A stretch of DNA of 64,000 nt from Paenibacillus andongensis (GTDB lineage: Bacteria > Bacillota > Bacilli > Paenibacillales > NBRC-103111). The stretch is taken from positions 6,207,001-6,271,000 of the forward strand of contig NZ_CP104467.1 of assembly GCF_025369935.1 (NCBI RefSeq), read 5' to 3'. Each line of letters opens with the position of its first letter. Within the stretch, counting starts at the first letter, position 1. Under the pieces are notes generated by a model, which saw nothing but the letters and a program-made list of their open reading frames with translations, made no database searches and was not told the DNA's origin. Of the stretch, positions 1-64,000 are shown in pieces. Both the position numbers and the translations under genes were made by a program.

Positions 1-78
1 AGATTCGTCCATGGTGAAGATGTTCTCTTGGTTTAAAATTTCTTTGGCAGGCAGGTTGTCAGGAATCTTGATCGGCAT
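1..78 (-). CDS. metA: Homoserine O-acyltransferase MetA, N-terminal fragment
   Basis: Only the first 26 codons lie in the window; the gene runs off the left edge. The peptide starts [15 protein letters not shown] and continues into NIFTMDE, which is the characteristic N-terminus of the MetA family (homoserine acetyl- or succinyltransferase, first committed step of methionine synthesis). A good AGGAG site sits 8-12 bases before the ATG. The SAM riboswitch directly upstream agrees with this role: expression should fall when S-adenosylmethionine is plentiful. Catalytic residues are outside the window, so the acyl donor cannot be told. Confidence 0.88.
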
Positions 79-124
79 CCTGTTCACTCCTCTTCATAAG
101 TTTTAAATGGGTATTAAACGCAAA

Positions 125-155
125 AATGACCTTCTCTGGAATCAGAGAAAGGCCA
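125..155 (-). terminator. Intrinsic terminator of the SAM riboswitch
   Basis: Hairpin CCTTTCTCTG / CAGAGAAGG on the minus strand followed by a T-rich run (CATTTTTG). It lies between the SAM aptamer and metA, as expected for the expression platform that ends transcription when SAM is bound. Confidence 0.75.
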
Positions 156-181
156 TGGAAAATCAAAGTCAATGTCCTTCT

Positions 182-306
182 CTTATCTCCCAGATTCGCT
201 TTAATCAGCGTTTCCGCAAGAATTAGCACCGTGCATCCCTTTGCTTGCAAAGGTTTGTCGGTTGCCGGGTGTCATAGGGCTAGTCCCTCCACCTACTCTT
301 GATAAG
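182..306 (-). promoter_or_regulatory. SAM riboswitch (S-box), class I
   Basis: Read on the minus strand, the segment carries the S-box signature: CTTATCAAGAG, GGTGGAGGGACT, CCCTATGA, ACCCGGCAACC and GGTGCTAATTC, closed by a P1 helix CTTATC (301-306) / GATAAG (182-187). It precedes metA. Established function: binds S-adenosylmethionine and causes premature termination. Confidence 0.95.
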
Positions 307-332
307 AAAATGTAACGTATGCGATTAAAATT

Positions 333-360
333 ATCATACTATAAATTCAACCAAAGTCAA
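333..360 (-). promoter_or_regulatory. Promoter of the S-box/metA transcript
   Basis: Minus-strand TTGACT (355-360) and TATGAT (333-338) with a 16-base spacer, about 20 bases upstream of the S-box 5' end. It looks like a standard SigA promoter. Confidence 0.6.
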
Positions 361-554
361 GGCATGAAATGATTGTCTAGAGAAGTTAGAGCAAAGAAAT
401 TGCATCGGTCTGTCCACTTACAATAAAATCGATACAAAATGTATCAAACTAATATGTTTAAGCAATCATAAAAACGGGTTATATGATATTAAACCATTAA
501 AACAATCATATACATAACAACATTCTATTGATAAACCATGAAAAGAGGTCACCT

Positions 555-782
555 ATGTCAACCCAAACGATCGACAGCTTCTCCGCTTTTGCTTCATTGA
601 ATCGCTTTTTCGCCCTCATTGAAACCACAAAACCAACCATACAACAAGCTGAGGATGCCGCAGCCCTGTTATGCCGTATCTACGGTGCTAACAGTGAAGA
701 AGAACTGCTGCAGCGTGGTGATCCTGAATTAATTGAGATTTACAAAGAAATTAAAAACAAAATTTTGAAAGCCGCCATGTAG
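555..782 (+). CDS. Small hypothetical protein
   Basis: 75 residues from the ATG at 555, chosen because AGAGGT lies just upstream; an in-frame ATG at 528 has no such site. The product is acidic and mostly helical (SFSAFASLNRFFALIE, then EDAAALLCRIYG, then EELLQRGDPELIEIYKEIKNKI). There is no signal peptide, membrane segment or metal motif, and I do not recognise the family. It is a single-gene unit: a terminator hairpin overlaps its stop codon, and the next gene has its own promoter. Confidence 0.6.
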   Translation: MSTQTIDSFSAFASLNRFFALIETTKPTIQQAEDAAALLCRIYGANSEEELLQRGDPELIEIYKEIKNKILKAAM

Positions 783-802
783 TCATGGTGGCTATTTTTT
801 TG
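771..802 (+). terminator. Terminator of the small gene at 555
   Basis: GCCgCCATG / CATGGtGGC hairpin overlapping the stop codon, followed by TATTTTTTT. Confidence 0.8.
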
Positions 803-873
803 ACACCGCCTCCGTGTTATTTCCATACATTATCTAAACGACACTTTACCCAATTTCTGCAAACTTTTATGGC

Positions 874-902
874 TTGAAACGTAATATATGAAGGGTTATA
901 CT
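874..902 (+). promoter_or_regulatory. Promoter of the CorA-type gene
   Basis: TTGAAA (874-879), 17-base spacer, TATACT (897-902). Predicted transcription start is near 909, leaving a leader of about 175 bases before the coding start at 1085. Confidence 0.65.
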
Positions 903-908
903 AGACAA

Positions 909-1084
909 GTATTCGACACGGACGAAAAAGGAGGGCATACGTTTGGACGGAGAACCGAGGAGTAGAACCTGCAAGGATCTTGAACAATTTAATAGTGTAG
1001 GAATGCAGTCGGTTATTCCTTCATCCGGAGCCTTGCTCTAACTGATGAACTAACCGACTGATTCCATTCAAAGGGGTGGATCAG
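909..1084 (+). promoter_or_regulatory. Long structured leader RNA of the CorA-type gene
   Basis: The leader ends in a long hairpin. GGAATgCAGTCGGTTA (1000-1015) pairs with TAACCGACTGATTCC (1051-1065), with inner helices TTCATC/GATGAA (1020-1025/1044-1049) and GGAGC/GCTCT. It stops six bases before the ribosome-binding site AAGGGG. I see neither the M-box nor the yybP-ykoY consensus, although GAGGAGTAG near 957 is faintly like part of the latter. Its role is not known. Confidence 0.5.
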
Positions 1085-2020
1085 ATGAAAACACGGTGGG
1101 TTCAGAATGGCATTTTTACGTTGGTTGATGACGTGACTGTCGCCCTAACACCTCCAGAAAGAGGCTTTTATTGGATTGATGCAGGGGTAGAGGACTTAGA
1201 GATCCTTCAACCTTTGTTCCATCTTCATGATTTGGCCGTGGAGGATTGCTTAAGCGAAGAGGAACAACGTCCCAAAATTGAGTTCTACGATTCGCATTAT
1301 TTTATCGTTATTAATAGTATTCGATTTGATGATGAAGAAATTTTCCTTCGCGCACTTAATCTATTTCTAAGCAAACATGTCATTATTACCGTTACTAGAC
1401 AAAAAATTAATGAACTTCGAGCTTTGAAACCTTTTCTCTGGGAAGAGGAAGTAAACAGCGCTGATCGTTTTCTATACCATCTGGTCGATCTTGTCGTCGA
1501 TAATTATGTGGCGGTCGGTGACCGTATCGAGGCCAAGATTGAAAAGCTGGAAGAAGATATCTTGGTAGCAACGAAGAAGTCGCATTTGAATGAAATTATC
1601 GGTCTTCGTTCAGAGATTCTATGGCTCAAAAAAGTGCTAGTTCCTCAGCGCGATGTGATTGGAACACTTGGCAAGAAAGAGCTTAGACTGATCGACCATC
1701 AGCTGCAAAAATATTTCGGAGACATTTATGAAAATGCCGTAAAGATCGTGGATACGTTTGATACGCTGCGCGATCTCATGGGCAACTTACGAGAAGCCTA
1801 TCAGTCTAGCGTCGCTAACCGAGCGAATGAGATCATGCGTGTTTTCACAGCAACTTCGACGATCTTCATGCCTTTGACATTCATTACCGGCGTGTTCGGG
1901 ATGAATTTTGATAACATTCTCGGTCTTCATGTGGCTCATGGCGATGAAATTGTATTGGCGTTCATGGGTGCATTGGGCATAGGCATGTATGTATTATTTC
2001 GGAAAAAAGAATGGCTATAG
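1085..2020 (+). CDS. corA: CorA family magnesium/divalent cation transporter
   Basis: 311 residues. The long N-terminal cytoplasmic part includes the extended helical region FLYHLVDLVVDNYVAVGDRIEAK. The C-terminus has two membrane helices with the CorA signature GMN at residues 272-274 (FGMNF) and a basic end (FRKKEWL). This matches the homopentameric CorA channel that imports Mg2+ and sometimes Co2+ or Ni2+. The ATG at 1085 was preferred over the GTG at 1076 because AAGGGGTGG occupies 1071-1079. It stands alone between its own promoter and a terminator shared with tyrS. A transported ion other than Mg2+ is possible. Confidence 0.9.
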   Translation: MKTRWVQNGIFTLVDDVTVALTPPERGFYWIDAGVEDLEILQPLFHLHDLAVEDCLSEEEQRPKIEFYDSHYFIVINSIRFDDEEIFLRALNLFLSKHVIITVTRQKINELRALKPFLWEEEVNSADRFLYHLVDLVVDNYVAVGDRIEAKIEKLEEDILVATKKSHLNEIIGLRSEILWLKKVLVPQRDVIGTLGKKELRLIDHQLQKYFGDIYENAVKIVDTFDTLRDLMGNLREAYQSSVANRANEIMRVFTATSTIFMPLTFITGVFGMNFDNILGLHVAHGDEIVLAFMGALGIGMYVLFRKKEWL

Positions 2021-2044
2021 ATACCTTATGAAAGTGGAAATTTC

Positions 2045-2086
2045 AAGGGCTTCTTGAAGCAGTAATGCTATCAAGGAGCCCTTTTT
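2045..2086. terminator. Bidirectional terminator between corA and tyrS
   Basis: AAGGGCTtCTTGA / TCAAGgAGCCCTT hairpin followed by TTTTTG on the plus strand. The tyrS stop lies eight bases beyond on the opposite strand. Confidence 0.75.
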
Positions 2087-2093
2087 GTGTTGT

Positions 2094-3353
2094 TTAAATG
2101 AGCTTAATTTTAACGAATTTCCGTTTCCCCACCTGAATAATATCCCCATCCTGTGGGGTTATTTGTTCATGTATATGCGTGATCTTCTTTTCATTGATTT
2201 TCACTGCCCCTTGTTCCACACTGCGTCTTGCTTCCCCGTTGGAAGCTTGCAGTTCTAGTAAAACGAGAAGCTTGATGATGGTGATTTTGCCTTCTTCCAG
2301 CTGGCTGATGTTTAGCGTCATTTCTTCGATGTCTTCGGGCAAAGCTCTCTTTTGGAAAACGGTGATGAAATGCTGCTCTGCCTCTTCTGCCGCCTGCGCA
2401 CCATGATACATCTGCACATATTCCTTAGCCAGCTTCATCTTGGCATCCCTCGGATGGATGTCACCTGCTTCCAGCCCTCGTTTGAGATCATCCAAAGAAT
2501 CATTCGAGATGGCCGTTGTTAATTCGTAGTATTTGGTCATGAGCGAATCCGGAATCGACATCGTTTTGCCGAAAATTTCGTTAGGAAGTTCATCGATGCC
2601 AATGTAATTTCGCAAGCTTTTGCTCATCTTCTGAACACCGTCCAAGCCTTCGAGCAGCGGCATTAGAATCGCTACCTGTCCATCTTTCATCTCATAAGCA
2701 CTTTGGAGCGTTCGGCCCATCAAAATGTTGAAAGTTTGATCAGTTCCTCCCAGCTCAATGTCACTTTCAAGAGAAACGGAGTCATATCCCTGCATTAAGG
2801 GATAGAAAAACTCATGAACGTGGATCGGCTGATTAGCTGCGTATCTTTTGGCAAAATCGTCCCGCTCCAGCATGCGCGCAACCGTTACTTTACCTGCCAG
2901 TTTCAGTACATCATCGAATTTAAGCGCTCCAAGCCAGGATGAATTGTAGTAGAAAGTGGTCTTGGTCAAATCTAATATTTTGGATAATTGCATCCGATAC
3001 GTTTGCGCATTGTGCTTAACATCATCCTCTGACAGCTGTTTACGTGTCTCCGACTTTCCGGTTGGATCCCCAATGCGCCCTGTGAAATCTCCAATAATCA
3101 GTTGAACCTCATGTCCCAAATCTTGAAATTGACGCAGCTTCTGCAAAACAACGGTGTGACCAATGTGTATATCCGGTGCAGATGGATCTAAGCCGAGCTT
3201 CACTTTTAACGGCGTTCCTGTAACTACAGCGTGAATGATCTTTTGCTTGAGTGCTTCCTCAGGCACGATTTCGGCAGCACCCCGTCCAATGACAAGTAAT
3301 TGACGCTCCACTTCCTGCTGTTGTATTTCAGTAAGCTGATCCCATGTCAACAT
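2094..3353 (-). CDS. tyrS: Tyrosyl-tRNA synthetase
   Basis: 419 residues, a normal length for the family. Class I signatures are HIGH at residues 63-66 and KMSKS at 242-246. GGTDQ and LMGR mark the tyrosine-binding Rossmann fold, and a C-terminal S4-like RNA-binding domain starts near residue 355. It charges tRNA-Tyr in the cytoplasm. The sequence resembles the TyrZ/E. coli-like subtype more than the B. subtilis TyrS type, judging by the N-terminal region. A T-box leader with a tyrosine specifier precedes it. Start ATG at 3353 has AGGAGGG upstream. Confidence 0.95.
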   Translation of the reverse strand: MLTWDQLTEIQQQEVERQLLVIGRGAAEIVPEEALKQKIIHAVVTGTPLKVKLGLDPSAPDIHIGHTVVLQKLRQFQDLGHEVQLIIGDFTGRIGDPTGKSETRKQLSEDDVKHNAQTYRMQLSKILDLTKTTFYYNSSWLGALKFDDVLKLAGKVTVARMLERDDFAKRYAANQPIHVHEFFYPLMQGYDSVSLESDIELGGTDQTFNILMGRTLQSAYEMKDGQVAILMPLLEGLDGVQKMSKSLRNYIGIDELPNEIFGKTMSIPDSLMTKYYELTTAISNDSLDDLKRGLEAGDIHPRDAKMKLAKEYVQMYHGAQAAEEAEQHFITVFQKRALPEDIEEMTLNISQLEEGKITIIKLLVLLELQASNGEARRSVEQGAVKINEKKITHIHEQITPQDGDIIQVGKRKFVKIKLI

Positions 3354-3379
3354 TGTTTAATCCCTCCTTATCGTGATAA

Positions 3380-3680
3380 AACAAAAAAGACAACCATCGC
3401 GTCCACAAAGGGACGAGAAGGTTGTCTCGCGGTACCACCCTAATTAAAGAGAAGGATTCGCGCTCTCATTCGCAAATTTCTCTTTCACTTAGATTCATAA
3501 CGACAAATGAATGCCGGGTAAAAGCTACTGATGCTCTTAATGAGCATGTTCCCTCAACCAACTCAGAACTGTAATTCGGAGCCATACTTGCATCGGTTTG
3601 CACCCTACACCGACTCTCTGCAGCAGCGGCATTACTCCTACTTCGGGCATAGCCCATGTTCGTCATCGCTTTAATTGTTA
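3380..3680 (-). promoter_or_regulatory. T-box riboswitch, tyrosine specifier
   Basis: On the minus strand the leader holds the T-box core AGGGTGGTACCGCG (3423-3442), a stem I region, and the specifier context GAATTACAGTTC with UAC complementary to 3571-3573. A terminator GACAACC / GGTTGTC plus TTTTTT (3384-3426) follows and can be replaced by the antiterminator. It responds to uncharged tRNA-Tyr, in keeping with tyrS downstream. A 66-codon open frame here is a by-product of the leader. Confidence 0.93.
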
Positions 3681-3696
3681 TTTAGATTATTGACCA

Positions 3697-3725
3697 TTTA
3701 ATCATATAATCCTTTGCGATGTCAA
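3697..3725 (-). promoter_or_regulatory. Promoter of the tyrS T-box transcript
   Basis: TTGACA on the minus strand (3720-3725) with a weak -10 ATTAAA (3697-3702) at 17 bases. Confidence 0.5.
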
Positions 3726-3731
3726 CACCAG

Positions 3732-4745
3732 TTAGCTCGCAGCTTGAGAAGCAAACCTTTCCTTCTCCCTGCGGAAGCGCAAACGAAGCAAACGCAGCCA
3801 CTCATAGGCGCGGTCAAGTTCTTTGCCTTTGAGCTCCTCCGTGCCGATGATGCGCAGCAGCACCGGCTTCAGGTAGCGATCACCTTCCGACTCGAAGGCG
3901 TTCCAGGCTTTGATTTGTTCCTCTTCCGGGATCGAAGCCAGCTCCGCTTCTACAAGCGGATCCATATCGTATCCTTCTCGCTCCAAATCCTCCACCCAAA
4001 GCAGCAATTCCCTTCGCGGCATCGTTAGCACAGCTTGCAAATCCGCCAAGCTTCCGCCGCCAGCAACCACCTCAAGAAGTTTGCGTTTGCTAACCTCACG
4101 GTCAAGCTCTGTACGCAGCTTTTGCTCCTTTTGAGCGTGGAGCCAAGCCTCAAACTTTACGGTATCTACGCTTTTAGCCACCCAATCTAATGGAAAGCCA
4201 TTCGAACGTGTATACTCAGCAGTGAGACCCAGCACATCTGCCGCGTACATGGTCGTCTTCTGCTCGCCGAAGCCAGGAATTTGCTGCAGCTCTTCCTTGC
4301 TCTGAGGCAGGAAGACGGAGATCATACGTAGTACACGGTTCGTAGCGAGAATATACGGTGCTTTCCCCTCACGGGCAGCTTGTTCGCGTCTCCAAGCACG
4401 GAGTGTTTCGTACACTTCTTCACTTGGATTTTCTTCGCAGTAGTAGGTCAGCATCTGTGTCATTCTAGCTTTGCCTGACAGTCCTTGCGCTGATTCCAAA
4501 TCCGTACTAACAAGCGGACGGTAACCGGAACGAACTTTATCCCGCAGCCCCTGGCGGAAAGCACTCAGCATCTCATCCCAGCTCACCCCTTGATACCACT
4601 GATCCTGCTGAATTTTGCCTGCGCTGTCAGGCTCATTCCAATAGACATTCCAAATGCCCTGTTCTTCCCCAATCGACACTTGGGCCGATGTAACGCGATG
4701 ATCCCCCGCTTCTTTCTCCAATGTGTTCAGAAATACAATGTTCAT
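3732..4745 (-). CDS. HRDC domain protein
   Basis: 337 residues. An HRDC domain lies at about residues 110-175 (YETLRAWRREQAAREGKAPY, LATNRVLRMI, LQQIPGFGEQKTTMYAADVL). This small helical nucleic-acid-binding module is known from RecQ helicases and RNase D. No helicase or nuclease motif accompanies it, so a free-standing HRDC protein is inferred. The rest is helical and charged, ending in a basic tail (LRLLRLRFRREKERFA). It is a single-gene unit with its own promoter; a terminator-like hairpin lies in its leader. Exact function unknown. Confidence 0.8.
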   Translation of the reverse strand: MNIVFLNTLEKEAGDHRVTSAQVSIGEEQGIWNVYWNEPDSAGKIQQDQWYQGVSWDEMLSAFRQGLRDKVRSGYRPLVSTDLESAQGLSGKARMTQMLTYYCEENPSEEVYETLRAWRREQAAREGKAPYILATNRVLRMISVFLPQSKEELQQIPGFGEQKTTMYAADVLGLTAEYTRSNGFPLDWVAKSVDTVKFEAWLHAQKEQKLRTELDREVSKRKLLEVVAGGGSLADLQAVLTMPRRELLLWVEDLEREGYDMDPLVEAELASIPEEEQIKAWNAFESEGDRYLKPVLLRIIGTEELKGKELDRAYEWLRLLRLRFRREKERFASQAAS

Positions 4746-4788
4746 GCTTTCTCCTCCAAACGGTAGCTAAAAATAGGTTCAGAAAAAC

Positions 4789-4829
4789 GAAAAAGCACCC
4801 CTTCAGCAGTAGCTGAAAAGGTGCTTCCC
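4789..4829 (-). terminator. Leader hairpin/attenuator upstream of the HRDC gene
   Basis: On the minus strand AAGCACC-TTTTCAGC / GCTGAAGGGGTGCTT is followed by TTTTCG. It lies between the predicted promoter (4846-4874) and the start codon (4745), so it could end transcription early. Confidence 0.6.
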
Positions 4830-4845
4830 TTTTTCTAATATCCAA

Positions 4846-4874
4846 ATCATACCATGTTTGTCAGATGGGCGCAA
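4846..4874 (-). promoter_or_regulatory. Promoter of the HRDC gene
   Basis: TTGCGC (4869-4874), 17-base spacer, TATGAT (4846-4851) on the minus strand. Confidence 0.55.
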
Positions 4875-4944
4875 GATATGTTTTGTGGACGAGCATTTTT
4901 CGGTTATAATGAGTTGCATACTAGAAAGAGAATGGAGGGCCCTC

Positions 4945-5238
4945 ATGTCTGATTATGACTTTTTATATGATCATCAGGAAGAAACAACAACGCGTTTCGT
5001 ATGTTTCGTTGGCAAAGCATTGCACAGATTTGATCTGGCAATCATGACTACATCCCGTTATTTCGGCAAAAAGCTTGTTATTGATTTGCAATCCGGACGC
5101 AGCGCTGTTATTGGTCCAGATGATCTGGATGAAGAAGGATACTTAGAACATGTTTATAAACTGAATGAGGAACAAGCGCAAGAACTCAATGAATTCTTGT
5201 CGCAAATTATTGGTTCCATTCATTTCACGGATATTTAA
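4945..5238 (+). CDS. DUF3055 (SAV0927-like) small cytosolic protein
   Basis: 97 residues from the ATG at 4945, which follows GGAGGG by five bases; longer in-frame starts have no ribosome site. The sequence pattern (FLYDHQEETTTRFVCFVGKA, HRFDLAIMTTSRYFGKKLVI, DLQSGRSAVIGPDDLDEEGY, LEHVY) matches my memory of the DUF3055 family found across Bacilli. No catalytic residues or membrane segments are evident and the family has no firm function. The next small gene follows on the same strand after 56 bases, so the two may be co-transcribed. Confidence 0.75.
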   Translation: MSDYDFLYDHQEETTTRFVCFVGKALHRFDLAIMTTSRYFGKKLVIDLQSGRSAVIGPDDLDEEGYLEHVYKLNEEQAQELNEFLSQIIGSIHFTDI

Positions 5239-5294
5239 GCTGACTGCGGGGGACACTGGAAAAAGCATAGCAACCTGATAAGGAGGCTTTATCC

Positions 5295-5603
5295 ATGATT
5301 GACGAATCCCCCCAACTAGCTAAAAAATCAGAAGCAAAAGGCTTCATCCCTGAATACCGCGATGACTTCACGGATCTGGAGACGGTTGAGTCGCAGCGCA
5401 ATGACTTAATTCCAGAGGAATTTCCAGAAGGTCCTTATGGCACTAGCCTAAATACAGAATCGCTGGGAAAAAGTACACCTTGGCGTAAGGATCAACGTCC
5501 GCCTAACCAATTCTCTTACGAGAATCACGAGCTGCATGAAGGTATTAAGCGGGACTATCCAGGGGAAGACGACTATCGGAACGAACCGATGAATCAAGAA
5601 TAA
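5295..5603 (+). CDS. Small acidic hypothetical protein
   Basis: 102 residues with a strong AAGGAGG site before the ATG. The protein is hydrophilic, rich in E, D, P, N and Q, and contains no hydrophobic core (for example RKDQRPPNQFSYENHELHEG). That suggests an intrinsically disordered soluble protein, perhaps stress- or spore-related, but that is inference. It is followed by a very strong terminator and probably forms a unit with the DUF3055 gene. Confidence 0.65.
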   Translation: MIDESPQLAKKSEAKGFIPEYRDDFTDLETVESQRNDLIPEEFPEGPYGTSLNTESLGKSTPWRKDQRPPNQFSYENHELHEGIKRDYPGEDDYRNEPMNQE

Positions 5604-5620
5604 GCCGTATAAAATTGAGC

Positions 5621-5661
5621 GAGCCAAACGTTTGATACTACAAACGTTTGGCTCATTTTTT
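5621..5661 (+). terminator. Strong terminator
   Basis: GAGCCAAACGTTTG / CAAACGTTTGGCTC perfect 14-bp stem followed by ATTTTTT. Confidence 0.9.
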
Positions 5662-5665
5662 GGAC

Positions 5666-6020
5666 GAATAAGTGCGTTTTCCGCGCTTAATCTGCTCGGA
5701 TGCGCGGGACAATGTGCTTGAGAAGCTGCTTTTCAGCTTCTCAGACTCTACCACGAGCTTCGGCTCGCCAAGCTCTCGCTGAAAGCGCTTTTATTGCGCC
5801 TATTTGTTTGGGGGCGAACGATTAAGCGCGTTTTCCGCGCTTAATCTGCACGGATGCGCGGGACAATCCGTTTGAGAAGCTGTTTTTCGGCTTCTCAGAC
5901 TCTACCCATGAGCTTCGGCGCGTCAAGCTCTCGCTGAAAGCGCGTTTTCTGCGCCTATTTGTTCGGGGGCGAACGATTAAGCGCGTTTTTCGCGCTTAAT
6001 CATCTCTAAAGCGCGGGACA
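5666..6020. repeat. 154-bp tandem repeat, about 2.3 copies, hairpin-rich
   Basis: The motif GCGTTTTCCGCGCTTAATCT starts at 5674 and recurs at 5828, with a variant at 5983, giving a period of 154-155 bases. The intervening sequence (GATGCGCGGGACAAT, GAGAAGCTG, AGACTCTACC, CAAGCTCTCGCTGAAAGCGC, GGGGGCGAACGATTAAGC) is also conserved. Each unit holds several palindromes: AAGCGCG/CGCGCTT, GAGAAGC/GCTTCTC, GAGCTTCGG/CAAGCTC. No open frame or promoter is evident. It looks like an intergenic structured repeat element. Confidence 0.85.
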
Positions 6021-6041
6021 TGTGAATAGAACCCAGCAAAA

Positions 6042-6077
6042 AAGCAGACCTCCATGTATCCGGAGATCTGCTTTTTC
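6042..6077. terminator. Bidirectional terminator
   Basis: AGCAGAcCTCC / GGAGaTCTGCT stem with A-run before and T-run after. On the minus strand it ends the small gene at 6080-6265. Confidence 0.8.
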
Positions 6078-6079
6078 CT

Positions 6080-6265
6080 TTATTTACCCAACATCTCTAA
6101 ATGCCTGCCAATATGATTGCGAAGACCTTCAGCAAAGGCATCTTCTTGTTCCGCCAACGTCTGGAAGAATTCGACAGCAAATTGTTTGCTGCCATCGGCG
6201 TTCTTGGATTGAAGCAGCAAGCCGTACATGATGTGCAGCAGTTGGCGAGCATTATTTTCTTCCAT
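6080..6265 (-). CDS. Small hypothetical helical protein
   Basis: 61 residues, MEENNARQLLHIMYGLLLQ onward. It is helical and amphipathic (FAVEFFQTLAEQEDAFAEGLRNHI), without a signal peptide or metal motif. A weak site (GGGATT) precedes the ATG. A terminator with a T-run on the minus strand follows 3 bases after the stop, which supports a real gene. I do not recognise the family. Confidence 0.6.
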   Translation of the reverse strand: MEENNARQLLHIMYGLLLQSKNADGSKQFAVEFFQTLAEQEDAFAEGLRNHIGRHLEMLGK

Positions 6266-6289
6266 TGTAATCCCAAGTCGAACGGCGGT

Positions 6290-6755
6290 AAAGTGGCTTC
6301 GTTATCTCATGAAAATCGCCTAACGCTTAACCGATTTCTTCCATACACAGCTCCGCAAGCATATAGTTCGCCCTCGCCTACAGCGATTAGCTACTTTCCT
6401 GCTGCTGTTCGCACCATTAGAAGGGAAATATTACCTACTTATGTTTACGATGATGCATACCAGCTTGGGCAAGCTTTTGCCGTGCGTCAATATTTGACTG
6501 AGCTGCTTCTGTTCACAGAACGCTTCATCCTGTTGCATCCGTCTACATCTCCCGAACACGTGCGGATTTTCACTTGTTGAATATGTGAATCTCGTCCGTG
6601 TGCAAGAAGCGCTGCGACTGCTGACAACTACGAAACTTAAAGTTATTTTGAACGCTGAGCAGGTAGGCTTCGGATCACTTGTGCAGTTCGGACATGTCTT
6701 CCGTCAAATGACCAAAAAGTCACCTCTTCGTTATCGGCAATCGGCGATTACTTAA
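6290..6755 (+). pseudogene. Remnant of an AraC-family regulator
   Basis: From about 6545 to the stop at 6753-6755 one frame reads LVEYVNLVRVQEALRLL, then LKVILNAEQVGFGSLVQFGH, then VFRQMTKKSPLRYR. This is the second helix-turn-helix of AraC/XylS regulators. The upstream part (about 6290-6580) is open in a different frame (RTIRREILPTYVYDDAYQLG, then a leucine-rich helix) and ends at a stop near 6578. A frameshift near 6540 is implied and no intact start or full first helix-turn-helix is visible. It therefore appears to be a decayed regulator. Confidence 0.65.
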
Positions 6756-6788
6756 GTTAAAGTAACTAAGTGAACAAATAGTGCGTCA

Positions 6789-6818
6789 TTGTCAAGCTAT
6801 CCTCCCCTCTCTTATAAT
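6789..6818 (+). promoter_or_regulatory. Promoter of the aldo/keto reductase gene
   Basis: TTGTCA (6789-6794), 18-base spacer, TATAAT (6813-6818). Confidence 0.65.
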
Positions 6819-6857
6819 GACTTCAAAGCAGCATAATGAGAGGATGATAAACAAGTC

Positions 6858-7832
6858 ATGAAGTATAGAAACATGGGTCGCAGTGGGTTAAAAGTGAGTG
6901 AGATTAGCTTGGGGAGCTGGCTTACCTACGGAACAGCCGCCGAACAAAAGGCAGCAGATGCTTGCATCGCAAAAGCTTTCGAAAGTGGCATTAATTTCTT
7001 CGATACGGCTAACGCTTACAATCGTGGTGAAGGCGAGAAAGCGATGGGGGCAGCGCTTAAGTCTTATGAGAGATCAAGCTATGTGCTCTCGTCCAAGGTC
7101 TACTTCCCGATGGGGGATGGTCCGAATGATCGAGGTTTATCCCGTAAACACATCTTCGAACAGTGTGAAGCAAGCTTAAAACGATTAGGTGTCGAGTACA
7201 TCGATTTGTACTTCTGTCATCGCTATGACATCCATACACCGCTGGAAGAGACGCTTCGCGCTTTGGACGACTTAGCTGCCCAAGGCAAAATTATGTATGC
7301 CGCTGTCAGTGAGTGGAACGGTGCCCAAATTACCGAAGCAGCCGGTATTGCCGAACGTTTGCGCCTGAGACCGCTGATCTCTAATCAGCCGATTTATAAT
7401 ATGTTTGAGCGCTATATCGAGCGAGAAGTATTGCCTGTGTCAGCGCAAAAAGGATTGGGTCAAGTTGTGTTCTCGCCGCTTGCTCAAGGCATTTTAACCG
7501 GTAAATACAAGCTGGGACAGCCGCTTCCGACTGCGAGTCGTGCAGCTAACGATTCTGTGAACGGTGTCATTAACAGCTATTTGAATGATCAGGTGCTTCA
7601 AGTTGTTCATGAGCTGGAACAGGTCGCTCAGCAGCTCCATATCTCTCTCGCACAGCTCGCTCTAGCATGGGTACTCCGCCAACCCGGAGTAAGCTCTGCG
7701 CTTATCGGTGCGACCAGGCCTGAACAGATCGAAGAGAATGTGAAAGCCGTTGACATTGAGCTTGGAACCGAGACTCTGGAACAAATCGAAGTCATCCTTA
7801 AACAAGTAGCTAATTTCTCACCTGCACGATAA
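6858..7832 (+). CDS. Aldo/keto reductase (Kv-beta/YghZ-like)
   Basis: 324 residues with the family's TIM-barrel pattern. The catalytic tetrad is visible: Asp in FFDTANAY with its Tyr, Lys in LSSKVYF and His in YFCHRYD. The C-terminal NADPH-binding signature is LIGATRPEQIEENVKA. Such enzymes reduce aldehydes and ketones with NADPH in the cytosol. The sequence order and YIEREVLPVSAQKGLGQVVF resemble the voltage-gated potassium channel beta-subunit branch. It has its own promoter and terminator, next to a decayed AraC regulator that may once have controlled it. The substrate cannot be inferred. Confidence 0.9.
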   Translation: MKYRNMGRSGLKVSEISLGSWLTYGTAAEQKAADACIAKAFESGINFFDTANAYNRGEGEKAMGAALKSYERSSYVLSSKVYFPMGDGPNDRGLSRKHIFEQCEASLKRLGVEYIDLYFCHRYDIHTPLEETLRALDDLAAQGKIMYAAVSEWNGAQITEAAGIAERLRLRPLISNQPIYNMFERYIEREVLPVSAQKGLGQVVFSPLAQGILTGKYKLGQPLPTASRAANDSVNGVINSYLNDQVLQVVHELEQVAQQLHISLAQLALAWVLRQPGVSSALIGATRPEQIEENVKAVDIELGTETLEQIEVILKQVANFSPAR

Positions 7833-7839
7833 AAATGAA

Positions 7840-7876
7840 AAGGGACAGGGCTATTAGCAGCCCTGTCCCTTCCTTA
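7840..7876. terminator. Bidirectional terminator
   Basis: AAGGGACAGGGCT / AGCCCTGTCCCTT stem between convergent genes, A-run on the left and T-rich on the right. Confidence 0.85.
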
Positions 7877-7881
7877 TGATT

Positions 7882-8757
7882 TTATCCAATTAGTCTTATA
7901 AAGCCTTTGAATTCCAATTCCTCGAACTTGCTAATGACTTTTTCCCGTTCCATTGACCATCCGCATTCCTCAAGCGCACAAGCGACAGGCGCATCCAAGC
8001 GAATCGTAGCCAAATCACGTGATAAATGCAGCATATCGATCTCCGCCTCAATTTTGGCGCGAACACCTTTTGGCAGCGCCGCTAAATTTTCCAAAATCCC
8101 GGCGATGTCCTGATATTCTATGAGCAGTTTGGTCGCTGTTTTCTCACCAATTCCTTTTACCCCTGGATAGTTATCCGCCGTATCTCCGGTTAAACCCTTC
8201 AGATCAATAATTTGAGCAGGTGTTAAACTTTTCTCTTCCATCAAGGTCTCCAGCGTATACACCATATAGTTGGATTGACCTTTTTTCATAATAATAACTT
8301 CCGTATTCTCATTTACAAGCTGAAGCATATCGTGATCGCCTGTGAGAATCTGCACCTTCGTAGATGGACTATATGTACTTGCCAAAGTGCCTATGCAATC
8401 ATCCGCTTCGTATCCGATAACACCCACATTAGGAATGTTGAAGCTAGCCGTAACTTCCTTCACTAAATCAAACTGCGGGATCAGCTCTTCCGGAGCAGGT
8501 CCGCGATTCGCTTTGTAACTATCAAATTTCTCCGTACGAAACGTCTTGCTTCCCATATCCCAGCAGCAAACAACATGCGTGGGCTTGAACGTCTGAATCG
8601 CATCTAGCAAATATTTGAGAAAACCATAAACCCCGTTAACCGGCGTGCCAGCACTTGTTCTCATTATGTAACCACCGGAAGAAGTAGCGTAATAACCACG
8701 AAATAATAAAGCCATGCCATCGACTAGCAGCACAGATTCAGATGATGTTTCGGACAA
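7882..8757 (-). CDS. 5'-3' exonuclease, FEN/PolA N-terminal type (YpcP-like)
   Basis: 291 residues, matching the stand-alone 5'-exonuclease (B. subtilis YpcP/ExoI-like). The metal-binding acidic motifs are visible: LLVDGMALLFRGYYA, CCWDMGSKTFR, GYEADDCIGTLA, LTGDHDMLQLV and LTGDTADNYPGVKGIGEKTA, the last being the helix-hairpin-helix. It removes RNA primers or 5' flaps from DNA. I prefer the TTG at 8757: AGGAG sits 8 bases upstream, while the ATG at 8784 has no site and lies almost at the predicted transcript start (TATACT, 8805-8810). Confidence 0.88.
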   Translation of the reverse strand: MSETSSESVLLVDGMALLFRGYYATSSGGYIMRTSAGTPVNGVYGFLKYLLDAIQTFKPTHVVCCWDMGSKTFRTEKFDSYKANRGPAPEELIPQFDLVKEVTASFNIPNVGVIGYEADDCIGTLASTYSPSTKVQILTGDHDMLQLVNENTEVIIMKKGQSNYMVYTLETLMEEKSLTPAQIIDLKGLTGDTADNYPGVKGIGEKTATKLLIEYQDIAGILENLAALPKGVRAKIEAEIDMLHLSRDLATIRLDAPVACALEECGWSMEREKVISKFEELEFKGFIRLIG

Positions 8758-8838
8758 AATAATCGCTCCTATTCTATAAATCATAACGTATAAGTTCTAC
8801 TTGTAGTATAGCATGGGAACGGTTGTTCAGCACACAAA

Positions 8839-8872
8839 AAACCGCTGCTAGTAAAAGGTACCAACAGCGGTT
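8839..8872 (-). terminator. Terminator-like hairpin with repeated arm
   Basis: AACCGCTG / CAGCGGTT arms around CTAGTAAAAGGTACCAA, with TTTTTTG following on the minus strand. It lies upstream of the exonuclease promoter rather than after a gene. Its right arm and loop recur at 10468-10492. Confidence 0.6.
8848..8872 (+). repeat. 25-bp direct repeat, copy 1
   Basis: CTAGTAAAAGGTACCAACAG followed by CGGTT, identical to 10468-10492. The copies flank the dicarboxylate symporter gene. Confidence 0.85.
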
Positions 8873-9064
8873 CTTCCCATAGCCGTTATTGTAGTTATGC
8901 AGTGTTAACAACGGGGGATTATTATTTTGTATTCTCAAACAATGTTATAAAAATAAACTATCCATGTAACATAAGTTAACCTAGAATGATGAACAGAGCA
9001 GAAATGAAATACTCACATTAAAGACGATATTGATATCAAAAAAATAAAGAAAAGAGGATGCATA

Positions 9065-10402
9065 GTGAATCCAAAAACGGCACCCGAAAAGAAACCTTTT
9101 TATCAAGGCCTTTTTTTTCAGATTATGGTATCAATCATCGGAGGGATTTTAGTCGGTTATCTTTGGCCGACAATTGGTGTCGCGCTAAAGCCAATCGGCG
9201 ACGGTTTCATCAAGCTTATCAAAATGATCATTTCGCCGCTTGTTTTTGGTGTTGTCGTCGTTGGTATCGCGAAGGTCGGCGACATCAAATCTGTTGGTAG
9301 GATAGGTGGGAAAACCCTCCTTTACTTTGAAGTCGTTACAACCTTTGCCCTAATCATAGGCATGGTAGTGGCGAACTTATTCAATCCCGGCGCTGGAATG
9401 CATATCGATCCTGGAACCTTGACAACGGATGCTGTCAATAAAGTTACTAAGAGTTCTACACTTCCAAGCGGAGCGCAATTTTTCCTGAATATCATCCCAG
9501 ATAGTGCCGTCTCAGCGTTTGCGAATAATACAATGCTGCAGGTACTGCTCGTTTCCTGCTTCTTCGGTTTTGCGCTTATCCATGTAGGCGGACGAACTTC
9601 AGAGGTTGTTGTCGATCTTCTAGAGCATTTCAATAAAGTCGTGTTTCAAATTATGGGCTATATCATGAAGCTTACGGCTATTGCAACATTCGGCGCGATG
9701 GCGTTCGCTGTTAGTCAGTATGGGATTACCACACTCGTGTCGTTCGGTAAACTCTTTGTGGCCATGACGATCGCTTGTCTTGCTTTCATCATTGTGTTAG
9801 CTATTATCACACGGTTATTCGTAGGCATCAGCCTTTGGAAGTTGATCCTCTACATTCGAGAGGAGATCATTCTCGCTTTTGCAACAGGTTCGACGGAAGC
9901 GGTCATGCCGCAGCTCATGAATAAATTTGAGCATGCCGGCTGCAACCGAGCTGTTGTCGGACTGGTTGTTCCGACCGGATATTCATTCAACCTCGACGGG
10001 GCATCAATCTATTTATCACTCGCTCTTATATTTCTTGCCCAAGCCACCGGCGTCGAACTGAGTCTTATCGAGCAGCTTATGATTCTGGGTGTGCTTTTGT
10101 TAACGTCCAAGGGGATGGCTGGTATACCAGGTTCTGCATTCGTGGCACTGTCAGCGACAGCGGCGGCGTCAGGTTCGATCTCCATGGCCGCCGTTGCTCT
10201 AATGCTTGCACCGGACCGATTTATGGGAAATTATCGTACGACAGTGAATATTATCGGCTACGCTGTTGCCACCTTCGTCATTGCGCGTTGGGAGGGTTTG
10301 CTTGATCTTAATCGCGCGAAAAGCGCCCTCGATGGCAGTCTTCCCTATACTTCGGTTGAAAATAACGTTTTAGCTGTGAATAAACAGCAACTGAATGCTT
10401 AA
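9065..10402 (+). CDS. Dicarboxylate/amino acid:cation symporter (DctA/DctP-like)
   Basis: 445 residues and eight or more hydrophobic segments. DAACS family signatures are present: IKMIISPLVFGVVVVGIA, the serine-rich STEAVMPQLMNKFEHAGC segment, VPTGYSFNLDG, and GMAGIPGSAFVALSATAA in the hairpin-8 region. The first and third resemble the C4-dicarboxylate (DctA) branch rather than glutamate carriers, so succinate/fumarate/malate uptake with H+ or Na+ is likely. The GTG start has AGAGGATG upstream. It is monocistronic with a strong terminator; no DctSR-type two-component system is seen beside it. Confidence 0.9.
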   Translation: MNPKTAPEKKPFYQGLFFQIMVSIIGGILVGYLWPTIGVALKPIGDGFIKLIKMIISPLVFGVVVVGIAKVGDIKSVGRIGGKTLLYFEVVTTFALIIGMVVANLFNPGAGMHIDPGTLTTDAVNKVTKSSTLPSGAQFFLNIIPDSAVSAFANNTMLQVLLVSCFFGFALIHVGGRTSEVVVDLLEHFNKVVFQIMGYIMKLTAIATFGAMAFAVSQYGITTLVSFGKLFVAMTIACLAFIIVLAIITRLFVGISLWKLILYIREEIILAFATGSTEAVMPQLMNKFEHAGCNRAVVGLVVPTGYSFNLDGASIYLSLALIFLAQATGVELSLIEQLMILGVLLLTSKGMAGIPGSAFVALSATAAASGSISMAAVALMLAPDRFMGNYRTTVNIIGYAVATFVIARWEGLLDLNRAKSALDGSLPYTSVENNVLAVNKQQLNA

Positions 10403-10417
10403 AATCAATTTACTAAC

Positions 10418-10466
10418 GGAATTGTCTCCTCAAGTAAAACCTACTTGAAGAGACAATTCCGTTTTT
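10418..10466 (+). terminator. Strong terminator after the symporter gene
   Basis: GGAATTGTCTC-TCAAGT / ACTTGAAGAGACAATTCC stem followed by GTTTTT. Confidence 0.9.
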
Positions 10467-10467
10467 A

Positions 10468-10492
10468 CTAGTAAAAGGTACCAACAGCGGTT
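10468..10492 (+). repeat. 25-bp direct repeat, copy 2
   Basis: Identical to 8848-8872. Here the left arm of the hairpin seen at copy 1 is missing; the copy abuts the T-run of the preceding terminator. Confidence 0.85.
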
Positions 10493-10510
10493 TTCATCTT
10501 CTATGCCGAC

Positions 10511-11053
10511 TTAACGGCTCGTATGCCATTTAATTTCTTGAATAAATTCAGTCACGGATTCTTGCAGTCGATCTGCAATTTCATCGTCCAATATGGCTTG
10601 TCCTTGATCGCCCCAGGTCACTTGCTTATCAAGTACATACACACCTTGCAGAATGTTCTGCGCGCCTAATGCTGACAGCACCGGTTTTAGAGCATAATCT
10701 ATCGCGAGCAGGTGAGATATCGTCCCTCCAACGGCTAGTGGTAGCACGACTTTACGCTCAAGTCCTTTTTGCGGAAGCAGGTCGAGGAAAGCTTTTAACA
10801 CGCCTGTGTAAGAGGCTTTATAAACCGGCGTAGCAACGAATACGGCATCTGCCTCAGCAACATGCGCGTTCGCTTTCACAATGGCTTCACTGTCAAATTT
10901 GGCATATAACAAATCCTCTGCCGGAATGTCGCGCACCTTAATCCATTCCACTTCCAAGCCCGCTTTCAGTAGTTCGCTTTTTGCCACCTCGATAACGCCA
11001 TGCAAACGGGACGTAGGTGTTGGACTTCCTGAAATAATAACCACTTTAGCCAT
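10511..11053 (-). CDS. ssuE: NADPH-dependent FMN reductase (SsuE-like)
   Basis: 180 residues from the ATG at 11053 (GGAG upstream); a GTG three codons earlier is less well placed. The flavodoxin-like fold shows the FMN-phosphate loop SGSPTPTSRLHG near the N-terminus and the family motif FVATPVYKASYTGVLKAFLD. SsuE-type enzymes supply reduced FMN to alkanesulfonate monooxygenases. No ssuABCD genes lie in the window, so the partner is unknown. A terminator separates it from the glycosyltransferase gene upstream. An azoreductase-like role is an alternative. Confidence 0.85.
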   Translation of the reverse strand: MAKVVIISGSPTPTSRLHGVIEVAKSELLKAGLEVEWIKVRDIPAEDLLYAKFDSEAIVKANAHVAEADAVFVATPVYKASYTGVLKAFLDLLPQKGLERKVVLPLAVGGTISHLLAIDYALKPVLSALGAQNILQGVYVLDKQVTWGDQGQAILDDEIADRLQESVTEFIQEIKWHTSR

Positions 11054-11082
11054 ATGATTCACTCTCCATTAGGGTTTGGGAT

Positions 11083-11128
11083 GAAAAAAAAGACTCCGCT
11101 GCCTTTGCTCTGTACAAAGTGGGAGTCT
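11083..11128 (-). terminator. Terminator of the GT-C fusion gene
   Basis: AGACTCC...CTTTG / CAAAG...GGAGTCT on the minus strand followed by eight T. Confidence 0.85.
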
Positions 11129-11216
11129 CCTGTTGTTGGGTCGACTTATTTTAATTCATAGTAATTTACTTGGGTTTATATTACCATTACCTTTTAGGAG
11201 CGTCAATACTTTTTGT

Positions 11217-14200
11217 TTAAAAGAAATTCCAACCCGGCAGCCACCGGAGGAAGAAGGAATACTTGGATGGAATGATCATCCCTGAAAGAATGGGATAGAA
11301 GAGAACAAACAGAACGAATACGGCAATTAAATATCCGTAAACCCATCTTTTCTTATACTGCTGACGTCCTTCTTCTAGATACTCTTTGATGTAATAAGTT
11401 AAGATCAGCACAAGGAATGGCACCATCGCAAAATAGTGATAAATAAATGTGAGCCTTGGCACCAAGATCCACGGTAAATACTGCGAGCAGTAAGCGATTA
11501 GCAGCACCCGCAGCAGCTTATCTTTACGTGTAATTGCCACATAAAAAGAAAGGATAACGGCAATGAAGCCCGGCCACCAGACTAACGGATTCCCGAACGA
11601 GACGATGCTCGAAAGCATGCCTTGCGGCATGAGCTTCGCTTGGTAATACCATATTGGGCGGAGCATCATCGGCCACTCCCACCAAGGGGAAGAGAAAGGA
11701 TGCGTTGCGACCAAATCTTTATGATATTTGTACATGTGCACCTGATAAGTGACTACATCCTTCAGATTATGCCCCGGTCCGGGAACCATCATGAACGGAA
11801 TATAGGATAACGTATAAATACCTAGCGGTATGATGATAAACGTGAGTACGCACCACAGTAAAGTAAGCAGCGTGTTTCGTATGAAAAGCTTCTCTACAAC
11901 CTGTAGTCGGCTGCGCTCCGGTTCTGTCAGTGGAGGCTCAATTTCCGCTTCGCGCAGCAAACTTCGTGCGAATCGATATTCGCTGAACCGCTCTAATAAG
12001 GATAATAGCAGCAGCACGGCAAGTCCTGCACCGCCATAGATAACAATCCACTTGGATGCAGCTCCAATGCCGAAGAAAAGGCCTGACAGCCCTAAGGGGA
12101 TTAACGTAGTCCAAAGCTTTTCCCTATAGAAGCTAAGCGTTGTGTAACGATACATGAAATAGAACATCAGCATGATGAAGAATACGCCGTAAACATCTAT
12201 CGTTGCGATTCGCGTCTGAGCAAAGTGCATGAAATCAAAGGTAAGCAGGAAAGCAGCAATGAACGCATATTCCGAACGGCCGAACATTCGCTTTGCGAAC
12301 ACGTACATGATTGGAATCATGCCGACACCGAACAGCGTTCCGATGATTCTCCAACCAAATGGATTCAATCCAAACACATAAATGCCAATCGACATTAGTA
12401 CTTTACCAAGCGGTGGATGCGTGCTTTCATACGGCTCTATTTGATGAAGATGCTCATAGGCGGTTCTTGCGTGATAGATCTCATCAAAGTAAGACCCATT
12501 CATATAAGTAGGTGTGTACGGTACCGTGGTAGGTTCATCAAATAAATTAGCCGTTGTACCCTCATCAGCCGCGTTTACATCTTGTTCCGAAACCTTAGCA
12601 ATCGGCAAGATAGCTGTGCTGCCATCTCCGAAAATACCAATTTCATGAAGATGCAGCGCCGCCCCTTCCTGCGCGTCAATGACCATTTTGACATAACGCG
12701 CATCTTTCTTAGGCTCGACCGTGTTCCAAGTGAATACCTTGGTGTGGTCGGATTTCACTGATATTTGATCCTGCCACTGCGTACCGTCCTGTGAAAACCA
12801 GAACGAATAAGCCCCTTCACCTACACCTGCAAAGGTGTTTATTCTCGTAATGTTGTGCGAGCTTCCAAGGTCCGCAATGACGGTTTCGCTTACGCTTGTT
12901 GGCTTCCAAAATGTTGTAGGCGCTTTATGCCCACCTAGATGGAACAAAGCAATTATTGTGTAAACCAACACTAAAGCGCCAAGATACAACGCATCCTTTT
13001 TGGTGAAAAAACGTCCCTTTGTGCTTCTCTCCACCTCATCCCTACTTGGTTTGAAAATCGCGTTCCACCATTCGGATTCATTGTGAACTTCTTGCTCGAT
13101 TGGCAGCGGAACTGGCTGAACTGGCTCCTCCGCCTTCTGTTCTTGTTGTGATTCCACGAAAAGCCTCCATCCCAATAAACATGCATAGGCAAACATCATA
13201 ACATTGGTGGCCGAAACGACCAACATCAAAGGATCATATCTCGGAATGTGATAATCCTGATGAAAACTGCGTAACAGCACATCGGCTATATTAATAAAAT
13301 GGGTGATACTAAAACCAATAAAGAGCCACAGAATCCGGCGATCCTTGATGTAAATGAAGCTGGTCAGCGCCAGCAATAACCCATAGTGCAAATAGCGCTC
13401 GTGCATTTTGGTCATACATATGAAAACAGCCGTGATAAATAAGAAAGCCACATACAGTAAGGCGCCACGCCGTCCTTTGCTGCGAATATATAAATAGCAA
13501 ACAAAGACGATGGATAACGGCATAAGCACCCACCCCATCCACTGATAAGAGATGTGAAGGATACTGCTATTCATATCGATAAAATTGCCACCCAAGAGGG
13601 CCATAAGATTGAACGCGTTCAAGGAGGCATACGGATAGGAAGCTAAGGTGCCAGAGTATAGAGCAATCAACCAGCCATACCCTCTGCCAACGGCAAAAGG
13701 GAATGAAATCACGGCCATCGTTGCAGCTCCGCTTAGAACACTCAACAACAATACCATCAAGTTGCGCTTTCGTATAACGTCGATAAGTAGAAAAATACCG
13801 AAAAGAAGCGCCTGTGGCTTAAGAAGAAGCGCTAAAGCTATAAAAACTGCGGCTTGTGGGAGTTTCCCCCGCTGCTGCAGCAACAAAGTTGCAAGAATAA
13901 ATAGCATAAAAAAGGAGTCAACCTGTCCCCATATTGCGGAGTTCGACCAAATCGCTGGATTGAAGGCAAACAAAGCAGCAATTTGAATAGCTTGTACCCA
14001 TGTCCTTGCCCCGCCACGACGACTAATCGCAAGCTGATACAAGAGGTAAGCCGTGACTATGTCAGCCAAAATGGCAGGAAGCTTCAGAATGACCAGTGAC
14101 CCTGCACTTTCCCAGGGAATCGACAGCTTGTGGTGCAGTAAGCCAACGAGATATAGGACATACATATACCCAGGAGGATAATCGAGAAAGTAATCTTTGG

Positions 14201-14393
14201 CGTTCGTGTACAACCCGGATAAACCTACCGTATATGCGCGATCCGCCCACGCTAGGAATGTTCTTACATCAGTATCATAGCCCACCCAGAGGGGAGCTAG
14301 ATATAATCTTAGCAATAACGCGGTTAATAGCAGTAAACCCAGAAGAAAGAATTTATGGGGAACCCCCCACAATGGCTTGAACCAGCTTACCAT
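11217..14393 (-). CDS. Fused GT-C membrane glycosyltransferase / protein O-mannosyltransferase
   Basis: 1058 residues from the ATG at 14393 (AAGGAG upstream). The N-terminal half (to about residue 420) has ten or more membrane segments and GT-C features (GYDTDVRTFLAWADRAY, LDYPPGYMYVLYLVGL, SNSAIWGQVDSFFML). Next comes a charged linker, one membrane segment, and a soluble stretch at about 495-600 resembling an F5/8-type C (discoidin-like) fold (ITRINTFAGVGEGAYSFWFS, DARYVKMVIDA). The rest is a dolichyl-phosphate-mannose protein mannosyltransferase (PMT, GT39) domain (YFDEIYHARTAYEHL, YESTHPPLGKVLMSIGIY, FAQTRIATIDVYGVFFIML). A role in adding sugars to secreted proteins or envelope polymers is likely; the acceptor is unknown. 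Confidence 0.85.
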   Translation of the reverse strand: MVSWFKPLWGVPHKFFLLGLLLLTALLLRLYLAPLWVGYDTDVRTFLAWADRAYTVGLSGLYTNAKDYFLDYPPGYMYVLYLVGLLHHKLSIPWESAGSLVILKLPAILADIVTAYLLYQLAISRRGGARTWVQAIQIAALFAFNPAIWSNSAIWGQVDSFFMLFILATLLLQQRGKLPQAAVFIALALLLKPQALLFGIFLLIDVIRKRNLMVLLLSVLSGAATMAVISFPFAVGRGYGWLIALYSGTLASYPYASLNAFNLMALLGGNFIDMNSSILHISYQWMGWVLMPLSIVFVCYLYIRSKGRRGALLYVAFLFITAVFICMTKMHERYLHYGLLLALTSFIYIKDRRILWLFIGFSITHFINIADVLLRSFHQDYHIPRYDPLMLVVSATNVMMFAYACLLGWRLFVESQQEQKAEEPVQPVPLPIEQEVHNESEWWNAIFKPSRDEVERSTKGRFFTKKDALYLGALVLVYTIIALFHLGGHKAPTTFWKPTSVSETVIADLGSSHNITRINTFAGVGEGAYSFWFSQDGTQWQDQISVKSDHTKVFTWNTVEPKKDARYVKMVIDAQEGAALHLHEIGIFGDGSTAILPIAKVSEQDVNAADEGTTANLFDEPTTVPYTPTYMNGSYFDEIYHARTAYEHLHQIEPYESTHPPLGKVLMSIGIYVFGLNPFGWRIIGTLFGVGMIPIMYVFAKRMFGRSEYAFIAAFLLTFDFMHFAQTRIATIDVYGVFFIMLMFYFMYRYTTLSFYREKLWTTLIPLGLSGLFFGIGAASKWIVIYGGAGLAVLLLLSLLERFSEYRFARSLLREAEIEPPLTEPERSRLQVVEKLFIRNTLLTLLWCVLTFIIIPLGIYTLSYIPFMMVPGPGHNLKDVVTYQVHMYKYHKDLVATHPFSSPWWEWPMMLRPIWYYQAKLMPQGMLSSIVSFGNPLVWWPGFIAVILSFYVAITRKDKLLRVLLIAYCSQYLPWILVPRLTFIYHYFAMVPFLVLILTYYIKEYLEEGRQQYKKRWVYGYLIAVFVLFVLFYPILSGMIIPSKYSFFLRWLPGWNFF

Positions 14394-14452
14394 GTCACAG
14401 CTCCTTAGATTTAGACTATTACCATTATACCTGTCCACTCTCTTGCAGAAAA

Positions 14453-14485
14453 GGAAAAAAGCACCGACCGGATAGGTCAGTGCTT
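14453..14485 (-). terminator. Terminator of the small gene at 14477
   Basis: AGCACtGACC / GGTCgGTGCT stem on the minus strand followed by TTTTTTCC, overlapping the stop codon. Confidence 0.85.
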
Positions 14486-14704
14486 GGGTTCAAGCTTTTC
14501 GATGCGCTCGCAAATTTCATGCAGCCAATCATAGTCTCCAGTGAGCGAAGCACAGAGCGATAAATTTTCCAGTTTCAAACGGTTCCATACATATGTCGCG
14601 TTAGCTTCCATACACAGCAGTAATTCATCCTGCTCTGCTCGTGTTAACTCACGCGCTCTGCGTAATGTCCATAACTCCGCCATACGTTGATGAACGGCTA
14701 ACAT
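14477..14704 (-). CDS. Small hypothetical protein
   Basis: 75 residues, MLAVHQRMAELWTLRRAREL onward, helical and amphipathic (LTRAEQDELLLCMEANATYV, then WNRLKLENLSLCASLTGDYD). AGGAGGG stands about 11 bases before the ATG and a terminator overlaps the stop, so it is a convincing one-gene unit. No membrane segment or known motif is seen. I believe similar short proteins occur in Paenibacillus genomes, but I cannot assign a function. Confidence 0.7.
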   Translation of the reverse strand: MLAVHQRMAELWTLRRARELTRAEQDELLLCMEANATYVWNRLKLENLSLCASLTGDYDWLHEICERIEKLEPKH

Positions 14705-14875
14705 GGTCTGGGATACCCTCCTGCTAGTGAAGTAGCTACATTATGCAGTATGGTCAAAGATGGAAGGAATGAAACAAGAGTACTTGTTGAAAACTGGTAA
14801 AATAAATGAACGAAATCCTTCAAATTGACAGGACAGAAGTTCAAAGAAATTTTTCGAATTGTTTAAAAAAATCTC
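14705..14875. other. Intergenic region with no gene seen
   Basis: AT-rich spacer between the small minus-strand gene and the neopullulanase promoter. A 77-codon minus-strand frame across 14741-14974 has no ribosome site and overlaps the promoter and hairpin, so I do not accept it. Confidence 0.5.
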
Positions 14876-14904
14876 TTTACTCCACTGGTATCTTTTCTTA
14901 TAAT
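14876..14904 (+). promoter_or_regulatory. Promoter of the neopullulanase transcript
   Basis: TTTACT (14876-14881), 17-base spacer, TATAAT (14899-14904). Predicted start is near 14911. Confidence 0.7.
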
Positions 14905-14932
14905 GATGATAAATTAAAGGCAATGCTACCTG

Positions 14933-14986
14933 ACAGGTACAACCTCGCATTCGAAACGATCGAATGAAAGGCATGTACCTGTTTTT
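14933..14986 (+). terminator. Leader terminator (attenuator or end of a small RNA)
   Basis: ACAGGTAC (14933-14940) pairs with GTACCTGT (14974-14981), with an inner helix CATTCG/CGAATG, followed by TTTTTTG. It sits between the promoter and the coding start at 15026, so transcripts of about 75 bases are predicted unless readthrough occurs. Confidence 0.7.
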
Positions 14987-15025
14987 TGTCGTTGTTTTTC
15001 AATGTAGTGAAAGGGGATTACGAAC

Positions 15026-16780
15026 ATGTCGATGACTATTGAAGCCGTGTATCACCGTCCAAAATTGAATTGGGCCTATGCCTACGATGGCAAAACCGTT
15101 CATTTAAGAATACGTACCAAACGGGGGGATGTGAAGAAGGTCCTCGCCTTGGCGGGGGATAAATATGCCTGGGAACGCACCTCCGAATATATAGAAATGA
15201 CTATTCTAACCAGTGATGCATTATTTGACTATTGGGAAGTAGCGATTCAGCCTCCCTTCCGACGCTTGCGGTACGGCTTTAAGCTGCAATCCGGCAAGGA
15301 GCAGCTGTGGCTGACCGAGCAAGGTTTTCACAGCAAGGAGCCTATCGACTCTTCTGGTATGTTTGAGTATCCATTTTTGAATCCGGCCGATATTCTCACG
15401 CCTCCAGCTTGGGTAAAGGATGCTGTTTTTTATCAAATTTTTCCCGAACGATTTGCCAATGGCGATCCGTCCATTGATCCTGAGAATGTGGAACCATGGG
15501 GAGGCAAACCAACGCCAACCAATTTTTTTGGCGGAGATTTACTAGGGGTGATTCAGCATTTGGATCATCTAACCCAGCTAGGGATTACTGCGATTTATTT
15601 TACACCTCTTTTTGAAGCGACGACGAATCATAAGTATGATACTCGGGATTATTTGAAGGTTGATCCTCAGTTTGGCACAAACGAAACATTAAAGCAGTTA
15701 GTTGATGAATGCCACAAACGCGGAATCCGCGTCCTGCTTGATGCCGTGTTCAATCACTGCGGGAAAACATTCCCTCCTTTCGTCGATGTCATGGAAAAGG
15801 GAGCAGCTTCCCCTTACGCGGATTGGTTCCATGTCAGGGAATGGCCGCTCCGTGTTGAGGATGGGATTCCGACTTATGAGACCTTCGCATTTGAGCCTAT
15901 TATGCCGAAGCTGAACACAGAGAATGCCGAGGTCAAGGCCTACTTGCTTGAGGTCGCTGAGTTCTGGATCAAAGATATTGGTATCGATGGTTGGCGTCTG
16001 GACGTTGCTAACGAGGTTGATCACCGCTTCTGGCGTATGTTCCACGATAAGGTTAAGAATGTGAACCCCGAGGCTTATATACTCGGTGAAATCTGGCATG
16101 ATTCGATGATGTGGCTGCAAGGCGATCAATTCGATGCGGTTATGAACTACCCCTTCACGACCGCCGTGCTTGACTTCGTAACCACGGGCAAGCTCGACGG
16201 AGAAGGCTTCGCTCATGCCGTGGGATCACAGCTGGCCAGCTATCCGCAGCAAGCGAACGAGGCTGCGTTTAACCTGCTCGGCAGCCACGACACCCCTCGC
16301 CTGCTGACGCAGTGCGGCGAGGATAAACGCCGTATGAAGCTGGCTGCGCTGCTTCAGTTTGCTTTCCCCGGGACGCCGTGTATTTACTACGGCGACGAGG
16401 TAGGCATGAGCGGTGGCGGGGATCCCGATTGCCGCCGCTGCATGGAATGGGACGCGTCCTTGCAGGACCGCGACCTGTTCGAGTTCTACCGCAAGCTCAT
16501 CGCCTTGCGGAAAAGCAGTGAAGCGCTGCGCACCGGCGCCTTGCGCTTCTTGCACGCTAAGCCGGGCGATGCGCGGCTTGTGCTAGAGCGCGTTAACGAG
16601 AATGAGCATCTGCTCATTTTCGTTAACGCAAGCAGACGCTCGGCGCAGCTGAGCGTCAAGCTGGGCAGCGAGCGCAGCTGGCGCGATGCGCTCGGCGGCT
16701 CAGGGCTGGCGGCGCCGGTCGGCGGGAAGCTTCAGGTGAAGCTTCCGCCTTTCGGCTACGCCGTACTGCGCGCGGAGTAG
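15026..16780 (+). CDS. GH13 neopullulanase / cyclomaltodextrinase (maltogenic amylase type)
   Basis: 584 residues without a signal peptide, so cytoplasmic. An N-terminal CBM34-like domain (about 1-125) precedes the catalytic barrel. GH13 regions: LLDAVFNHC (238-245), GWRLDVANE with nucleophile D326, LGEIWH with acid/base E355, and LLGSHDTPR with D422. VANE in region II is typical of neopullulanase, cyclomaltodextrinase and maltogenic amylase (GH13_20). These cut imported cyclodextrins and maltodextrins. It is monocistronic behind a promoter and leader terminator, and belongs with the maltodextrin import genes nearby. The last 500 bases are much more GC-rich than the rest. Confidence 0.92.
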
Positions 16781-16804
16781 CACAGTTCTAATGGAAAATA
16801 GAAA

Positions 16805-16843
16805 AATGAGAAGGCAAGAATAACCTTGCCTTCTCATTTTTCT
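16805..16843. terminator. Bidirectional terminator
   Basis: GAGAAGGCAAG / CTTGCCTTCTC stem with A-run and T-run, between neopullulanase and the convergent coat genes. Confidence 0.9.
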
Positions 16844-16888
16844 ATGCCCCTTATTCAATGTTTACTTCTGGGAAGCTGTAAGCAACCT

Positions 16889-17245
16889 CTACTGAATGGT
16901 CATGCCTTGGTATGGGAATTGCGTTGAATAATTAGAAAACTGTTGAAAGGCTTGATCCAGCTTCGTTTGTTCCTCGGCCTCTAATTTGTAGTGCCCTTTT
17001 CTGAACATCATTTCAAATAGTTCATATTGACATTGATGTGTCTCGTTCAAAATCGTCATAATATCTTGGTGCAGTGACGTGTGACTTGCTTCCCTGGCAG
17101 ATACATTAAAGCTGTCGGTTAAATATTTTTCCGTGGCCAGAATGTCATTTACTCGGTCACGGTCATTCAATTCAGGACCTTTTACTTGCGGCTCATAGGA
17201 AGGTTTAGGATTTTTGATGACTTGTGGATCTTGATTCTGATTCAT
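16889..17245 (-). CDS. Spore coat protein, CotF family
   Basis: 118 residues. The central part (DRVNDILATEKYLTDSFNVS, AREASHTSLHQDIMTILNET, HQCQYELFEMMFRKGHYKLE) matches the Coat_F helical domain. The N-terminal 25 residues are proline- and asparagine-rich and probably disordered. GGAGGATC precedes the ATG. It follows the paralogous small coat gene by 13 bases, so the two are probably one unit made in the mother cell during sporulation. No sporulation-sigma promoter was identified with confidence. Confidence 0.85.
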   Translation of the reverse strand: MNQNQDPQVIKNPKPSYEPQVKGPELNDRDRVNDILATEKYLTDSFNVSAREASHTSLHQDIMTILNETHQCQYELFEMMFRKGHYKLEAEEQTKLDQAFQQFSNYSTQFPYQGMTIQ

Positions 17246-17258
17246 ATTCGATCCTCCA

Positions 17259-17537
17259 TTATTGTTGTGATTGAGGAACTTTTTTCATTTCCTCTGTATT
17301 ATTGTTTTGCAAATGTTTTAATAAGAGCATGTAATGTCGTTGATGCATTTGACCGGCTTTATCAATCAATTGTCTAATTTCTGAATCCGAGCATTCTTGT
17401 GCAAAATGGCGACATTTTTTCATGGCTAAGAGCTCCCACGATAGTTGGTCCTTTAAATACTGAGAGTCCTTGGTTGTAATCACCTGAGGCGGGACCTGCA
17501 TAATGGTGTTTTGTTGTTGTTCCTGTTGAGTTTGCAT
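17259..17537 (-). CDS. Small spore coat-associated protein, CotF-like
   Basis: 92 residues with a glutamine-rich start (MQTQQEQQQNTIMQVPPQ) followed by one helical hairpin resembling half of a Coat_F domain (YLKDQLSWELLAMKKCRHFA, then HQRHYMLLLKHLQ). AAAGGAGAC precedes the ATG. It is the first gene of the two-gene coat unit. Pairs of this kind, one short and one longer CotF-like protein, are common in Bacilli. Confidence 0.75.
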   Translation of the reverse strand: MQTQQEQQQNTIMQVPPQVITTKDSQYLKDQLSWELLAMKKCRHFAQECSDSEIRQLIDKAGQMHQRHYMLLLKHLQNNNTEEMKKVPQSQQ

Positions 17538-17632
17538 GTTGTCTCCTTTACATTTTCAAGAATACATATAGCATGCACCTCTTTATAAATTTTATGACAA
17601 TTATAGGCTAATCAGGAATAGCCTTTCTTATC

Positions 17633-17683
17633 AAAATCCCCCTCCGTCATCACTCTAGTCAGAGTTTAACGAAAGGGGATTTT
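17633..17683 (-). terminator. Terminator of the maltodextrin operon
   Basis: AAAATCCCC (17675-17683 complement) pairs with GGGGATTTT (17633-17641 complement) downstream of the amylase stop. The T-run is weak. Confidence 0.5.
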
Positions 17684-17712
17684 AGTCCTAGCTTCACGCT
17701 TATCTTTCGGTT

Positions 17713-19344
17713 CTAATTTAAAATCACAGTCGTATAAGCAGGCACAGTGAGCTTATTTCCATCCATCTTCCAACCTTTTTGAGTGAACAACTTAACCTCC
17801 TTAAACGCACCATTCTCTTTATCTTCTCCTAGGTCGATCGTTTGTTCCTTCCCAGAGAAGTTGTGAACGACAAGCAGCTTCTGCTTATCCGTTGCTCGAA
17901 TGAAGGTGGTAACACTGCCATTACCGGTCATATATTTACCAATGCCCCCATTTCTTAAGGCATCTTCCTCGTTTCGCCACTGGATCATCTTTTTGTAATG
18001 GTTCAACAGAGAATTGGTGTCCTTCAGTTGAATCTCCACACTTGGTGCATCATCCTTGTTGTAACGTGAAGCTTCCCAAGTCGTCTGCCCGCTACCTGAC
18101 TTACCGTCCTCATTCCAGATCATAGGCTCTCGTAGATATTCGTCTGGCTTGACCCCCTTCATACCGATTTCTTCCCCATAGTAAATAAACGGATTACCCG
18201 GGAGGGTCAAAAGAATCGCAGCAGCCATCTTGGCATGGTCCATGTTACCCTTTAGCTCTGACATTACTCGATTTTGATCGTGATTAGATAAGAAAGGCGC
18301 ATCAATAAACGTACCATTGGAGCTTTTTGCATATAACTCATAAATGCGACTTAGGAAAAACGCGACATCCTCCGCTTTCTCTGAATCGGCAGCTGTAATG
18401 AGCTTTTTCGCCAGATCGAAATTAAAAGAAGAATTGAACTTATCCAAATAAGGAGCAATTACGACAGGACTATCCCATACTTCTCCGATGATATAAGCAT
18501 CTTTATTGACTTCATTCATCCCAGCACGGAATTCCTGCCACCACGCTTGGTTCTTCTTAACGGTCTCTGGAGTGGATTGCGTTGAATTGAAATCACCGTA
18601 AATGTGCTTAGCCGCATCTAATCGGAAACCATCCATCCCCTGCTTCAACCAAAACTGGCCTACTTTCACCATTTCCTTCCGGACATCAAGATTGTCGAAA
18701 TTCAAATCCGGCATCCCATCCCAAAATATACCGAGATAATTCGACCCATTCAAGGAATGCCATGGTTTAGCTCCGGCGGCTCCATCACCTGGCATCTTAT
18801 CATCCGCTCCCGCCCACGTATACCAGTTACGATAAGGACTGCCAACTCCCTCTGCTGAGGAAATAAACCACGGGTGCTTAGAGCTGGTATGATTCACAAC
18901 AAGATCCATGATGACCTTTATTTTGCGCTTATGCGCTTCGTCCAGCAGCTTCTTCATATCTTCCAACGTGCCATATTGCGAATTAATGCCATAATAATCG
19001 GTCACATCATAACCGTGGTAGCTAGGTGAGGGATTAATCGGCATTAGCCAGATACCGCCAATCCCTAGGTCCTTCAAGTAATCAAGCTTAGAAGTCACCC
19101 CATTTAAGTCACCGATACCGTCGCCATTAGAGTCTGCATATGAACGCACAAAGATTTCGTAATAAATGTTGCCTGGTTGTTCGTCAATGGATTTGGCCGT
19201 TTTTACGCCGGAACTGTTACGCGCTGTACTTATTGGGCTCTCCGGAGACGTTCCATTAACTGCAGGAGCCACATCCTTGCTGCACCCAACCGCGAATAGA
19301 AGCATGGCCATCAGCAGCCAAGCTATCTTTATTAAATGACTCAT
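17713..19344 (-). CDS. Lipoprotein alpha-amylase/alpha-glucosidase, GH13
   Basis: 543 residues. A lipoprotein signal ends in FAVGC with Cys21 as the lipid site, so the enzyme is anchored outside the membrane. GH13 regions: MDLVVNH (146-152), GFRLDAAKH with nucleophile D243, GEVWD with E288, and LSNHDQNR with D356. DSNGDGIGDLNG is a calcium-binding type loop. The overall pattern fits the GH13_36-like amylases. As the last gene after malE-, malF- and malG-like genes it probably trims maltodextrins at the cell surface for import. Confidence 0.9.
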   Translation of the reverse strand: MSHLIKIAWLLMAMLLFAVGCSKDVAPAVNGTSPESPISTARNSSGVKTAKSIDEQPGNIYYEIFVRSYADSNGDGIGDLNGVTSKLDYLKDLGIGGIWLMPINPSPSYHGYDVTDYYGINSQYGTLEDMKKLLDEAHKRKIKVIMDLVVNHTSSKHPWFISSAEGVGSPYRNWYTWAGADDKMPGDGAAGAKPWHSLNGSNYLGIFWDGMPDLNFDNLDVRKEMVKVGQFWLKQGMDGFRLDAAKHIYGDFNSTQSTPETVKKNQAWWQEFRAGMNEVNKDAYIIGEVWDSPVVIAPYLDKFNSSFNFDLAKKLITAADSEKAEDVAFFLSRIYELYAKSSNGTFIDAPFLSNHDQNRVMSELKGNMDHAKMAAAILLTLPGNPFIYYGEEIGMKGVKPDEYLREPMIWNEDGKSGSGQTTWEASRYNKDDAPSVEIQLKDTNSLLNHYKKMIQWRNEEDALRNGGIGKYMTGNGSVTTFIRATDKQKLLVVHNFSGKEQTIDLGEDKENGAFKEVKLFTQKGWKMDGNKLTVPAYTTVILN

Positions 19345-19426
19345 ACTATCATTCCTTTTAAATATAAAGTTGGCCCCCTAACGGAGGCCCCAGTACTATT
19401 TTGAAACTACTATATTCTCCATAGAA

Positions 19427-20275
19427 CTAACCCTTGCTAGCCCCAGCAGTAAGACCTTCAACGAGGAATCGCTGTAGGTAAATAAACAAACAGGTAATCG
19501 GAACTGCGATAAGCACCGAGGCAGCTGCGAACATGGTAAAGTTACTATTTTGGAAATTCGCAACCATATCCCACAAGCCAACAGCCACCGTCCACTTTTC
19601 TTTCGAGCGAAGCACTAATCGGGCGAAAATGAAGTCAACCCATGCCCCATAGAATGTTGTCAACGAGATATAAGTTAGCATCGGACGAGACAATGGAATA
19701 ATGATCCGACTAAAAATCGTAAGGTTACTTGCCCCGTCGATCCGTGCAGCTTCTTCCAAGCTTCTTGGAATCGTATCGAAAAATCCTTTAACCACAAAAG
19801 TTCCTGCTACAGGCGCCCCTGCGGTATATACCAAAATCATAGCGGCATGCGTATCTAACAAACCTAACTGGAATAACAAAATAAAGATCGCAATCATACT
19901 CATAAAACCAGGGAACATCCCAAGAATCAGGAGAGTGGTCAAAATATTTTTTCTGCTGCGAAAACGGAAACGCGATAGGGCATACCCACTAAGCGTCGTA
20001 AGCAGTGTACCGAAAATCATGCTGAAAATCGCAATTTTGAATGTATTCCAATACCATTGACCAAACAGAACACTTTTCGATTTGAATAGTTCCGTATAAT
20101 GTACAAATGTAATTTTATCAGGAATGATGGAAGGGCTATATAAAGAGCTGCCCGGCTTTAATGAAGAAAGAATGACCCAGAGAGCTGGATAAAGACAGCA
20201 AACTGCAATAATCACTAGAAGCACATAACTGATTAACAAGCGTACAAAAGAGCCTCTTATTTTATTGATACTCAT
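19427..20275 (-). CDS. Maltodextrin ABC transporter permease, MalG/MdxG type
   Basis: 282 residues, about six membrane helices. The EAA loop that docks to the ATPase is EEAARIDGASNLTIFSRIII followed by PLSRP. The ATG at 20275 overlaps the stop of the malF-type gene as ATGA and has GAGGAGG upstream, so translation is coupled. The family partner is MalF. The C-terminal QRFLVEGLTAGASKG is the typical MalG ending. Confidence 0.92.
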   Translation of the reverse strand: MSINKIRGSFVRLLISYVLLVIIAVCCLYPALWVILSSLKPGSSLYSPSIIPDKITFVHYTELFKSKSVLFGQWYWNTFKIAIFSMIFGTLLTTLSGYALSRFRFRSRKNILTTLLILGMFPGFMSMIAIFILLFQLGLLDTHAAMILVYTAGAPVAGTFVVKGFFDTIPRSLEEAARIDGASNLTIFSRIIIPLSRPMLTYISLTTFYGAWVDFIFARLVLRSKEKWTVAVGLWDMVANFQNSNFTMFAAASVLIAVPITCLFIYLQRFLVEGLTAGASKG

Positions 20276-21585
20276 TGGATCATATCCTCCTCTTTGAAAG
20301 CTCGGGTTCTGCGGTAATTCCATATCGAGAAGGTCGCGATAATAACAAAAATAATAATCCCAATGGCCGATGCCATGTTGTACTTATTATTGTTAAGCGT
20401 CAACTTATACAACCATGTTACTAGCAAATCCGTTGCTCCCGCATATTGATAATCACCTTTAACAGGGTCGCCGTTGGTTAATAGGAAAATAACGTTGAAA
20501 TTATTGATATTCCCCGCGAATTGCGTAATGAGAATAGGTGCTGTCGAGAATAAAACCATCGGTATGGTAATGATGCGAAACTTTTGAAATGTCGACGCGC
20601 CATCCACCTCTGCGGCTTCATACATATCCCTTGGAATCGTTGTCAAAATCCCCATGATAAGTACCATCGAAACGGGAATACCTACCCACATATTAACAAT
20701 GATAACCGTTACTTTTGCCCAAAAGGGGTCTGTCAGCCAAGGTACCTTGCCTAAGCCGAATACCGCTAAATACTGATTAATGGGACCGAATTGCCCGTTA
20801 AATAAATTTCTCATCACCAAGAGTGAAATGATTTGAGGAATGGCATAAGGAAGGATGAAGATGGTACGCCAAAAGGTTTTAAATTTAATGCCTGTTTGTT
20901 GGATGAGCAAAGCCACGAGCAGCCCGCCAAAATAAGTGGTGACTGTCGCCAATATCGCCCATATCACTGTCCAAGTCAGTACGCCGAAAAAGGTGTGACT
21001 CCATGTTTTGAGCGTTAGCAAGTCGGTAAAGGTTTTAAACCCAACCCAGTCTACCAGCTTTGCAGGAGGAATGTGTTCGGGAGCGGAAAAGTTCGTAAAC
21101 GCAATCATAATCATAAAAATAATCGGCATAATCGTCAAAAACAAAATACCAATGCCAGGAATCGTTAATAAGATCTGTGCAAATTTGAAGTTTAGGGCAT
21201 GTCTAACGCTCTCACCAAAGGTCGCTGCAGGCTTTCCTTGATCTCTAAGCTTCCCTGTGCGATAAGCATCTTTCCATACGATGACATAAATAAATAGAAA
21301 GATGAGTAAGAACATGATCGTAATCAAGCCCTCAATTAACAAGAAAATCGAGTGATCTCCTGCTACGTTTTTCGTTATTTTATCAACGACCACTTGGCGT
21401 GTTGCTGCGTCCCCTAATGTGAAAATCCCCCAAAGCGCATGAGCGAGATTCTTTAAAAAATAGGACATCCCTATTGCTTCTATCACAAGGAATAGTATTC
21501 CCTTGATGTACTGTCGGTTGTAAAGCTGTCCTGTCCCCATGATTAGGAGGGATAAAACGGCAGCTATACGACTGTGTTTGCGCAT
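20272..21585 (-). CDS. Maltodextrin ABC transporter permease, MalF/MdxF type
   Basis: 437 residues with about eight membrane helices and the EAA loop YEAAEVDGASTFQKFRIITI followed by PMVLFSTAP. Long N-terminal membrane segments before the core are typical of MalF of Gram-positive bacteria. It forms the heterodimer channel with the MalG-type protein, fed by the binding protein. AAAGGGGAGG precedes the ATG. No ATPase gene accompanies it; the known solution in Bacilli is a shared MsmX/MalK ATPase encoded elsewhere. Confidence 0.92.
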   Translation of the reverse strand: MRKHSRIAAVLSLLIMGTGQLYNRQYIKGILFLVIEAIGMSYFLKNLAHALWGIFTLGDAATRQVVVDKITKNVAGDHSIFLLIEGLITIMFLLIFLFIYVIVWKDAYRTGKLRDQGKPAATFGESVRHALNFKFAQILLTIPGIGILFLTIMPIIFMIMIAFTNFSAPEHIPPAKLVDWVGFKTFTDLLTLKTWSHTFFGVLTWTVIWAILATVTTYFGGLLVALLIQQTGIKFKTFWRTIFILPYAIPQIISLLVMRNLFNGQFGPINQYLAVFGLGKVPWLTDPFWAKVTVIIVNMWVGIPVSMVLIMGILTTIPRDMYEAAEVDGASTFQKFRIITIPMVLFSTAPILITQFAGNINNFNVIFLLTNGDPVKGDYQYAGATDLLVTWLYKLTLNNNKYNMASAIGIIIFVIIATFSIWNYRRTRAFKEEDMIQ

Positions 21586-21621
21586 AATTGAATCCTCCCC
21601 TTTCTCCTACAATGTTAGAAA

Positions 21622-21648
21622 TCACCCGCCGAACGGTTCGACGGGTGA
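21622..21648 (-). promoter_or_regulatory. Intercistronic hairpin after the binding-protein gene
   Basis: TCACCCG-CGAA / TTCG-CGGGTGA without a T-run, between the malE- and malF-type genes. Such hairpins often protect the upstream message and reduce permease expression relative to the binding protein. Confidence 0.6.
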
Positions 21649-21684
21649 AATTAGAGTTTCCTTTATCGAAACTTACACTTACGC

Positions 21685-22995
21685 TTACTTAGCGCCAGAT
21701 GCGTCTTTAATTTGTTTCACTGCATTTTCCAACGTTGCTTTTGGATCTTTACTGTCATTCCAAATTTCCCCGAGTGCGCCGCCGATCGGTGTCCATACGT
21801 TCCCCATTTCAGCGATGGAAGGCATAGCTTGAGATGTTTTGAACTGCTGCAAGAAAGCGGACACGATCTCATCACCCTTAACGCTTGGATCTTCTGCTAC
21901 TGCTTTATTAGCCGGCAAGGATCCGACTGTTTTATACTCTAATAACTGTGCTTTCTGATCTGAAGCGAATCTTGCGAATAAACGAGCAGCGTTAGGATAT
22001 TTGGAGTAAGAGTTCACATACCATGCTTTAATTCCCGCGAAGGATACAGCTGGTTTACCATCAATAGCAGGGAGTGGTGCTACGCCAAACTTAATACCGG
22101 ATTTCTTGATATCACCAATCGCCCATGGACCGTCAACGTTCATGGCAAGCGTACCGCCAGTGAATAATCCTTTTTTGATGTCGTAGTTCACGTCACCGGA
22201 TTTCAATGGTAGAACATCTTTCTTCACCGAAGCGAAGTAAGCCGCTCCTTTAACCGCGCCTTCGTTTGCTAAGCCGATGTCGTTTTTGTCAGTACCGTTT
22301 TTCCCGAATACATAACCGCCTTGAGCAGACAGAAACGGATAACTGAAGTAGAAGTTTCCGATATCCCACATGTAGGCATACTTATTTTTAGCCGGATCAT
22401 TAAATGTTTTTGCAAATGTTTTTACTTCATCCATGGTCTTAGGAGCTTGTGGAATCAGGTCTTTGTTATAGAACATTGCGTAGGTTTCAACGGAACGTGG
22501 GTAGCCATAAAGCTTCCCTCCGAATGTGGTACCTTGAATGGCAACATCCGAGTTTTCTTTCGTTGTTACATCGCCATAGAAGTCGTTCGGAAGAACAAGA
22601 CCAGCAGCTACTGCTTTACCAAGGTTATCGTGCGGGAATACAACAACGTCCGCCCCGATTCCAGCAGGACCGTCATTCGTTAACTTGTTAACTTGATCAC
22701 CTGCGCCTACCTCATCCATTTTGACTTGAATGTTGTATTTAGCTGTGAATTGCTTAATGATTTCATCCATGAATGGACGCCATTCTTTGGCTTCCCAGAC
22801 GAGTAATGTTGCGCCAGCTTCCGGCTTGATGTCTTCTGATGCCGCCGGTGTTGCAGCTGCTGCTGTTGCTGTCGCTGCTTTCGTTGCCTCAGGTGCCGCT
22901 GATGCAGCAGTATTATCGGTGTTAGAGTTGGACCCACACCCCGTCAGTGCTGCTACTAAGGATGATGCCACAAGTAAAGATGAAACTTTCTTCAT
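21685..22995 (-). CDS. Maltose/maltodextrin-binding lipoprotein, MalE/MdxE type
   Basis: 436 residues from the ATG at 22995 (GGGGG site upstream); a longer frame from 23070 has no support. The signal MKKVSSLLVASSLVAALTGC ends at the lipidated Cys20. An Ala/Thr-rich linker follows, then the family 1 solute-binding domain (LLVWEAKEWRPFMDEIIKQF, ADVVVFPHDNLGKAVAAGL, MNVDGPWAIGDIKKSGI). It captures maltodextrins for the MalFG-type permease. It is first in the operon, under operator-like sites and a CcpA-like site. Confidence 0.92.
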   Translation of the reverse strand: MKKVSSLLVASSLVAALTGCGSNSNTDNTAASAAPEATKAATATAAAATPAASEDIKPEAGATLLVWEAKEWRPFMDEIIKQFTAKYNIQVKMDEVGAGDQVNKLTNDGPAGIGADVVVFPHDNLGKAVAAGLVLPNDFYGDVTTKENSDVAIQGTTFGGKLYGYPRSVETYAMFYNKDLIPQAPKTMDEVKTFAKTFNDPAKNKYAYMWDIGNFYFSYPFLSAQGGYVFGKNGTDKNDIGLANEGAVKGAAYFASVKKDVLPLKSGDVNYDIKKGLFTGGTLAMNVDGPWAIGDIKKSGIKFGVAPLPAIDGKPAVSFAGIKAWYVNSYSKYPNAARLFARFASDQKAQLLEYKTVGSLPANKAVAEDPSVKGDEIVSAFLQQFKTSQAMPSIAEMGNVWTPIGGALGEIWNDSKDPKATLENAVKQIKDASGAK

Positions 22996-23050
22996 AATAA
23001 AAATGCCCCCTTCAATATGTTGATTCCACGTAATTCCCGCTTTACACCAC

Positions 23051-23070
23051 TTGTGCAAACGTTTGTACAA
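23051..23070. promoter_or_regulatory. Operator-like palindrome in the malE leader
   Basis: TTGTGCAAACGTTTGTACAA, an almost perfect 20-bp palindrome with the CAAACGTTTG core typical of LacI/MalR-type operators. It lies between the predicted malE promoter and its start codon. Confidence 0.75.
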
Positions 23071-23149
23071 CTTTCAATAGAAATCGTGACAACTCAATCA
23101 TCGTTGGATTTTCGATGTCACTTTCACGTTAATCACAAGCCTAAAGCAT

Positions 23150-23163
23150 GTGTAAGCGCTTCA
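23150..23163. promoter_or_regulatory. cre-like (CcpA) site
   Basis: TGTAAGCGCTTCA: one half fits the catabolite-response element perfectly, the other is imperfect. It lies just downstream of the predicted transcript start, a usual repressing position. Confidence 0.5.
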
Positions 23164-23174
23164 TTCATGGAGTT

Positions 23175-23203
23175 ATTATATCTGAAAATTTTTATTCAAG
23201 AAA
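23175..23203 (-). promoter_or_regulatory. Probable malE promoter
   Basis: Minus-strand TATAAT (23175-23180) with a weak -35 TTTCTT (23198-23203) at 17 bases. The -35 overlaps a second operator-like core AAACGTTTGC at 23202-23211, so repressor binding would block the polymerase. Confidence 0.55.
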
Positions 23204-23370
23204 ACGTTTGCACTATTCAAATTCAAGGAATATAGGCTATATTATCAATAAAAGCACGTAATTTCACACTAATCCTTACTTTTTCACAGGATTACATCCT
23301 TACTTCTATTATAAATCAATGCGCATTTGCAAACTTATTTCGTAAATTGGACGGTACGATTGATTTATTC

Positions 23371-23387
23371 TTGTGCAACTTGTGCAA
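23371..23387. promoter_or_regulatory. Two operator half-sites before the LacI-type gene
   Basis: TTGTGCAA at 23371-23378 and again at 23380-23387, the same half-site as in the malE palindrome. It suggests autoregulation of the regulator gene. Confidence 0.45.
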
Positions 23388-23455
23388 AGTATATTTACTT
23401 CAAAGTTCGTATCAGTTAACATAAGCCATATATCTACCTAGGAGGTTGCCGTAAG

Positions 23456-24481
23456 ATGTCCGTTACGATTATTGACGTAGCCAAAAAAGCGGGAGTCTCA
23501 CCGTCCACTGTATCCCGCGTTATATCAGGACATCCGCGTATCAGTCCAGCGACCATTCGTAAAGTAAAGGATATTATGTCCGAAATGGGCTATCATCCCA
23601 ATGTGATGGCGAAGAGCCTTGTGTCCAAAACGACACAGACCATTGGAATTCTCCTGCCTCGATCCGCGGAAGAACTCTTCTTGAATCTATTCTTTTCAGA
23701 AATCATTCGCGGCGTCGTTACACAATCCACTCGCAGCGGCTATGATTTAATGATGACCACAGGCACAACGGAGAGTGAGGAAGTCGAAGCTGTCACTAGA
23801 CTTGTTAAAGGACGTAGAGTTGACGGCATCATTTTGCTGTATTCCCGTAAATCAGATCCCGTTATCTCCTTCTTACAAGAAATGAAATTTCCGTTCGTTC
23901 TTGTTGGTCGAAGCGAAGACTATCCAGATGTGCTTTCTGTCGATAATAATAATGTGCTTGCTGCCTATGATGCTACACGTCACCTCATTGCCCAAGGTCA
24001 TAAACGCGTTGGCTTCGTAAGCGGTCCTCCGAATCTTATTGTTTCGAAGGATCGTATGGAAGGATATGTACAAGCTATGAGAGAAGCAGGCCTAGAGATA
24101 CAATCCGAATGGATTGTCGAAGGCGAGTTTCTTCAAGAGAGCGGATATCGAGCGATGTCTTTTTTTATGAGTCTGCCGGAACGTCCAACAGCTCTTGTCG
24201 TCATCGATGATATCGTTGCTTTCGGTGTACTTCGCGGGTTAACCGAGCTTGGTTTTAAAGTCCCAAACGATCTTAGCTTGGTTGGTTTCAACAACATTTC
24301 CATGTCAGAGCTGTCTTCACCACCGATTAGCTCCATTGATATCGGTATCTATCAACTCGGATATACGGCTTCGCAAACGTTAATTAAAGCAGTAAAAGGA
24401 GAGACGATTCACCATAACCACATTATCATTCCACATCGATTAATGGCTCGGGAATCCTCACTTCTTTCCATACACAATTAA
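23456..24481 (+). CDS. LacI-family transcriptional regulator, MalR-like
   Basis: 341 residues. The N-terminal helix-turn-helix and hinge are clear (TIIDVAKKAGVSPSTVSRVI, then LVSKTTQTIGILLP). The periplasmic-binding-protein-like sensor domain follows, with the family ending LPNDL-type motif VPNDLSLVGFNNISMSELSS. TAGGAGG precedes the ATG. It is divergent from the maltodextrin operon and upstream of the glucoamylase gene, with operator-like sites in between. That makes it the probable repressor, or dual regulator, of the locus. The inducer is probably maltose or maltodextrin. Confidence 0.9.
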   Translation: MSVTIIDVAKKAGVSPSTVSRVISGHPRISPATIRKVKDIMSEMGYHPNVMAKSLVSKTTQTIGILLPRSAEELFLNLFFSEIIRGVVTQSTRSGYDLMMTTGTTESEEVEAVTRLVKGRRVDGIILLYSRKSDPVISFLQEMKFPFVLVGRSEDYPDVLSVDNNNVLAAYDATRHLIAQGHKRVGFVSGPPNLIVSKDRMEGYVQAMREAGLEIQSEWIVEGEFLQESGYRAMSFFMSLPERPTALVVIDDIVAFGVLRGLTELGFKVPNDLSLVGFNNISMSELSSPPISSIDIGIYQLGYTASQTLIKAVKGETIHHNHIIIPHRLMARESSLLSIHN

Positions 24482-24494
24482 GGAGTTGCTCGAC

Positions 24495-26483
24495 ATGAAT
24501 CAAGACAAAAAACCTTATTTAATCGACGCCATCGCTGGAAACTCAAGATTTCTAGCTTCTCTTGGCCGAACTGGTCGCTTGTTTCGCTTATGGTGGCCCC
24601 ACATTGATTACCCTCAACATGTTGATGAAATTCGTACCGGCTTGTTCATAGACGGGATGAGTAACGAAACGAGCTGGTTTGACAGCAGCGAAGACGGCTG
24701 GCAGCATGCCGCTGGGTATGTGGATAGAACCAATATTTTCCGTGTGAAATCAAAGTCCACACAGCTTCCTATTGCTGTTGAATCCTTAGACTACGCCGTA
24801 CCCCAAGAGGATATTTATGTTCGTCACTATCGCCTGACAAACCATGGAACAGAGCCAGTCTCCTTCCAATTCTTGTACTACTCGTCATTCCGCTCGATGG
24901 AAACTTCGTACTACCATACAACCCAATTCGATGAATCCATAGATGCATTGACCCATATGCGGCATGCTTATATTTTTTCGCTTTCCAGTTCAAACGTTTG
25001 CACAGGTTATCAAGCAGGTCATGCTTGGTCTTCCGCGCAAATGGGAATACTCAACGGAAACCAAATTGACATGACGCCAGATGGGGCCTTAAGCTGGCGA
25101 TTCAATGATGTTCAGCCTGGTGAAACCGCCGAACTCCCTGTGTATATAGCTGCAGGCTCAACGCGTCAAGAAGCAGCAGACGTGCTGATTAAAGCCAAAA
25201 GTATGCCTGCTTCGCATTGGTATGAGCTGACGGTTTCCTACTGGCAGCAATTTTTGGCGAATACCGTGCCAGCTCCTAAGGCATCAGATGCCATTCGCGA
25301 GCTCTATGAGCGCTCGCTGCTCACAATGAAGCTGATGTCCGACGAAAGCAGCGGCAGTGTTGTGGCCGCGCCTGAGTTCGACGAAGGCTTCACCCGCTGC
25401 GGCGGCTATGCGTACTGCTGGGGCCGCGACGCCGCCTTCATTACGACAGCCTTCGACCGTGTCGGGCTGACGGACCTGTCCACTCGCTTCTACGAGTGGA
25501 CGCTAACTGCCCAGGACGCCGACGGGTCCTGGCAGCAAAGGCACTACCATGACGGGCGCCTTGCGCCGTCATGGGGACTCCAGATCGACGAGGGCGCGTC
25601 GATCCTGTGGGGGATGTGGCAGCATTACAGCCACATCCAAGATCCGGCCTTCGCCGAGCGGGTATGGCCCGCCGTGGCGAAGGGAGCCGGTTTCCTCGTC
25701 AGCTTCCTCGACGAGGAAACCGGTTTGCCTGCGCCAAGCCGCGACCTCTGGGAGGAGCGCTTGGCGGAGCACACGTACTCGGCAGCGGCCGTGTACGGCG
25801 GGTTAACCGCAGCAGCCGCGTTCGCGCAGCTGCGTGGCTTTGAAACCGAAGCGGCCGCGTGGACGAAGGCCGCTGAAGGGATTCAGCACGCGATCAGCGA
25901 ACGCTGCTGGAACGAAGACCGCGGCTCCTTCCATCGCGGACTGAAGCTCGCGGTTAGCGAGCAAGATTACCGCGAAGCCAACGCGAGCGGTGTATCAACT
26001 TCCATCGCTGTGAATGCGAAGGGATACCCATCCTTTATGCTCGAACACGACTCCATCCTCGATATCTCTTTGCTTGGTATTTCCGTTCCGTTTGGTGCTG
26101 TCTCTATCAACGACCCAAAAATGGTACAAACAGCCGAAGCAATTGAACTTGCGCTGACGGTGCCAGGCGTGGGTGGTATCAAACGCTACGAGAATGATCA
26201 CTACATCGGTGGGAATCCTTGGATTCTGACCACACTTTGGCTGAGCCATTACCGCATAGCTCGTGGACAGTACGACGAAGCTAGAACGCTGCTGCAATGG
26301 GCCGTAGACCACCGTACGGAAATGGGCTTATTACCTGAACAGATCGACAAAGTGTCCGGTGAAACCGCATGGGTCGTTCCTTTAACTTGGTCGCATGCGA
26401 TGTTTATCCTAGCCGTTTCTATGCTTTCTGAAGTAGATCAACTGCAAGCTACTATCACCACTAATGTCGAAAAAATACAATAA
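24495..26483 (+). CDS. GH15 glucoamylase-type glycoside hydrolase
   Basis: 662 residues without a signal peptide, so cytoplasmic. The N-terminal beta domain (about 1-260) is followed by an (alpha/alpha)6 barrel with GH15 marks (CWGRDAAFI, DGSWQQRHYHDG, PSWGLQIDEGASILWGMW, LPEQIDKVSGE, PLTWSHAMFI). The acidic residue in LPEQID is a likely catalytic one. It would release glucose from imported maltodextrins. The ATG at 24495 follows AAGGAG, 14 bases after the regulator stop, so co-transcription is likely. Bases 25300-25980 are strikingly GC-rich against both flanks. An operator-like core lies inside it at 24990-25004. Confidence 0.88.
   Translation: MNQDKKPYLIDAIAGNSRFLASLGRTGRLFRLWWPHIDYPQHVDEIRTGLFIDGMSNETSWFDSSEDGWQHAAGYVDRTNIFRVKSKSTQLPIAVESLDYAVPQEDIYVRHYRLTNHGTEPVSFQFLYYSSFRSMETSYYHTTQFDESIDALTHMRHAYIFSLSSSNVCTGYQAGHAWSSAQMGILNGNQIDMTPDGALSWRFNDVQPGETAELPVYIAAGSTRQEAADVLIKAKSMPASHWYELTVSYWQQFLANTVPAPKASDAIRELYERSLLTMKLMSDESSGSVVAAPEFDEGFTRCGGYAYCWGRDAAFITTAFDRVGLTDLSTRFYEWTLTAQDADGSWQQRHYHDGRLAPSWGLQIDEGASILWGMWQHYSHIQDPAFAERVWPAVAKGAGFLVSFLDEETGLPAPSRDLWEERLAEHTYSAAAVYGGLTAAAAFAQLRGFETEAAAWTKAAEGIQHAISERCWNEDRGSFHRGLKLAVSEQDYREANASGVSTSIAVNAKGYPSFMLEHDSILDISLLGISVPFGAVSINDPKMVQTAEAIELALTVPGVGGIKRYENDHYIGGNPWILTTLWLSHYRIARGQYDEARTLLQWAVDHRTEMGLLPEQIDKVSGETAWVVPLTWSHAMFILAVSMLSEVDQLQATITTNVEKIQ
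24990..25004. promoter_or_regulatory. Operator-like core inside the glucoamylase gene
   Basis: CAAACGTTTGCACA at 24991-25004, sharing 14 bases with one strand of the malE leader operator. An internal roadblock or looping site is possible; a chance match cannot be excluded. Confidence 0.35.
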
Positions 26484-26855
26484 TTTGGCAAAAAATGGGT
26501 AGTTTACATCAAAAAAGGTTTAATTCCTGTACAAAAAAAACTCTGCCTCTGCCTCAGGTCCTTGGTGTAACCCATTCTTTTGTGCATAGTGAGAGATGGA
26601 TGTGGGTTCCAAGCGCTGTTGAAGTCGTGTTATTTAAATGAATTAGGCAGTAATTACACGACACAACTGTTACTTGGCGAGTTTCTTTGCAAGGGACTAC
26701 TCGCTGCTCTCCGGTGTACAAGAAGACTTTAGCGTTTTGCAGCTGCATCCCCTTAGGGCTTCACTAACGTACGTGGAGAACGATTATTCGCTCAAAGTCC
26801 ACAATAACTGCGAAAGTGCAGGTATTTTGTTAAAATCGTTTGAATAGAGGAAACG
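26484..26855. other. Intergenic region; only a doubtful 64-codon frame
   Basis: Between the glucoamylase and the DGQHR genes. A minus-strand frame at 26554-26748 (MQLQNAKVFLYTGEQRVVPC onward) has GGGG directly against its ATG, which is too close, and an eight-T run follows its stop. Nothing else was recognised. Confidence 0.4.
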
Positions 26856-26876
26856 CCTGCTATTATGCAGGAATTT
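26856..26876 (+). repeat. Short palindrome CCTGC/GCAGG with T-run
   Basis: CCTGCtattatGCAGG followed by AATTTTT, resembling a small terminator. A second palindrome with the same CCTGC/GCAGG core lies at 26911-26940. Confidence 0.6.
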
Positions 26877-26910
26877 TTAGCTTTTCTATCCTGAAAATTA
26901 AAAAAAGACT

Positions 26911-26940
26911 GTAAAAGCCTGCACGTTTGCAGGCTTTTAC
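26911..26940. terminator. Perfect palindrome, probable bidirectional terminator
   Basis: GTAAAAGCCTGC / GCAGGCTTTTAC, 12-bp stem and 6-base loop, with an A-run on its left. Confidence 0.65.
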
Positions 26941-27043
26941 GAATAGGAGCTATTCAAAGAAAAAAAGCATGTATAATTGCAGATTTACCATAATCGCAGT
27001 CACTTCTTCTCGTTAAAGTTCGCTCCAACCCAAAACATATTAC

Positions 27044-27083
27044 AAAAAAAAGACAAATGAGCAAAATCTCTCATTTGTCTTTT
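27044..27083 (-). terminator. Terminator of the DGQHR gene pair
   Basis: AGACAAATGAG / CTCATTTGTCT on the minus strand followed by a run of T (complement of 27044-27051). Confidence 0.9.
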
Positions 27084-27091
27084 CCTTGTTT

Positions 27092-28276
27092 TTATGAAGC
27101 AGACGAAGCTACATCATCCTCATCCGCACTTCCGCTATCCGTGCCTTCAAGGAAGAATTGAACAAGCTTCATATGCTTTTTCAGCGATTTCTCGTGGATA
27201 AGATTGATCTTACCGTTATCCAACGCGCCAAATACGTAGATTAATTCCTCATTGTCGTGCGACCAATCGAAGCCTTCCAGAAGCTGTAAAGAATTCGTCC
27301 ATTCTTCGTTGTATTCTCCGTTCGGGAATAAGAAGCGATTGGCATACAGCGCAATACTTTCTTGAATCACACGATTGGCCGATGTATACTGCGCCAAGCC
27401 TGGTTGCTCTGGCATCATCGGCAGGATCGTATTAAAAAATTGGTGCAATATTTCTACATACGTCGATGGATCGTGGCGAATTTTGCGCTGAAGCTCATAG
27501 GATGGCTGCATTCTGCCAGAAAAAAGCATCGTCGCCGTCGCATATAACCAGCTGAAACACGTAAAGTTACGATTGAACGAAGTCAAGTTGTTGCGACGCT
27601 CAACACCGGCTGCTTTGAGATACACATTATGATCGACAACCTGTTGAATAACCAGATTTAACGGATCGATGGAATCGAAGGAATGACCAAGTTCTTTGCT
27701 CACCAGCTGGACTTTAGAGTTAATATCGCCGAACAACTGCTGCTCTTCTTCCTCTGTTAAGCCAATATAAATTTGCACAGCAAGCTGTGTTTCCATCAAA
27801 TCCAGTCGTCTTCCCTCAAGCTGATTAATCGTACCTTCAGTCTCCTCAACCTCTTGCCTAATTTCAGCATCTTCTGGAAACTTCCGTTGCTTGATCTTTA
27901 ACACCACTAATTTCTTCTCGTAACGTCTAACTTCTTTTTGCATTTGATCATTCACATAGCCTAGCGCTAGAATACGATGCTGACCGTCCAAAATAGACAG
28001 CTTGGAACCATGCTTGAGAAGGAATTCCTTCTCGCCTTTGGACAGTTGATTCACTTCACGCAAGGACAGCGTAACAGGTCCGAAGAACACATGATCGAGC
28101 TCACGCTCCTGCAAATAGGTGGAGATTTTACGTCTTTGCATGTTGCTCAGCTTACGCTGCACCATAGGGTCAATCATCGTATAATTCAGCAAATCCTGAA
28201 CGCGTAAAGCTACAGTTGAAAGTCCGAACTTATCGCAAAAAGGATGAATGGTCATCTTAAGGCGTAATCCTTCCAT
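27092..28276 (-). CDS. DGQHR-domain protein (DndB-like), second of a pair
   Basis: 394 residues from the ATG at 28276; AAGGAGGACG lies before it and the start overlaps the previous stop by one base (TAATG). The motif LDGQHRILAL (DGQHR at 97-101) defines the DGQHR/DndB family, known from DNA phosphorothioation control and 7-deazaguanine DNA modification loci. A long charged helix follows (KKLVVLKIKQRKFPEDAEI), then FGDINSK, a second conserved family patch. The acidic, serine-rich tail is probably disordered. No dnd or dpd genes are seen nearby. The function here is unknown. Confidence 0.8.
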   Translation of the reverse strand: MEGLRLKMTIHPFCDKFGLSTVALRVQDLLNYTMIDPMVQRKLSNMQRRKISTYLQERELDHVFFGPVTLSLREVNQLSKGEKEFLLKHGSKLSILDGQHRILALGYVNDQMQKEVRRYEKKLVVLKIKQRKFPEDAEIRQEVEETEGTINQLEGRRLDLMETQLAVQIYIGLTEEEEQQLFGDINSKVQLVSKELGHSFDSIDPLNLVIQQVVDHNVYLKAAGVERRNNLTSFNRNFTCFSWLYATATMLFSGRMQPSYELQRKIRHDPSTYVEILHQFFNTILPMMPEQPGLAQYTSANRVIQESIALYANRFLFPNGEYNEEWTNSLQLLEGFDWSHDNEELIYVFGALDNGKINLIHEKSLKKHMKLVQFFLEGTDSGSADEDDVASSAS

Positions 28277-29430
28277 TAGCTCACGTCCTCCTTGGAATTG
28301 TAAGAATCGGCATCGCTGATAAGAAATGCATTCTGATCTTGATAAAAGTTTTTGATATAGTTGTAGGCTTTCATAATGCGAGTCCGTCTCGGCAACCGAT
28401 CCTTCTCTTCTCCCGCATAAATGTTGTTCCAATTCACATGAGGAAGTATTTTCAATACGTGCTCAAGTGCATAGCGATTAAATTTACCTGGTTTCGTAGC
28501 TTCTTCATGCATAAACATGGCTAATGCAATTTGGATGTTCTCAGACCATACGATTTCACCCTTAGCTGGTTCTGGCAAGTAATTCAGCAAGCCATTGAAA
28601 TAGGTACCCGCCAAGGAAACAAGATCTTGCAGTTCTTTATCCTCATATTGATAACCATTATTACGCGCTGCTGATTTCATTCTGCCTTCGAACAAAGCAA
28701 TCAATATTTCGATTAGCAAGTGATAGGAGAACAAATACTCAGGTGACTTCCCGCGTTCAGAGAACATATCTACAGTCAGCTTCTGCATGGCTGGTGCTTT
28801 GGCTGCAAGCTCCGATGCAGCAACGTGATAGAATCTGCGCTGATCGCGAAGTACCGCCAGGTTGCCGCCAAGCTTGCGCGGAAGCTTGTTAATGTCGGAG
28901 AATAACTGACGCTCTTGACGAGCATTAATGTCCAAATAGGTCATCGTTGAGATAGGGAACGCGTACAAACGGCGCAGCTTCTCCGTGATCTCTTCCATCT
29001 TGTCGTACTCACGACGATCCTTGGCACGTGCCATTTGACTTTGCAACGTCTCCATAATGCGTTGGAAAGCGGCCAAACGATGCTGACCATCCACGACATA
29101 CAATTTCTCAATCGGCTGCAAGCGAAGTGCTTGCCCCTCTTCGTCATAATGACCTGCACCTCTTGCCGAGAAAATGATTCCCGGGAAATAAATAGGCTGG
29201 CGATCTTCTAAATACAAATTAACGTAATCAATGAGCTTAGAAAGATTACGCGGAATAATCGCACGTTGAACTTCTAAATCAACTTCATAGATTGAAAATA
29301 GTTTGCTCATGGGCAGTGTAGCAGCAATTGTTGCTTGCCCAAAAGTTTGCCCCAAAATTCCGGGAATTTCTACGAACGATGAAGGCTTCTGCTCAGCTAA
29401 AAGCTCAGATAATGAGGAAATGGCATCCAT
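28276..29430 (-). CDS. DGQHR-domain protein (DndB-like), first of a pair
   Basis: 384 residues. The motif VVDGQHRLAAFQRI (DGQHR at 114-118) and FSDINKLPRKLG mirror the corresponding patches of the downstream gene, so the two are distant paralogues. AAAGGGG precedes the ATG. The C-terminal half is helical and basic. Known relatives (DndB, DpdB) bind DNA or regulate modification. Translational coupling of two divergent copies suggests that they form a heteromer, which is inference. Confidence 0.8.
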   Translation of the reverse strand: MDAISSLSELLAEQKPSSFVEIPGILGQTFGQATIAATLPMSKLFSIYEVDLEVQRAIIPRNLSKLIDYVNLYLEDRQPIYFPGIIFSARGAGHYDEEGQALRLQPIEKLYVVDGQHRLAAFQRIMETLQSQMARAKDRREYDKMEEITEKLRRLYAFPISTMTYLDINARQERQLFSDINKLPRKLGGNLAVLRDQRRFYHVAASELAAKAPAMQKLTVDMFSERGKSPEYLFSYHLLIEILIALFEGRMKSAARNNGYQYEDKELQDLVSLAGTYFNGLLNYLPEPAKGEIVWSENIQIALAMFMHEEATKPGKFNRYALEHVLKILPHVNWNNIYAGEEKDRLPRRTRIMKAYNYIKNFYQDQNAFLISDADSYNSKEDVS

Positions 29431-29521
29431 ATGCTTACCCCTTTCAACTAATAAGTTTTATTTCAATACTTAAACATCTATATGTCTCTCATTCTCCTAT
29501 TTTTACCAAAATCTCTAATTT

Positions 29522-30697
29522 TCATTCTAATGTACGAAGCCAATCTCCTATGCGCTTTGCCGCCTCAAGTAATCGACCCTCTTCTTGTACCAATGCAATT
29601 CGTACAAAGCCTTCTCCCTCGGCCCCGAAAGCGTCTCCAGGAATAACGACAACACCGGCATGATATAACATTTCCCGGGAAATTTGTCGAGATGTCCATC
29701 CTTTTGGAATTGGAGCCCATATAAACATTGTTGCCTTGGGTGGTGGTATGATCCAACCCGCTTCCGCTAGCGCCGAGATAAAAACATTTCGTCTTCTTTC
29801 ATACACATGGGCAACGGAGTGATTATGCGCCATGTCTTCCTCTAATGCTGCAATTCCAGCCGCTTGAATGGCACTGAACACACCGTAATCGATATTGGAT
29901 TTCAGCGTTTTAAGAGCATTCACGGCGCCTGTGTTTCCAGTTAGGAAAGCAATTCGACAACCTGCCATATTAAAACTTTTTGACAGTGAATGAAACTCGA
30001 CAGCAACCTCCTTAGCGCCTTCTATCTCCAAAATGCTGATAGGCCGATAGCCGTCAAAAGCCATTTCGGAGTAGGCAAGATCGTGTACGACAAGCAAGTC
30101 ATGCTTCTTGGCATAGGTAATCAAATGCTCAAAGAAAGCGCGATCTGCAACAGCAGACAATGGATTGCTTGGATAGTTAAGCAGGATGAATTTCGCCTTA
30201 GCAGCCACGTCTACTGGAATGTCCTCTAATTGGGGTAAAAAGTTGTGTTCTGCGCGCAGCGGCAGCAAGTAAGGTGCGACTCCCGCTAGCACGAGACTTG
30301 CCGAATATATGGGGTAACCTGGATCAGGGACAATGGCAATATCCCCAGGATCACAGAGTGAAAGCGCTAAGTGAGCAAGACCATCTTGTGAGCCCATCAG
30401 AGTCAATATTTCACTTTCCGGACTCAGCTCCACACCGAATCGATAGCTGTACCATCTGGCTACTGCTTCTCGAAACGCCAAACTTCCTTCAGAGGTTGGA
30501 TAACCGTAATGCACTGGGTTACGAACGGCTTCTGTAATCGCTTCAATAATTCGATCAGAAGGAGGTAGATCAGGACTTCCTATTCCTAAATCTATGACGT
30601 CTACCCCTTGGTTCATAACCTCTCTCTTCCAATCTGCTACTTCTGAAAAGATAGCCGATCCTAGTTGACTAAGTCTCTTTGAGCCTGTAATTTTCAT
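29522..30697 (-). CDS. Class I/II PLP aminotransferase (LL-DAP aminotransferase-like)
   Basis: 391 residues. The PLP lysine lies in HSLSKSFNMAGCRIAF. Other fold-type I marks are IDLGIGSPDLPPS, HYGYPTSEGSLAFREAV, GSQDGLAHLAL and LNYPSNPLSAVA. The pattern is close to DapL2/alanine-type aminotransferases. The substrate cannot be fixed from sequence alone; LL-diaminopimelate, aspartate and methionine-cycle keto acids are all possible. AGAGGATATC precedes the ATG. It is flanked by unrelated genes with short gaps. Confidence 0.85.
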   Translation of the reverse strand: MKITGSKRLSQLGSAIFSEVADWKREVMNQGVDVIDLGIGSPDLPPSDRIIEAITEAVRNPVHYGYPTSEGSLAFREAVARWYSYRFGVELSPESEILTLMGSQDGLAHLALSLCDPGDIAIVPDPGYPIYSASLVLAGVAPYLLPLRAEHNFLPQLEDIPVDVAAKAKFILLNYPSNPLSAVADRAFFEHLITYAKKHDLLVVHDLAYSEMAFDGYRPISILEIEGAKEVAVEFHSLSKSFNMAGCRIAFLTGNTGAVNALKTLKSNIDYGVFSAIQAAGIAALEEDMAHNHSVAHVYERRRNVFISALAEAGWIIPPPKATMFIWAPIPKGWTSRQISREMLYHAGVVVIPGDAFGAEGEGFVRIALVQEEGRLLEAAKRIGDWLRTLE

Positions 30698-30764
30698 GGT
30701 TGATATCCTCTTTATGATGAATTCACTTCATATCATTAATTAATAGGGCGAGAACTGAAAAACA

Positions 30765-31862
30765 TTAGCCGATAATGCCAACTTGATGAACAAGTCTTAT
30801 CATATAAAGCAAAAACAAAACGAGCGCCAGATAAGCGATTCCGAATTTCCATCGTGTTTTCGCAGGGACTTCATAGTAAAGCTCCTGTATCCCTAGAGGT
30901 GTATAGTCCACTTTTACTTGCAGCCCTAAATAAAAACCATTCTCTTTCTGCATTCGTTCCACTTTGGTTAACTGAACTCTTTTGATGATGGATTGCTGAG
31001 GCAATAAAGCATGACCCTCGAACCCGATCCCTTGCCAGTACAACACAATGGTTTGTCTACTCTCTCCAGGGCCTTGTAAATCCGAGTAAGTCGTAAATTC
31101 TAGATCTCGTGTGTGATTTTCACCTGGAATGATATATCCCTGCTGGAGCAGATGATCAGCTCTAAAATCGAAACGAGTGGACACCGAAAGAAGCTCTTCT
31201 CGATTTCTGTATTTCACGTATTTTTTGTACAAATCCCAAGCAAACATGGCCCATATGATAAAGAAAATAAATTGACTTACACGACTATTGATATAGTAAA
31301 TAAATACCAAACCGCCGATTAAACCAAGAATCCATAACCAACGAGTTACTGCTGTAGAAATACGCCCACCATCTAAAGGATGAATTGGGAGTAAATTAAT
31401 TAAATTTAAATAGAATGCGGCGTAGGCAACCGAAACAATGACAGGAGAATCGATGTATACACCCAAACCAAAAGCGGCAACACCACCAATGGTCCCAAGA
31501 ATAGGTCCCCCTATGCCAATAAACGCTTCTGTTGCAGCATCGGTAGGATTCTTTTTCATTGTAATCAGTGCTCCAAGAAAAGGAATAAATACGGGCGCTG
31601 AAACGGGAAGCCCCTTTAGCTTGGCAGCGAAAACATGACCGAGTTCATGTATGAGAATCATCAGAACAATGCCTATTGCAAAGGGCAGCGGAGCGAGATA
31701 GGCATAGGCCCAAATGGTAATGAACATCGAGATGATGGCTCCGCCAACTTTACCAAACTTTAGTAAGCCTAAGAGCAGCTTCCCTTGGGATAATAGAACA
31801 GCTATGAAACCACCAATGGCTAGTGGTGACTTTTTACCTGCTGGATTCTTCTTCTCTTCCAA
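30765..31862 (-). CDS. Site-2 protease family intramembrane metalloprotease (M50)
   Basis: 365 residues. Zinc motif HELGH at 72-76 (LIHELGHVFAAK) inside a membrane helix, with the second motif LLPIHPLDGGRI providing the third ligand (Asp). Six or so membrane helices, then a soluble C-terminal part ending in one more helix. Such proteases cut membrane-bound regulators or small peptides. I chose the TTG at 31862 because AAGGGGTG lies 8 bases before it. The ATG at 31895 would overlap the preceding gene by 26 bases and has no site. Probably co-transcribed with that gene. Confidence 0.82.
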   Translation of the reverse strand: MEEKKNPAGKKSPLAIGGFIAVLLSQGKLLLGLLKFGKVGGAIISMFITIWAYAYLAPLPFAIGIVLMILIHELGHVFAAKLKGLPVSAPVFIPFLGALITMKKNPTDAATEAFIGIGGPILGTIGGVAAFGLGVYIDSPVIVSVAYAAFYLNLINLLPIHPLDGGRISTAVTRWLWILGLIGGLVFIYYINSRVSQFIFFIIWAMFAWDLYKKYVKYRNREELLSVSTRFDFRADHLLQQGYIIPGENHTRDLEFTTYSDLQGPGESRQTIVLYWQGIGFEGHALLPQQSIIKRVQLTKVERMQKENGFYLGLQVKVDYTPLGIQELYYEVPAKTRWKFGIAYLALVLFLLYMIRLVHQVGIIG

Positions 31863-31869
31863 CTTAAAA

Positions 31870-32235
31870 TCACCCCTTCGCCCATACTTCGTCATACTCT
31901 GCTTCCTTGAAGCCGACTGTTACTTTATGACCATCGGTTACGATCGGACGCTTAATCAACCTGCCGTTCGAAGCGAGCAATTCGAGCATTTGTTCTTGCG
32001 ACATGCTGGGCAGTTTGTCTTTCAGACTCATCTCTTTATATACTTCTCCGGAAGTATTAAAAAACTTTTTGATTTCCAGACCGCTATCACGAAGCAGCTT
32101 AGCCAATTCCTTGGCAGAGGGCGGCGTTTCGAATAAAGGGACATTTTCTGTAATATCTACATGATGCTCTTTCAGCCACTTTAAGGCACTACGGCATGTC
32201 CCGCATTTATCGTAACAAAATACTTTTACTCCCAT
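31870..32235 (-). CDS. ArsC/Spx-family thioredoxin-fold protein
   Basis: 121 residues. The N-terminal CYDKCGTCRSALKWL carries the CxxC redox pair. LFNTSG-like (FFNTSGEVYKE) and LIKRPIVTDG are the ArsC/Spx family signatures. It resembles the B. subtilis YusI branch rather than Spx itself. Likely cytoplasmic redox enzyme or regulator, with arsenate reduction not proven. AAAGGAGC precedes the ATG. It is probably the first gene of a two-gene unit with the protease. Confidence 0.82.
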   Translation of the reverse strand: MGVKVFCYDKCGTCRSALKWLKEHHVDITENVPLFETPPSAKELAKLLRDSGLEIKKFFNTSGEVYKEMSLKDKLPSMSQEQMLELLASNGRLIKRPIVTDGHKVTVGFKEAEYDEVWAKG

Positions 32236-32330
32236 GATGTTTAAAGCTCCTTTAAGTCTAAGTTGAAATGAAACGAACTACTTAAAATTCTGAGGTAATT
32301 GATACGGAAAGTCAAGTTATAACAAAGAAA

Positions 32331-32354
32331 AACCATCCTGCAAAAGGATGGTTT
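32331..32354 (-). terminator. Terminator of the cobalamin operon
   Basis: AACCATCCT / AGGATGGTT stem with TTTTCTTTG after it on the minus strand, 9 bases past the pseudouridine synthase stop. Confidence 0.85.
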
Positions 32355-32362
32355 CTGTTTAT

Positions 32363-33304
32363 TTAGTTACTTTCGTGCAGCCATGATTGCAAAATAGTTA
32401 AATCCGCAGGCAGAGGAGCATGAAACTCCGTCCATTCCCTTGTTCCCGGATGGACAAATCCCAGTTTATAAGCATGAAGAGCCTGACGACCCAGTCTTCT
32501 ACTTGCTTCAACTGCTGATAAACTCTGCTCAAACTCTGGAAGTGTATACATCTTATCTCCGAGCAGCGGATGTCCCAAATGGCGCATGTGCACGCGAATT
32601 TGATGTGTTCGTCCGGTTTCAAGCCAGATCCGAACTAAAGCGGCATGCGCAAATTGTTCCACGACCTCATAATGAGTTACGGCCGAATAGCCGTCAGCGG
32701 TAACGATACGAACATGCGGCTGTTCAGGATCCCGATCAATGGGTTCATTGATCGTTCCGCTTTTCGCTGTGACGACGCCCCACACAAAGGCTAGGTACTC
32801 TTTTTTCACCTGATGTTGAATCATCTGCTCCGATATTTGCTGGTGCACATAGGGCGTCTTTGCTATAGCCAATACACCTGACGTTTCTTGGTCAAGCCTA
32901 TGCACAGGGCGGAAACGGCACGTAATGCCCGCTTGCTGCCAGTGATACACAACGCCATTGGCGATCGTGTTCAAATAATGTCCATGCGTCGGATGTACGA
33001 TGATACCGGCATCTTTGGCTAGTATCAACAGATGCTCATCTTCATGCAGAATGTGCAGAGGAAGATCCTGAGGCAAGATATCCTCGGATTGCTCTTCTTC
33101 CATACGAATCTCTACACGATCGCCAGCCTTTACTTTAATATTGATGTATTGTCTAACCCCATTCACCGTTATGCCCTGCTCGGTCAACTTAATGCGGGAT
33201 AGCAATTTGCGAGAGACCATCAATCTTTTTTGCAGCACCGTCTTTAGAATGAAGCCCTCTTCCTCCGGCGGTACGATATATACTAACGGTTCATAATAAC
33301 TCAT
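32363..33304 (-). CDS. RluA-family pseudouridine synthase
   Basis: 313 residues. An S4-like N-terminal region (LMVSRKLLSRIKLTEQGITV) precedes the catalytic core, with HRLDQETSGVLAIAK containing the essential Asp of RluA enzymes. Further marks are VWLETGRTHQIRVHMRHLGH and PLLGDKMY. It isomerises uridine in rRNA or tRNA. The ATG overlaps the adenosyltransferase stop (ATGA), so it is translationally coupled to the cobalamin operon although it has no known role there. Its RNA target is unknown. Confidence 0.92.
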   Translation of the reverse strand: MSYYEPLVYIVPPEEEGFILKTVLQKRLMVSRKLLSRIKLTEQGITVNGVRQYINIKVKAGDRVEIRMEEEQSEDILPQDLPLHILHEDEHLLILAKDAGIIVHPTHGHYLNTIANGVVYHWQQAGITCRFRPVHRLDQETSGVLAIAKTPYVHQQISEQMIQHQVKKEYLAFVWGVVTAKSGTINEPIDRDPEQPHVRIVTADGYSAVTHYEVVEQFAHAALVRIWLETGRTHQIRVHMRHLGHPLLGDKMYTLPEFEQSLSAVEASRRLGRQALHAYKLGFVHPGTREWTEFHAPLPADLTILQSWLHESN

Positions 33305-33870
33305 GATTTACGTCTAAACACCTCAGCGCTTCGCACATATTCCACATCCGTAATCCCTTCACGGTGATTCGCAGTGCGGGCAATGGTGAAGAATAAATCG
33401 GAAAGCCGGTTCAAGTATCTGCGGACTTCCGGATTGATTTCCTGTGTTCTAGCTAGCGTTACCACCCGGCGTTCAGCTCTACGGCATACGGTACGGCAAA
33501 CATGAAGTGTGGATGAAACGGTACCGCCGCCCGGCAAAATGAATCGTGTAATATCCGGAGTTTCCGCATCGTATTTATCAATCCAAGTCTCCAGCATATC
33601 GACCATTTCGGCTGTTACTTTATATGGACGCAGCTCTTGCTTCAAGAGAGCAAGGTCTGAACCGCAATCAAACAATTCATGTTGCACCTGCAGCAAATCC
33701 GGGAGTAAATCAGGATACTTCTTAGGATCCATAAAACTCATCGCTTGACCCACATAACAATTCAGTTCATCTGTTGTGCCGTAAGCCTCAACACGATCAT
33801 CGTCTTTATCCACACGGCCACCGATTACGCCTGTCTGCCCCGCATCACCAGTTCGAGTATAAATTTTCAT
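33301..33870 (-). CDS. Corrinoid adenosyltransferase, PduO type
   Basis: 189 residues from the ATG at 33870 (GGGAGG 9 bases before); the TTG two codons earlier is worse. The N-terminal YTRTGDAGQTGVIGG is the ATP-binding loop of the PduO/MMAB family. Conserved helical segments follow, with FILPGGG and CRTVCRRAERRVV. It transfers the 5'-deoxyadenosyl group from ATP to cob(I)alamin or cobinamide. It belongs to the operon for salvage and assembly. Confidence 0.93.
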   Translation of the reverse strand: MKIYTRTGDAGQTGVIGGRVDKDDDRVEAYGTTDELNCYVGQAMSFMDPKKYPDLLPDLLQVQHELFDCGSDLALLKQELRPYKVTAEMVDMLETWIDKYDAETPDITRFILPGGGTVSSTLHVCRTVCRRAERRVVTLARTQEINPEVRRYLNRLSDLFFTIARTANHREGITDVEYVRSAEVFRRKS

Positions 33871-33872
33871 TT

Positions 33873-35459
33873 TCAAACATCCTCCCTATTCCAAGGCTTT
33901 GATAATTCCATCATCTCATAAACACGCTGCATATCCAAGTGACTTCTTACATGGTCAGCCAGCCTATCAAAAGCAGCTTCTCTGCGTTCTTTGAACCGAA
34001 GGCCACCCTCAATTCGGGATAATCCTTTATGATTGCGAATACGATTTAACCAGGCTCTGCGGAAGTCATCATTATGCAATATCCCGTGTAAATACGTCCC
34101 CCAAACACGCCCATGATCCGCAGCTGCTCCGTCTCCGTGCAGATCGTTGTCAGAGCTGAGAGACTTAATCTGGAATGGGGTTACCATTTCTTGCAAATAA
34201 CGCGTACGCCCCATGTGGATTTCATAGCCATCAATAACAATCTCAGTGCCATTTTCAGCAAAAAGAGTACTGCTTCCCTGAACTTGAACGGTTCGTTTTT
34301 CGGAAGTAAATACCGTCTCCGTTGGTAAAAGCCCTAGTCCCTCTAGCTCAGGATGATCGGATTCGTAGCCGTTTGGATCAAGCAGCTTGGCGCCCAGCAT
34401 CTGATAGCCTGCACAAATACCTGCGACCCAACCATTCTCGTTTTGCGCGAAAACCTTCACTCGTTCTGCCAGACCAGATTCGTTCAAATGCCGTAAATCG
34501 TCCATCGTATTCTTGCTGCCTGGTAACAATACGACATCCGGTTCCCCCCACTCGGAAAGGTGTGTAATATAGCGGAAATGGACATCTTTCTCCTCTTGCA
34601 GAGGATCGAAATCCGTAAAATTAGAGAGGCGTGGCAAGCGAATGACCGCGATATCCAGCTGATCAGCCTGTTTCTCTTGAGAGCTCTCATTCCGTTTACT
34701 CTGCATGCGTTTGGAATCTAGTGAAGCTGAGTCCTCATCCTCAATGCCTAACTGCGGCAGATAAGGAATGACCCCAAGAACAGGTTTCCCCGTCCTCTCT
34801 TCCAGCCAATCCAAGCCCGGTTTCAGAAGACTAACATCTCCACGAAACTTATTAATAATAAAACCTTTAACCCGATCCCTTTCCACAGGTGTCAAGATTT
34901 CCAAAGTGCCTACGATTGAAGCAAAGACGCCTCCACGATCAATATCAGCAACGAGAAGCACAGGAGCCTCTGCCCAACCTGCAAGCCGCATATTTACAAT
35001 ATCGCGGTCCTTCAAATTAACCTCAGCCGGACTTCCCGCCCCCTCTAGCACCACGACATCATATTGACTGCGCAGCCGACTTAATGCTTCCTTCACAATC
35101 ACTTCAGCCTGCGGCAAATAGGTCTCTCTATACGTCCTTGCATCTAAATCCGAGTATGGCTTCCCATGTACAACAACCTGAGCAACCATGTCTTGCTTCG
35201 GCTTTAGCAGAATCGGATTCATATCTGTTGTGGCTAAAATACGGCAGGCATCCGCCTGCACACCTTGTGCTCGACCAATCTCTTTACCATCAAAAGTAAC
35301 ATAAGAATTAAGGGACATATTTTGCGACTTAAATGGCGCCGTTTGCCAGCCGTCTTGAACGAGAATGCGGCATAGTGCAGCCGTTAGAATGCTTTTCCCC
35401 ACGTCGGAAGCAGTGCCCTGGACCATCAGTGTTGCAGCTTGCATCGTCTTATTCGTCAT
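33873..35459 (-). CDS. cobQ: Cobyric acid synthase
   Basis: 528 residues, normal for CobQ/CbiP. The N-terminal dethiobiotin-synthetase-like domain has the P-loop GTASDVGKS (15-23) and LEGAGSPAEVNL. The C-terminal class I-like glutamine amidotransferase domain has GICAGYQMLG and the closing His in WGTYLHGIL. It amidates adenosylcobyrinic a,c-diamide at four positions. It overlaps the end of the cobD-type gene by 11 bases. An insertion of charged residues (DSKRMQSKRNESSQEKQA) lies in the middle. Confidence 0.95.
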   Translation of the reverse strand: MTNKTMQAATLMVQGTASDVGKSILTAALCRILVQDGWQTAPFKSQNMSLNSYVTFDGKEIGRAQGVQADACRILATTDMNPILLKPKQDMVAQVVVHGKPYSDLDARTYRETYLPQAEVIVKEALSRLRSQYDVVVLEGAGSPAEVNLKDRDIVNMRLAGWAEAPVLLVADIDRGGVFASIVGTLEILTPVERDRVKGFIINKFRGDVSLLKPGLDWLEERTGKPVLGVIPYLPQLGIEDEDSASLDSKRMQSKRNESSQEKQADQLDIAVIRLPRLSNFTDFDPLQEEKDVHFRYITHLSEWGEPDVVLLPGSKNTMDDLRHLNESGLAERVKVFAQNENGWVAGICAGYQMLGAKLLDPNGYESDHPELEGLGLLPTETVFTSEKRTVQVQGSSTLFAENGTEIVIDGYEIHMGRTRYLQEMVTPFQIKSLSSDNDLHGDGAAADHGRVWGTYLHGILHNDDFRRAWLNRIRNHKGLSRIEGGLRFKERREAAFDRLADHVRSHLDMQRVYEMMELSKPWNREDV

Positions 35460-36558
35460 CAGCTTGCCCCCGGTTCTGCATGAAATCGGCCATCATGTGA
35501 CTTAACCCAGCTATTAACCGTTCATTGTCTTCGCGAAGACGAATTGCAACCCGGCAATAGCGTTTATTGAGGCCTTCAAAAAGGGAAGCATCTCGGATCA
35601 AAATCCCTTGATGCCCCAAATGCTTCTGGGCCATCTTCACATCGATACCCATCCGCTCAGGAAATGAAAAAAGCAAAAAATTCACATCACTAGGTACGAC
35701 CTCAAGACCTAATTGCTCGAGCTGTTGGGTGAGCCATGGCTTCTCTTCCTCCAGCCACTGCCGGCTGGACTGCTCAAAGTGCTCATCATCAAGCACGGCT
35801 GATCCGATGCACTGAGCTAAATAGTTTACGCTCCACTGCACCTGAAGATGTTGAATTTGCCGAATCCTATCGGGGTGAGCCACCATAAAGCCTAAGCGTA
35901 TACCCGGGATAGAATAAAATTTCGTCATCGAGCGGATGACGACAAGCTGCTGACTGGTGGAAGCAAGTTTGAGCAAAGAGTGTTCCTGCTCATTCGGTAC
36001 AAAATCCATGAATGCCTCATCGAGCACTAATCTTCTGTTATCCTGGATAAGAATGTCCATCACCTGACGAGGAACCCGCTTCCCTGTCGGATTATTCGGA
36101 TGACCTAGAAAGAACAAGTCCACCTCCGAATAAGCGGCTTCAATATCATGCTTCTGCATTTCAAAATCGTACGATGGCGATAGAGGGATGTTGTAAATAC
36201 CGCCACCTGATTTATGAACCGCCTCCTCATATTCACTAAAAGAAGGCCTCGCTAATCCGGTCACAGAGGGCTTTAACACTCGCGCTGTCAGATCAATCAG
36301 CTCCGCTGCCCCGTTGCCAACCAGAATGCTTTCCACTCCGATATCATATTTCAAGGATAGCTTATTTCTCAGCTCACGCACGGCGGGGTCGGGATATTTG
36401 ACCATATCGCGCCACCCGTCTCTGAGAATATGCTTCACGACCGAAGGAGGACCTAACGGATTCATATTCGAGCTGAAATCCAAGAATTGCTCCTTCGGAC
36501 GGCCAAAGGCTTCTTCTGCCGTCCAGAGGTCGCCTCCATGCCCATAGCGTTCTAGCAT
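35449..36558 (-). CDS. cobD: Threonine-phosphate decarboxylase (CobD, Salmonella naming)
   Basis: 369 residues from the ATG at 36558 with AAAGGAG upstream; the longer frame lacks support. Fold-type I PLP enzyme of the histidinol-phosphate aminotransferase group. Marks are ERYGHGGDLWTA and FLDFSSNMNPLG at the N-terminus, the PLP loop RSMTKFYSIPGIRLGF with the Schiff-base Lys, and FFLGHPNNPTGK. It makes (R)-1-aminopropan-2-ol O-phosphate, the linker of the nucleotide loop. Its operon place between cobS and cobQ supports this over histidine synthesis. Confidence 0.92.
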   Translation of the reverse strand: MLERYGHGGDLWTAEEAFGRPKEQFLDFSSNMNPLGPPSVVKHILRDGWRDMVKYPDPAVRELRNKLSLKYDIGVESILVGNGAAELIDLTARVLKPSVTGLARPSFSEYEEAVHKSGGGIYNIPLSPSYDFEMQKHDIEAAYSEVDLFFLGHPNNPTGKRVPRQVMDILIQDNRRLVLDEAFMDFVPNEQEHSLLKLASTSQQLVVIRSMTKFYSIPGIRLGFMVAHPDRIRQIQHLQVQWSVNYLAQCIGSAVLDDEHFEQSSRQWLEEEKPWLTQQLEQLGLEVVPSDVNFLLFSFPERMGIDVKMAQKHLGHQGILIRDASLFEGLNKRYCRVAIRLREDNERLIAGLSHMMADFMQNRGQADDE

Positions 36559-36691
36559 GATATTCACTCCTTTCTCTGAAATATAAACATTTGAAGTAAA
36601 ATCATTGATGCACCTTGAACTAACCGTTTTCATGAACACAGTTCGAATAGACATTATCCCAATTGCATATCGCTTCTTCAACGTTGTAAAC

Positions 36692-37543
36692 CTACATGTG
36701 GGAAGTTGCGAAAATGGTAGTGCCCAACAAAAGTAGTGTTTCGAGAAGTTCGTTCAAGGCACCGTATGTATCTCCGGTTAAACCGCCTAATTTACGGCTT
36801 ATATACGTGGCCAAAATCCATCCTGTTAAGATTGTGCCTATAGCAAAGCTAAAAATAATAGTTAAACCTTTGGTGAAGGAGAAAGATGTAACGCTAGAAT
36901 CAGCTAGCCATGTGGAAAGTATTACGACTAAAAGCGTAGTTGCAAAGAGGGCTACTAAGCTAGACATAGTCACATGCCATTTGGTAACTCCGCGAAAAAA
37001 ACTCCCTAATCCTGAGTCTCGCCGGGCATAGGGCCAGCCATGTATAGCTGCAACCATAAACCAACGACTCCAGATGGGAACGATGGCAAGTAAGATGCAA
37101 ACACCGCCCATTCCGCCAGTATCAAGCAGGGTGTACAGTAGCGAAAATTTGAGAAGCAGATGGAGAAGACATACGATGACACCCATGGCGCCTACGCGGC
37201 TGTCTTTCATGATTTCTAGCATTTGCTCACGGGGTCTGTGGCTAAGAATACCATCAGCGGTATCCATTAGCCCATCTAGATGCAGGCCCCCTGTTAAGAC
37301 GACCCAGAACCCAAGCAGCAGAACAGCTGCTGGCATCGCAGGCAGGACGAAACTTAACCCATTGCCTGCAAGGAGTAAAAGAAGACCGATGACAAAACCC
37401 GCTAGCGGATAGAATATCACGCTTCTTTGGAATACTCGGTCTGTATAGTCAATTTGCACAGGAATGGGCAAACGGGTTAAAAACTGAAAGGCTGCTATGC
37501 AAGCACGCAGCCAATCTAGTAAAACAGAACGAGTAGTATGCAC
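36692..37543 (-). CDS. cobS: Adenosylcobinamide-GDP ribazoletransferase (cobalamin synthase)
   Basis: 283 residues with about seven membrane helices. CobS marks: AFQFLTRLPIPV, FYPLAGFVIGLLLLL, LHLDGLMDTADGILSHRPRE (the metal-binding Asp-rich loop), MKDSRVGAMGVI and GGLTGDTYGALNELLE near the end. It joins adenosylcobinamide-GDP with alpha-ribazole in the membrane. GTG start with GGAGG six bases upstream; it overlaps the cbiB end by 28 bases, so coupled. Confidence 0.94.
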   Translation of the reverse strand: MHTTRSVLLDWLRACIAAFQFLTRLPIPVQIDYTDRVFQRSVIFYPLAGFVIGLLLLLAGNGLSFVLPAMPAAVLLLGFWVVLTGGLHLDGLMDTADGILSHRPREQMLEIMKDSRVGAMGVIVCLLHLLLKFSLLYTLLDTGGMGGVCILLAIVPIWSRWFMVAAIHGWPYARRDSGLGSFFRGVTKWHVTMSSLVALFATTLLVVILSTWLADSSVTSFSFTKGLTIIFSFAIGTILTGWILATYISRKLGGLTGDTYGALNELLETLLLLGTTIFATSHM

Positions 37544-38505
37544 AGCAATCCTCCCATCACTACAAAGCTGACGCCGTAAAGCATCCTCACGGCGTAGACG
37601 ATATCCTGCTGCGTCCGTAGACGCAGCGGCCAGCCCAGGCGGGCGCGCTCACTCGCAGCGCCGCCATAGACGTTCAGCCCGCCCAGCTCAATTCCGAGTG
37701 CCCCGGCTACCGCCGACTCCGGAATTCCGCTATTCGGGCTGGGGTGCAGGTGCGCGAAGCGGCGAATCGCTGCCGCTGCGCGCTTCGCCGAGAGGCCCGG
37801 CTGCAGCAGGGCGACGAGGATCAACAGGAGGCCGGTCAGCCGAGCCGGGATCCAGTTCATAACGTCGTCCCAGCGGGCCGACGCCCAGCCGAAATGACGG
37901 TATCTGTCATTTCGGTAGCCGACCATCGAATCCAGTGTATTCGATGCCCGGTACAGCATCGCGAGCGGTGCTCCGCCGATCAGCGCATAGAACAAGGGCG
38001 CGATGACCGCGTCGACGATGTTCTCCGCTACGGTTTCCACGACCGCGCGCGTCAGTTCTTCCTCGCCGAGCTCATCTGTATCGCGGCCTACGATGTAGCC
38101 CGTGTACTTGCGAGCATCTGCAAGATTCCCTGTACGCAGCGGATTGTAGACAAGATAAGCGGCATCTTTTAGTCCTTTAATAGCAATCGTTGTGGAAATA
38201 AACCACGTAGAGACCAAGTATCCGAGCCACTCATGTACCGACCGAGCAGCAAGGATGAGCAGCAGCATCACGCTGAAGCTAAGCATTACAGTAGAAACTG
38301 TAAGCAGTACACCCTTAGCTCGCAGCCATCCAGACGAATTAACTGACGTCTCATTTCCTTTATGTAACTTGCCTTCTACCCAGCGAATGAAGCGTCCGAT
38401 GAGAATAACCGGATGTGTCGGCCACTTCGGATCACCAATCAGCCAGTCCAGCACAATGGCAGCAGCCGTCATACTAACGATTTCCTGCCAAGAATATATC
38501 CACAT
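37516..38505 (-). CDS. cbiB: Adenosylcobinamide-phosphate synthase CbiB
   Basis: 329 residues from the ATG at 38505 (GGTGA site); a GTG three codons earlier is an alternative. Membrane protein with the CbiB signatures DWLIGDPKWPTHPVILIGRF, VETVAENIVDAVIAPLFYAL, and NTLDSMVGYRNDRYRHFGWA. It attaches aminopropanol phosphate to adenosylcobyric acid. The 3' two thirds (37560-38100) are markedly GC-rich compared with the operon. Confidence 0.94.
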   Translation of the reverse strand: MWIYSWQEIVSMTAAAIVLDWLIGDPKWPTHPVILIGRFIRWVEGKLHKGNETSVNSSGWLRAKGVLLTVSTVMLSFSVMLLLILAARSVHEWLGYLVSTWFISTTIAIKGLKDAAYLVYNPLRTGNLADARKYTGYIVGRDTDELGEEELTRAVVETVAENIVDAVIAPLFYALIGGAPLAMLYRASNTLDSMVGYRNDRYRHFGWASARWDDVMNWIPARLTGLLLILVALLQPGLSAKRAAAAIRRFAHLHPSPNSGIPESAVAGALGIELGGLNVYGGAASERARLGWPLRLRTQQDIVYAVRMLYGVSFVVMGGLLCILLVLFY

Positions 38506-38548
38506 AGTGATCACCGTTCTATACTTAAAGACTTATTATTCCAGTCGA

Positions 38549-39109
38549 TTATTCCAATCGATAAGCTCTGCTTTTTAGCTCCATGGGTATGCCAACCGTG
38601 ACAAGAAATACCTGCTCACATACCTCAGCTAAGCGTTGATTCATTCGTCCTGCCAGGTCACGAAAACGGCGGCCAAGCGGATATTCCGGCACAATGCCGT
38701 CACCCACTTCATTCGTAACCAAGATGAGATGTCCACTGTAGGAGGACACTGCTTCTACAAGCTCATCTATGCGTTTCATTACCTGAGTAGAAGCATCTGC
38801 CTCTCCCTCATGATGGAGCAACCAGTTGGAGAGCCAAAGTGTCAAACAGTCGACCAAGACCACGGCATCTTCCCCGCTCTCCTGCAGGTGAAGCAGCAGC
38901 TCGCGCAGATGGAAAGGCTCCTCCCGGGTATCCCATGGATACCCCGAGTCAAGCCTTATCTGCTGGTGCAGCTCAACCCGCTCCTTCATTTCCTCATCGT
39001 AGATGTGGGAAGTCGCAATATAAACCCCTCGCTCGCTGCCATGCATGGCGAGCTTCTCCGCGAAAGAGCTCTTGCCGCTGCGCGCGCCGCCCGTAACCAA
39101 AACCGCCAT
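38549..39109 (-). CDS. cobU: Adenosylcobinamide kinase/guanylyltransferase
   Basis: 186 residues. The P-loop GGARSGKS at 7-14, the guanylylation His-containing region HQQIRLDSGYPWDT, and VDCLTLWLSNWL and VTNEVGDGIVPEYPLGRRFR identify CobU/CobP. It phosphorylates adenosylcobinamide and converts it to the GDP form. AGGAGG precedes the ATG; a 67-base gap separates it from cobT. Confidence 0.95.
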   Translation of the reverse strand: MAVLVTGGARSGKSSFAEKLAMHGSERGVYIATSHIYDEEMKERVELHQQIRLDSGYPWDTREEPFHLRELLLHLQESGEDAVVLVDCLTLWLSNWLLHHEGEADASTQVMKRIDELVEAVSSYSGHLILVTNEVGDGIVPEYPLGRRFRDLAGRMNQRLAEVCEQVFLVTVGIPMELKSRAYRLE

Positions 39110-39176
39110 GGCGCCTTCGCCTCCTTATCAATGCTTACTGCGTAAGCTTGCCATTAACCGGCATGCCGCCATTCGT

Positions 39177-40250
39177 CTACCCCCGCGACACGCCTGCGCT
39201 TTCGAATGTCGCCATTTCCTTCATGATCTTGCCTGCGGCATCGATCAAGTTAAAGGCAAGCACCGCGCCTGTACCTTCGCCCAGGCGCATATCCATCTGC
39301 AGCATCGCTGCGAGGCCAACCGCTTCGAGCAGCTTCGCATGCCCCTGCTCCTGCGATAAGTGCGAGGCGAGCATGTAGGACGCGCTTAGCGGGGCTAATC
39401 GGCTCGCCACAAGAGCCGCTGCCGACGAGATGAAGCCGTCGACGACCACTGGGCAGCGATTCTTCGCTGCGCCAAGAATCACGCCAACAAGTCCGGCGAT
39501 TTCCAATCCGCCGACCTTCGTCAACACATCGAGCGCATACTCTGCGCTTGATCTTCCATCTTCACTCACACGAAGTCCATTCACATCCAGCGCCTTATTC
39601 ACAACAGACACTTTATGCAGCCATTTGCTATTATCAATGCCCGTTCCTCGGCCAACAGCCACTCTGGCATCTAAGCCCGTCAAAGCGCACAGGATCGCGG
39701 CGCTGGCCGTTGTATTGCCAATCCCCATCTCTCCCATAGCAAAGAGACGAAAGCCCTTTTCCACCAACTCGTCCACAACTTCTACTCCGGCTTGTATCGC
39801 CAACACAGTCTCATCCAACGTTAATGCCGCTTCACGCGCCATATTTCGCGTTCCTTTTCTTACTTTGCGAGAAACGAGATCAGGATGCTCTAGGTCAGCA
39901 TTGACCCCCATATCGACACAGACGACTTCAGCGCCGGCATGCCTAGCAAGTACGTTGACAGCAGCCCCGCCGTAAAGAAAATTAAGTACCATTTGAGGCG
40001 TTACTTCCGCCGGGTATGCACTAATCCCTTCTTCACATACACCGTGATCTCCGGCCATTACGATAACCGCTTTTTTCTCAAAAATCGGCATCACATCGCC
40101 TGTAATTCCGGCAACCTGACGCGCAATATCTTCCAGTTTCCCGAGGCTTCCCTGCGGTTTCGTCAATTGATTCAAATGCTCATTCGCTTGGTTCACCACA
40201 TCTTGATGAATAGGCTTAATGCTATCTATAATCGCTTGCATCTTATTCAT
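39177..40250 (-). CDS. cobT: Nicotinate-nucleotide--dimethylbenzimidazole phosphoribosyltransferase
   Basis: 357 residues. CobT signatures: LTKPQGSLGKLEDIA, VMAGDHGVCEEGISAYPAEV, the GEMGIGNTTASAA loop, and the region containing the catalytic Glu, ASHLSQEQGHAKLLEAVGL. It makes alpha-ribazole phosphate from the lower ligand base and nicotinate mononucleotide. GGAGG precedes the ATG. It is the first of the assembly genes, after the transporter genes. Confidence 0.95.
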   Translation of the reverse strand: MNKMQAIIDSIKPIHQDVVNQANEHLNQLTKPQGSLGKLEDIARQVAGITGDVMPIFEKKAVIVMAGDHGVCEEGISAYPAEVTPQMVLNFLYGGAAVNVLARHAGAEVVCVDMGVNADLEHPDLVSRKVRKGTRNMAREAALTLDETVLAIQAGVEVVDELVEKGFRLFAMGEMGIGNTTASAAILCALTGLDARVAVGRGTGIDNSKWLHKVSVVNKALDVNGLRVSEDGRSSAEYALDVLTKVGGLEIAGLVGVILGAAKNRCPVVVDGFISSAAALVASRLAPLSASYMLASHLSQEQGHAKLLEAVGLAAMLQMDMRLGEGTGAVLAFNLIDAAGKIMKEMATFESAGVSRG

Positions 40251-40273
40251 GATTGTATCCTCCGATAGCTCAT

Positions 40274-41050
40274 CTATTTTCCTGGCTGTAATAAAATTTG
40301 CGGCGCATCGTTAACGGGGTGCTGCAGGACAATCGGTTCTGTTCCATACACTTCGCTGATTAATCCGCTAGTAATGATTTCATCGGGTGTTCCTATCGCT
40401 GCAAGCTCACCATTGTGTACAACCATTAATCGCGTGCAGTACTGCGCAGCCAAGTTCAAGTCATGTAGGACAGCTACAACCGTCAACTCGGATTCCTGCT
40501 GCCATTCCTTGATGTAATCCATCATCTGTACTTGATATCCGATATCCAAGAACGTTGTTGGTTCATCCAGCATAAGCAGTCGCGGCTGCTGCGCCATCAC
40601 TTTAGCAAGCGCAACACGCTGTCGTTCACCACCGCTGAGACGCTCGATTGTTCGATCAATCAGCGGTTCCAAATGCAGCTTCCGGACAATCCCCTCAATT
40701 AAACCTTCCGCATCAGCCGACTCCTCGCCAAGCCAATTTTGAAAAGGATACCGCCCCATTTCCACCACTTCACGGACCGTAAAGCCAACTGGAGGCAGAG
40801 CATCCTGCTGGAGGACAGCAAGCCATCTAGCCAGCTCTTTCCGTGAATAGGAGGATACTAACCGGCCATCCAAGTCAACACTTCCGTTTTTAACAGGATC
40901 GATCCCTGATATGAGACGGAGAAGCGTCGACTTACCGCTGCCGTTTGGCCCAATAATCCCAAAAAACTCACCCTGCTTGATCTCAAAGCTGACGTTCTCC
41001 AGCACTTGTTGTTCCCTAAAGCTTTGGGAAAGGTGCTCCACTTTAATCAT
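40274..41050 (-). CDS. btuD: Cobalamin/corrinoid ABC transporter ATPase
   Basis: 258 residues. Walker A GPNGSGKST, signature LSGGERQRVALA, Walker B LLMLDEPTTFLD and the switch His in AVLHDLNLAAQYC are all intact. The sequence is of the FepC/BtuD type. Placement after the binding protein and permease genes under the B12 riboswitch makes corrinoid the substrate. The ATG at 41050 (AGAGG upstream) is preferred to the TTG three codons earlier, which overlaps the permease stop. Confidence 0.92.
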   Translation of the reverse strand: MIKVEHLSQSFREQQVLENVSFEIKQGEFFGIIGPNGSGKSTLLRLISGIDPVKNGSVDLDGRLVSSYSRKELARWLAVLQQDALPPVGFTVREVVEMGRYPFQNWLGEESADAEGLIEGIVRKLHLEPLIDRTIERLSGGERQRVALAKVMAQQPRLLMLDEPTTFLDIGYQVQMMDYIKEWQQESELTVVAVLHDLNLAAQYCTRLMVVHNGELAAIGTPDEIITSGLISEVYGTEPIVLQHPVNDAPQILLQPGK

Positions 41051-41055
41051 CTTGA

Positions 41056-42093
41056 TCAACCTCTTAACGTTTTCTTATCCTTGTGGAGCAAATAAGCAAA
41101 AAATGGCGCGCCCAGAAATGCCGTGATGACCCCAAGTGGAATTTCGGTTGGACTTAGCAGGGTACGGGCAAGTGTATCTGCCCAGAGGACATAAATACCG
41201 CCGCCAATTGCGGACAATGGAATAATCAATCGATAATCCGGACCAACCAATAGTCGTACTAAATGTGGCACGATGAGCCCAACAAAGCCGATTACACCAG
41301 CAACCGATACCGCAGCAGCAGTAAGAAATGTAGCTACAATAAGCACGATCAACTTCGTACGCTCTACATTCACACCGAGATGTGACGCCTGCCGCTCACC
41401 CAAAGCCAGTAAATTTAACGACCTTGCATAGCTAAGCAGCACGACAAAACCAATAATTAAATAAGGCGAAATGATATACGTATACGACCAACCTCGCATG
41501 GCCAAGCTGCCCATTAGCCAGAAAATAATTTCATTAATAACTTGGTTGGAAATAGATACCATGAAGGATACGATTGCCCCTAGAAAAGCCTGCATGACCA
41601 CGCCTGATAAAATAAGCGTCTCCATCTTCAGCTTCCCTTCGATCTGAGCAAGCTTAAGAACCAGAAATAAAGAAATAAGTCCCGTTACGAAGGCAACAAT
41701 AGGTATCGACCATTGCCCAAACCACGCCACTTGCAATCCAAAATAGATTAAAAATGCGGCTCCTACAGAAGCCCCCGAGGATACACCGAGTGCATAAGGA
41801 TCCGCAAGTGGATTGCGCAGCACACCTTGAAAAGCTGCCCCTGCGATTGAGAGTGAGGCCCCTACAAGAATCCCCAGTAATACACGGGGAAATCGTACTT
41901 TATTGATGATTTGTTCCGACGACTGCGGCCAGGTGGCATCGATGTGATCTCCCAGCCAAGGGATATGCTTGGCGAGAATACTGGCAATTTGCAGAACCGG
42001 TAGATTAGCAGCACCTAGCGACAAGCTCGCCACAATAGAAAGAAGAAGGAGTATAACCCCTACTCCTCCCCACAGCATTAATTTTCTTTTCAT
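41056..42093 (-). CDS. btuC: Cobalamin/corrinoid ABC transporter permease
   Basis: 345 residues, about ten membrane helices of the FecCD/BtuC family: RFPRVLLGILVGASLSIAGA, FQGVLRNPLADPYALGVSSG, then the cytoplasmic coupling loop GVNVERTKLIV, and GFVGLIVPHLVRLLVGPDYR. It forms the inner-membrane channel with the ATPase. It starts one base after the btuF stop. Confidence 0.92.
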   Translation of the reverse strand: MKRKLMLWGGVGVILLLLSIVASLSLGAANLPVLQIASILAKHIPWLGDHIDATWPQSSEQIINKVRFPRVLLGILVGASLSIAGAAFQGVLRNPLADPYALGVSSGASVGAAFLIYFGLQVAWFGQWSIPIVAFVTGLISLFLVLKLAQIEGKLKMETLILSGVVMQAFLGAIVSFMVSISNQVINEIIFWLMGSLAMRGWSYTYIISPYLIIGFVVLLSYARSLNLLALGERQASHLGVNVERTKLIVLIVATFLTAAAVSVAGVIGFVGLIVPHLVRLLVGPDYRLIIPLSAIGGGIYVLWADTLARTLLSPTEIPLGVITAFLGAPFFAYLLHKDKKTLRG

Positions 42094-42094
42094 T

Positions 42095-43108
42095 TTATTT
42101 CACCAGTTCGGGATAAATGCCTTTCGCCATTTCAAGTAATCCATCGGTCAGTCTTGGACCCGGACGGCTGAGCATGTTCTGGTCGAGGCCGACCACCTGC
42201 TTGTTCTTCACGGCATCAATGGTATCCCAACCACTTCTAGATCGGATAATTTCATCAAGTGGTTTCTTGCTCTTACTATCGACAACCCCATTGGCGAACA
42301 GAATTACACCTGGATTTTGTTGAATGATTTTTTCTTCACTGATTTCATACCAGCCATTTTTGTCTCCTGCAACGTTAACACCGCCAGAAATCTTGATCAA
42401 TTCATCCATAAACTCGCCACTGCCCACTGTCCATCCCGGGGCAAATTCAATGTATACCTTTTTCTTGTTCTCTTGCTTCACGTCTTTCACTGCATTAACA
42501 ACCTTTTGACGGTCCGCTTTCATCTTGGCAACCACTTTTTCCGCTTGCTCCTGATGATCCGTAATGATTCCGTACGTTTGAATATTCGCAATGGCATCAT
42601 CCAATGTTTTCGGCTCCACTTTAAACACGTTGATATTCAAAGCACGCAGCTTTTCTACTGTATCGGGTTTCATCGAAACCCCCGTAAACACAACATTTGC
42701 GTTAGAAGCGATCACGGCTTCTTGATTAGGCTTCGTTATGCTGCCAAGTTTCGGCTTCGTTTTCGCCGCTTCTGGATAATCATCATAATCAGATACACCA
42801 ACAATATTAGCTTCCAGCCCTATTGCAAAAAGGGCTTCAGTCTCTGCCGGGGACACCGATGCAATACGCTCAGGCGCTTTATCAAATGTAAACTCTTTGC
42901 CCGTAGCATCTTTTATTTTCAATGGATAGACCGTCTTTTTGGCTGCGGATGATGGTGCCGTCGTTGCAGCAGGAGCTTTGGTCCCTTCCCCGCCAAGCTT
43001 AGACGGATTAGTGATTTCCGTTTCCTTTTTACCGCAAGCTGCTAGACTCATTGCTGTTGTTAACGCTACTGTAAGAATAAGTGCTTTTTTTACTGAATTC
43101 TTTTTCAT
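42095..43108 (-). CDS. btuF: Cobalamin/corrinoid-binding lipoprotein
   Basis: 337 residues from the ATG at 43108 (GAGAGGG upstream). The longer frame reads through the riboswitch and is rejected. The signal MKKNSVKKALILTVALTTAM ends at the lipobox SLAAC, followed by an Ala/Thr/Ser linker. The helical-backbone binding domain (Peripla_BP_2) has the family start PERIASVSPAETEALFAIGL and VVGLDQNMLSRPGPRLTDGL near the end. It is first in the B12-controlled operon. Confidence 0.92.
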   Translation of the reverse strand: MKKNSVKKALILTVALTTAMSLAACGKKETEITNPSKLGGEGTKAPAATTAPSSAAKKTVYPLKIKDATGKEFTFDKAPERIASVSPAETEALFAIGLEANIVGVSDYDDYPEAAKTKPKLGSITKPNQEAVIASNANVVFTGVSMKPDTVEKLRALNINVFKVEPKTLDDAIANIQTYGIITDHQEQAEKVVAKMKADRQKVVNAVKDVKQENKKKVYIEFAPGWTVGSGEFMDELIKISGGVNVAGDKNGWYEISEEKIIQQNPGVILFANGVVDSKSKKPLDEIIRSRSGWDTIDAVKNKQVVGLDQNMLSRPGPRLTDGLLEMAKGIYPELVK

Positions 43109-43152
43109 CTGGCAAACCCTCTCTCTAAACAATTTATGTCGATTGACCCTAA

Positions 43153-43189
43153 CAAAAAAGCCCCTTTGTTCTCGAAGGAACAAAAGGGA
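43153..43189 (-). terminator. Terminator of the cobalamin riboswitch
   Basis: CCCTTTTGTTC / GAGAACAAAGGGG on the minus strand followed by CTTTTTTG, between the aptamer and btuF. Expected expression platform. Confidence 0.88.
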
Positions 43190-43267
43190 CGATAAATCGC
43201 GGCGCTCAGCAATATCTAGGGTAGCTTCCTGATTTAACGCGATCCTTTTCCTCGAAGGATGTCGTAA

Positions 43268-43408
43268 ACGGCACCATGGGCAGGTATCCTGACTCTCCCG
43301 GCAGTTCATGCCAGGATTACAGTGGCGGGACCGCGCCGGACTTTAACCGGCTTCCCTTTTAAGTGGCAATCTCTTCGTAAGTGAGCTTACCAGCACCTAT
43401 GGCTGCAT
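43268..43408 (-). promoter_or_regulatory. Cobalamin (B12) riboswitch
   Basis: The minus strand shows the conserved elements AAAAGGGAAGCCGGT, GGCGCGGTCCCGCCACTGT and the B12 box GTCAGGATACCTGCC (43279-43293). It heads the btuF-to-pseudouridine-synthase operon and should reduce its expression when adenosylcobalamin is abundant. Confidence 0.96.
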
Positions 43409-43447
43409 GTTTTACTATCAATCTATTTGTCGATTATAGACTTCTTG

Positions 43448-43975
43448 TTACTTTTGTGCAATTATTTTGAGCACTTGCAACGACTCATTCATCTTTGGAG
43501 CATTTTGAGGAATAAAAGCCACCAAGCCTTTTCCTTCAAAACCTTGCTCTTTCATCCATTTGTTTCCTGCAAGAGGAATACCATATAGATGCTTTTCAGC
43601 AGGCTTACCCTCTTCAGCAATTTGAATAACGCCATCCGGATAATCTTCAGGTTTGATGGTATCATCCAAAGAAACGAAACCCGCTTGATTACTTAGTGAT
43701 TTGAATTGATCTTCGCCAAGAATGAAGATGCCATTGCCCCCGGCAGCTAGCTCCACAATCATTTTTTCCAACGAGAATATAGGTGATGTATTCACTTTGA
43801 CTGTAGGAACCTCGCCCACCTTGGATTTCAAAGAATTCTCCAGCTTGTCCCCCGCTTCACTTGGAAAACCATTCGAGCCCATAATAAAAATAGATACATC
43901 CGGCTTCGGCCCGCCGCAACCCGTAAGCATCACCATAAGCCCCACCATCATAACCAACAGCCATTTCACTTTCAT
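43448..43975 (-). CDS. Lipoprotein of unknown function
   Basis: 175 residues from the ATG at 43975 (GGAGG upstream, spacing rather long). The signal MKVKWLLVMMVGLMVMLTGC ends at a lipidated Cys20. The mature part reads PDVSIFIMGSNGFPSEAGDK, then KVNTSPIFSLEKMIVELAAG and GIFILGEDQFKSL, which has the alternation of a small alpha/beta binding fold. I do not recognise the family. It lies outside the riboswitch-controlled operon, between it and a Spo0E-like gene. Confidence 0.7.
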   Translation of the reverse strand: MKVKWLLVMMVGLMVMLTGCGGPKPDVSIFIMGSNGFPSEAGDKLENSLKSKVGEVPTVKVNTSPIFSLEKMIVELAAGGNGIFILGEDQFKSLSNQAGFVSLDDTIKPEDYPDGVIQIAEEGKPAEKHLYGIPLAGNKWMKEQGFEGKGLVAFIPQNAPKMNESLQVLKIIAQK

Positions 43976-44024
43976 GTTGTGAGCGTACCTCCGTTTGTTA
44001 TCTGAATCCATCGATAGTCGTGAG

Positions 44025-44052
44025 AAAAGTCGGTTTTCACCGACTTTTTTTC
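44025..44052. terminator. Bidirectional terminator at the Spo0E-like gene end
   Basis: AAAAGTCGGT / ACCGACTTTT stem overlapping the stop codon, with A-run and T-run on the two sides. Confidence 0.8.
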
Positions 44053-44303
44053 CCATTATGCATATATTCATTTATTTTTTGGTCTAGTATTGTGCTCAAT
44101 TCAACGACGGAATCAGATGTCATTTCTTCCCCATCAAAAACCATCTGTTCTAACCTTCGTCGCAGAGAATGAATCTCTTCTTCTAATAAGGTAAGGGAGT
44201 TTTTCTTCTTCGCACGCTTGGTTAACCAACGTTGTCCGAAATCCTGTTCACGAATTTGAAAATGTTTTTGATAGGTTGATAGTTGATATTCCATAAAAGC
44301 CAT
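44037..44303 (-). CDS. Spo0E-like aspartyl-phosphate phosphatase
   Basis: 88 residues. The C-terminal half forms the two-helix Spo0E hairpin: LTLLEEEIHSLRRRLEQMV, then the signature SxxLDxxI at residues 70-77 (ELSTILDQKINEYM). The family dephosphorylates Spo0A-P and delays sporulation. The 35-residue basic extension before the hairpin is longer than usual. The second ATG (44303) is chosen because GGAGGG abuts the first ATG without spacing. Confidence 0.82.
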   Translation of the reverse strand: MAFMEYQLSTYQKHFQIREQDFGQRWLTKRAKKKNSLTLLEEEIHSLRRRLEQMVFDGEEMTSDSVVELSTILDQKINEYMHNGKKSR

Positions 44304-44371
44304 GCTCATCCCTCCTTACTACAAGAATACCAGTTTTCATCAATAATGAACATATTTATTTACGTTAGCAC

Positions 44372-45577
44372 TTACAATTTTCTCATAAAATTGCCAATTC
44401 TCTCCAATGCTTCATTTAGCTGCGAAACACTATAGGCATACGAGCAGCGTAAGAAGCCTTCTCCACCTAAACCAAACACATCACCAGGCACAGCAGCAAC
44501 TTTTGACTCAAATAATAACCGCTGCGCAAACTCCTCTGAAGTTAATCCTGTAGCGACAATACTTGGAAATGCATAGAATGCGCCTTGCGGCTCATGACAT
44601 TCAAGACCAATATCTCGGAACCCTTTTACGATCAAACGTCTGCGCTGGTTATAGGACTCGATCATCCGATCTTTCTCTTCCATACCATTCGTCAAAGCCT
44701 CGTGAGCAGCAACTTGGCCCATGACCGGTGCGCACATCACCGTATATTGATGAATTTTGGTCATCGCCGAAATAAGTTCATGGTGACCGCAAGCATATCC
44801 CATCCGCCAGCCTGTCATGGCAAAAGCTTTGGAGAACCCGCTAACCAAGATTGTCCGGTCTTTCATGCCAGGAATAGCCGCGAAGCTCACGTGCTTCTGA
44901 CCATAAGTCAGCTCTGCATATATTTCATCGGAAATGACAATAAGATCATTCTCTTCGATGACTTTGGCAATCGGAAGCCAATCCTCATAGGTCATAATAC
45001 CGCCTGTCGGATTGCTAGGATAGCAGAGAATTAATATTTTGGAGCGTGGCGTAATCGCGTCGCGAAGAGCTTTCTCAGTCAACTTGAACTGGTCCTTTGC
45101 GAAGGTCTCAATCCCAACAGCTACACCGCCGCTTATACTTGTGATAGGGGAATACGAAATATAACAAGGCTCAGGTATAAGAATCTCGTCGCCCGGCGTT
45201 ATCAAAGCTCGGAGAGCTAAATCGATCGCTTCACTTCCTCCAACCGTAACCAGGACTTCATTCGACGGCTCATATTTCACTTTAAAAGACGTATGAAGGT
45301 AATCGGCAATCGCTTCACGAAGCTCAGGAATACCAGAGTTTGGGGTGTATTTCGTTTTACCGCGTTCCAAGGAATGCACAGCAGCTTCACGAACATGCCA
45401 TGGTGTCGAGAAATCCGGTTCCCCTACACCAAGAGAAATAATATCTTCCTTGCTGTTACTCACCAAATCAAAAAACTTCCGTATACCTGAAGGTTTCATT
45501 TCACGTACGGCAGGAGCGAGGTAGTCCCTCATCGATTTTACCTTATTCTGCTGGATCGTTATCTCATCTTTGATCAT
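44372..45577 (-). CDS. Class I PLP aminotransferase (PatA/AraT-like)
   Basis: 401 residues. The Schiff-base Lys lies in SGFSKAFAMTGWRMGY. Also present are ISLGVGEPDFSTPWHVREAA, YTPNSGIPELREAI, CYPSNPTGG and ISDEIYAELTY. This matches the aromatic/aspartate-type aminotransferases called PatA in Bacilli. It follows the Lrp-type regulator by 15 bases, an arrangement consistent with amino-acid-responsive control. GAGGGAAC precedes the ATG. The amino acid substrate is not determined. Confidence 0.88.
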   Translation of the reverse strand: MIKDEITIQQNKVKSMRDYLAPAVREMKPSGIRKFFDLVSNSKEDIISLGVGEPDFSTPWHVREAAVHSLERGKTKYTPNSGIPELREAIADYLHTSFKVKYEPSNEVLVTVGGSEAIDLALRALITPGDEILIPEPCYISYSPITSISGGVAVGIETFAKDQFKLTEKALRDAITPRSKILILCYPSNPTGGIMTYEDWLPIAKVIEENDLIVISDEIYAELTYGQKHVSFAAIPGMKDRTILVSGFSKAFAMTGWRMGYACGHHELISAMTKIHQYTVMCAPVMGQVAAHEALTNGMEEKDRMIESYNQRRRLIVKGFRDIGLECHEPQGAFYAFPSIVATGLTSEEFAQRLLFESKVAAVPGDVFGLGGEGFLRCSYAYSVSQLNEALERIGNFMRKL

Positions 45578-45592
45578 GGCGTTCCCTCTTCT

Positions 45593-46084
45593 TTACGGCG
45601 AAACGAGCATTCGGTGATCATCTTCCTGATCCTCGAATATAATGCCGTCTTGTTTGTATTTTTTTAATATAAAATTCGTCTTAGTTGAAAGTACGCGATC
45701 TATCGGCGAGAGCTTGTTAGACACGAAAGAAGCGACTTGTTTGAGAGAACTGCCCTCAATTTCCACAAGCAAATCATAAGCGCCAGACATGAGATAAACC
45801 GATTTGACTTCTGGATATAAATAGATCCGTTCCGCGATCGCATCAAACCCGTGCCCGCGTTCCGGCGTAATTTGCACTTCAATTAGGGCGGTAACCTTTT
45901 CGTCATCCACTTTACTCCAGTTAACTACTGTCGCGTATTTGACGATGACCTTATCCGCTTCCATCTCGCTTATCGCTCGCGCCACCTCGGCCTCCGCCGT
46001 TCCTAGCATAGTGGCGATCAAGTCCGCACTCCTGCGGGCATCTTCCTTCAGTAGTTCGAGAATTTTAAGCTTCAAAGCATCCAT
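45593..46084 (-). CDS. Lrp/AsnC-family transcriptional regulator
   Basis: 163 residues from the ATG at 46084 (AGGTAGG upstream); an ATG at 46120 sits directly on its only purine run. The N-terminal winged helix (LKLKILELLKEDARRSADLI, TAEAEVARAISEMEADKVI) is followed by the RAM effector domain (VTALIEVQITPERGHGFDAI, AYDLLVEIEGSSLKQVASFV). It probably senses an amino acid and controls the aminotransferase gene behind it. Confidence 0.88.
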   Translation of the reverse strand: MDALKLKILELLKEDARRSADLIATMLGTAEAEVARAISEMEADKVIVKYATVVNWSKVDDEKVTALIEVQITPERGHGFDAIAERIYLYPEVKSVYLMSGAYDLLVEIEGSSLKQVASFVSNKLSPIDRVLSTKTNFILKKYKQDGIIFEDQEDDHRMLVSP

Positions 46085-46223
46085 GGTTAAACCTACCTTT
46101 CTGAAATCTGATTCGTTCATCCTTTAATCTTACAATGAATTACTGTCCTAATTCAATTACTGAGCTTGTTTTAGAGCGGAATATTTTTGTATAACCGAAA
46201 TTTCCACCCTACAGATTGCAAAA

Positions 46224-46252
46224 AGGCCACCCGGGACTCCGAATAGCCTCTG
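46224..46252 (-). terminator. Terminator of the GNAT-like gene
   Basis: GGC-CGG / CCG-GCC imperfect stem on the minus strand followed by TTTTTGC. Confidence 0.5.
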
Positions 46253-46266
46253 ATTACCAGTAATTA

Positions 46267-46563
46267 TCAGGATTGAGCTTGAACCAAACTAACCTTCGAT
46301 TCTGCTTGCAGCAATTTGTTCATCATGGATTCAATTTCACGATGCTCATACGTAGGACGTACATGAACATGACATTCTCCCGCCATACAACCGATTCCGA
46401 CTAGTTTATTCTCATCATAAACCGAGATAACGTGATCCGATTGGAAATCGTTCCAATTCACGATCGCTTGGGCACCAAATGTTATGCATTCTTCTGTATA
46501 TGTCTGAATAAATTCCTGGAATTGATCTTTTTCAGGAAGTGCGTTAATATAGGCTAGTTTCAC
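46267..46563 (-). CDS. Small GNAT-like hypothetical protein
   Basis: 98 residues from the GTG at 46563, which has AAAGGTGG seven bases upstream; the longer frame from 46620 lacks one. The core (VISVYDENKLVGIGCMAGEC, HVHVRPTYEHREIESMMNKL) resembles the central strands and V-x-P-x-Y turn of GNAT acetyltransferases. It is too short for a full fold and lacks a clear acetyl-CoA loop. It may be a reduced member or unrelated. Confidence 0.6.
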   Translation of the reverse strand: MKLAYINALPEKDQFQEFIQTYTEECITFGAQAIVNWNDFQSDHVISVYDENKLVGIGCMAGECHVHVRPTYEHREIESMMNKLLQAESKVSLVQAQS

Positions 46564-46678
46564 AGTATTTCCACCTTTCATCCCTAACTTTCTTATACTT
46601 ATACTCATAATTATACTCAATTATGAATTTTTATTCAATGTTCTTTCATCATCTTTTTTGTTAAGTAATAATGTAGAA

Positions 46679-46714
46679 CGGCCCATCCGAATCATTTTGA
46701 TCCGTTGGGCCGCT
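46679..46714 (-). terminator. Possible terminator of cysK
   Basis: GCGGCCCAaCGGATC / GATtCGGATGGGCCG hairpin 28 bases beyond the cysK stop; the T-run is weak. Confidence 0.45.
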
Positions 46715-46741
46715 TTATATTTGCAAAGCTTATTCATGTAT

Positions 46742-47668
46742 TTAATCAAAAATATCCATACTCAAATATCTTTCGCCCGTATCCGGAGCAATACAAAGCA
46801 CTCTCTTGCCCGCGCCTAGCTTATGGGCAACCTGCATACCTGTCCACACCGAGGCTCCGGCTGAGGGTCCCACAAGAATACCTTCCATGCTGGCCAGCTC
46901 TTTCATGGTTCGGATCGCATCTTCGTCCGTCACCTGAACGATCTGATCGTATATGCTTGTGTTCAAAATAGCGGGTACGAAACCTGGACTCGTACCGACG
47001 AGTTTATGCGGACCCGGACTTCCTCCAGACAGAACCGGTGAACCCTTCGGTTCCACCACATAGATCTGGATATCCGGCAGCTTCTCTCGGAGCACCTCGC
47101 CTGTTCCAGTAATCGTTCCGCCAGTGCCTGATGTTGCAACGAATGCATCCAGACGTCCGTCCATTTGCTCCAGAATTTCCGGAGCCGTTGTCGTGCGATG
47201 AATACTCGGATTCGCTGGATTCTCGAACTGCTGTGGGATATAGCTGCCAGGTATCTGATCACGCAGCTCCTTCGCTTTCTCAATCGCACCCGGCATCCGC
47301 AGCGCGGCGGGAGTGAGTACGACCTCTGCGCCATAGGCCTTGAGCAGATTAATGCGTTCTTTGGTCATGTTGTCGGGCATGATCAGAATGGCTTTGTAGC
47401 CTCTGGCTGCCGCATTCATGGCAAGTCCAATGCCTGTATTACCGCTTGTCGGCTCGATAATCGTAGCACCAGGACGCAGCAGCCCATCTTTCTCCGCCTG
47501 CTCGATTAAATTAAATGCAGCGCGGTCTTTCACACTGCCGCTTGGATTGAAGTATTCAAGCTTTACGTAGAGCTCAGCATCATTCGGACCTACCAAACGG
47601 TTAATCCGCACAGCTGGTGTATCACCAATCAGTTCTGTAATGCTATTCACCATTTTTTTATGTGTCAA
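46742..47668 (-). CDS. cysK: Cysteine synthase (O-acetylserine sulfhydrylase)
   Basis: 308 residues from the TTG at 47668. The PLP Lys is in NPSGSVKDRAAF, the phosphate loop is TSGTGGTITG, the substrate loop PTSGNTGIGLAM, and SAGASVWTGMQVA follows. It joins sulfide with O-acetylserine in the cytosol. GAGGTGGGG lies five bases before the TTG; the later ATG (47653) is too far from the site, and the earlier ATG (47689) overlaps it. Confidence 0.93.
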   Translation of the reverse strand: MTHKKMVNSITELIGDTPAVRINRLVGPNDAELYVKLEYFNPSGSVKDRAAFNLIEQAEKDGLLRPGATIIEPTSGNTGIGLAMNAAARGYKAILIMPDNMTKERINLLKAYGAEVVLTPAALRMPGAIEKAKELRDQIPGSYIPQQFENPANPSIHRTTTAPEILEQMDGRLDAFVATSGTGGTITGTGEVLREKLPDIQIYVVEPKGSPVLSGGSPGPHKLVGTSPGFVPAILNTSIYDQIVQVTDEDAIRTMKELASMEGILVGPSAGASVWTGMQVAHKLGAGKRVLCIAPDTGERYLSMDIFD

Positions 47669-47734
47669 GGGTACCCCACCTCTTCCCATTAAAACAATCT
47701 ATACCCACATTTTTATCGGGAAGCACGAAAGATG

Positions 47735-49048
47735 TCAAGTTCTAATTACAGTTAACTGCTTCTTCATAAAGTACCAGCTAACCAATGGTGAACTGCCAAT
47801 GATTAATAACAGTACGTTTATAACAAGTGGCGCCGTACTCCATGAAATGACACAGATGAATACTAACACACCGCATATACGCCCCACATTGAGTGAAAGC
47901 TCACGAAGTACAACATACTCCTCCCGCTGCTTAGCGCTGGCTTCATTTGAACCAATGAGATCGAATACAGCCGACACCATAGGCACCGAATACATCGGAA
48001 AGAAGAGCGAAGCTCCTATGCCGAAAATAAGTAATGTGCTATACCCCATTTTCCAGAAAAAAGGAATAATTACGGCTACGATCATAGCAGCGCCAATCAG
48101 CATACTGATCTTACGAAAATGCGGCTTAACAAACCGTCCCGCCACCCAGAAACTCACTAAGGATACCGAAGATGTAATCAATACGAAACTCCCTAACCTC
48201 GCTTCACTTGATGTGGATATGTAAACGAGAAGTGCAATCATGAAACCAAAGACACCCTCTCTAACTCCTTGAAATACCAACGCTAAGCAAACGCGCTTCC
48301 AAGGTGTTTCAGCTTGCCTTAAACAACGTAAGGGAAACAACCATTCGTAGGTACCCTGTACCTTCCGCTTTTTCAAAAAGAAACTAATGATCACGCCTAG
48401 CACAAAGATACCTAACGAGATGGAAAAAATTAACCGATACCCAGGACCATCGCCCAAACTCACAATGAGTAAACCAGAGATCCATGGTGCTATTATTCCT
48501 GAGCCAGAACCCAATAGCCCCACCCAGCCATTGAACCGATCACGATTATCGGGGTCCGTCACTTCAAAATAGACCACATTAAAGGCAACCCAGAATAAGC
48601 CAGCTGAAATCCCCTGGACCATACCTAACCAAACGAAATAGTGAAAGCTGCTTGCTCCAAGCCACAATACCAGCATATAAAAGCCCGCGGAAACCGCTAC
48701 GCCAAGCCGTAAACAGTTCATTTTATTGTGTTCCTTTACCCATTTCCCTGCTAACCAGAAAGTCAGCGCCATTGTCAAATGCGTTGTCAACGTAAACCAA
48801 CCGATTAAAGCGTAGTCATTTTTGGCCTTCCACAAATAGACACCAACGAAAGTTCCCGACAAAGCATTTGCACTGCCAAATAGCGTGTGAACAATGAGCA
48901 AAAGAATCGCTTGCGCATCTAACCGGCCTTTCTTCTGTGTACCCTTAACTTGGGCGGCTCCACTTCCACGTTCTTCAAAATAATTACTTCTAGTGCCATC
49001 TATTGCCTTACTTGGCCCAACAAAATGCTTACTCTGATCCTTTTGCAT
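47735..49048 (-). CDS. MFS transporter of unknown substrate
   Basis: 437 residues from the ATG at 49048 (GAGGAGG upstream). A charged N-terminal tail of about 45 residues precedes roughly twelve membrane helices. MFS features include FWLAGKWVKEHNKMNCLRLG, an A-like loop, and the symmetrical second half. FEVTDPDNRDRFNGWVGLLG and REEYVVLRELSLNVGR are conserved in a Bacilli subgroup of unknown function. Not obviously a drug exporter. Confidence 0.8.
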   Translation of the reverse strand: MQKDQSKHFVGPSKAIDGTRSNYFEERGSGAAQVKGTQKKGRLDAQAILLLIVHTLFGSANALSGTFVGVYLWKAKNDYALIGWFTLTTHLTMALTFWLAGKWVKEHNKMNCLRLGVAVSAGFYMLVLWLGASSFHYFVWLGMVQGISAGLFWVAFNVVYFEVTDPDNRDRFNGWVGLLGSGSGIIAPWISGLLIVSLGDGPGYRLIFSISLGIFVLGVIISFFLKKRKVQGTYEWLFPLRCLRQAETPWKRVCLALVFQGVREGVFGFMIALLVYISTSSEARLGSFVLITSSVSLVSFWVAGRFVKPHFRKISMLIGAAMIVAVIIPFFWKMGYSTLLIFGIGASLFFPMYSVPMVSAVFDLIGSNEASAKQREEYVVLRELSLNVGRICGVLVFICVISWSTAPLVINVLLLIIGSSPLVSWYFMKKQLTVIRT

Positions 49049-49131
49049 ATTCCTCCTCACCTTTCCCCATAGATCGAAATAGCTCTTGTTAAGCTTCCCC
49101 AATTGAGTGAAAATATGAGGCTGGACATATA

Positions 49132-49163
49132 AAAAAACCGAATCCATAAAGGACTCGGTTCCA
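49132..49163 (-). terminator. Terminator of the pspA operon
   Basis: ACCGAGTCC / GGATTCGGT on the minus strand followed by TTTTTTT, just past the zinc-ribbon gene stop. Confidence 0.88.
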
Positions 49164-49166
49164 TAA

Positions 49167-49667
49167 CTACTCCGATTTAATACGTTCAACCATGAGCAGT
49201 CGATCTGTATCAGATAAGATTTTCTCAACCTTAAAGCAAGACGGGCACACAAAGATATTCGAAGTAAAGGGACCTGTTAAGAAAGCACTTCCTAACGTTT
49301 TGGGAATAACTGGCGTGAATGAGGAACCACTCGTAACCTCGGTACCAGCAAACAACATCAGTTCATGGCAGCTTGAACACTCGGGTGCCTCTTCTTGTTC
49401 ATCCGTAATATGCTGAACTTTTTCTCCGTATTTATCGAGAGGTTCATCCGAATCATCCCAGGCCAATGACAAATCTTCATCCGAATCGGCATATTCTTGT
49501 TCATCAAAGCGAAGCGGTTGACCTGTTTGCTTCACCTTTAGATCAATGGTTCTATAATCATTCAGTTCGTTAAAACAGTGTGGACATTCGTCCTCTGGTC
49601 CAATTTCTGGATCCCAAACGATTTCCGTTTGGCACCATGGACAAACGATTTCTTCATTGGCACTCAT
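49167..49667 (-). CDS. Double zinc-ribbon hypothetical protein
   Basis: 166 residues from the ATG at 49667 (GGAGGATT upstream). An N-terminal zinc ribbon uses C9, C12, C28 and C31 (CPWC, CPHC); the C-terminal one uses C97, C100, C141 and C144 (CSSC, CPSC). An acidic stretch (DSDEDLSLAWDDSDEPLDKY) joins them. Cytoplasmic and probably protein-binding. It is last in the pspA gene group, which suggests a part in the envelope-stress response. No named family recognised. Confidence 0.72.
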   Translation of the reverse strand: MSANEEIVCPWCQTEIVWDPEIGPEDECPHCFNELNDYRTIDLKVKQTGQPLRFDEQEYADSDEDLSLAWDDSDEPLDKYGEKVQHITDEQEEAPECSSCHELMLFAGTEVTSGSSFTPVIPKTLGSAFLTGPFTSNIFVCPSCFKVEKILSDTDRLLMVERIKSE

Positions 49668-49692
49668 TACATAATCCTCCAACCTAATGCAT

Positions 49693-49776
49693 TCATGCAT
49701 ATTTCAATAAATAATAAACCCCTGCCGCCATAAATACAAATGCAATGGCAAACAAAGTGCCCCACAGGTATTTCAT
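49693..49776 (-). CDS. 27-residue single-pass membrane microprotein
   Basis: MKYLWGTLFAIAFVFMAAGV followed by YYLLKYA and a TGA. GGAGG lies eight bases before the ATG. One hydrophobic helix fills the peptide. It sits in a 138-base gap between the DUF350 and zinc-ribbon genes on the same strand, so it is probably translated from the same message. Small membrane peptides often modulate larger membrane complexes; the partner here would be a guess. Confidence 0.6.
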   Translation of the reverse strand: MKYLWGTLFAIAFVFMAAGVYYLLKYA

Positions 49777-49805
49777 TGTTCATGCCTCCAAGATTATGTA
49801 TGATT

Positions 49806-50225
49806 CTAAGTTACACAAGCTCCGACCACGTAGGAAAGGGAGACAGACAGCGTCAAGGACAAGAAACCTACAGCGCGATTATCCTTTTTGATTTCTTCAT
49901 CAATTTTGAAATAAGGCGTTAAGAATTCAAAAATGAAGTAGGCAACCATTAGAAGCAAGAATCCGTACCCTGCCCAGATGAGGGAATGCATCATCGTATC
50001 ATTGTTTAGGATAGCGAAACGGAACAGATTACAAATCCCAAAAATCTTCCCACCTGTAGCCATCGCTACAGATAAGTTGCCTTTTTTGATCTCAGCCCAG
50101 TCATCATATTTGGTGACCATTTCGAAAATCGTTAAAAATACAACAAGCGCTACTACAGCAACTGCAAAAAAGGCAAGCGTCGATAAATACGGGTTACTTA
50201 GCAATACATCCACCTCTTCGTTCAT
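49806..50225 (-). CDS. DUF350 family membrane protein
   Basis: 139 residues with four hydrophobic segments (LSTLAFFAVAVVALVVFLTI, NLSVAMATGGKIFGIC, LIWAGYGFLLLMVAYFIFEF, FLSLTLSVSLSYVVGACV). ExMVTKYDDWAEIKKGNLSVA in the first loop fits the DUF350 pattern (E. coli YjfL). In E. coli a DUF350 gene also lies with a pspA homologue (yjfJ). GGAGACG precedes the ATG. Confidence 0.82.
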   Translation of the reverse strand: MNEEVDVLLSNPYLSTLAFFAVAVVALVVFLTIFEMVTKYDDWAEIKKGNLSVAMATGGKIFGICNLFRFAILNNDTMMHSLIWAGYGFLLLMVAYFIFEFLTPYFKIDEEIKKDNRAVGFLSLTLSVSLSYVVGACVT

Positions 50226-50257
50226 ATCGTCTCCTGCCTTCCTTCACGAAAGATAGA

Positions 50258-50282
50258 AGAGACTGAGTTTGACTCAGTCTCT
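50258..50282 (-). promoter_or_regulatory. Intercistronic hairpin between pspA and the DUF350 gene
   Basis: AGAGACTGAGT / ACTCAGTCTCT perfect palindrome with only a weak T-rich tail. It may reduce readthrough or stabilise the pspA message. Confidence 0.65.
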
Positions 50283-50304
50283 CGCAGGTACTATTAGTAT
50301 AGCA

Positions 50305-50985
50305 TTAGGATTGTTTTTTTTCAGCAAGCTTTGCTTTCATAGCTGCCAATTCGTCATCAATTCCGCTGCTGCTTCCGCCAAGCCCGTCAAGCTCATCATC
50401 TAAGCTGCGGTTTTTTGCACGAATTTCACCGCTAGCTTGCGCTTCAGCTTCCATTTGAAGCACTTTCTCGCTCATACGGTCAAAACCTTTAGCTGCATTG
50501 TCCGTACCAAAACCAGACATCGCTTGATTGATTTGTTTTTGAGCTTTTGCCGTTTCAGCACGAGCAATCAACAAATCTTTCTTGTTCTTCATTTTGTTGA
50601 ACTCGTCTTTCATTTCCGTCAATTGACTACGAAGCTGATCAGCATTCGTTTTCGCAAGATCATATTGGCGTTTCAATTCATCGTAACGTCCTTGGTGCTC
50701 TTTCTTGTCTTCTAGAGCACGGCGAGCCAGGTCTTCATTGCCTGATTCAAGGGCCTTCATAGCTTGCTCAGTACGTTTAGTGACCATCTCTTCGGATTCT
50801 TCAAACTGAAGCTTGAATTTCTTCTCAATTGCGATCTGCTTAGCTACTGCAGCCTCAGCCTCCATGATGTCTTCTTCCATGTCACGAAGAAACTGATTTA
50901 ACATTTTTACAGGATCTTCTGCTTTGTCCAACAAGTCATTGATTGAAGCCATTGTCATATCACGAAGTCTTTTAAAAATTCCCAT
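50305..50985 (-). CDS. pspA: PspA/IM30 family membrane-stress protein
   Basis: 226 residues from the ATG at 50985 (AGGAGGAA upstream). The N-terminal amphipathic helix MGIFKRLRDMTMASINDLLD and DPVKMLNQFLRDMEEDI are PspA/IM30 hallmarks. Long coiled-coil helices follow (AVAKQIAIEKKFKLQFEESE, RYDELKRQYDLAKTNADQLR). It ends in a short acidic linker and a final helix. PspA coats damaged inner membrane. It is driven by a SigW-type promoter, as is pspA in B. subtilis. Confidence 0.93.
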   Translation of the reverse strand: MGIFKRLRDMTMASINDLLDKAEDPVKMLNQFLRDMEEDIMEAEAAVAKQIAIEKKFKLQFEESEEMVTKRTEQAMKALESGNEDLARRALEDKKEHQGRYDELKRQYDLAKTNADQLRSQLTEMKDEFNKMKNKKDLLIARAETAKAQKQINQAMSGFGTDNAAKGFDRMSEKVLQMEAEAQASGEIRAKNRSLDDELDGLGGSSSGIDDELAAMKAKLAEKKQS

Positions 50986-51078
50986 TTTTGAATTCCTCCT
51001 AAGGTTTATAAACATGTATTTTAAAATTTGGGTATTGCGAATACTTATTTTTAATCACCGGTGCTTACACATATTACA

Positions 51079-51104
51079 TACGCAGTCCCAAAGAATGAGT
51101 TTCA
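51079..51104 (-). promoter_or_regulatory. ECF (SigW-type) promoter of the pspA operon
   Basis: Minus-strand TGAAAC (51099-51104), 16-base spacer, CGTA (51079-51082). This is the exact consensus pattern of B. subtilis SigW promoters. It lies about 90 bases before the pspA start. Confidence 0.8.
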
Positions 51105-51126
51105 AAAAGATGAAAAAATTTAAAAG

Positions 51127-53487
51127 TTATTTCAATTCGACGATCGTAACTCCTGCTCCGCCTTCGTTGTAATTCCCCATACGGTAGCTCTTCACATGTT
51201 TATGACGACGCAAATATTCCTGCATGCCAGTACGCAGCACACCCGTTCCTTTGCCATGAATCAAGTACACTTGACCCAAATTGCCCAAGAAAGATTCATC
51301 TAGGAATCGATCTGCCTCGATCAAGGCTTCCTCCATGTTGAGACCGCGCATATCCAGTTCCATCCGAATGTTATCATCTCGTGTTCGTTTGACGGTTGTA
51401 GCCACTTGATGTGCTGGCTTTTTCTGAGTTGTGCTGCCGACCTTTTCGAGATTCGACAACTCGACCTTCATTTTCATAATGCCCAACTGCACCGTTGCTT
51501 CTGTGGCGCTAACAATTTCTACGACGTGACCCTTCTGACCTAGGGTCACGACACGCACTTCATCCCCAGCCTCGATTCTCTCAGGTCGCTTCTTCGCCGC
51601 GCGAACCTGCTTCTCGCGCAGTTCCGGCGCCGCCTGGTCGAGGCGGCGCTTCGCTTCTACCAGCCGGTGATCCTTGACGCCACCGGCCTCCTCCTGAGCC
51701 ATGCGCCGCAGATCGGCGATGATTTCATCGGCCTCGCGGCGCGCCTTGGCGACAGCCTCACGCGCATCGCGTTCGGCCTTCTCGAGCAGCTTATCGCGTT
51801 GCTCATCGAACTTGGCCTGCTGAGCTTCTAACGTTAGGCGCATCTCTTCCGCCTCTCGTCTCATCCTCTCAGCGCTTTGGCGCTCAGCTTCCGCAATCAG
51901 ACGGTTCTCCTCAAGCGACGCGATCATTGATTCGACGCGCTTATCTTCCTCGCCCACTTGCGTACGTGCATGCTCAATAATACGTTTTGATAAGCCTAGA
52001 CGCTCTGCAATCGCAAACGCATTACTTCGACCAGGAACACCAACAAGCAAGCGATAAGTTGGACTAAGCGTTTGTATATCAAATTCCATGCTTGCGTTAA
52101 TGGTGCCTTGCTTTTGATAGGCATAAGCCTTTAGCTCGGAATAGTGTGTCGTTGCAATAATTCGGCAGCCGATTTGATGAATATAATCCAAAATGGAGAT
52201 CGCTAAAGCTGAACCTTCAGCAGGATCTGTACCTGCGCCAAGTTCATCCAGCAAAACCAAGCTCTTTGGTGTCATATCCCTTAATATGCTTATGATATTC
52301 GTCATATGACTCGAAAACGTGCTTAAATTCTGCTCAATGCTCTGCTCATCACCAATATCCGCATAAATCGCATCGAATACACATAACTGGCTTCCTTCCT
52401 CAGCAGGAACAAACAAGCCTGACATCGCCATTAAGCTAAGGAGTCCCACTGTTTTGAGGGAGACTGTTTTACCTCCTGTATTAGGCCCAGTCACGATGAT
52501 TTGTGAGAAGTCATTGCCCAACTCCAAATCAAGCGGCACAACGGAATCAGCCGCGATAAGCGGATGCCGGCCACGCTTTATTTTAATGAAGCCGCGATCA
52601 TTTAATCTAGGCATTGTAGCTTTCAGTTCCCTAGCCAGACCAGCTTTTGCAAAAGTAAAATCAAGCTCAGCCAATTGATCTACATCCAGCACAAGCAAAT
52701 CCACTTGTTCAGCAACGAGCTCTGAGAGTGCTCGTAAAATCTTCTCAATCTCAACTTCTTCCTTAAACTTTAATTCACGAATTTTATTATTTAATTGAAC
52801 AATAGCATCTGGTTCAATGTATAGCGTCGCACCCGATGCTGACTGATCATGAATCATCCCGCCAAAGCTGGATCGGTACTCCGATTTAACCGGGATTACA
52901 AAACGGTCGTTACGAATAGTGATCAATACGTCCTGTAACATTTTCTGAACAGATGAGTTGCGAAGCATCTGCTCTAATTTCTCGCGGACTCTTCCTTCAC
53001 CTGTGCGTAATTCGCTTCTCACACGAGCCAGTTCAGGGCTCGCACCGTCAACAACAACAGCATTCTCATCGATACAGCTGTTAATTTTATCTTCTAAAGA
53101 TTTATTTTCTGTGAGTAACTCTACCTGCCCTTTGAGCATCGGAATCGCGTATTCTTCATGAACCGCGAGAACAAATCGCTTTAACCTGCGTGTACCGAAC
53201 ATAGTCGTAGAAATATCGAGCAGTTCTGAAGGGTTTAACATCCCGCCAATTCTAACCCGATGTAATGAAGATCTAATATCACGAATCCCACCAAAAGGGG
53301 CATTTCCCTTCAATCGCTCTACATTAACAGCCTCATCAGTTGCTTGCAGCCGAAGCTTGACGAGTTCAAAATCACCCTTAGGTTCAAGCTTTTCCACGGC
53401 ATCCTTACCAAGCGAAGTAGATGCATGATGAGCAAGTTTATGTAAAATCTTCTGATAATCTAATGTTTTAATTATTTTCTTATTCAA
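51127..53487 (-). CDS. mutS2: MutS2 family ATPase/endonuclease
   Basis: 786 residues, normal for MutS2. Walker A GPNTGGKTVS in the ABC-type ATPase domain, DELGAGTDPAEGSALA as Walker B, and THYSELKAYA. A long coiled coil (about 510-630) joins to the C-terminal Smr nuclease domain (LDMRGLNMEEALIEADRFLD, YLIHGKGTGVLR). It has been linked to suppression of recombination and to ribosome rescue in Bacilli. TTG start with AAAGAGG upstream. The coiled-coil part (51590-51830) is clearly more GC-rich than its flanks. Confidence 0.95.
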   Translation of the reverse strand: MNKKIIKTLDYQKILHKLAHHASTSLGKDAVEKLEPKGDFELVKLRLQATDEAVNVERLKGNAPFGGIRDIRSSLHRVRIGGMLNPSELLDISTTMFGTRRLKRFVLAVHEEYAIPMLKGQVELLTENKSLEDKINSCIDENAVVVDGASPELARVRSELRTGEGRVREKLEQMLRNSSVQKMLQDVLITIRNDRFVIPVKSEYRSSFGGMIHDQSASGATLYIEPDAIVQLNNKIRELKFKEEVEIEKILRALSELVAEQVDLLVLDVDQLAELDFTFAKAGLARELKATMPRLNDRGFIKIKRGRHPLIAADSVVPLDLELGNDFSQIIVTGPNTGGKTVSLKTVGLLSLMAMSGLFVPAEEGSQLCVFDAIYADIGDEQSIEQNLSTFSSHMTNIISILRDMTPKSLVLLDELGAGTDPAEGSALAISILDYIHQIGCRIIATTHYSELKAYAYQKQGTINASMEFDIQTLSPTYRLLVGVPGRSNAFAIAERLGLSKRIIEHARTQVGEEDKRVESMIASLEENRLIAEAERQSAERMRREAEEMRLTLEAQQAKFDEQRDKLLEKAERDAREAVAKARREADEIIADLRRMAQEEAGGVKDHRLVEAKRRLDQAAPELREKQVRAAKKRPERIEAGDEVRVVTLGQKGHVVEIVSATEATVQLGIMKMKVELSNLEKVGSTTQKKPAHQVATTVKRTRDDNIRMELDMRGLNMEEALIEADRFLDESFLGNLGQVYLIHGKGTGVLRTGMQEYLRRHKHVKSYRMGNYNEGGAGVTIVELK

Positions 53488-53731
53488 CTATCCCAACCTC
53501 TTTTCTCTACCCTATATTATAAACCAAAACAAGCTTGATTAGCTACGGAGACAATCGTTATATGGAAGATGCTGCCTACCATAATATTCACTCAAATTGG
53601 ATACACTAAGCTGTGCACCTATCTTCCTGCCAAAAGGAATTGCAAGACTAGACACACCAAGCATTGTTTGCAAAAAATCACTTCTTGTCATGAGAACTTT
53701 TTCTCATTACAAAAAGAAGGAGGTTCACGAG

Positions 53732-54100
53732 ATGCATCTTCTCGGACATCTGGTAAGGTTTATTGTTTCTGCTTTGGTTTTAATGTTTGTCAGCTGGTTA
53801 GTTCCAGGGTTTAAAGTCGGCGGTTTCTGGAGCGCGTTTTTTCTAGCTTTGGTCATTGCTGTTGCTGCTTGGATCATTGAAGGGATCTTCGGCAAACAAA
53901 TCACTCCCTTTGGCAGGGGTATCGTAGGCTTTCTGGTGAGCGCGCTTGTCATTTGGGCCGCCCAGTTTGTCGTGAGTAACGTATCTACGAGTATAATAGG
54001 TGCCGTTTTAGCTGCTTTAGTCATCGGAATCATCGACCTATTCATTCCTGTGAAAACTCCCTTCGAACAAGGGATCTCAGGAAGAGAAGATCGTCGATAA
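53732..54100 (+). CDS. YvlD-type / phage holin family IV membrane protein
   Basis: 122 residues from the ATG at 53732 (AAGGAGG upstream). Four hydrophobic helices, with LVPGFKVGGFWSAFFLALVI and IEGIFGKQITPFGRGIVGFL, match the 4-TM YvlD/holin superfamily IV pattern. In B. subtilis YvlD belongs to a SigW-linked envelope-stress operon, so a membrane-stress role is plausible. Nothing in the sequence proves lytic activity. Confidence 0.8.
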   Translation: MHLLGHLVRFIVSALVLMFVSWLVPGFKVGGFWSAFFLALVIAVAAWIIEGIFGKQITPFGRGIVGFLVSALVIWAAQFVVSNVSTSIIGAVLAALVIGIIDLFIPVKTPFEQGISGREDRR

Positions 54101-54140
54101 CATCTATCAGTTTCGATAACTGATACCCATGCTAAAGCCC

Positions 54141-54190
54141 AAAAAAGATCGGTCTGCCGCGTATTCACTCGCCGGACCGATCTTTTCTTT
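54141..54190 (+). terminator. Terminator of the YvlD-type gene
   Basis: AAAAGATCGGTC / GACCGATCTTTT with TCTTTT following; the loop is long (18 bases). Confidence 0.75.
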
Positions 54191-54281
54191 TACACATTTC
54201 TTTCACGAGTTTGTCACTGTTTTTTTGGAAGAGGTCGTGTACAATGATGAAGGAAACCAATACAATTTTGGAGGGGTATAC

Positions 54282-54668
54282 ATGAAGAAATTACTCGTTC
54301 TTTTAATGGGAATAGTCCTAGTCATTGCGATAGCCGCTTGTGGAAACAACGATACGAAATCAGCACAATCAACTACATCTCCCGCCGCCACAACACAAGC
54401 TGCCGGACAGCAAGTTGTATTGAAAGCTTCTAACTTCAAATTTGACCAAACCGAATATCGCGTCAAAAAAGGTGAGCCCGTTACTATTACACTTGATAAT
54501 GCTCAAGGCGTTCATGGTGCATCCATTAAAGAATTCAAAATAAATCTCGATAACAGCAACAAAACAGTTACCTTTACGCCAGATAAAGCAGGTTCTTTCC
54601 CAATTAACTGTTCCATCATGTGTGGCAGTGGTCACGCTAATATGAAAACAACATTGGTTGTTGAATAG
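54282..54668 (+). CDS. Lipoprotein with CuA-type cupredoxin domain
   Basis: 128 residues from the ATG at 54282 (GGAGGGG upstream). The signal MKKLLVLLMGIVLVIAIAAC gives lipidated Cys20, then a Ser/Thr/Ala-rich linker. The cupredoxin domain ends with CxxxCxxxHxxM (C110, C114, H118, M121) and has H78 upstream, the ligand set of the binuclear CuA site of cytochrome oxidase subunit II. The Glu usually between the cysteines is replaced by Ile. No oxidase subunits are encoded nearby, so electron transfer or copper delivery outside the membrane is inferred. Confidence 0.85.
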   Translation: MKKLLVLLMGIVLVIAIAACGNNDTKSAQSTTSPAATTQAAGQQVVLKASNFKFDQTEYRVKKGEPVTITLDNAQGVHGASIKEFKINLDNSNKTVTFTPDKAGSFPINCSIMCGSGHANMKTTLVVE

Positions 54669-54690
54669 TCTAAGTCATCAGTTTATAAGT

Positions 54691-54725
54691 CCTTATCGCG
54701 GCAAGACAGCGGTAAGGCTTTTTTT
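54691..54725 (+). terminator. Terminator of the CuA-lipoprotein gene
   Basis: CCTTA-CGC / GCG-TAAGG stem followed by CTTTTTTTG. Confidence 0.85.
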
Positions 54726-54788
54726 GTATTTGCATAATAGTATTACCTTCATCTGATTTCTCATTTCATAAGAGACAATAACGTTACG

Positions 54789-55394
54789 TCAAAGCACTTG
54801 ACAATACCTTAAATAGAGAGGATACAAATAAACGGATAAGAATGCATCCATCCACTTTCTAAACAAAACATCCTCAACATACTTAATGCTCTTGGAATTA
54901 GTGAACATATATGTACAGAAGTTGGTGTTGACCTTTCGAGAGGTGACAGTTGTTTGCTTTCTTTTATTTTGGCTGGATTCTACTCTTTGTTTATGCATCC
55001 TATCCGCACCTGAACCCATACGTGAGTATTGCTTATATAAAGCTTGCTGTAGCTTCTCCAGCATCAACTTAGCAGTTCGATAATTCACTTCAAGTAAGTT
55101 TGCGAATGCTGGAATTGAATAAGTTTGGCGATCCTGGATCAATGCTCGTATAGCTTTGAACCAAACTATCAAGGGAAGCTTAGATTTATGCATAACCGTT
55201 CCAGCAGTTAATGAAATTTGCGTGCGGCATTCTTTACACTCCAATAAATTACGAGTCCTTACTAAATAAAATAAACGATTATCGCAACTCGGGCAGCTAA
55301 ACCCACCTGCCCACCGTCTTTTCGTCAAAAATCTTACACAATCTTCCTCTGTCTTGAGAGTGTCATCCAGCGATTCAAATAAATATGTATCCAT
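54789..55394 (-). CDS. Truncated IS1595-type transposase-like protein (zinc ribbon only)
   Basis: 201 residues. The N-terminal CPSC (C34, C37) and CKEC (C53, C56) zinc ribbon, followed by TQISLTAGTVMHKSKLPLIV and a helix-turn-helix-like part (TYSIPAFANLLEVNYRTAKL), is the typical start of IS1595/ISXO2 transposases. The DDE catalytic domain of the full proteins is absent; the last 70 residues look unlike it. GAGGGG precedes the ATG by about nine bases. It may be a broken transposase or a retained DNA-binding remnant. Confidence 0.7.
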   Translation of the reverse strand: MDTYLFESLDDTLKTEEDCVRFLTKRRWAGGFSCPSCDNRLFYLVRTRNLLECKECRTQISLTAGTVMHKSKLPLIVWFKAIRALIQDRQTYSIPAFANLLEVNYRTAKLMLEKLQQALYKQYSRMGSGADRMHKQRVESSQNKRKQTTVTSRKVNTNFCTYMFTNSKSIKYVEDVLFRKWMDAFLSVYLYPLYLRYCQVL

Positions 55395-55514
55395 GATTTG
55401 ACCCCTCTCGATAATAATGCATTCCTAAAATAATTTCCTATAATTGTATTATATAGAACATTTGTTTGCATGTAAAGAAATTTATTTTTCCGAGATTACT
55501 ATCTTGAAAATTCA
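55395..55514. other. AT-rich intergenic stretch
   Basis: Upstream of the transposase-like gene. No gene or clear terminator seen. Confidence 0.4.
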
Positions 55515-55533
55515 TTTTCTGTAGTATCTACAA
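55515..55533 (+). repeat. 19-bp inverted repeat, left copy
   Basis: TTTTCTGTAGTATCTACAA; its exact reverse complement lies at 56117-56135. A related sequence occurs on the minus strand near 55667-55684. Together they bound the low-complexity tract. Confidence 0.85.
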
Positions 55534-55540
55534 TGAAAAT

Positions 55541-55577
<37 letters not shown>

Positions 55578-55802
55578 CAACTAATTAATAATTTGATTGC
55601 AGTATTTCCGGTCTCGTCTTGTTCAGGGATATAGAATGTTTTAAGTCTTCGTGTTCTTAATGATTGCATATACCACAGAAAACACAATATCTGGAGATAT
55701 CGGTTCAAGTAAAGGTATTTTTCGAAAATATAGGGTTAAAGTTCTTGCCATCTCGCAAATTGCGAGACTCGTTAGGAGTAGTAGCTTTGGCTTTCGGCCT
55801 AT

Positions 55803-56119
55803 AGTGGGACTGGAGCTGGAGCTGGAGCTGGAGTTGTGGGTACGGGTGTGGGTGTGCTGTGGCTGTGGCTGTGGCTGTGTGGTTGTGGTTGTGGTTGTGG
55901 CTGTGGCTGAGGAAGTGGGTTTGGGTTTGGCTGTGGCTGAGGAAGTGGGTTTGGGTTTGGCTTTGGCTTTGGCTTTGGCTTTGGCTTTGGGTTTGGGTTT
56001 GGGTTTGGGTTTGGGTTTGGGTTTGGGTGTGGCTGTGGCTGTGGCTGTGGGTGTGGCTGTGGTGGCTGTGGCTGTTGTTGTGGGTGTGGCTGTGGTGGCT
56101 GTGGCTGTTGTTGTGGTTG
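55803..56119. repeat. Hexanucleotide low-complexity tract with G-run array
   Basis: Successive blocks of imperfect hexamers: GGAGCT, GGCTGT, GGTTGT, GGCTTT, GGGTTT (seven G-triplets from 55989 to 56027) and again GGCTGT. All G/T-rich on the plus strand. Open frames exist on both strands: the minus one (55641-56138) reads as Thr/Ala/Pro/Lys repeats, and the plus ones as Val/Trp/Leu/Gly repeats. None has a ribosome site. The open frames are expected from a three-divisible repeat without stops, so I do not annotate a gene. Confidence 0.85.
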
Positions 56120-56135
56120 TAGATACTACAGAAAA
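56117..56135 (-). repeat. 19-bp inverted repeat, right copy
   Basis: TTGTAGATACTACAGAAAA, exact reverse complement of 55515-55533. Spacing between outer ends is 621 bases. Confidence 0.85.
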
Positions 56136-56221
56136 CATATGTGTAGTGGATGTAAGTCGGGGAGTGCTGGTGCTGCTGCTCGTACTGATACAGGTACTTG
56201 GCTGCGTGGTGTAACTTATAA

Positions 56222-56257
56222 AAGCTGCCCTTTCTATTTTAGAAAAGCAGGCAGCTT
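56222..56257 (-). terminator. Terminator of the zapA-cvpA unit
   Basis: AAGCTGCC / GGCAGCTT stem on the minus strand with TTTATAA following. Confidence 0.75.
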
Positions 56258-56812
56258 CTATAGGGGGATTCCTTGTTTCCAGAGTTCTTGGAGTTTTCCT
56301 GCTATATTGGGTAATTCGTTAATTAAATACGGAGCTATGGTTGAGCTTGAGAGCAGCTTTTGAAGTCCATCTGAGGGCATGATGGTGATAACATTGACGG
56401 CTATAATGATGATCAAAAGTGCTTCTGCTAAGCCCAACAATGCGCCGCTCCAACGGTTGATGAAGTTCAGGCCAGGGGTTTTTGCTAAAATATTAAGTGC
56501 TCTGCCTACGATGACTAGTGCGAATTTTACGCCAAAAAACAATATAGCAAAGGCTAAAGCGTTTAGGATGTAGGTATCCAGATTTAGGCCTTTTACGATA
56601 AATTCGTATTTTTGGTAATTTTGATAGGTAGGCAGTGAAACTGCGTTTCGAAGCAGAGGGGCAAAATCCCTGTAAAAATAAAATGCAACGAGGTAGGCGA
56701 GAACAAAACCTGAGAGTGAAACAATCTGGGCAATAAATCCTCTGAAGTAACCAAGCAGCAGACCTAAAGCCACTATCGACAACATGACATAGTCTAATGT
56801 ATTTAGTGTCAC
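56258..56812 (-). CDS. CvpA family membrane protein
   Basis: 184 residues with four hydrophobic segments (DYVMLSIVALGLLLGYFRGF is the typical CvpA start; GFVLAYLVAFYFY; ALAFAILFFGVKFALVIVGR; GALLGLAEALLIIIIAVNVI). CvpA proteins are linked to colicin V export in E. coli and to cell-envelope functions elsewhere; the true role is uncertain. GTG start seven bases after the zapA-like stop, hence one transcript. The same zapA-cvpA(yshB)-mutS2 neighbourhood is known from B. subtilis, here with extra sequences inserted. Confidence 0.88.
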   Translation of the reverse strand: MTLNTLDYVMLSIVALGLLLGYFRGFIAQIVSLSGFVLAYLVAFYFYRDFAPLLRNAVSLPTYQNYQKYEFIVKGLNLDTYILNALAFAILFFGVKFALVIVGRALNILAKTPGLNFINRWSGALLGLAEALLIIIIAVNVITIMPSDGLQKLLSSSTIAPYLINELPNIAGKLQELWKQGIPL

Positions 56813-56818
56813 TGTGGA

Positions 56819-58423
56819 TTACCTGCCAGGACTGTCGGTTTCTACAAGTTCGATCCACTCATTGTATTCATTCTGCAGTTTAGCGTATTCCTCGCGCAGT
56901 TCTCTATACTCTTCTTTGATGGTTTGAAGTTCTTTTTGTTGCGCTTCATCGTTCAAGCTTTGGTGCATTAACTCTTCTTTTTCTCTACGGGCTTGGGCTA
57001 AAATTCGTTCTTTTTCTTCTTCAAAATGTTGAGTAAGGGAGATTCGCTCTAATTGCTGCTGCTCTAGTAAGGCGTCAATTTGAGCTTGATATTGTGTTAT
57101 AATGGTTGATTTTTGGTCCTCGAGCTGTTGAATAATGTTTGTTTGTCGCTCTTGGAATTCTCCAACTAGATTACCTTTATCTTGCTCAAAACGTAGAACC
57201 TTAGCATCAGCCTCATCCTGATAAAGGGCGGTGAGTGTTTCTATTTCCTCTTGGTGCGCCGTTGTGAGTGTTTCTATTTCTTCTTGATGTTGATTTGTAA
57301 TTATATTTATTTTCTCTTTATGTTGGTTTGAAATTGTATTTATTCTTTCTTGAAGCTGGCTCGAAATTGTATCTATTCGCCCTTGAAGTTGGTTGGTGAT
57401 AGTTTCAAGTTCCGTTTGATGTTGAGTTGTAATGGATTCAAGTTCCATTTGATGTTGGGTTGTAATAGTTTCTAGTTCTGTTTGGTGTAGAGTAGTGGTG
57501 TTTTCTAGTTCCTCATGATGTTGATTAACGAGTGTTTCCTTTTCCATCTGATACTGATTAGAAAGCTTGGAGATCTCTTCTTGATGTTGTATGCTTATGA
57601 TTTCTTTATCTTGCAGATGCTGCTGCATGAGTGCTTCTTTGTCTTTTTGATATTGCTGATTTAACATTTCTTTGTCTTGTTGGTGGATTTCTGAGAGGGT
57701 CAGTTTTTCGACTTTGTGTTGTTCGTTCAGCTTTTGCAGCTGGTGTGCCTTTTGTTGTTTCTCTTGTTCGAATTGATGCTTTGTTTGTTGGTGTTGTTGT
57801 TTTTCTTGATCCAGCTGTTGTCTTACTTGTATTTGTTGACGTTTTTCCTGCTCTAGCTGTTGTTTGATTTGTTCTAGTTGTTGCTTGATTTGTTCTTGCT
57901 GCAGTTTAGCTTGTTCTTGCTGTTGTTTAGCTTGCTCTTGTTGTTGTTGTTTGGATTGTTCTTGCTGCTGTTTAGCTTGTTGCAGTTGTTGCCTCAGTTG
58001 TTCTTGTTCTTGTTTTGCTTTCTGCACTTCATGTTTCAATTGCTCTTGCGTTTGGTTCCCTTGAACTAGCTTAGCATTTTGTTCACTTATGGATGTCTGT
58101 TGTTGCTCGTATTCTTGTTTCAATTCGTTAAATTTAACGATTAATTTGTCATAGGAGGCTTTGGTCGCTTCTTGGTCCTTTTGTGCTTTGCTTAGTTCTT
58201 CCATGATTTCGTTCATACGGAAGCATTCATCAGCCATGTTTACGGCAGCTAGAACGGCGATTTTCTGTGAATCTAGCCGCGGATAGCCTTTTGCAATCCG
58301 AAACATTTGTTCGTTCACGTATTCAGCTACTCGCTTCATGTAATTGGTGCTGGTGCTTGCTTTTAATTTGTATTGGTGTCCATATATATCAACGGTAATC
58401 CTCGTTTTATCTTCAGCGTTCAC
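56819..58423 (-). CDS. zapA: ZapA cell-division protein with very long Q-rich coiled coil
   Basis: 534 residues against roughly 85-140 in usual ZapA. Residues 1-85 form a normal ZapA head (TRITVDIYGHQYKLKASTST, YVNEQMFRIAKGYPRLDSQK, IAVLAAVNMADECFRMNEIM). Residues from about 85 to 525 are one continuous coiled coil: first Gln-rich (KQQQEQAKLQQEQIKQQLEQ), then with an imperfect repeat around TTQHQMELESITTQHQTELE, then charged. ZapA bundles FtsZ filaments at mid-cell. GTG start with GGGAGG upstream. The repeats suggest expansion by slippage; whether the long form is fixed in the lineage is unknown. Confidence 0.88.
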   Translation of the reverse strand: MNAEDKTRITVDIYGHQYKLKASTSTNYMKRVAEYVNEQMFRIAKGYPRLDSQKIAVLAAVNMADECFRMNEIMEELSKAQKDQEATKASYDKLIVKFNELKQEYEQQQTSISEQNAKLVQGNQTQEQLKHEVQKAKQEQEQLRQQLQQAKQQQEQSKQQQQEQAKQQQEQAKLQQEQIKQQLEQIKQQLEQEKRQQIQVRQQLDQEKQQHQQTKHQFEQEKQQKAHQLQKLNEQHKVEKLTLSEIHQQDKEMLNQQYQKDKEALMQQHLQDKEIISIQHQEEISKLSNQYQMEKETLVNQHHEELENTTTLHQTELETITTQHQMELESITTQHQTELETITNQLQGRIDTISSQLQERINTISNQHKEKINIITNQHQEEIETLTTAHQEEIETLTALYQDEADAKVLRFEQDKGNLVGEFQERQTNIIQQLEDQKSTIITQYQAQIDALLEQQQLERISLTQHFEEEKERILAQARREKEELMHQSLNDEAQQKELQTIKEEYRELREEYAKLQNEYNEWIELVETDSPGR

Positions 58424-58447
58424 TTTTTTATATCCTCCCTTAGATGA

Positions 58448-58488
58448 AAGGCTGGCCCTATCGAGTGTAATTTCGATAAGACCAGCCT
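58448..58488 (-). terminator. Terminator after pheT
   Basis: AGGCTGGTC-TATCGA / TCGATA-GGCCAGCCT stem on the minus strand; tail is T-poor, so partial readthrough into zapA is possible. Confidence 0.7.
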
Positions 58489-58517
58489 GTTTTCCTGCAA
58501 CTTAAATGAAAGTTACA

Positions 58518-60971
58518 CTATTTTCTTAACTCTGCCTCATATTGTTGTTCAAGGGTTTGCACAACTTTGGCATGGAGCTCTGTTACTTCTTCATCCAACA
58601 GTGTTCTTTCTGCGTGACGGTATACTAGAGCAATGGCTACGCTTTTGCGATTTGCGCCTAAACGTTCTCCTGTATAGATATCGAATACTTGAATAGATTC
58701 CAACAAGTCTCCGGCAACTTCGGCGATGGTTTGCTCCATATGACCTACTGGTACACTAGTGTTCACTACTACAGCAAGATCACGCCCAATGGATGGATAA
58801 CGCGGCAGCAATTTATATACGATTGCATCTCCAGCAGCTTCCAAGATTGGAGAAAGTTCAACCTCTAGCACGTAAGTGTCATCAAGGTCACGCTGCTGTT
58901 GGACGGTAGGATGCAGTTGGCCGATTCGACCTATGACTTGCTCACCTTCAGCTGTGTTTAAGAGGAGCTCCGCTGTTCGGCCCGGATGGAAACCATCTGG
59001 TGATGCAGATTTATAGGTGAGCCCTTTAACGCCTAGGTAATTTACAAGACGGTCAAAAATACCTTTGATATCATAAAAGTCGACAGCTTCGGACTTCTGT
59101 GCCCAATGTGCTTGTCGGCGTTTGCCTGTCAATACGATGGAAAGGAGAAGCTTCTCTTGCGGCAAGGCTGTAAGTAGAGACTCATCTGTGATGAATACTT
59201 TGCCGATTTCGAAAATAGCTACGTCATCCATCGTACGGTTACGATTGTAGCTAACAACGTCTAGCAGATGCGGCAGCAAGCTAGTACGTAGTTGGCTGCG
59301 ATCCTCGCTCATTGGCATAGCGAGCGAGATGGGCTTCGCCGCGGGGTATAGACCCGGCAGAGAAACGGTTTGATCCGGCTGCGTGAAGGAGTAAGTGATG
59401 ACTTCATGCAGTCCGCTTTGAGTCAAAAGATTCCGAGTGATACGACGGATCGACTGCTCTTTGGTCAAGGAGCCGGGCGTCGTCACACCGGTCATTAAGG
59501 TTGTCGGGATGTTATCGTAGCCGAAAAGGCGAGCTACTTCTTCGATCAAATCGACATCCCGTGTGATGTCTCCGCGGCGGCTTGGCACATGCACGAGCAG
59601 CTTGCCTTCGCCTGCCTGCTCGAATGTGAAGTGCAGGCGCTCTATGATTTGACCCATCTCGGCCAAAGAAAGTTCAGTGCCGAGATAATTATTCACACGG
59701 TCAGCAGCAAGCTCAATGCTGACCGGCTTGTGTGTGCCTGCTACGGCTTCTACGATACCGTCAGAGACTTGACCTGCAGCGTACTGAGCCATTAACGCAG
59801 CAGCACGGTTCAATGCCGGAAGCACCGCTTCCGGGTTCACCTCTTTCTCGAAGCGAAGACTCGCTTCAGAGCGAAGGCCTAGCTGGCGCGATGTGCGGCG
59901 CACAGAGCTGCCAGCGAACTTGGCGGATTCGAGCAGAATTCGTGTGGTGCCTTCGGTCACTTCGGAGTTAGCGCCGCCCATAACACCGGCAATCCCTACC
60001 GGCTTCGTGCCGTCCGTGATGAGCAGCATGTGCGGCTCTAGCGTACGCTCCACATCGTCGAGCGTGACGAGCTTCTCGCCGGCCTCAGCGAGGCGTACGT
60101 CGATGTGACCATTGTTCAGCTGATCAGCATCGAAAGCGTGAAGCGGTTGGCCGTATTCAAGCATCACAAAATTGGTGATGTCTACAATGTTGTTGATCGG
60201 GCGGATACCAGCCGCCATCAAACGGTTCTGCATCCACAGCGGAGAAGTGCCGACGCGCACGCCTTCGATAAGGCGAGCCGCGTAGTGCGTGCACTGCTCC
60301 GTCGCTGTGATCTTCACACTGATGCGATCAGCAGCTTTCACTGCGGCTGTTCCAGCCGCCCCACGCGCAGCTTCCGCATCAGGCAGTTTGACGCCGCGTC
60401 CCAGGATCGCTGCGATCTCATAAGCAGCTCCGAGCATGCTCAAGCAATCGGAGCGGTTTGGTGTCAGGTCAAGCTCTAATACCTTGTCGTTAATAGCAAG
60501 GACATCAAGAATTGAGCTGCCGATCTCGGTATCTTCAGGCAATACTAGGATGCCTTCTTGTATTTCCTTCGGCAGCAGCTTATCGTTCAGACCAAGTTCT
60601 TTGGCTGAACAAATCATTCCTTGTGACTCTACACCGCGCAGCTTAGCTCGCTTGATTTGCAATCCGCCGGGAAGCACGGCTCCAATCATAGCGACAGGCA
60701 CCTTTTGTCCCGCATCTATATTTTTCGCCCCGCAAACGATTTGCAAGTCTTCGCCTTGTCCGGCATCAATGATACATACACTTAATTTATCTGCGTCTGG
60801 GTGTTTTTCGCGTGATTTTACAAATCCAACGACTACGTTCGATACACCCTTATTGCGATCTTCCACGATATCCACTTCGATGCCGCTTCGGGTCAGTTTT
60901 TCTGCTAATTCCTCGGCTGTGAAGCCTGATACATCTACATATTCCGATAACCATTGATAAGAAACTTTCAT
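58518..60971 (-). CDS. pheT: Phenylalanyl-tRNA synthetase beta subunit
   Basis: 817 residues, normal length. N-terminal tRNA-binding (EMAP-like) domain at about 40-150 (VGFVKSREKHPDADKLSVCI), then B3/B4 editing domain (INNIVDITNFVMLEYGQPLH), B5 (RGDITRDVDLIEEVARLFGY), a catalytic-like core, and a C-terminal ferredoxin-fold anticodon-binding domain (YPSIGRDLAVVVNTSVPVGH). It forms the alpha2-beta2 enzyme with PheS. AAGGAGGGG precedes the ATG; the gap to pheS is 25 bases. Confidence 0.96.
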   Translation of the reverse strand: MKVSYQWLSEYVDVSGFTAEELAEKLTRSGIEVDIVEDRNKGVSNVVVGFVKSREKHPDADKLSVCIIDAGQGEDLQIVCGAKNIDAGQKVPVAMIGAVLPGGLQIKRAKLRGVESQGMICSAKELGLNDKLLPKEIQEGILVLPEDTEIGSSILDVLAINDKVLELDLTPNRSDCLSMLGAAYEIAAILGRGVKLPDAEAARGAAGTAAVKAADRISVKITATEQCTHYAARLIEGVRVGTSPLWMQNRLMAAGIRPINNIVDITNFVMLEYGQPLHAFDADQLNNGHIDVRLAEAGEKLVTLDDVERTLEPHMLLITDGTKPVGIAGVMGGANSEVTEGTTRILLESAKFAGSSVRRTSRQLGLRSEASLRFEKEVNPEAVLPALNRAAALMAQYAAGQVSDGIVEAVAGTHKPVSIELAADRVNNYLGTELSLAEMGQIIERLHFTFEQAGEGKLLVHVPSRRGDITRDVDLIEEVARLFGYDNIPTTLMTGVTTPGSLTKEQSIRRITRNLLTQSGLHEVITYSFTQPDQTVSLPGLYPAAKPISLAMPMSEDRSQLRTSLLPHLLDVVSYNRNRTMDDVAIFEIGKVFITDESLLTALPQEKLLLSIVLTGKRRQAHWAQKSEAVDFYDIKGIFDRLVNYLGVKGLTYKSASPDGFHPGRTAELLLNTAEGEQVIGRIGQLHPTVQQQRDLDDTYVLEVELSPILEAAGDAIVYKLLPRYPSIGRDLAVVVNTSVPVGHMEQTIAEVAGDLLESIQVFDIYTGERLGANRKSVAIALVYRHAERTLLDEEVTELHAKVVQTLEQQYEAELRK

Positions 60972-60996
60972 GCTTAACCCCTCCTTTTCCTGGTGC

Positions 60997-62031
60997 TTAC
61001 AAATGTAAGAATTGCTTTAAGAACCGCAAATCGTTCGTGTAAAAATGACGGATATCTTCAATCCCGTATTTCAGCATCGCAATGCGCTCAACGCCCATTC
61101 CAAATGCAAAACCTGTATATTCTTTCGGGTCATATCCACCCATCTCCAGAACGCGCGGATGTACCATGCCCGCTCCGAGGATTTCTAACCAGCCCGTTTG
61201 CTTACAAGTACGGCAGCCAACGCCGCCACACATTGCACAACTCACATCCACTTCAACGCTCGGCTCTGTGAAAGGGAAGAAGCTTGGACGCAAGCGAATT
61301 CTCGTTTCTTTGCCGTACATTTCTTGCACGAATTGAAGCAAAGTTCCTTTTAAATCACTCATACGAACGTTACGGTCGATGACCAGGCCTTCGATTTGAG
61401 TAAACATATGGGAATGTGTCGCATCATCATCATCACGGCGGTATACTTTGCCCGGACAAATGATTTTGATCGGAACTTCCCCTTTGCGTTTCTCCATCGT
61501 TCTAACTTGAACTGGGGAGGTTTGTGTACGCATTAGAATTTCATCCGTGATATAGAACGAGTCCTGCATATCGCGAGCTGGGTGATCCTTCGGCAGATTA
61601 AGTGCCTCAAAATTGTAGTAGTCCTGCTCTACCTCTGGACCTTCAGCGACTGTGTAGCCCATCCCTATAAAGATGTCTTCAATTTCTTGAATAACTTTGC
61701 TTAAAGGATGTACAGCACCTTGCTGCGATGGACGACCTGGCAGTGTTACATCAATCATTTCCGCACGCAAACGGTTTTCGGTTTCTTGTTGTTGGTACGC
61801 CGATTGCTTTTCTTCAATAACAGTTTCGATGGCTGCACGAACGTCGTTCGCTACTTGACCGATAACGGGTCTTTCTTCTGCACTTAATGCACCCATACCG
61901 CGCAATACCTCGGTTAATGGTCCTTTTTTACCCAAATACTTAATACGTAGATCGTTCAACTCCTGCTGACTTTGTACGCCGCTTAGCTCCTGCAGCGCTT
62001 CCTGCTTCAAAGCTTCTAACCGCTCTTTCAT
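60997..62031 (-). CDS. pheS: Phenylalanyl-tRNA synthetase alpha subunit
   Basis: 344 residues. N-terminal coiled coil, then the class II catalytic core with motif 1 region ([31 protein letters not shown]), motif 2 ([20 protein letters not shown]) and motif 3 ([20 protein letters not shown]). [18 protein letters not shown] insertion has paired cysteines, as in the Bacilli enzymes. It forms phenylalanyl-tRNA in the cytosol. GGAGGG precedes the ATG. Controlled by the T-box upstream. Confidence 0.96.
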
Positions 62032-62084
62032 TCGAAATCCCTCCTGAATTAGGCCCCTGAATCACCCTAAATAAAAACACAAAA

Positions 62085-62355
62085 AAGACTTTCCGCTCCC
62101 TCACAAGGGACGAAAAGCCGTGGTACCACCCTAATTAGATTCGTTCAGTGGCAAATAAGCCAAATAAACGATTCTCACTTCATTTCAGATAACGGACGAT
62201 GTGTCCGGTTCCCTCTATTTAGAAGCCATTGGTTAAGCTTCCGTTCAAAGGACTGCTCGGGAGCGAACTTCAGCAGCCTGATTCTCGGGGATAGCTCTCA
62301 ATCATCGGCTTTCCCTCCCTGTCAAGAAGCACTGCATACTCTTCTCCGTCAAAGC
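62085..62355 (-). promoter_or_regulatory. T-box riboswitch, phenylalanine specifier
   Basis: Minus-strand T-box core AGGGTGGTACCACG and terminator AGACTTTCCGCTCCC / GGGACGAAAAG-type region followed by TTTTTT (complement of 62081-62130). Stem I context GAAGTTCGCTC has UUC opposite 62265-62267 as the likely specifier for tRNA-Phe. It precedes pheST, which fits. Confidence 0.93.
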
Positions 62356-62378
62356 ATTTTCGCATATATGTACCAGTT

Positions 62379-62407
62379 ATTATATGCAAGATATGCCTGA
62401 TATGCAA
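62379..62407 (-). promoter_or_regulatory. Promoter of the pheST T-box transcript
   Basis: TTGCAT (62402-62407), 17-base spacer, TATAAT (62379-62384) on the minus strand. Confidence 0.7.
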
Positions 62408-62504
62408 GTTAACTAGCCTCGAGTACTGAATTTTCCTATTGACTTCGAATCTTTATCGGCGTATATTTCACTTAAACAATTTAAACATTAATTCATATAA
62501 ACAT

Positions 62505-62536
62505 TTTATTATTTAATGATTTAATACTTTAATAAA
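62505..62536. promoter_or_regulatory. Possible MarR operator
   Basis: TTTATTA (62505-62511) and TAATAAA (62530-62536) form inverted arms about 20 bases before the marR-type start in a very AT-rich stretch. Low confidence because AT-rich DNA gives such palindromes by chance. Confidence 0.25.
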
Positions 62537-62556
62537 GTGGTAAGGAGGATTTCGTC

Positions 62557-62985
62557 ATGGAGGATGAACTGATTGCTTATACGGATCGTTTCCGCACAAC
62601 TTTTGAAACGGCACATCGGAAAATTGGCCACACCGTACTTTCCCAGTTAAATTCGGAGTTAACCAGGCCACAATTATTCATGTTATTCATGATTGCTAAA
62701 GAAGGCGCGCCAAAACAAACTCATCTCGCTGAGAAACTTGGTGTTAAACCGAGTGCGATCACCGTTATGATTGATCGACTTGTCCAAAGTGGGCATGTTA
62801 TTCGTAAACACCATGAGACAGATCGACGAATTGTGCTGGTTGAAATAACCGAAGCCGGAAAGGCAATTCTCAAACAAGCGGAAGAAGTTCAGAAAGAAGT
62901 GATTGCACGTGGACTGTCACAGCTCCCCCCGGAAGAAATGCGCATTCTTGTGAGTGCATTTGAAAAACTTACAAACTTTTATTAA
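62557..62985 (+). CDS. MarR-family transcriptional regulator
   Basis: 142 residues. Winged helix with recognition helix in THLAEKLGVKPSAITVMIDR, then the wing HETDRRIVLVEITEAGKAIL, flanked by dimerisation helices. TAAGGAGG precedes the ATG. It lies 27 bases before a drug-exporter gene on the same strand, a common arrangement in which the regulator represses its own operon until a toxic ligand binds. Confidence 0.9.
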   Translation: MEDELIAYTDRFRTTFETAHRKIGHTVLSQLNSELTRPQLFMLFMIAKEGAPKQTHLAEKLGVKPSAITVMIDRLVQSGHVIRKHHETDRRIVLVEITEAGKAILKQAEEVQKEVIARGLSQLPPEEMRILVSAFEKLTNFY

Positions 62986-63012
62986 TTTCATCTTATTCAA
63001 GGAGTGGTATAA

Positions 63013-64000
63013 GTGGAAAACATACAAAAAACAGCTTCAGAGAAATCCATAGAAGCAGAAGGACCAGAACTCAAAAATCGAGGTCTCCTGCTTACCGGTC
63101 TTATCATTGCTATGCTATTTGGCGCATTGGACGGTACAATTGTCGGAACTGCAATGCCGCGTATCGTTGGTGAATTCGGCGGTCTTGGCCTCATGGCTTG
63201 GTTGACTACTGCCTACATGTTGACATCAACGGTTGTCGTTCCTATTGCAGGTAAACTTGCCGATTTAATTGGTCGTCGTGTCATCTACGTAACAGGTTTA
63301 GTCATCTTTATCGCGGCTTCCGCCTTATGTGGGATGTCTCAGAACATGACCGAACTGATTCTGTTCCGCGGTTTGCAAGGTCTTGGCGGCGGTATTATGA
63401 TGCCCATGGCGATGATTATTATCGGGGATTTATTTACCGGTAAACAACGTGCCAAATGGCAGGGCGTATTCGGTGCGATCTTCGGTTTATCATCTGTTAT
63501 TGGCCCCCAAATCGGTGGATGGATCGTTGACGCATTGGACTGGCGCTGGGTATTCTACATCAACCTTCCTGTCGGTATTCTTGCTGTTGTCTTAATTGCA
63601 ATTGCCTTACCAAAACATAAAGCAAACGGCAAAGTAAAATTTGATATTCCGGGTATTGTTACCATGATTGTCGGGGTCGTTAGTTTACTGCTTGCATTAA
63701 CGTTTGGCGGTAAAGATTTTGCTTGGTTCTCTTGGCAAATCATTGGGCTTTTTGCATTGGCTATTGTATCCTTGGTTTCCTTCGTATTTATTGAAAGTAA
63801 AGCAGAAGAGCCGATCCTTCCTGTACGGTTATTTAAAAATAGAACATTTACAACAATTAATGGTGTAGGTTTCCTTATGGCTGTCGGTATGTTCGGAGCT
63901 ATTATGTTCGTCCCTCTCTTCATGCAAGGCATCGTCGGTATCAGTGCATCAGCATCAGGAACAGTGATGACGCCGCTCATGATTACGATGATTGCTGCCA
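63013..64000 (+). CDS. DHA2-type MFS multidrug exporter, N-terminal part
   Basis: 329 codons up to the window edge, open at the 3' end. GTG start with GGAGTGG upstream. After a charged tail, membrane helices follow with motif D1-like LFGALDGTIVGTAMPRIVGE, motif A GKLADLIGRR, motif C-like GPQIGGWIVDALDWRWVFYI and NLPVGI. This matches the 14-helix EmrB/QacA proton antiporters. Paired with the MarR-type regulator, it is likely to expel toxic compounds; the substrate is unknown. Confidence 0.9.
   Translation, partial: MENIQKTASEKSIEAEGPELKNRGLLLTGLIIAMLFGALDGTIVGTAMPRIVGEFGGLGLMAWLTTAYMLTSTVVVPIAGKLADLIGRRVIYVTGLVIFIAASALCGMSQNMTELILFRGLQGLGGGIMMPMAMIIIGDLFTGKQRAKWQGVFGAIFGLSSVIGPQIGGWIVDALDWRWVFYINLPVGILAVVLIAIALPKHKANGKVKFDIPGIVTMIVGVVSLLLALTFGGKDFAWFSWQIIGLFALAIVSLVSFVFIESKAEEPILPVRLFKNRTFTTINGVGFLMAVGMFGAIMFVPLFMQGIVGISASASGTVMTPLMITMIAA

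Follow-up and report, generated by a model that had tools for sequence, protein, structure and literature searches.

The window, a stretch of 64,000 nucleotides from Paenibacillus andongensis, covers bases 6207001-6271000 of a genome that consists of one 7.64 Mb contig. An earlier note on this DNA had described two overlapping DGQHR genes, and both ORFs (named A and B) are indeed present on the minus strand, where the stop codon of A and the start codon of B overlap by 1 nt. The features of the locus are as follows, with positions counted in the window.

28276-29430, minus strand: gene A, the upstream member of the pair, encoding a DGQHR/DndB-family protein of 384 aa
27092-28276, minus strand: gene B, the downstream member, encoding a DGQHR/DndB-family protein of 394 aa from the ATG at 28276 (probable start)
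28274-28278, minus strand: the sequence TAATG, in which the A stop and the B start have one base in common
29077-29091, minus strand: DGQHR codons of A (residues 114-118), a GxxR-type nucleotide-binding motif, invariant in the A alignment
27974-27988, minus strand: DGQHR codons of B (residues 97-101), invariant in the B alignment
29486-29509, minus strand: TTGGTAAAAATAGGAGAATGAGAG, the core of a non-coding block conserved upstream of A, a candidate promoter or operator

In the ORF list, B is a 446-aa frame that opens at an upstream TTG and reaches 28432. The true start is probably the ATG at 28276, because 75 related pairs have B proteins of 382-398 aa and mostly a 1-nt overlap; a Shine-Dalgarno-like AAGGAGG lies just upstream of this ATG. 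The neighbors of the pair in the window include genes for an aminotransferase, an M50 peptidase, and a glycosyl hydrolase according to the family scan.

Both proteins belong to the family PF14072, with scores of 61.4 bits (A) and 74.8 bits (B) against a gathering cut-off of 29.1. With TIGR03233, the equivalog model of DndB proper, they reach 22.6 and 27.7 bits, far under the cut-off of 328, which leaves both outside DndB in the strict sense. The scores with the DGQHR-domain model TIGR03187 (56.8 and 53.4 bits) fall slightly below its cut-off of 58.85, with the motif itself present, and those with PF03235 (27.3 and 18.3 bits against 33.2) place neither protein among the SspE/GmrSD effectors. 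In neither protein did the family scan detect a nuclease or any other effector domain, and the idea of a nuclease effector was rejected for want of any match to a nuclease family. The two proteins are 18% identical over aligned positions and clearly homologous by profile-profile comparison (hhalign probability 99.8%), which bears out their earlier description as diverged paralogues. DGQHR domains are described as having three motifs, a QR pair, DGQHR, and FxxxN (PMC4619093), and all three are found in both proteins: the A alignment shows no variation in QR, DGQHR, and FSDIN, nor does the B alignment in QR, DGQHR, and FGDIN, and each protein carries DGQHR together with F-x-D-I-N. A search with PADLOC returned weak DndB-type matches and one match to Orf5, and no DpdB match at E values up to 1. 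Among phage records, A had no match and B had 14 weak matches to Pseudomonas phages.

The DndB of dnd operons resembles A and B in family (PF14072), in its DGQHR and FxDxN motifs, and in length. It differs from them in being a single protein encoded within a dnd operon and in having an invariant cysteine, whereas A and B are two paralogues without dnd genes. In the column that we took as Cys29 of Salmonella enterica DndB, on the assumption that the columns are equivalent, a cysteine stands in 10/10 dnd-type rows, in 4/23 A rows, and in 0/23 B rows; the A and B of the window have none there. Since they are without this cysteine, the two proteins are probably controlled in a different way from DndB. 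DpdB of the Dpd deazaguanine system is likewise a DGQHR-type protein, found in a defense and modification setting; unlike it, A and B have no DpdB match in PADLOC and no dpdA in their genome.

The AlphaFold model of A is of fair quality (pLDDT 80.1, pTM 0.72), and that of B is poor (pLDDT 64.3). Foldseek gave no significant PDB match to the A model, the best being BrxU with an E value of 0.012. Alignment of A residues 29-184 by VIA-align placed SspE first (Z 8.6, rmsd 3.8, 144 residues), followed by PadC, ParB (about 7), Noc, DndI (6.9), sulfiredoxin (Srx, 5.2-6.6), and KorB; the free serine kinase SerK is also among the structural relatives of this fold. The matched chains are 8-15% identical to A. 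The N-terminal domain of A is thus predicted to adopt a ParB/sulfiredoxin-type nucleotide-binding fold, which is followed by a helical domain at the C-terminus for which no PDB match stood out on the predicted model. By its homology to A, B is likely to have the ParB/Srx fold too; its own model reached Z 6.4 with SspE, behind unrelated helical matches. Sequence profiles of the PDB gave nothing for A, and for B they gave SspE with an E value of only 0.049, behind ten C/EBP leucine-zipper matches that resemble coiled-coil noise. A and B share the N-terminal ParB-like fold with DGQQR or DGQHR with SspE, DndI, and GmrSD/BrxU (DUF262/PF03235), from which they are set apart by having no detectable nuclease domain and by PF03235 scores under the cut-off. 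The ParB-CTPases (ParB, Noc, and KorB) resemble A in their nucleotide-binding fold, their GxxR motif, and a proposed NTP switch on DNA; unlike them, A has no identifiable ParB helix-turn-helix domain. Neither A nor B was found to contain any DNA-binding domain.

The earlier note had described the pair as having no DNA-modification partners and as perhaps standing alone, and a search for such genes agrees with this: the genome has no match to dndC (TIGR03183), dndD (TIGR03185), or DpdA (PDLC02807). Across 103 genomes of the family, dndC lies above its cut-off in nine and gives a match of any strength in 19, and DpdA gives a match in two. The accompanying premise, that DndB-type proteins usually sit with modification genes, holds only in part, as several related plasmid-borne single DGQHR genes have no such gene in their stretch; a DNA methyltransferase gene lies near some of these singles.

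The pair is no local oddity. We found A in 89 of the 104 genomes of its own family and in 14 of its 22 genera, with 15 genomes in which it was not found and one of the 89 in which it is split into three pieces. At the level of the order, A has matches in 91/296 genomes, the two outside the family being weak (8.5e-6 and 5.2e-5). Among named records, the one nearest by protein A is Paenibacillus sp. Soil787 (100%), and P. alginolyticus, P. phytorum, and P. chondroitinus are among the close relatives. An adjacent, intact pair was recovered at 75 of 79 loci in named genomes; the remaining loci are in our reading a long B frame that had been filtered out (L077), two cut or partial loci (L120 and L134), and a broken A (L131). 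The genes overlap by 1 nt in 71 of the 75 pairs, by 4 nt in three, and by 0 in one, and DGQHR is present in every A and every B protein (75/75 each). A recent mobile insertion was ruled out because A is near-universal in the family and the overlap is conserved. The broken A belongs to Paenibacillus sp. CC-CFT747 (L055/L131) and lies in three frames, through sequencing error or decay.

The surroundings of these pairs, which we call type I, vary by lineage, and no neighbor is kept in all the type I loci compared. One set of loci has the aminotransferase, the M50 peptidase, and further metabolic genes, which we take to be of cobalamin type; another set has different neighbors. A and B evolve about as slowly as their neighbors, or more slowly: of 11 relatives compared by simple Nei-Gojobori estimates, three (L057, L058, and L060) keep dS under 1 throughout the genes compared, and against these three A has a dN/dS of 0.008-0.031 and B one of 0.021-0.035, compared with 0.067-0.092 for the aminotransferase, 0.062-0.117 for the M50 peptidase, and 0.019-0.049 and 0.047-0.090 for two further neighbors, presumably RluD-like and CobQ. 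In the other relatives, dS is partly or wholly saturated. One genome (G017; loci L041 and L042, with L123 being Paenibacillus eucommiae) carries type I pairs at two places some 70 kb from each other, and their A proteins are 78% and 65% identical to that of the window.

Upstream of A, a block around TTGGTAAAAATAGGAGAATGAGAGA is nearly invariant in 25 of the 75 upstream sequences, that of the window included, and the bases between the block and the gene vary. A different block around GGTGTATAATGGAAnTATATGAACCTATTATAGT occurs in 34 of the 75 and is incomplete in some of them; 16 sequences fall in neither set. These blocks may be promoters or operators. Assigning them to individual sigma factors was considered and dropped, since only general consensus sequences stood behind it. 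The genome holds no second copy of the window's block at up to 3 mismatches, and so no regulon was found. The 34-locus block, present at loci between L086 and L135 and unrelated to that of the window, contains an imperfect inverted repeat around TATAATGG...CCTATTATA.

Tandem DGQHR pairs also occur in other Bacilli, where we sorted them into types II and III. A class-wide search with the A protein of a Priestia pair matched 25 of 398 genomes at E values up to 0.001, and besides the window's own, tandem pairs were present in seven of the 25 (type II in G524, G572, G501, G404, and G425; type III in G624 and G399). The corresponding search of the phylum with the Priestia B protein matched 7/398 genomes, our own included, the other six weakly; viral contigs gave three short matches to the Priestia A protein. 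Two further families, searched at E values up to 1e-10, had matches in 2/39 and 24/261 genomes. By our own sorting, the 24 genomes comprise 20 with type III pairs, two with type II pairs, and two with singles only. The seven genomes from the class-wide search have no dndC over the cut-off, the match in G404 falling below it (238.6 against 290.4 bits).

The seven type II loci (L140, L175, L176, L177, L178, L179, and L233, with L175 and L176 at nearly the same place) are sporadic, as the two matching genomes among 39 in one family illustrate. A family scan of their neighbors covered L140, L177, and L179, together with one or two genes each at L175 and L178. Gabija genes lie beside two of the seven loci. 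On plasmid p6 of Priestia megaterium (L140, 7971-15883), an overlapping DGQHR pair, both genes of which are annotated as DndB in the public record, is followed by a DUF4365 gene and then by a Gabija pair. In G425 (L179, 1286-5658), GajA, a truncated GajB, and then a transposase gene are located upstream of the type II pair. Genes for a large serine recombinase and a SPOUT methyltransferase lie near a third type II pair (L177). These neighborhoods hint at a link to defense for the distant type II pairs.

The 22 type III loci, 21 in the 261-genome family and one in G624, were picked by their match to the DGQHR proteins and not by ComK. In their B proteins, DGSKR, DGTQR, and similar sequences replace DGQHR, and the GxxR core is kept. 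In 20 of the 22 (L234, L235, L237-L239, L242-L253, L255, L180, and L181), the pair is followed directly by comK on the same strand, in varied genomic surroundings. The gap between B and comK is 75-158 bp in 18 loci, 467 bp in L180, and about 150 bp by coordinates in L255. Ten of the ComK genes were checked against Pfam, all scoring over the PF06338 cut-off, and the others were recognized with a profile built from these ten. The exceptions, L254 and L256, have no adjoining comK, and the genes of L256 are broken. Outside type III, no ComK was found among the 147 loci searched (the window, type I, type II, and others).

Two trees, of 86 and 75 rows, were built by a quick search with SH-aLRT as the only support and with a long-branch warning for both; in them the A rows lie on one side of a branch with SH-aLRT 50 (86-row) and 88 (75-row), and the B rows with 95 and 97, respectively. 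Each of the six type-by-position groups also lies on one side of a branch in the 75-row tree, and the DndBs of dnd operons lie apart from the pair proteins. These trees favor a single duplication before the three types parted. It is not proven, because a separate duplication for type I, which lowers the log-likelihood by 12.8, is not rejected by the AU test (p 0.27).

The papers on DndB, SspE, and DndI, taken with the anatomy of the pair, lead to the reading that we prefer, at a confidence that is about even: A and B would form a heteromer that acts as a DNA-binding switch under NTP control and that now serves this Paenibacillus clade as a housekeeping regulator. Salmonella DndB is reported to repress its own operon through palindromes (PMC4507180). 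One paper calls DndB an ATP-dependent repressor and reports the binding of ATP and GTP by a DndB-like protein (PMC12704722); an NTPase or a nuclease has been proposed as another role (PMC10853773). In SspE and DndI, the same fold is reported to serve for nucleotide-dependent switching (PMC13251355, PMC11662687), and the R of DGQQR to be essential for the GTPase activity of SspE (PMC13251355). Following this model, A and B would be made in step from the overlapping operon and would probably join in a heteromer, which is plausible because the pair stands alone, is translationally coupled, and is kept together. The DGQHR (GxxR) motif of each protein would bind an NTP, and its binding or hydrolysis may switch the complex between DNA-binding states. 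The complex could then work as a regulator that recognizes specific sequences, probably its own promoter and further sites, and in this clade it would be a chromosomal housekeeping regulator that evolves slowly and does not depend on phosphorothioate or deazaguanine modification. The kept pairing and overlap, the wide presence of A in a family where dndC and DpdA are rare, the low dN/dS, the fold of A, the invariant motifs, and the presence of a transcription factor, ComK, beside type III pairs speak for such a switch; the missing DNA-binding domain, the lack of a convincing structural match to the helical domain of A, the weak model of B, the restriction of the upstream block to 25 of 75 loci, and its single copy in the genome speak against it. 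No experimental work on a protein of this pair family was found in the literature. The housekeeping function that the earlier note had set against its own proposal is half borne out: the pair behaves like a housekeeping pair, and no function has been established.

That proposal, a DNA-binding or defense-related heteromer, survives in its first part, as the heteromer is plausible and the fold of A favors nucleotide-dependent DNA binding. Defense at this locus is not supported, because the pair is near-universal in the family, evolves slowly, and has metabolic genes on both sides in many loci. In its broader form, this explanation takes the pair as a stand-alone module against phages or other invaders, either a two-subunit NTPase that senses foreign or altered DNA or a depleter of nucleotides. 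The Gabija genes, the recombinase and methyltransferase genes, and the sporadic distribution of type II are consistent with it, as is the description of the relatives SspE and DndI as restriction effectors; the lack of an effector domain in A and B, the PADLOC result, and the spread and slow evolution of type I argue against it, and we consider it unlikely.

The comK linkage, with its short gaps in most loci and its varied surroundings, suggests another role, in which the pair would control DNA uptake or competence in all branches and type III would retain the ancestral job. Such a role is quite unlikely, as no ComK match was obtained in the searched stretches of types I and II and P. polymyxa is reported to be without comK (PMC9195935). 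The available parts of two competence papers (PMC8370563 and PMC7317962) hold nothing bearing on the pair. Very improbable is a metabolic NTP-using enzyme that does not act on DNA, in the manner of sulfiredoxin and SerK: these enzymes have the same fold and many type I loci adjoin biosynthetic genes, but SspE and ParB-type proteins are structurally the closest, and the pair stays when its surroundings change between lineages. That the pair, as a member of PF14072, serves a phosphorothioate or deazaguanine modification system coded elsewhere in the genome is hardly credible and largely refuted already, given a genome without dndC, dndD, or DpdA matches, by which a hidden dnd or dpd locus was rejected, and the rarity of dndC in the family.

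Returning to the NTP-controlled switch, we raise a wider idea that we hold to be doubtful, namely that the tandem DGQHR pairs constitute an unrecognized two-protein NTP switch across Bacilli that governs the handling of incoming DNA. If this were true, one branch would be tied to ComK, another would be carried with defense genes on mobile DNA, and the Paenibacillus branch would be a core chromosomal regulator. Genes of the DndB family are taken to indicate DNA-sulfur modification, a label that public records also give to such pairs, as in Priestia. The pair of the window shows a branch of the DndB family with a life of its own, a gene pair nearly universal in a group of soil bacteria most of which are without the DNA-sulfur tagging system (dndC over the cut-off in 9/103 genomes). 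The repeated position of type III pairs directly before comK links this protein fold to the control of DNA uptake in a concrete way that can be tested. No paper in the open-licence literature searched contains ComK and DndB together, and none has a stand-alone DGQHR pair as its subject, judged by titles and the opening of abstracts. PF14072 itself is a known family; neither the pair as a conserved unit nor the comK link seems to have been described in that literature, as far as its available text goes.

Two more PF14072 genes are present in the genome, both single, at C1:341377-342435 (L005, 9378-10436) and C1:3476745-3477797 (L006, 9246-10298). Each adjoins a small helix-turn-helix gene, and both lie far from the pair on the trees; the regulator at L005 has a nearly full-length match to the PADLOC model PDC-M69A (E 3.5e-10). 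In a dnd locus of another genome (G143; L185, 8135-9442 and 15834-16934), a normal DndB is accompanied by a second, very diverged DGQHR protein of 435 aa.

What the first reader, a model, noticed from the sequence alone, without database searches (positions are those of the whole stretch)
56819..58423. Giant ZapA: normal head with a 440-residue coiled-coil tail
ZapA is usually about 85-140 residues. Here the FtsZ-bundling head carries an uninterrupted coiled coil perhaps 60 nm long, Gln-rich and internally repeated. It could space FtsZ filaments from the membrane, nucleoid or division partners, which would be a new layout of the divisome.
Basis: partly seen in the sequence, partly recalled or inferred. 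Interest (0 to 1): 0.66.

Follow-up and report, generated by a model that had tools for sequence, protein, structure and literature searches.

The report
Giant coiled-coil ZapA of Paenibacillus relatives
In Paenibacillus and its relatives the small protein that bundles the bacterial division ring carries a very long rod-shaped extension (hundreds to almost two thousand residues, ending in a conserved tip), which probably lets it link division filaments over tens to hundreds of nanometres and which I could not find described anywhere.

Summary
Window 56819-58423 (-) encodes a 534-aa protein with one ZapA domain (Pfam PF05164, E 2.5e-15; head model matches solved ZapA folds), followed by a proline-free, almost wholly helical tail, in the usual pheS-pheT-zapA-cvpA-mutS2 order. 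It is the genome's only ZapA. It is not an assembly error. All 30 genomes of the genus, and nearly all genomes of two large families of the order Paenibacillales, have it. Of 136 loci examined, 118 are intact with the C-terminal motif: median 814 aa, longest 1892. Sampled Bacilli outside the order have open frames of at most 258 aa. (1) The rod is an insert between two conserved ends: the head and a C-terminal cap (L..EY.KLQ.EYNEWIEL) found nowhere else in the genome. (2) Rod length is very labile (251 versus 1310 aa within one genus), changing mostly by 7- and 11-residue units. (3) The rod is under strong purifying selection (dN/dS 0.08-0.18). Best reading: a genuine ZapA turned into a long-reach FtsZ cross-linker, a parallel coiled-coil rod whose caps join two dimers or dock a partner (inferred). 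New variant of a known kind; no description found.

The parts
56819..58423 (-). zapA, 534-aa giant ZapA (GTG start; GGGAGG Shine-Dalgarno at 58434-58439)
58184..58423 (-). FtsZ-binding ZapA head, residues 1-80 (beta-beta-alpha plus start of long helix)
   Evidence: Pfam PF05164 E 2.5e-15; PDB sequence match 2mmv E 1.7e-23; AlphaFold head model pLDDT 91, Foldseek hits 2mmv, 1t3u, 1w2e, 9isk, 4p1m
57704..58183 (-). N-terminal part of the rod, residues 81-240: Gln-rich heptad coiled coil
   Evidence: period 3.50-3.58; heptad-sized indels in relatives
56927..57703 (-). C-terminal part of the rod, residues 241-499: mostly hendecad (11-residue) coiled coil with 33-bp tandem repeats
56822..56926 (-). 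conserved C-terminal cap, residues 500-534 (TIKEEYRELREEYAKLQNEYNEWIELVETDSPGR and one residue before)
   Evidence: near-invariant across 118 intact proteins of the order; single strong match in the genome
58518..60971 (-). pheT, directly upstream
   Evidence: Pfam
60997..62031 (-). pheS, upstream of pheT
   Evidence: Pfam
56258..56812 (-). cvpA (Colicin V production protein family), starts 6 nt after the zapA stop
   Evidence: Pfam PF02674 E 7e-32
51127..53487 (-). mutS2, next conserved gene of the cluster
   Evidence: Pfam MutS_V, Smr

Best explanation
It is the cell's own, only ZapA, remade into a long-reach FtsZ cross-linker. Shown: a conserved ZapA head; a helical, proline-free coiled-coil rod of freely varying length; a conserved C-terminal cap; strong purifying selection along the whole rod; presence across the order. 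Inferred: the head dimer grips FtsZ through the FtsZ N-terminal hook as in other bacteria. The two chains leaving the dimer continue as a parallel two-stranded rod (about 67 nm here, up to about 270 nm in relatives). The cap, which stands where the tetramer-forming C-terminal helix sits in short ZapAs, pairs with the cap of another dimer. The result is a stretched dumbbell that holds FtsZ filaments together at a distance set by rod length, instead of the tight ladder made by normal ZapA.
For: Head: Pfam, PDB and Foldseek. The genome's single FtsZ begins MFEFD, with the Phe at position 4 that PMC12216130 reports for Gram-positive FtsZ as the counterpart of the ZapA hook. Conserved head and cap with variable rod. 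Proline: 36 in 91,580 tail residues. Periodicity: 3.50-3.58 or 3.60-3.68 in most of 116 proteins, against weak peaks in shuffled tails. Selection: rod dN/dS 0.08-0.18 in 16 close pairs. Indels: 97 of 111 gaps of up to 33 residues fit sums of 7 and 11. Parallel rather than full antiparallel pairing: heptad and hendecad stretches are not mirror-symmetric (in mixed proteins 1331 of 2311 mirror pairs agree, 1479 expected). Known ZapA tetramers join through C-terminal helices and lose function when that is broken (PMC12754632; PMC12216130).
Against: No oligomeric structure could be predicted with these tools. The full-length monomer model has pTM 0.25 and two short helix breaks. That the cap self-associates is not shown; it could equally bind another protein. 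FtsZ binding by this head is inferred, not tested. Very fast length change sits uneasily with a precise ruler.
Confidence: 0.45

Rival explanations
1. Tether: the head holds FtsZ, the rod reaches out, and the conserved cap docks a different partner (a chromosome-bound, membrane or septal-synthesis protein), doing in one chain what ZapA plus a separate coiled-coil adaptor (ZapB in E. coli, ZauP in Caulobacter) do elsewhere.
For: The cap is more conserved than self-assembly would strictly need (L, EY, KLQ, NEW near-invariant) and occurs once in the genome. ZapA-ZauP-ZapT and ZapA-ZapB-MatP link the Z ring to the chromosome terminus through coiled coils (PMC7858052). Genus-mean protein length rises with genome size (Spearman 0.60, 46 genera).
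Against: No candidate partner was found. The genome-size trend disappears within the two big families (0.37 and 0.10, not significant), so it may only reflect phylogeny. A tether of such variable length would need a partner tolerant of about 10 to 270 nm reach.
Confidence: 0.3
2. Full-length antiparallel tetramer: two dimers overlap along the whole rod, so each cap lies beside the opposite head; filament spacing equals one rod length.
For: Known ZapA tetramers are antiparallel, and the C-terminal tail of enterobacterial ZapA occupies the groove that receives the FtsZ N-terminus (PMC12216130). This geometry would keep head and cap together at any rod length, which would explain their joint conservation.
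Against: Heptad and hendecad stretches would be forced to pair with each other. In this genus the first part is heptad and the later part hendecad, and the mirror test gives less agreement than expected in mixed proteins.
Confidence: 0.12
3. Passive spacer: the rod's exact length and end do not matter; tandem 21- and 33-bp units grow and shrink by slippage, and selection only removes proline and frameshifts.
For: Length is highly labile (251 versus 1310 aa in two species of one genus), indels come in repeat-unit sizes, and the DNA is repetitive.
Against: Rod dN/dS of 0.08-0.18 is stronger than needed for a mere helix; a near-invariant cap; giant form kept in nearly all genomes of two families; shortening towards the ancestral size is rare in them.
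Confidence: 0.12
4. Assembly or annotation artefact.
For: Draft assemblies do break in this gene: N gaps in six loci, frameshifts in two, one in-frame stop.
Against: Single-contig genomes, many independent assemblies, cap in frame after up to about 1880 codons in 118 loci, purifying selection.
Confidence: 0.01

Closest known systems
ZapA (PF05164), e.g. Bacillus subtilis/Geobacillus stearothermophilus ZapA (2mmv), E. coli ZapA (4p1m), Klebsiella ZapA-FtsZ complex (9isk)
   Same: Same head domain and fold, head followed by a C-terminal helix, same gene neighbourhood as other Bacillota (own knowledge for the neighbourhood outside the order)
   Different: Known ZapAs are about 85-140 residues; sampled Bacilli outside the order have open frames of at most 258 aa among the rows listed. 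Here a rod of about 420 residues (up to about 1790 in relatives) separates head and C-terminal cap
ZapA-ZapB (E. coli) and ZapA-ZauP-ZapT (Caulobacter)
   Same: ZapA coupled to an extended coiled-coil layer at the Z ring
   Different: There the coiled coil is a separate protein; here it is part of the ZapA chain, with no sequence relation shown
EzrA (PF06160)
   Same: Long helical FtsZ regulator of Bacillota
   Different: EzrA is membrane-anchored with spectrin-like repeats forming a 12-nm arch (PMC4243239). No EzrA match in this genome; weak matches in the order look like coiled-coil cross-hits
Head-plus-coiled-coil plasmid proteins of the KfrA type
   Same: Globular N-terminal head and long alpha-helical tail (PMC7821693)
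   Different: DNA-binding head, unrelated role; resemblance in layout only

Membership tests
ZapA | ZapA sequence domain | tested here: met
   PF05164 57 bits against cut-off 23.8. The stricter NCBIfam equivalog PRK14126 scores 59.6, under its cut-off of 80
ZapA | ZapA fold of the head | tested here: met
   AlphaFold pLDDT 91; the ten best Foldseek matches are all ZapA structures
ZapA | Orthologous place in the genome (pheS-pheT-zapA-cvpA-mutS2) and single copy | tested here: met
   pheT found upstream in 109 of 118 loci
ZapA | FtsZ partner with N-terminal Phe hook | tested here: met
   FtsZ of this genome begins MFEFD; hook reported in PMC12216130
ZapA | Small size, about 85-140 aa | tested here: not met
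   534 aa; size is customary, not defining
ZapA | Binds and bundles FtsZ; midcell localisation | not testable with these tools
   needs biochemistry and microscopy
ZapA | Antiparallel tetramer through C-terminal helices | not testable with these tools
   no multimer prediction available; periodicity asymmetry argues against full-length antiparallel overlap
Long coiled-coil protein | Heptad or hendecad hydrophobic repeat, no proline, helical prediction | tested here: met
EzrA | PF06160 domain in this genome | tested here: not met
   No match at E 0.001 in G000; B. subtilis control rings

The most novel reading that the evidence does not exclude
Paenibacillales build a Z ring in which FtsZ filaments are held tens to hundreds of nanometres apart by a ZapA rod whose length is set by the number of 7- and 11-residue units: an evolvable molecular ruler and a divisome layout not seen in model bacteria, in a lineage that seems to lack EzrA.
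Probability: 0.3. Interest if true: 0.85.

Novelty: new variant of a known kind. Interest (0 to 1): 0.66.

Why it matters
ZapA is one of the most widespread Z-ring proteins and is taken to be a small rigid cross-linker. How filament spacing affects ring function is an open question. A natural series of ZapAs with the same head and cap but rods from a few tens to about 1790 residues would let one test directly whether cross-link distance controls ring width, filament alignment or coupling to the nucleoid. It also flags a division gene of Paenibacillus, a large genus of practical use, that an annotation model calibrated on short ZapAs scores below its cut-off.

Tried and rejected
(1) Assembly error: rejected. 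(2) Stop-to-stop frame artefact, since open_frame lengths from the genome search can mislead: checked by extracting each ORF. Some Bacillota outside Bacilli with long frames turned out to be upstream open frame or disordered or neighbouring sequence, not coiled coil. (3) EzrA substitution by giant ZapA: EzrA is undetected in this genome and weak across the order, including short-ZapA families, so loss of EzrA does not track rod length. (4) Genome-size correlation: present across genera, absent within families, so not relied on. (5) Cap shared with another protein in the genome: no. (6) Full-length AlphaFold model: head poorly modelled from the shallow alignment, so a separate head model was made. 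(7) Literature: no paper on ZapA in Paenibacillus among 15 papers that hold both words.

Full report
WHAT IS THERE. Window 56819-58423 on the minus strand is an open frame of 534 codons starting with GTG behind a GGGAGG ribosome site. Residues 9-100 match Pfam ZapA (E 2.5e-15, 57 bits, cut-off 23.8). A family profile of the head finds Geobacillus stearothermophilus ZapA in the PDB at E 1.7e-23. A model of residues 1-110 (pLDDT 91) has ZapA structures as its ten best Foldseek matches, including the FtsZ-bound Klebsiella protein 9isk. The gene lies between pheT and cvpA, with pheS upstream and mutS2 further downstream, and is the only ZapA in the 7.64-Mb single-contig genome.

THE TAIL. Between residue 48 and residue 532 there is no proline. 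The tail is rich in Gln, Glu and Lys and built on 21- and 33-bp units. Hydrophobic residues repeat every 3.50-3.58 residues in the first part (left-handed heptad coil) and every 3.68-3.76 towards the end (hendecad coil); windows in between show no single clear peak. AlphaFold gives three long helices covering most of residues 51-529, with short low-confidence breaks at 153-171 and 307-316. At 0.1485 nm per residue the rod is about 67 nm long.

NOT LOCAL, NOT AN ERROR. All 30 genomes of the genus have the head; the intact proteins range from 303 to 822 aa. In the family (104 genomes, 22 genera; 102 with a match) nearly all are long, and the same holds in the neighbouring large family f10. Named members include P. 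alginolyticus 523, P. chondroitinus 663, P. pectinilyticus 810, P. validus 859, P. curdlanolyticus 845, P. eucommiae 1310 and P. chitinolyticus 1656. I took out 136 loci from the order: 118 have an intact frame ending in the cap (138-1892 aa, median 814). The other 18 are contig ends (5), N gaps (6), frameshifts (2), one in-frame stop, and four short ZapAs without the strict cap motif. In the five N-gap loci checked, both frameshifted loci and the in-frame-stop locus the cap is still found downstream. Smaller families of the order have short or middle-sized forms, with two long exceptions (f2 828, one f7 688). Bacilli sampled outside the order have open frames of at most 258 aa among the rows listed. 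In a wider Bacillota sample the longest frames turned out not to be coiled-coil ZapAs where examined.

A ROD BETWEEN TWO CONSERVED ENDS. The head is almost invariant within the genus, and so is the C-terminus, L..EY.KLQ.EYNEWIEL. My motif search required the E[YFH][NHK][ED]W core, so invariance of those letters is partly imposed; the flanking L, EY and KLQ were not required. The cap is present even in a 138-aa ZapA with almost no rod (L122), and has one strong match in the genome. The rod between the ends varies from a few tens to about 1790 residues. Two species of one genus have 251 and 1310 aa. Among close relatives 97 of 111 indels of up to 33 residues are sums of 7 and 11 (33% of such lengths would fit by chance; pairs are not independent). 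That is the step size of both coiled-coil repeats and of the DNA repeats, so selection and slippage cannot be separated on this evidence alone.

SELECTION. In 16 pairs of close relatives dN/dS of the rod is 0.08-0.18, of the head 0.00-0.21, of the cap 0.00-0.14. In the whole order 91,580 rod residues hold 36 prolines. The rod is therefore a translated, functional protein segment, not drifting repeat DNA.

HOW IT MOST LIKELY WORKS. Known ZapA is an antiparallel dumbbell tetramer: two dimer heads, each gripping FtsZ, joined by C-terminal helices; tetramer formation is needed for function (PMC12754632; PMC12216130). FtsZ is caught by its N-terminal tail, through Phe2 in Gram-negatives and, by the authors' inference, Phe4 in Gram-positives; the FtsZ of this genome begins MFEFD. 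I infer that the head still binds FtsZ, that the two chains of a head dimer continue as a parallel two-stranded rod, and that the cap joins dimers end to end. Heptad and hendecad stretches are not arranged symmetrically about the middle, which speaks against two dimers overlapping antiparallel along the full rod. Whether the cap binds itself or another protein is open; I give 0.45 to self-association and 0.30 to a separate partner.

WHAT IS KNOWN. No paper in the open library describes a long ZapA in Paenibacillus; subscription papers were not searched. The nearest functional parallels use two proteins, ZapA plus ZapB or ZauP (PMC7858052). EzrA, the large helical FtsZ regulator of other Bacillota, was not found in this genome.

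VERDICT. Observation confirmed and extended; interpretation partly supported; new variant of a known kind. The strongest claims (real, order-wide, conserved cap, purifying selection) are shown. The cross-linking distance and the role of the cap are inference.

Noticed in passing
window 55847-56120 (ORF 55641-56138 on -): About 270 bp of hexanucleotide-type simple repeat (TGTGGC/TGGGTT) between cvpA and mutS2, encoding Thr-Pro/Lys-Pro/Lys-Ala runs in one frame; purpose unknown.
   Followed up: no
window 54789-55394 (-): ORF with an IS1595-type transposase zinc ribbon only (201 aa), a possible remnant or domesticated piece inserted between cvpA and mutS2.
   Followed up: no
window 5664-6020: Tandem array of a 155-bp unit, 2.3 copies, 88% matches.
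   Followed up: no
L292 (G429, another family of Bacilli outside the order): Open frame of 258 codons with a ZapA of about 240 aa, a coiled-coil tail and a cap-like end (EHSELRIEYEDFLKLLDDQ), suggesting that the cap and a modest rod may be older than the order.
   Followed up: partly
L043 (G022; the same gene as L141, Paenibacillus sp. N3.4): Giant zapA with an in-frame stop at codon 183 and the cap still in frame further down; either a draft error or a natural truncation.
   Followed up: partly
L061 and L062 (G047, G046): Two species of one genus with ZapA of 251 and 1310 aa and genomes of 5.8 and 10.3 Mb: a natural pair for testing the effect of rod length.
   Followed up: partly
window 56819-58423 (-), against NCBIfam PRK14126: The ZapA equivalog model scores this protein under its cut-off (59.6 of 80), so automatic annotation by that model may miss giant ZapAs.
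   Followed up: yes
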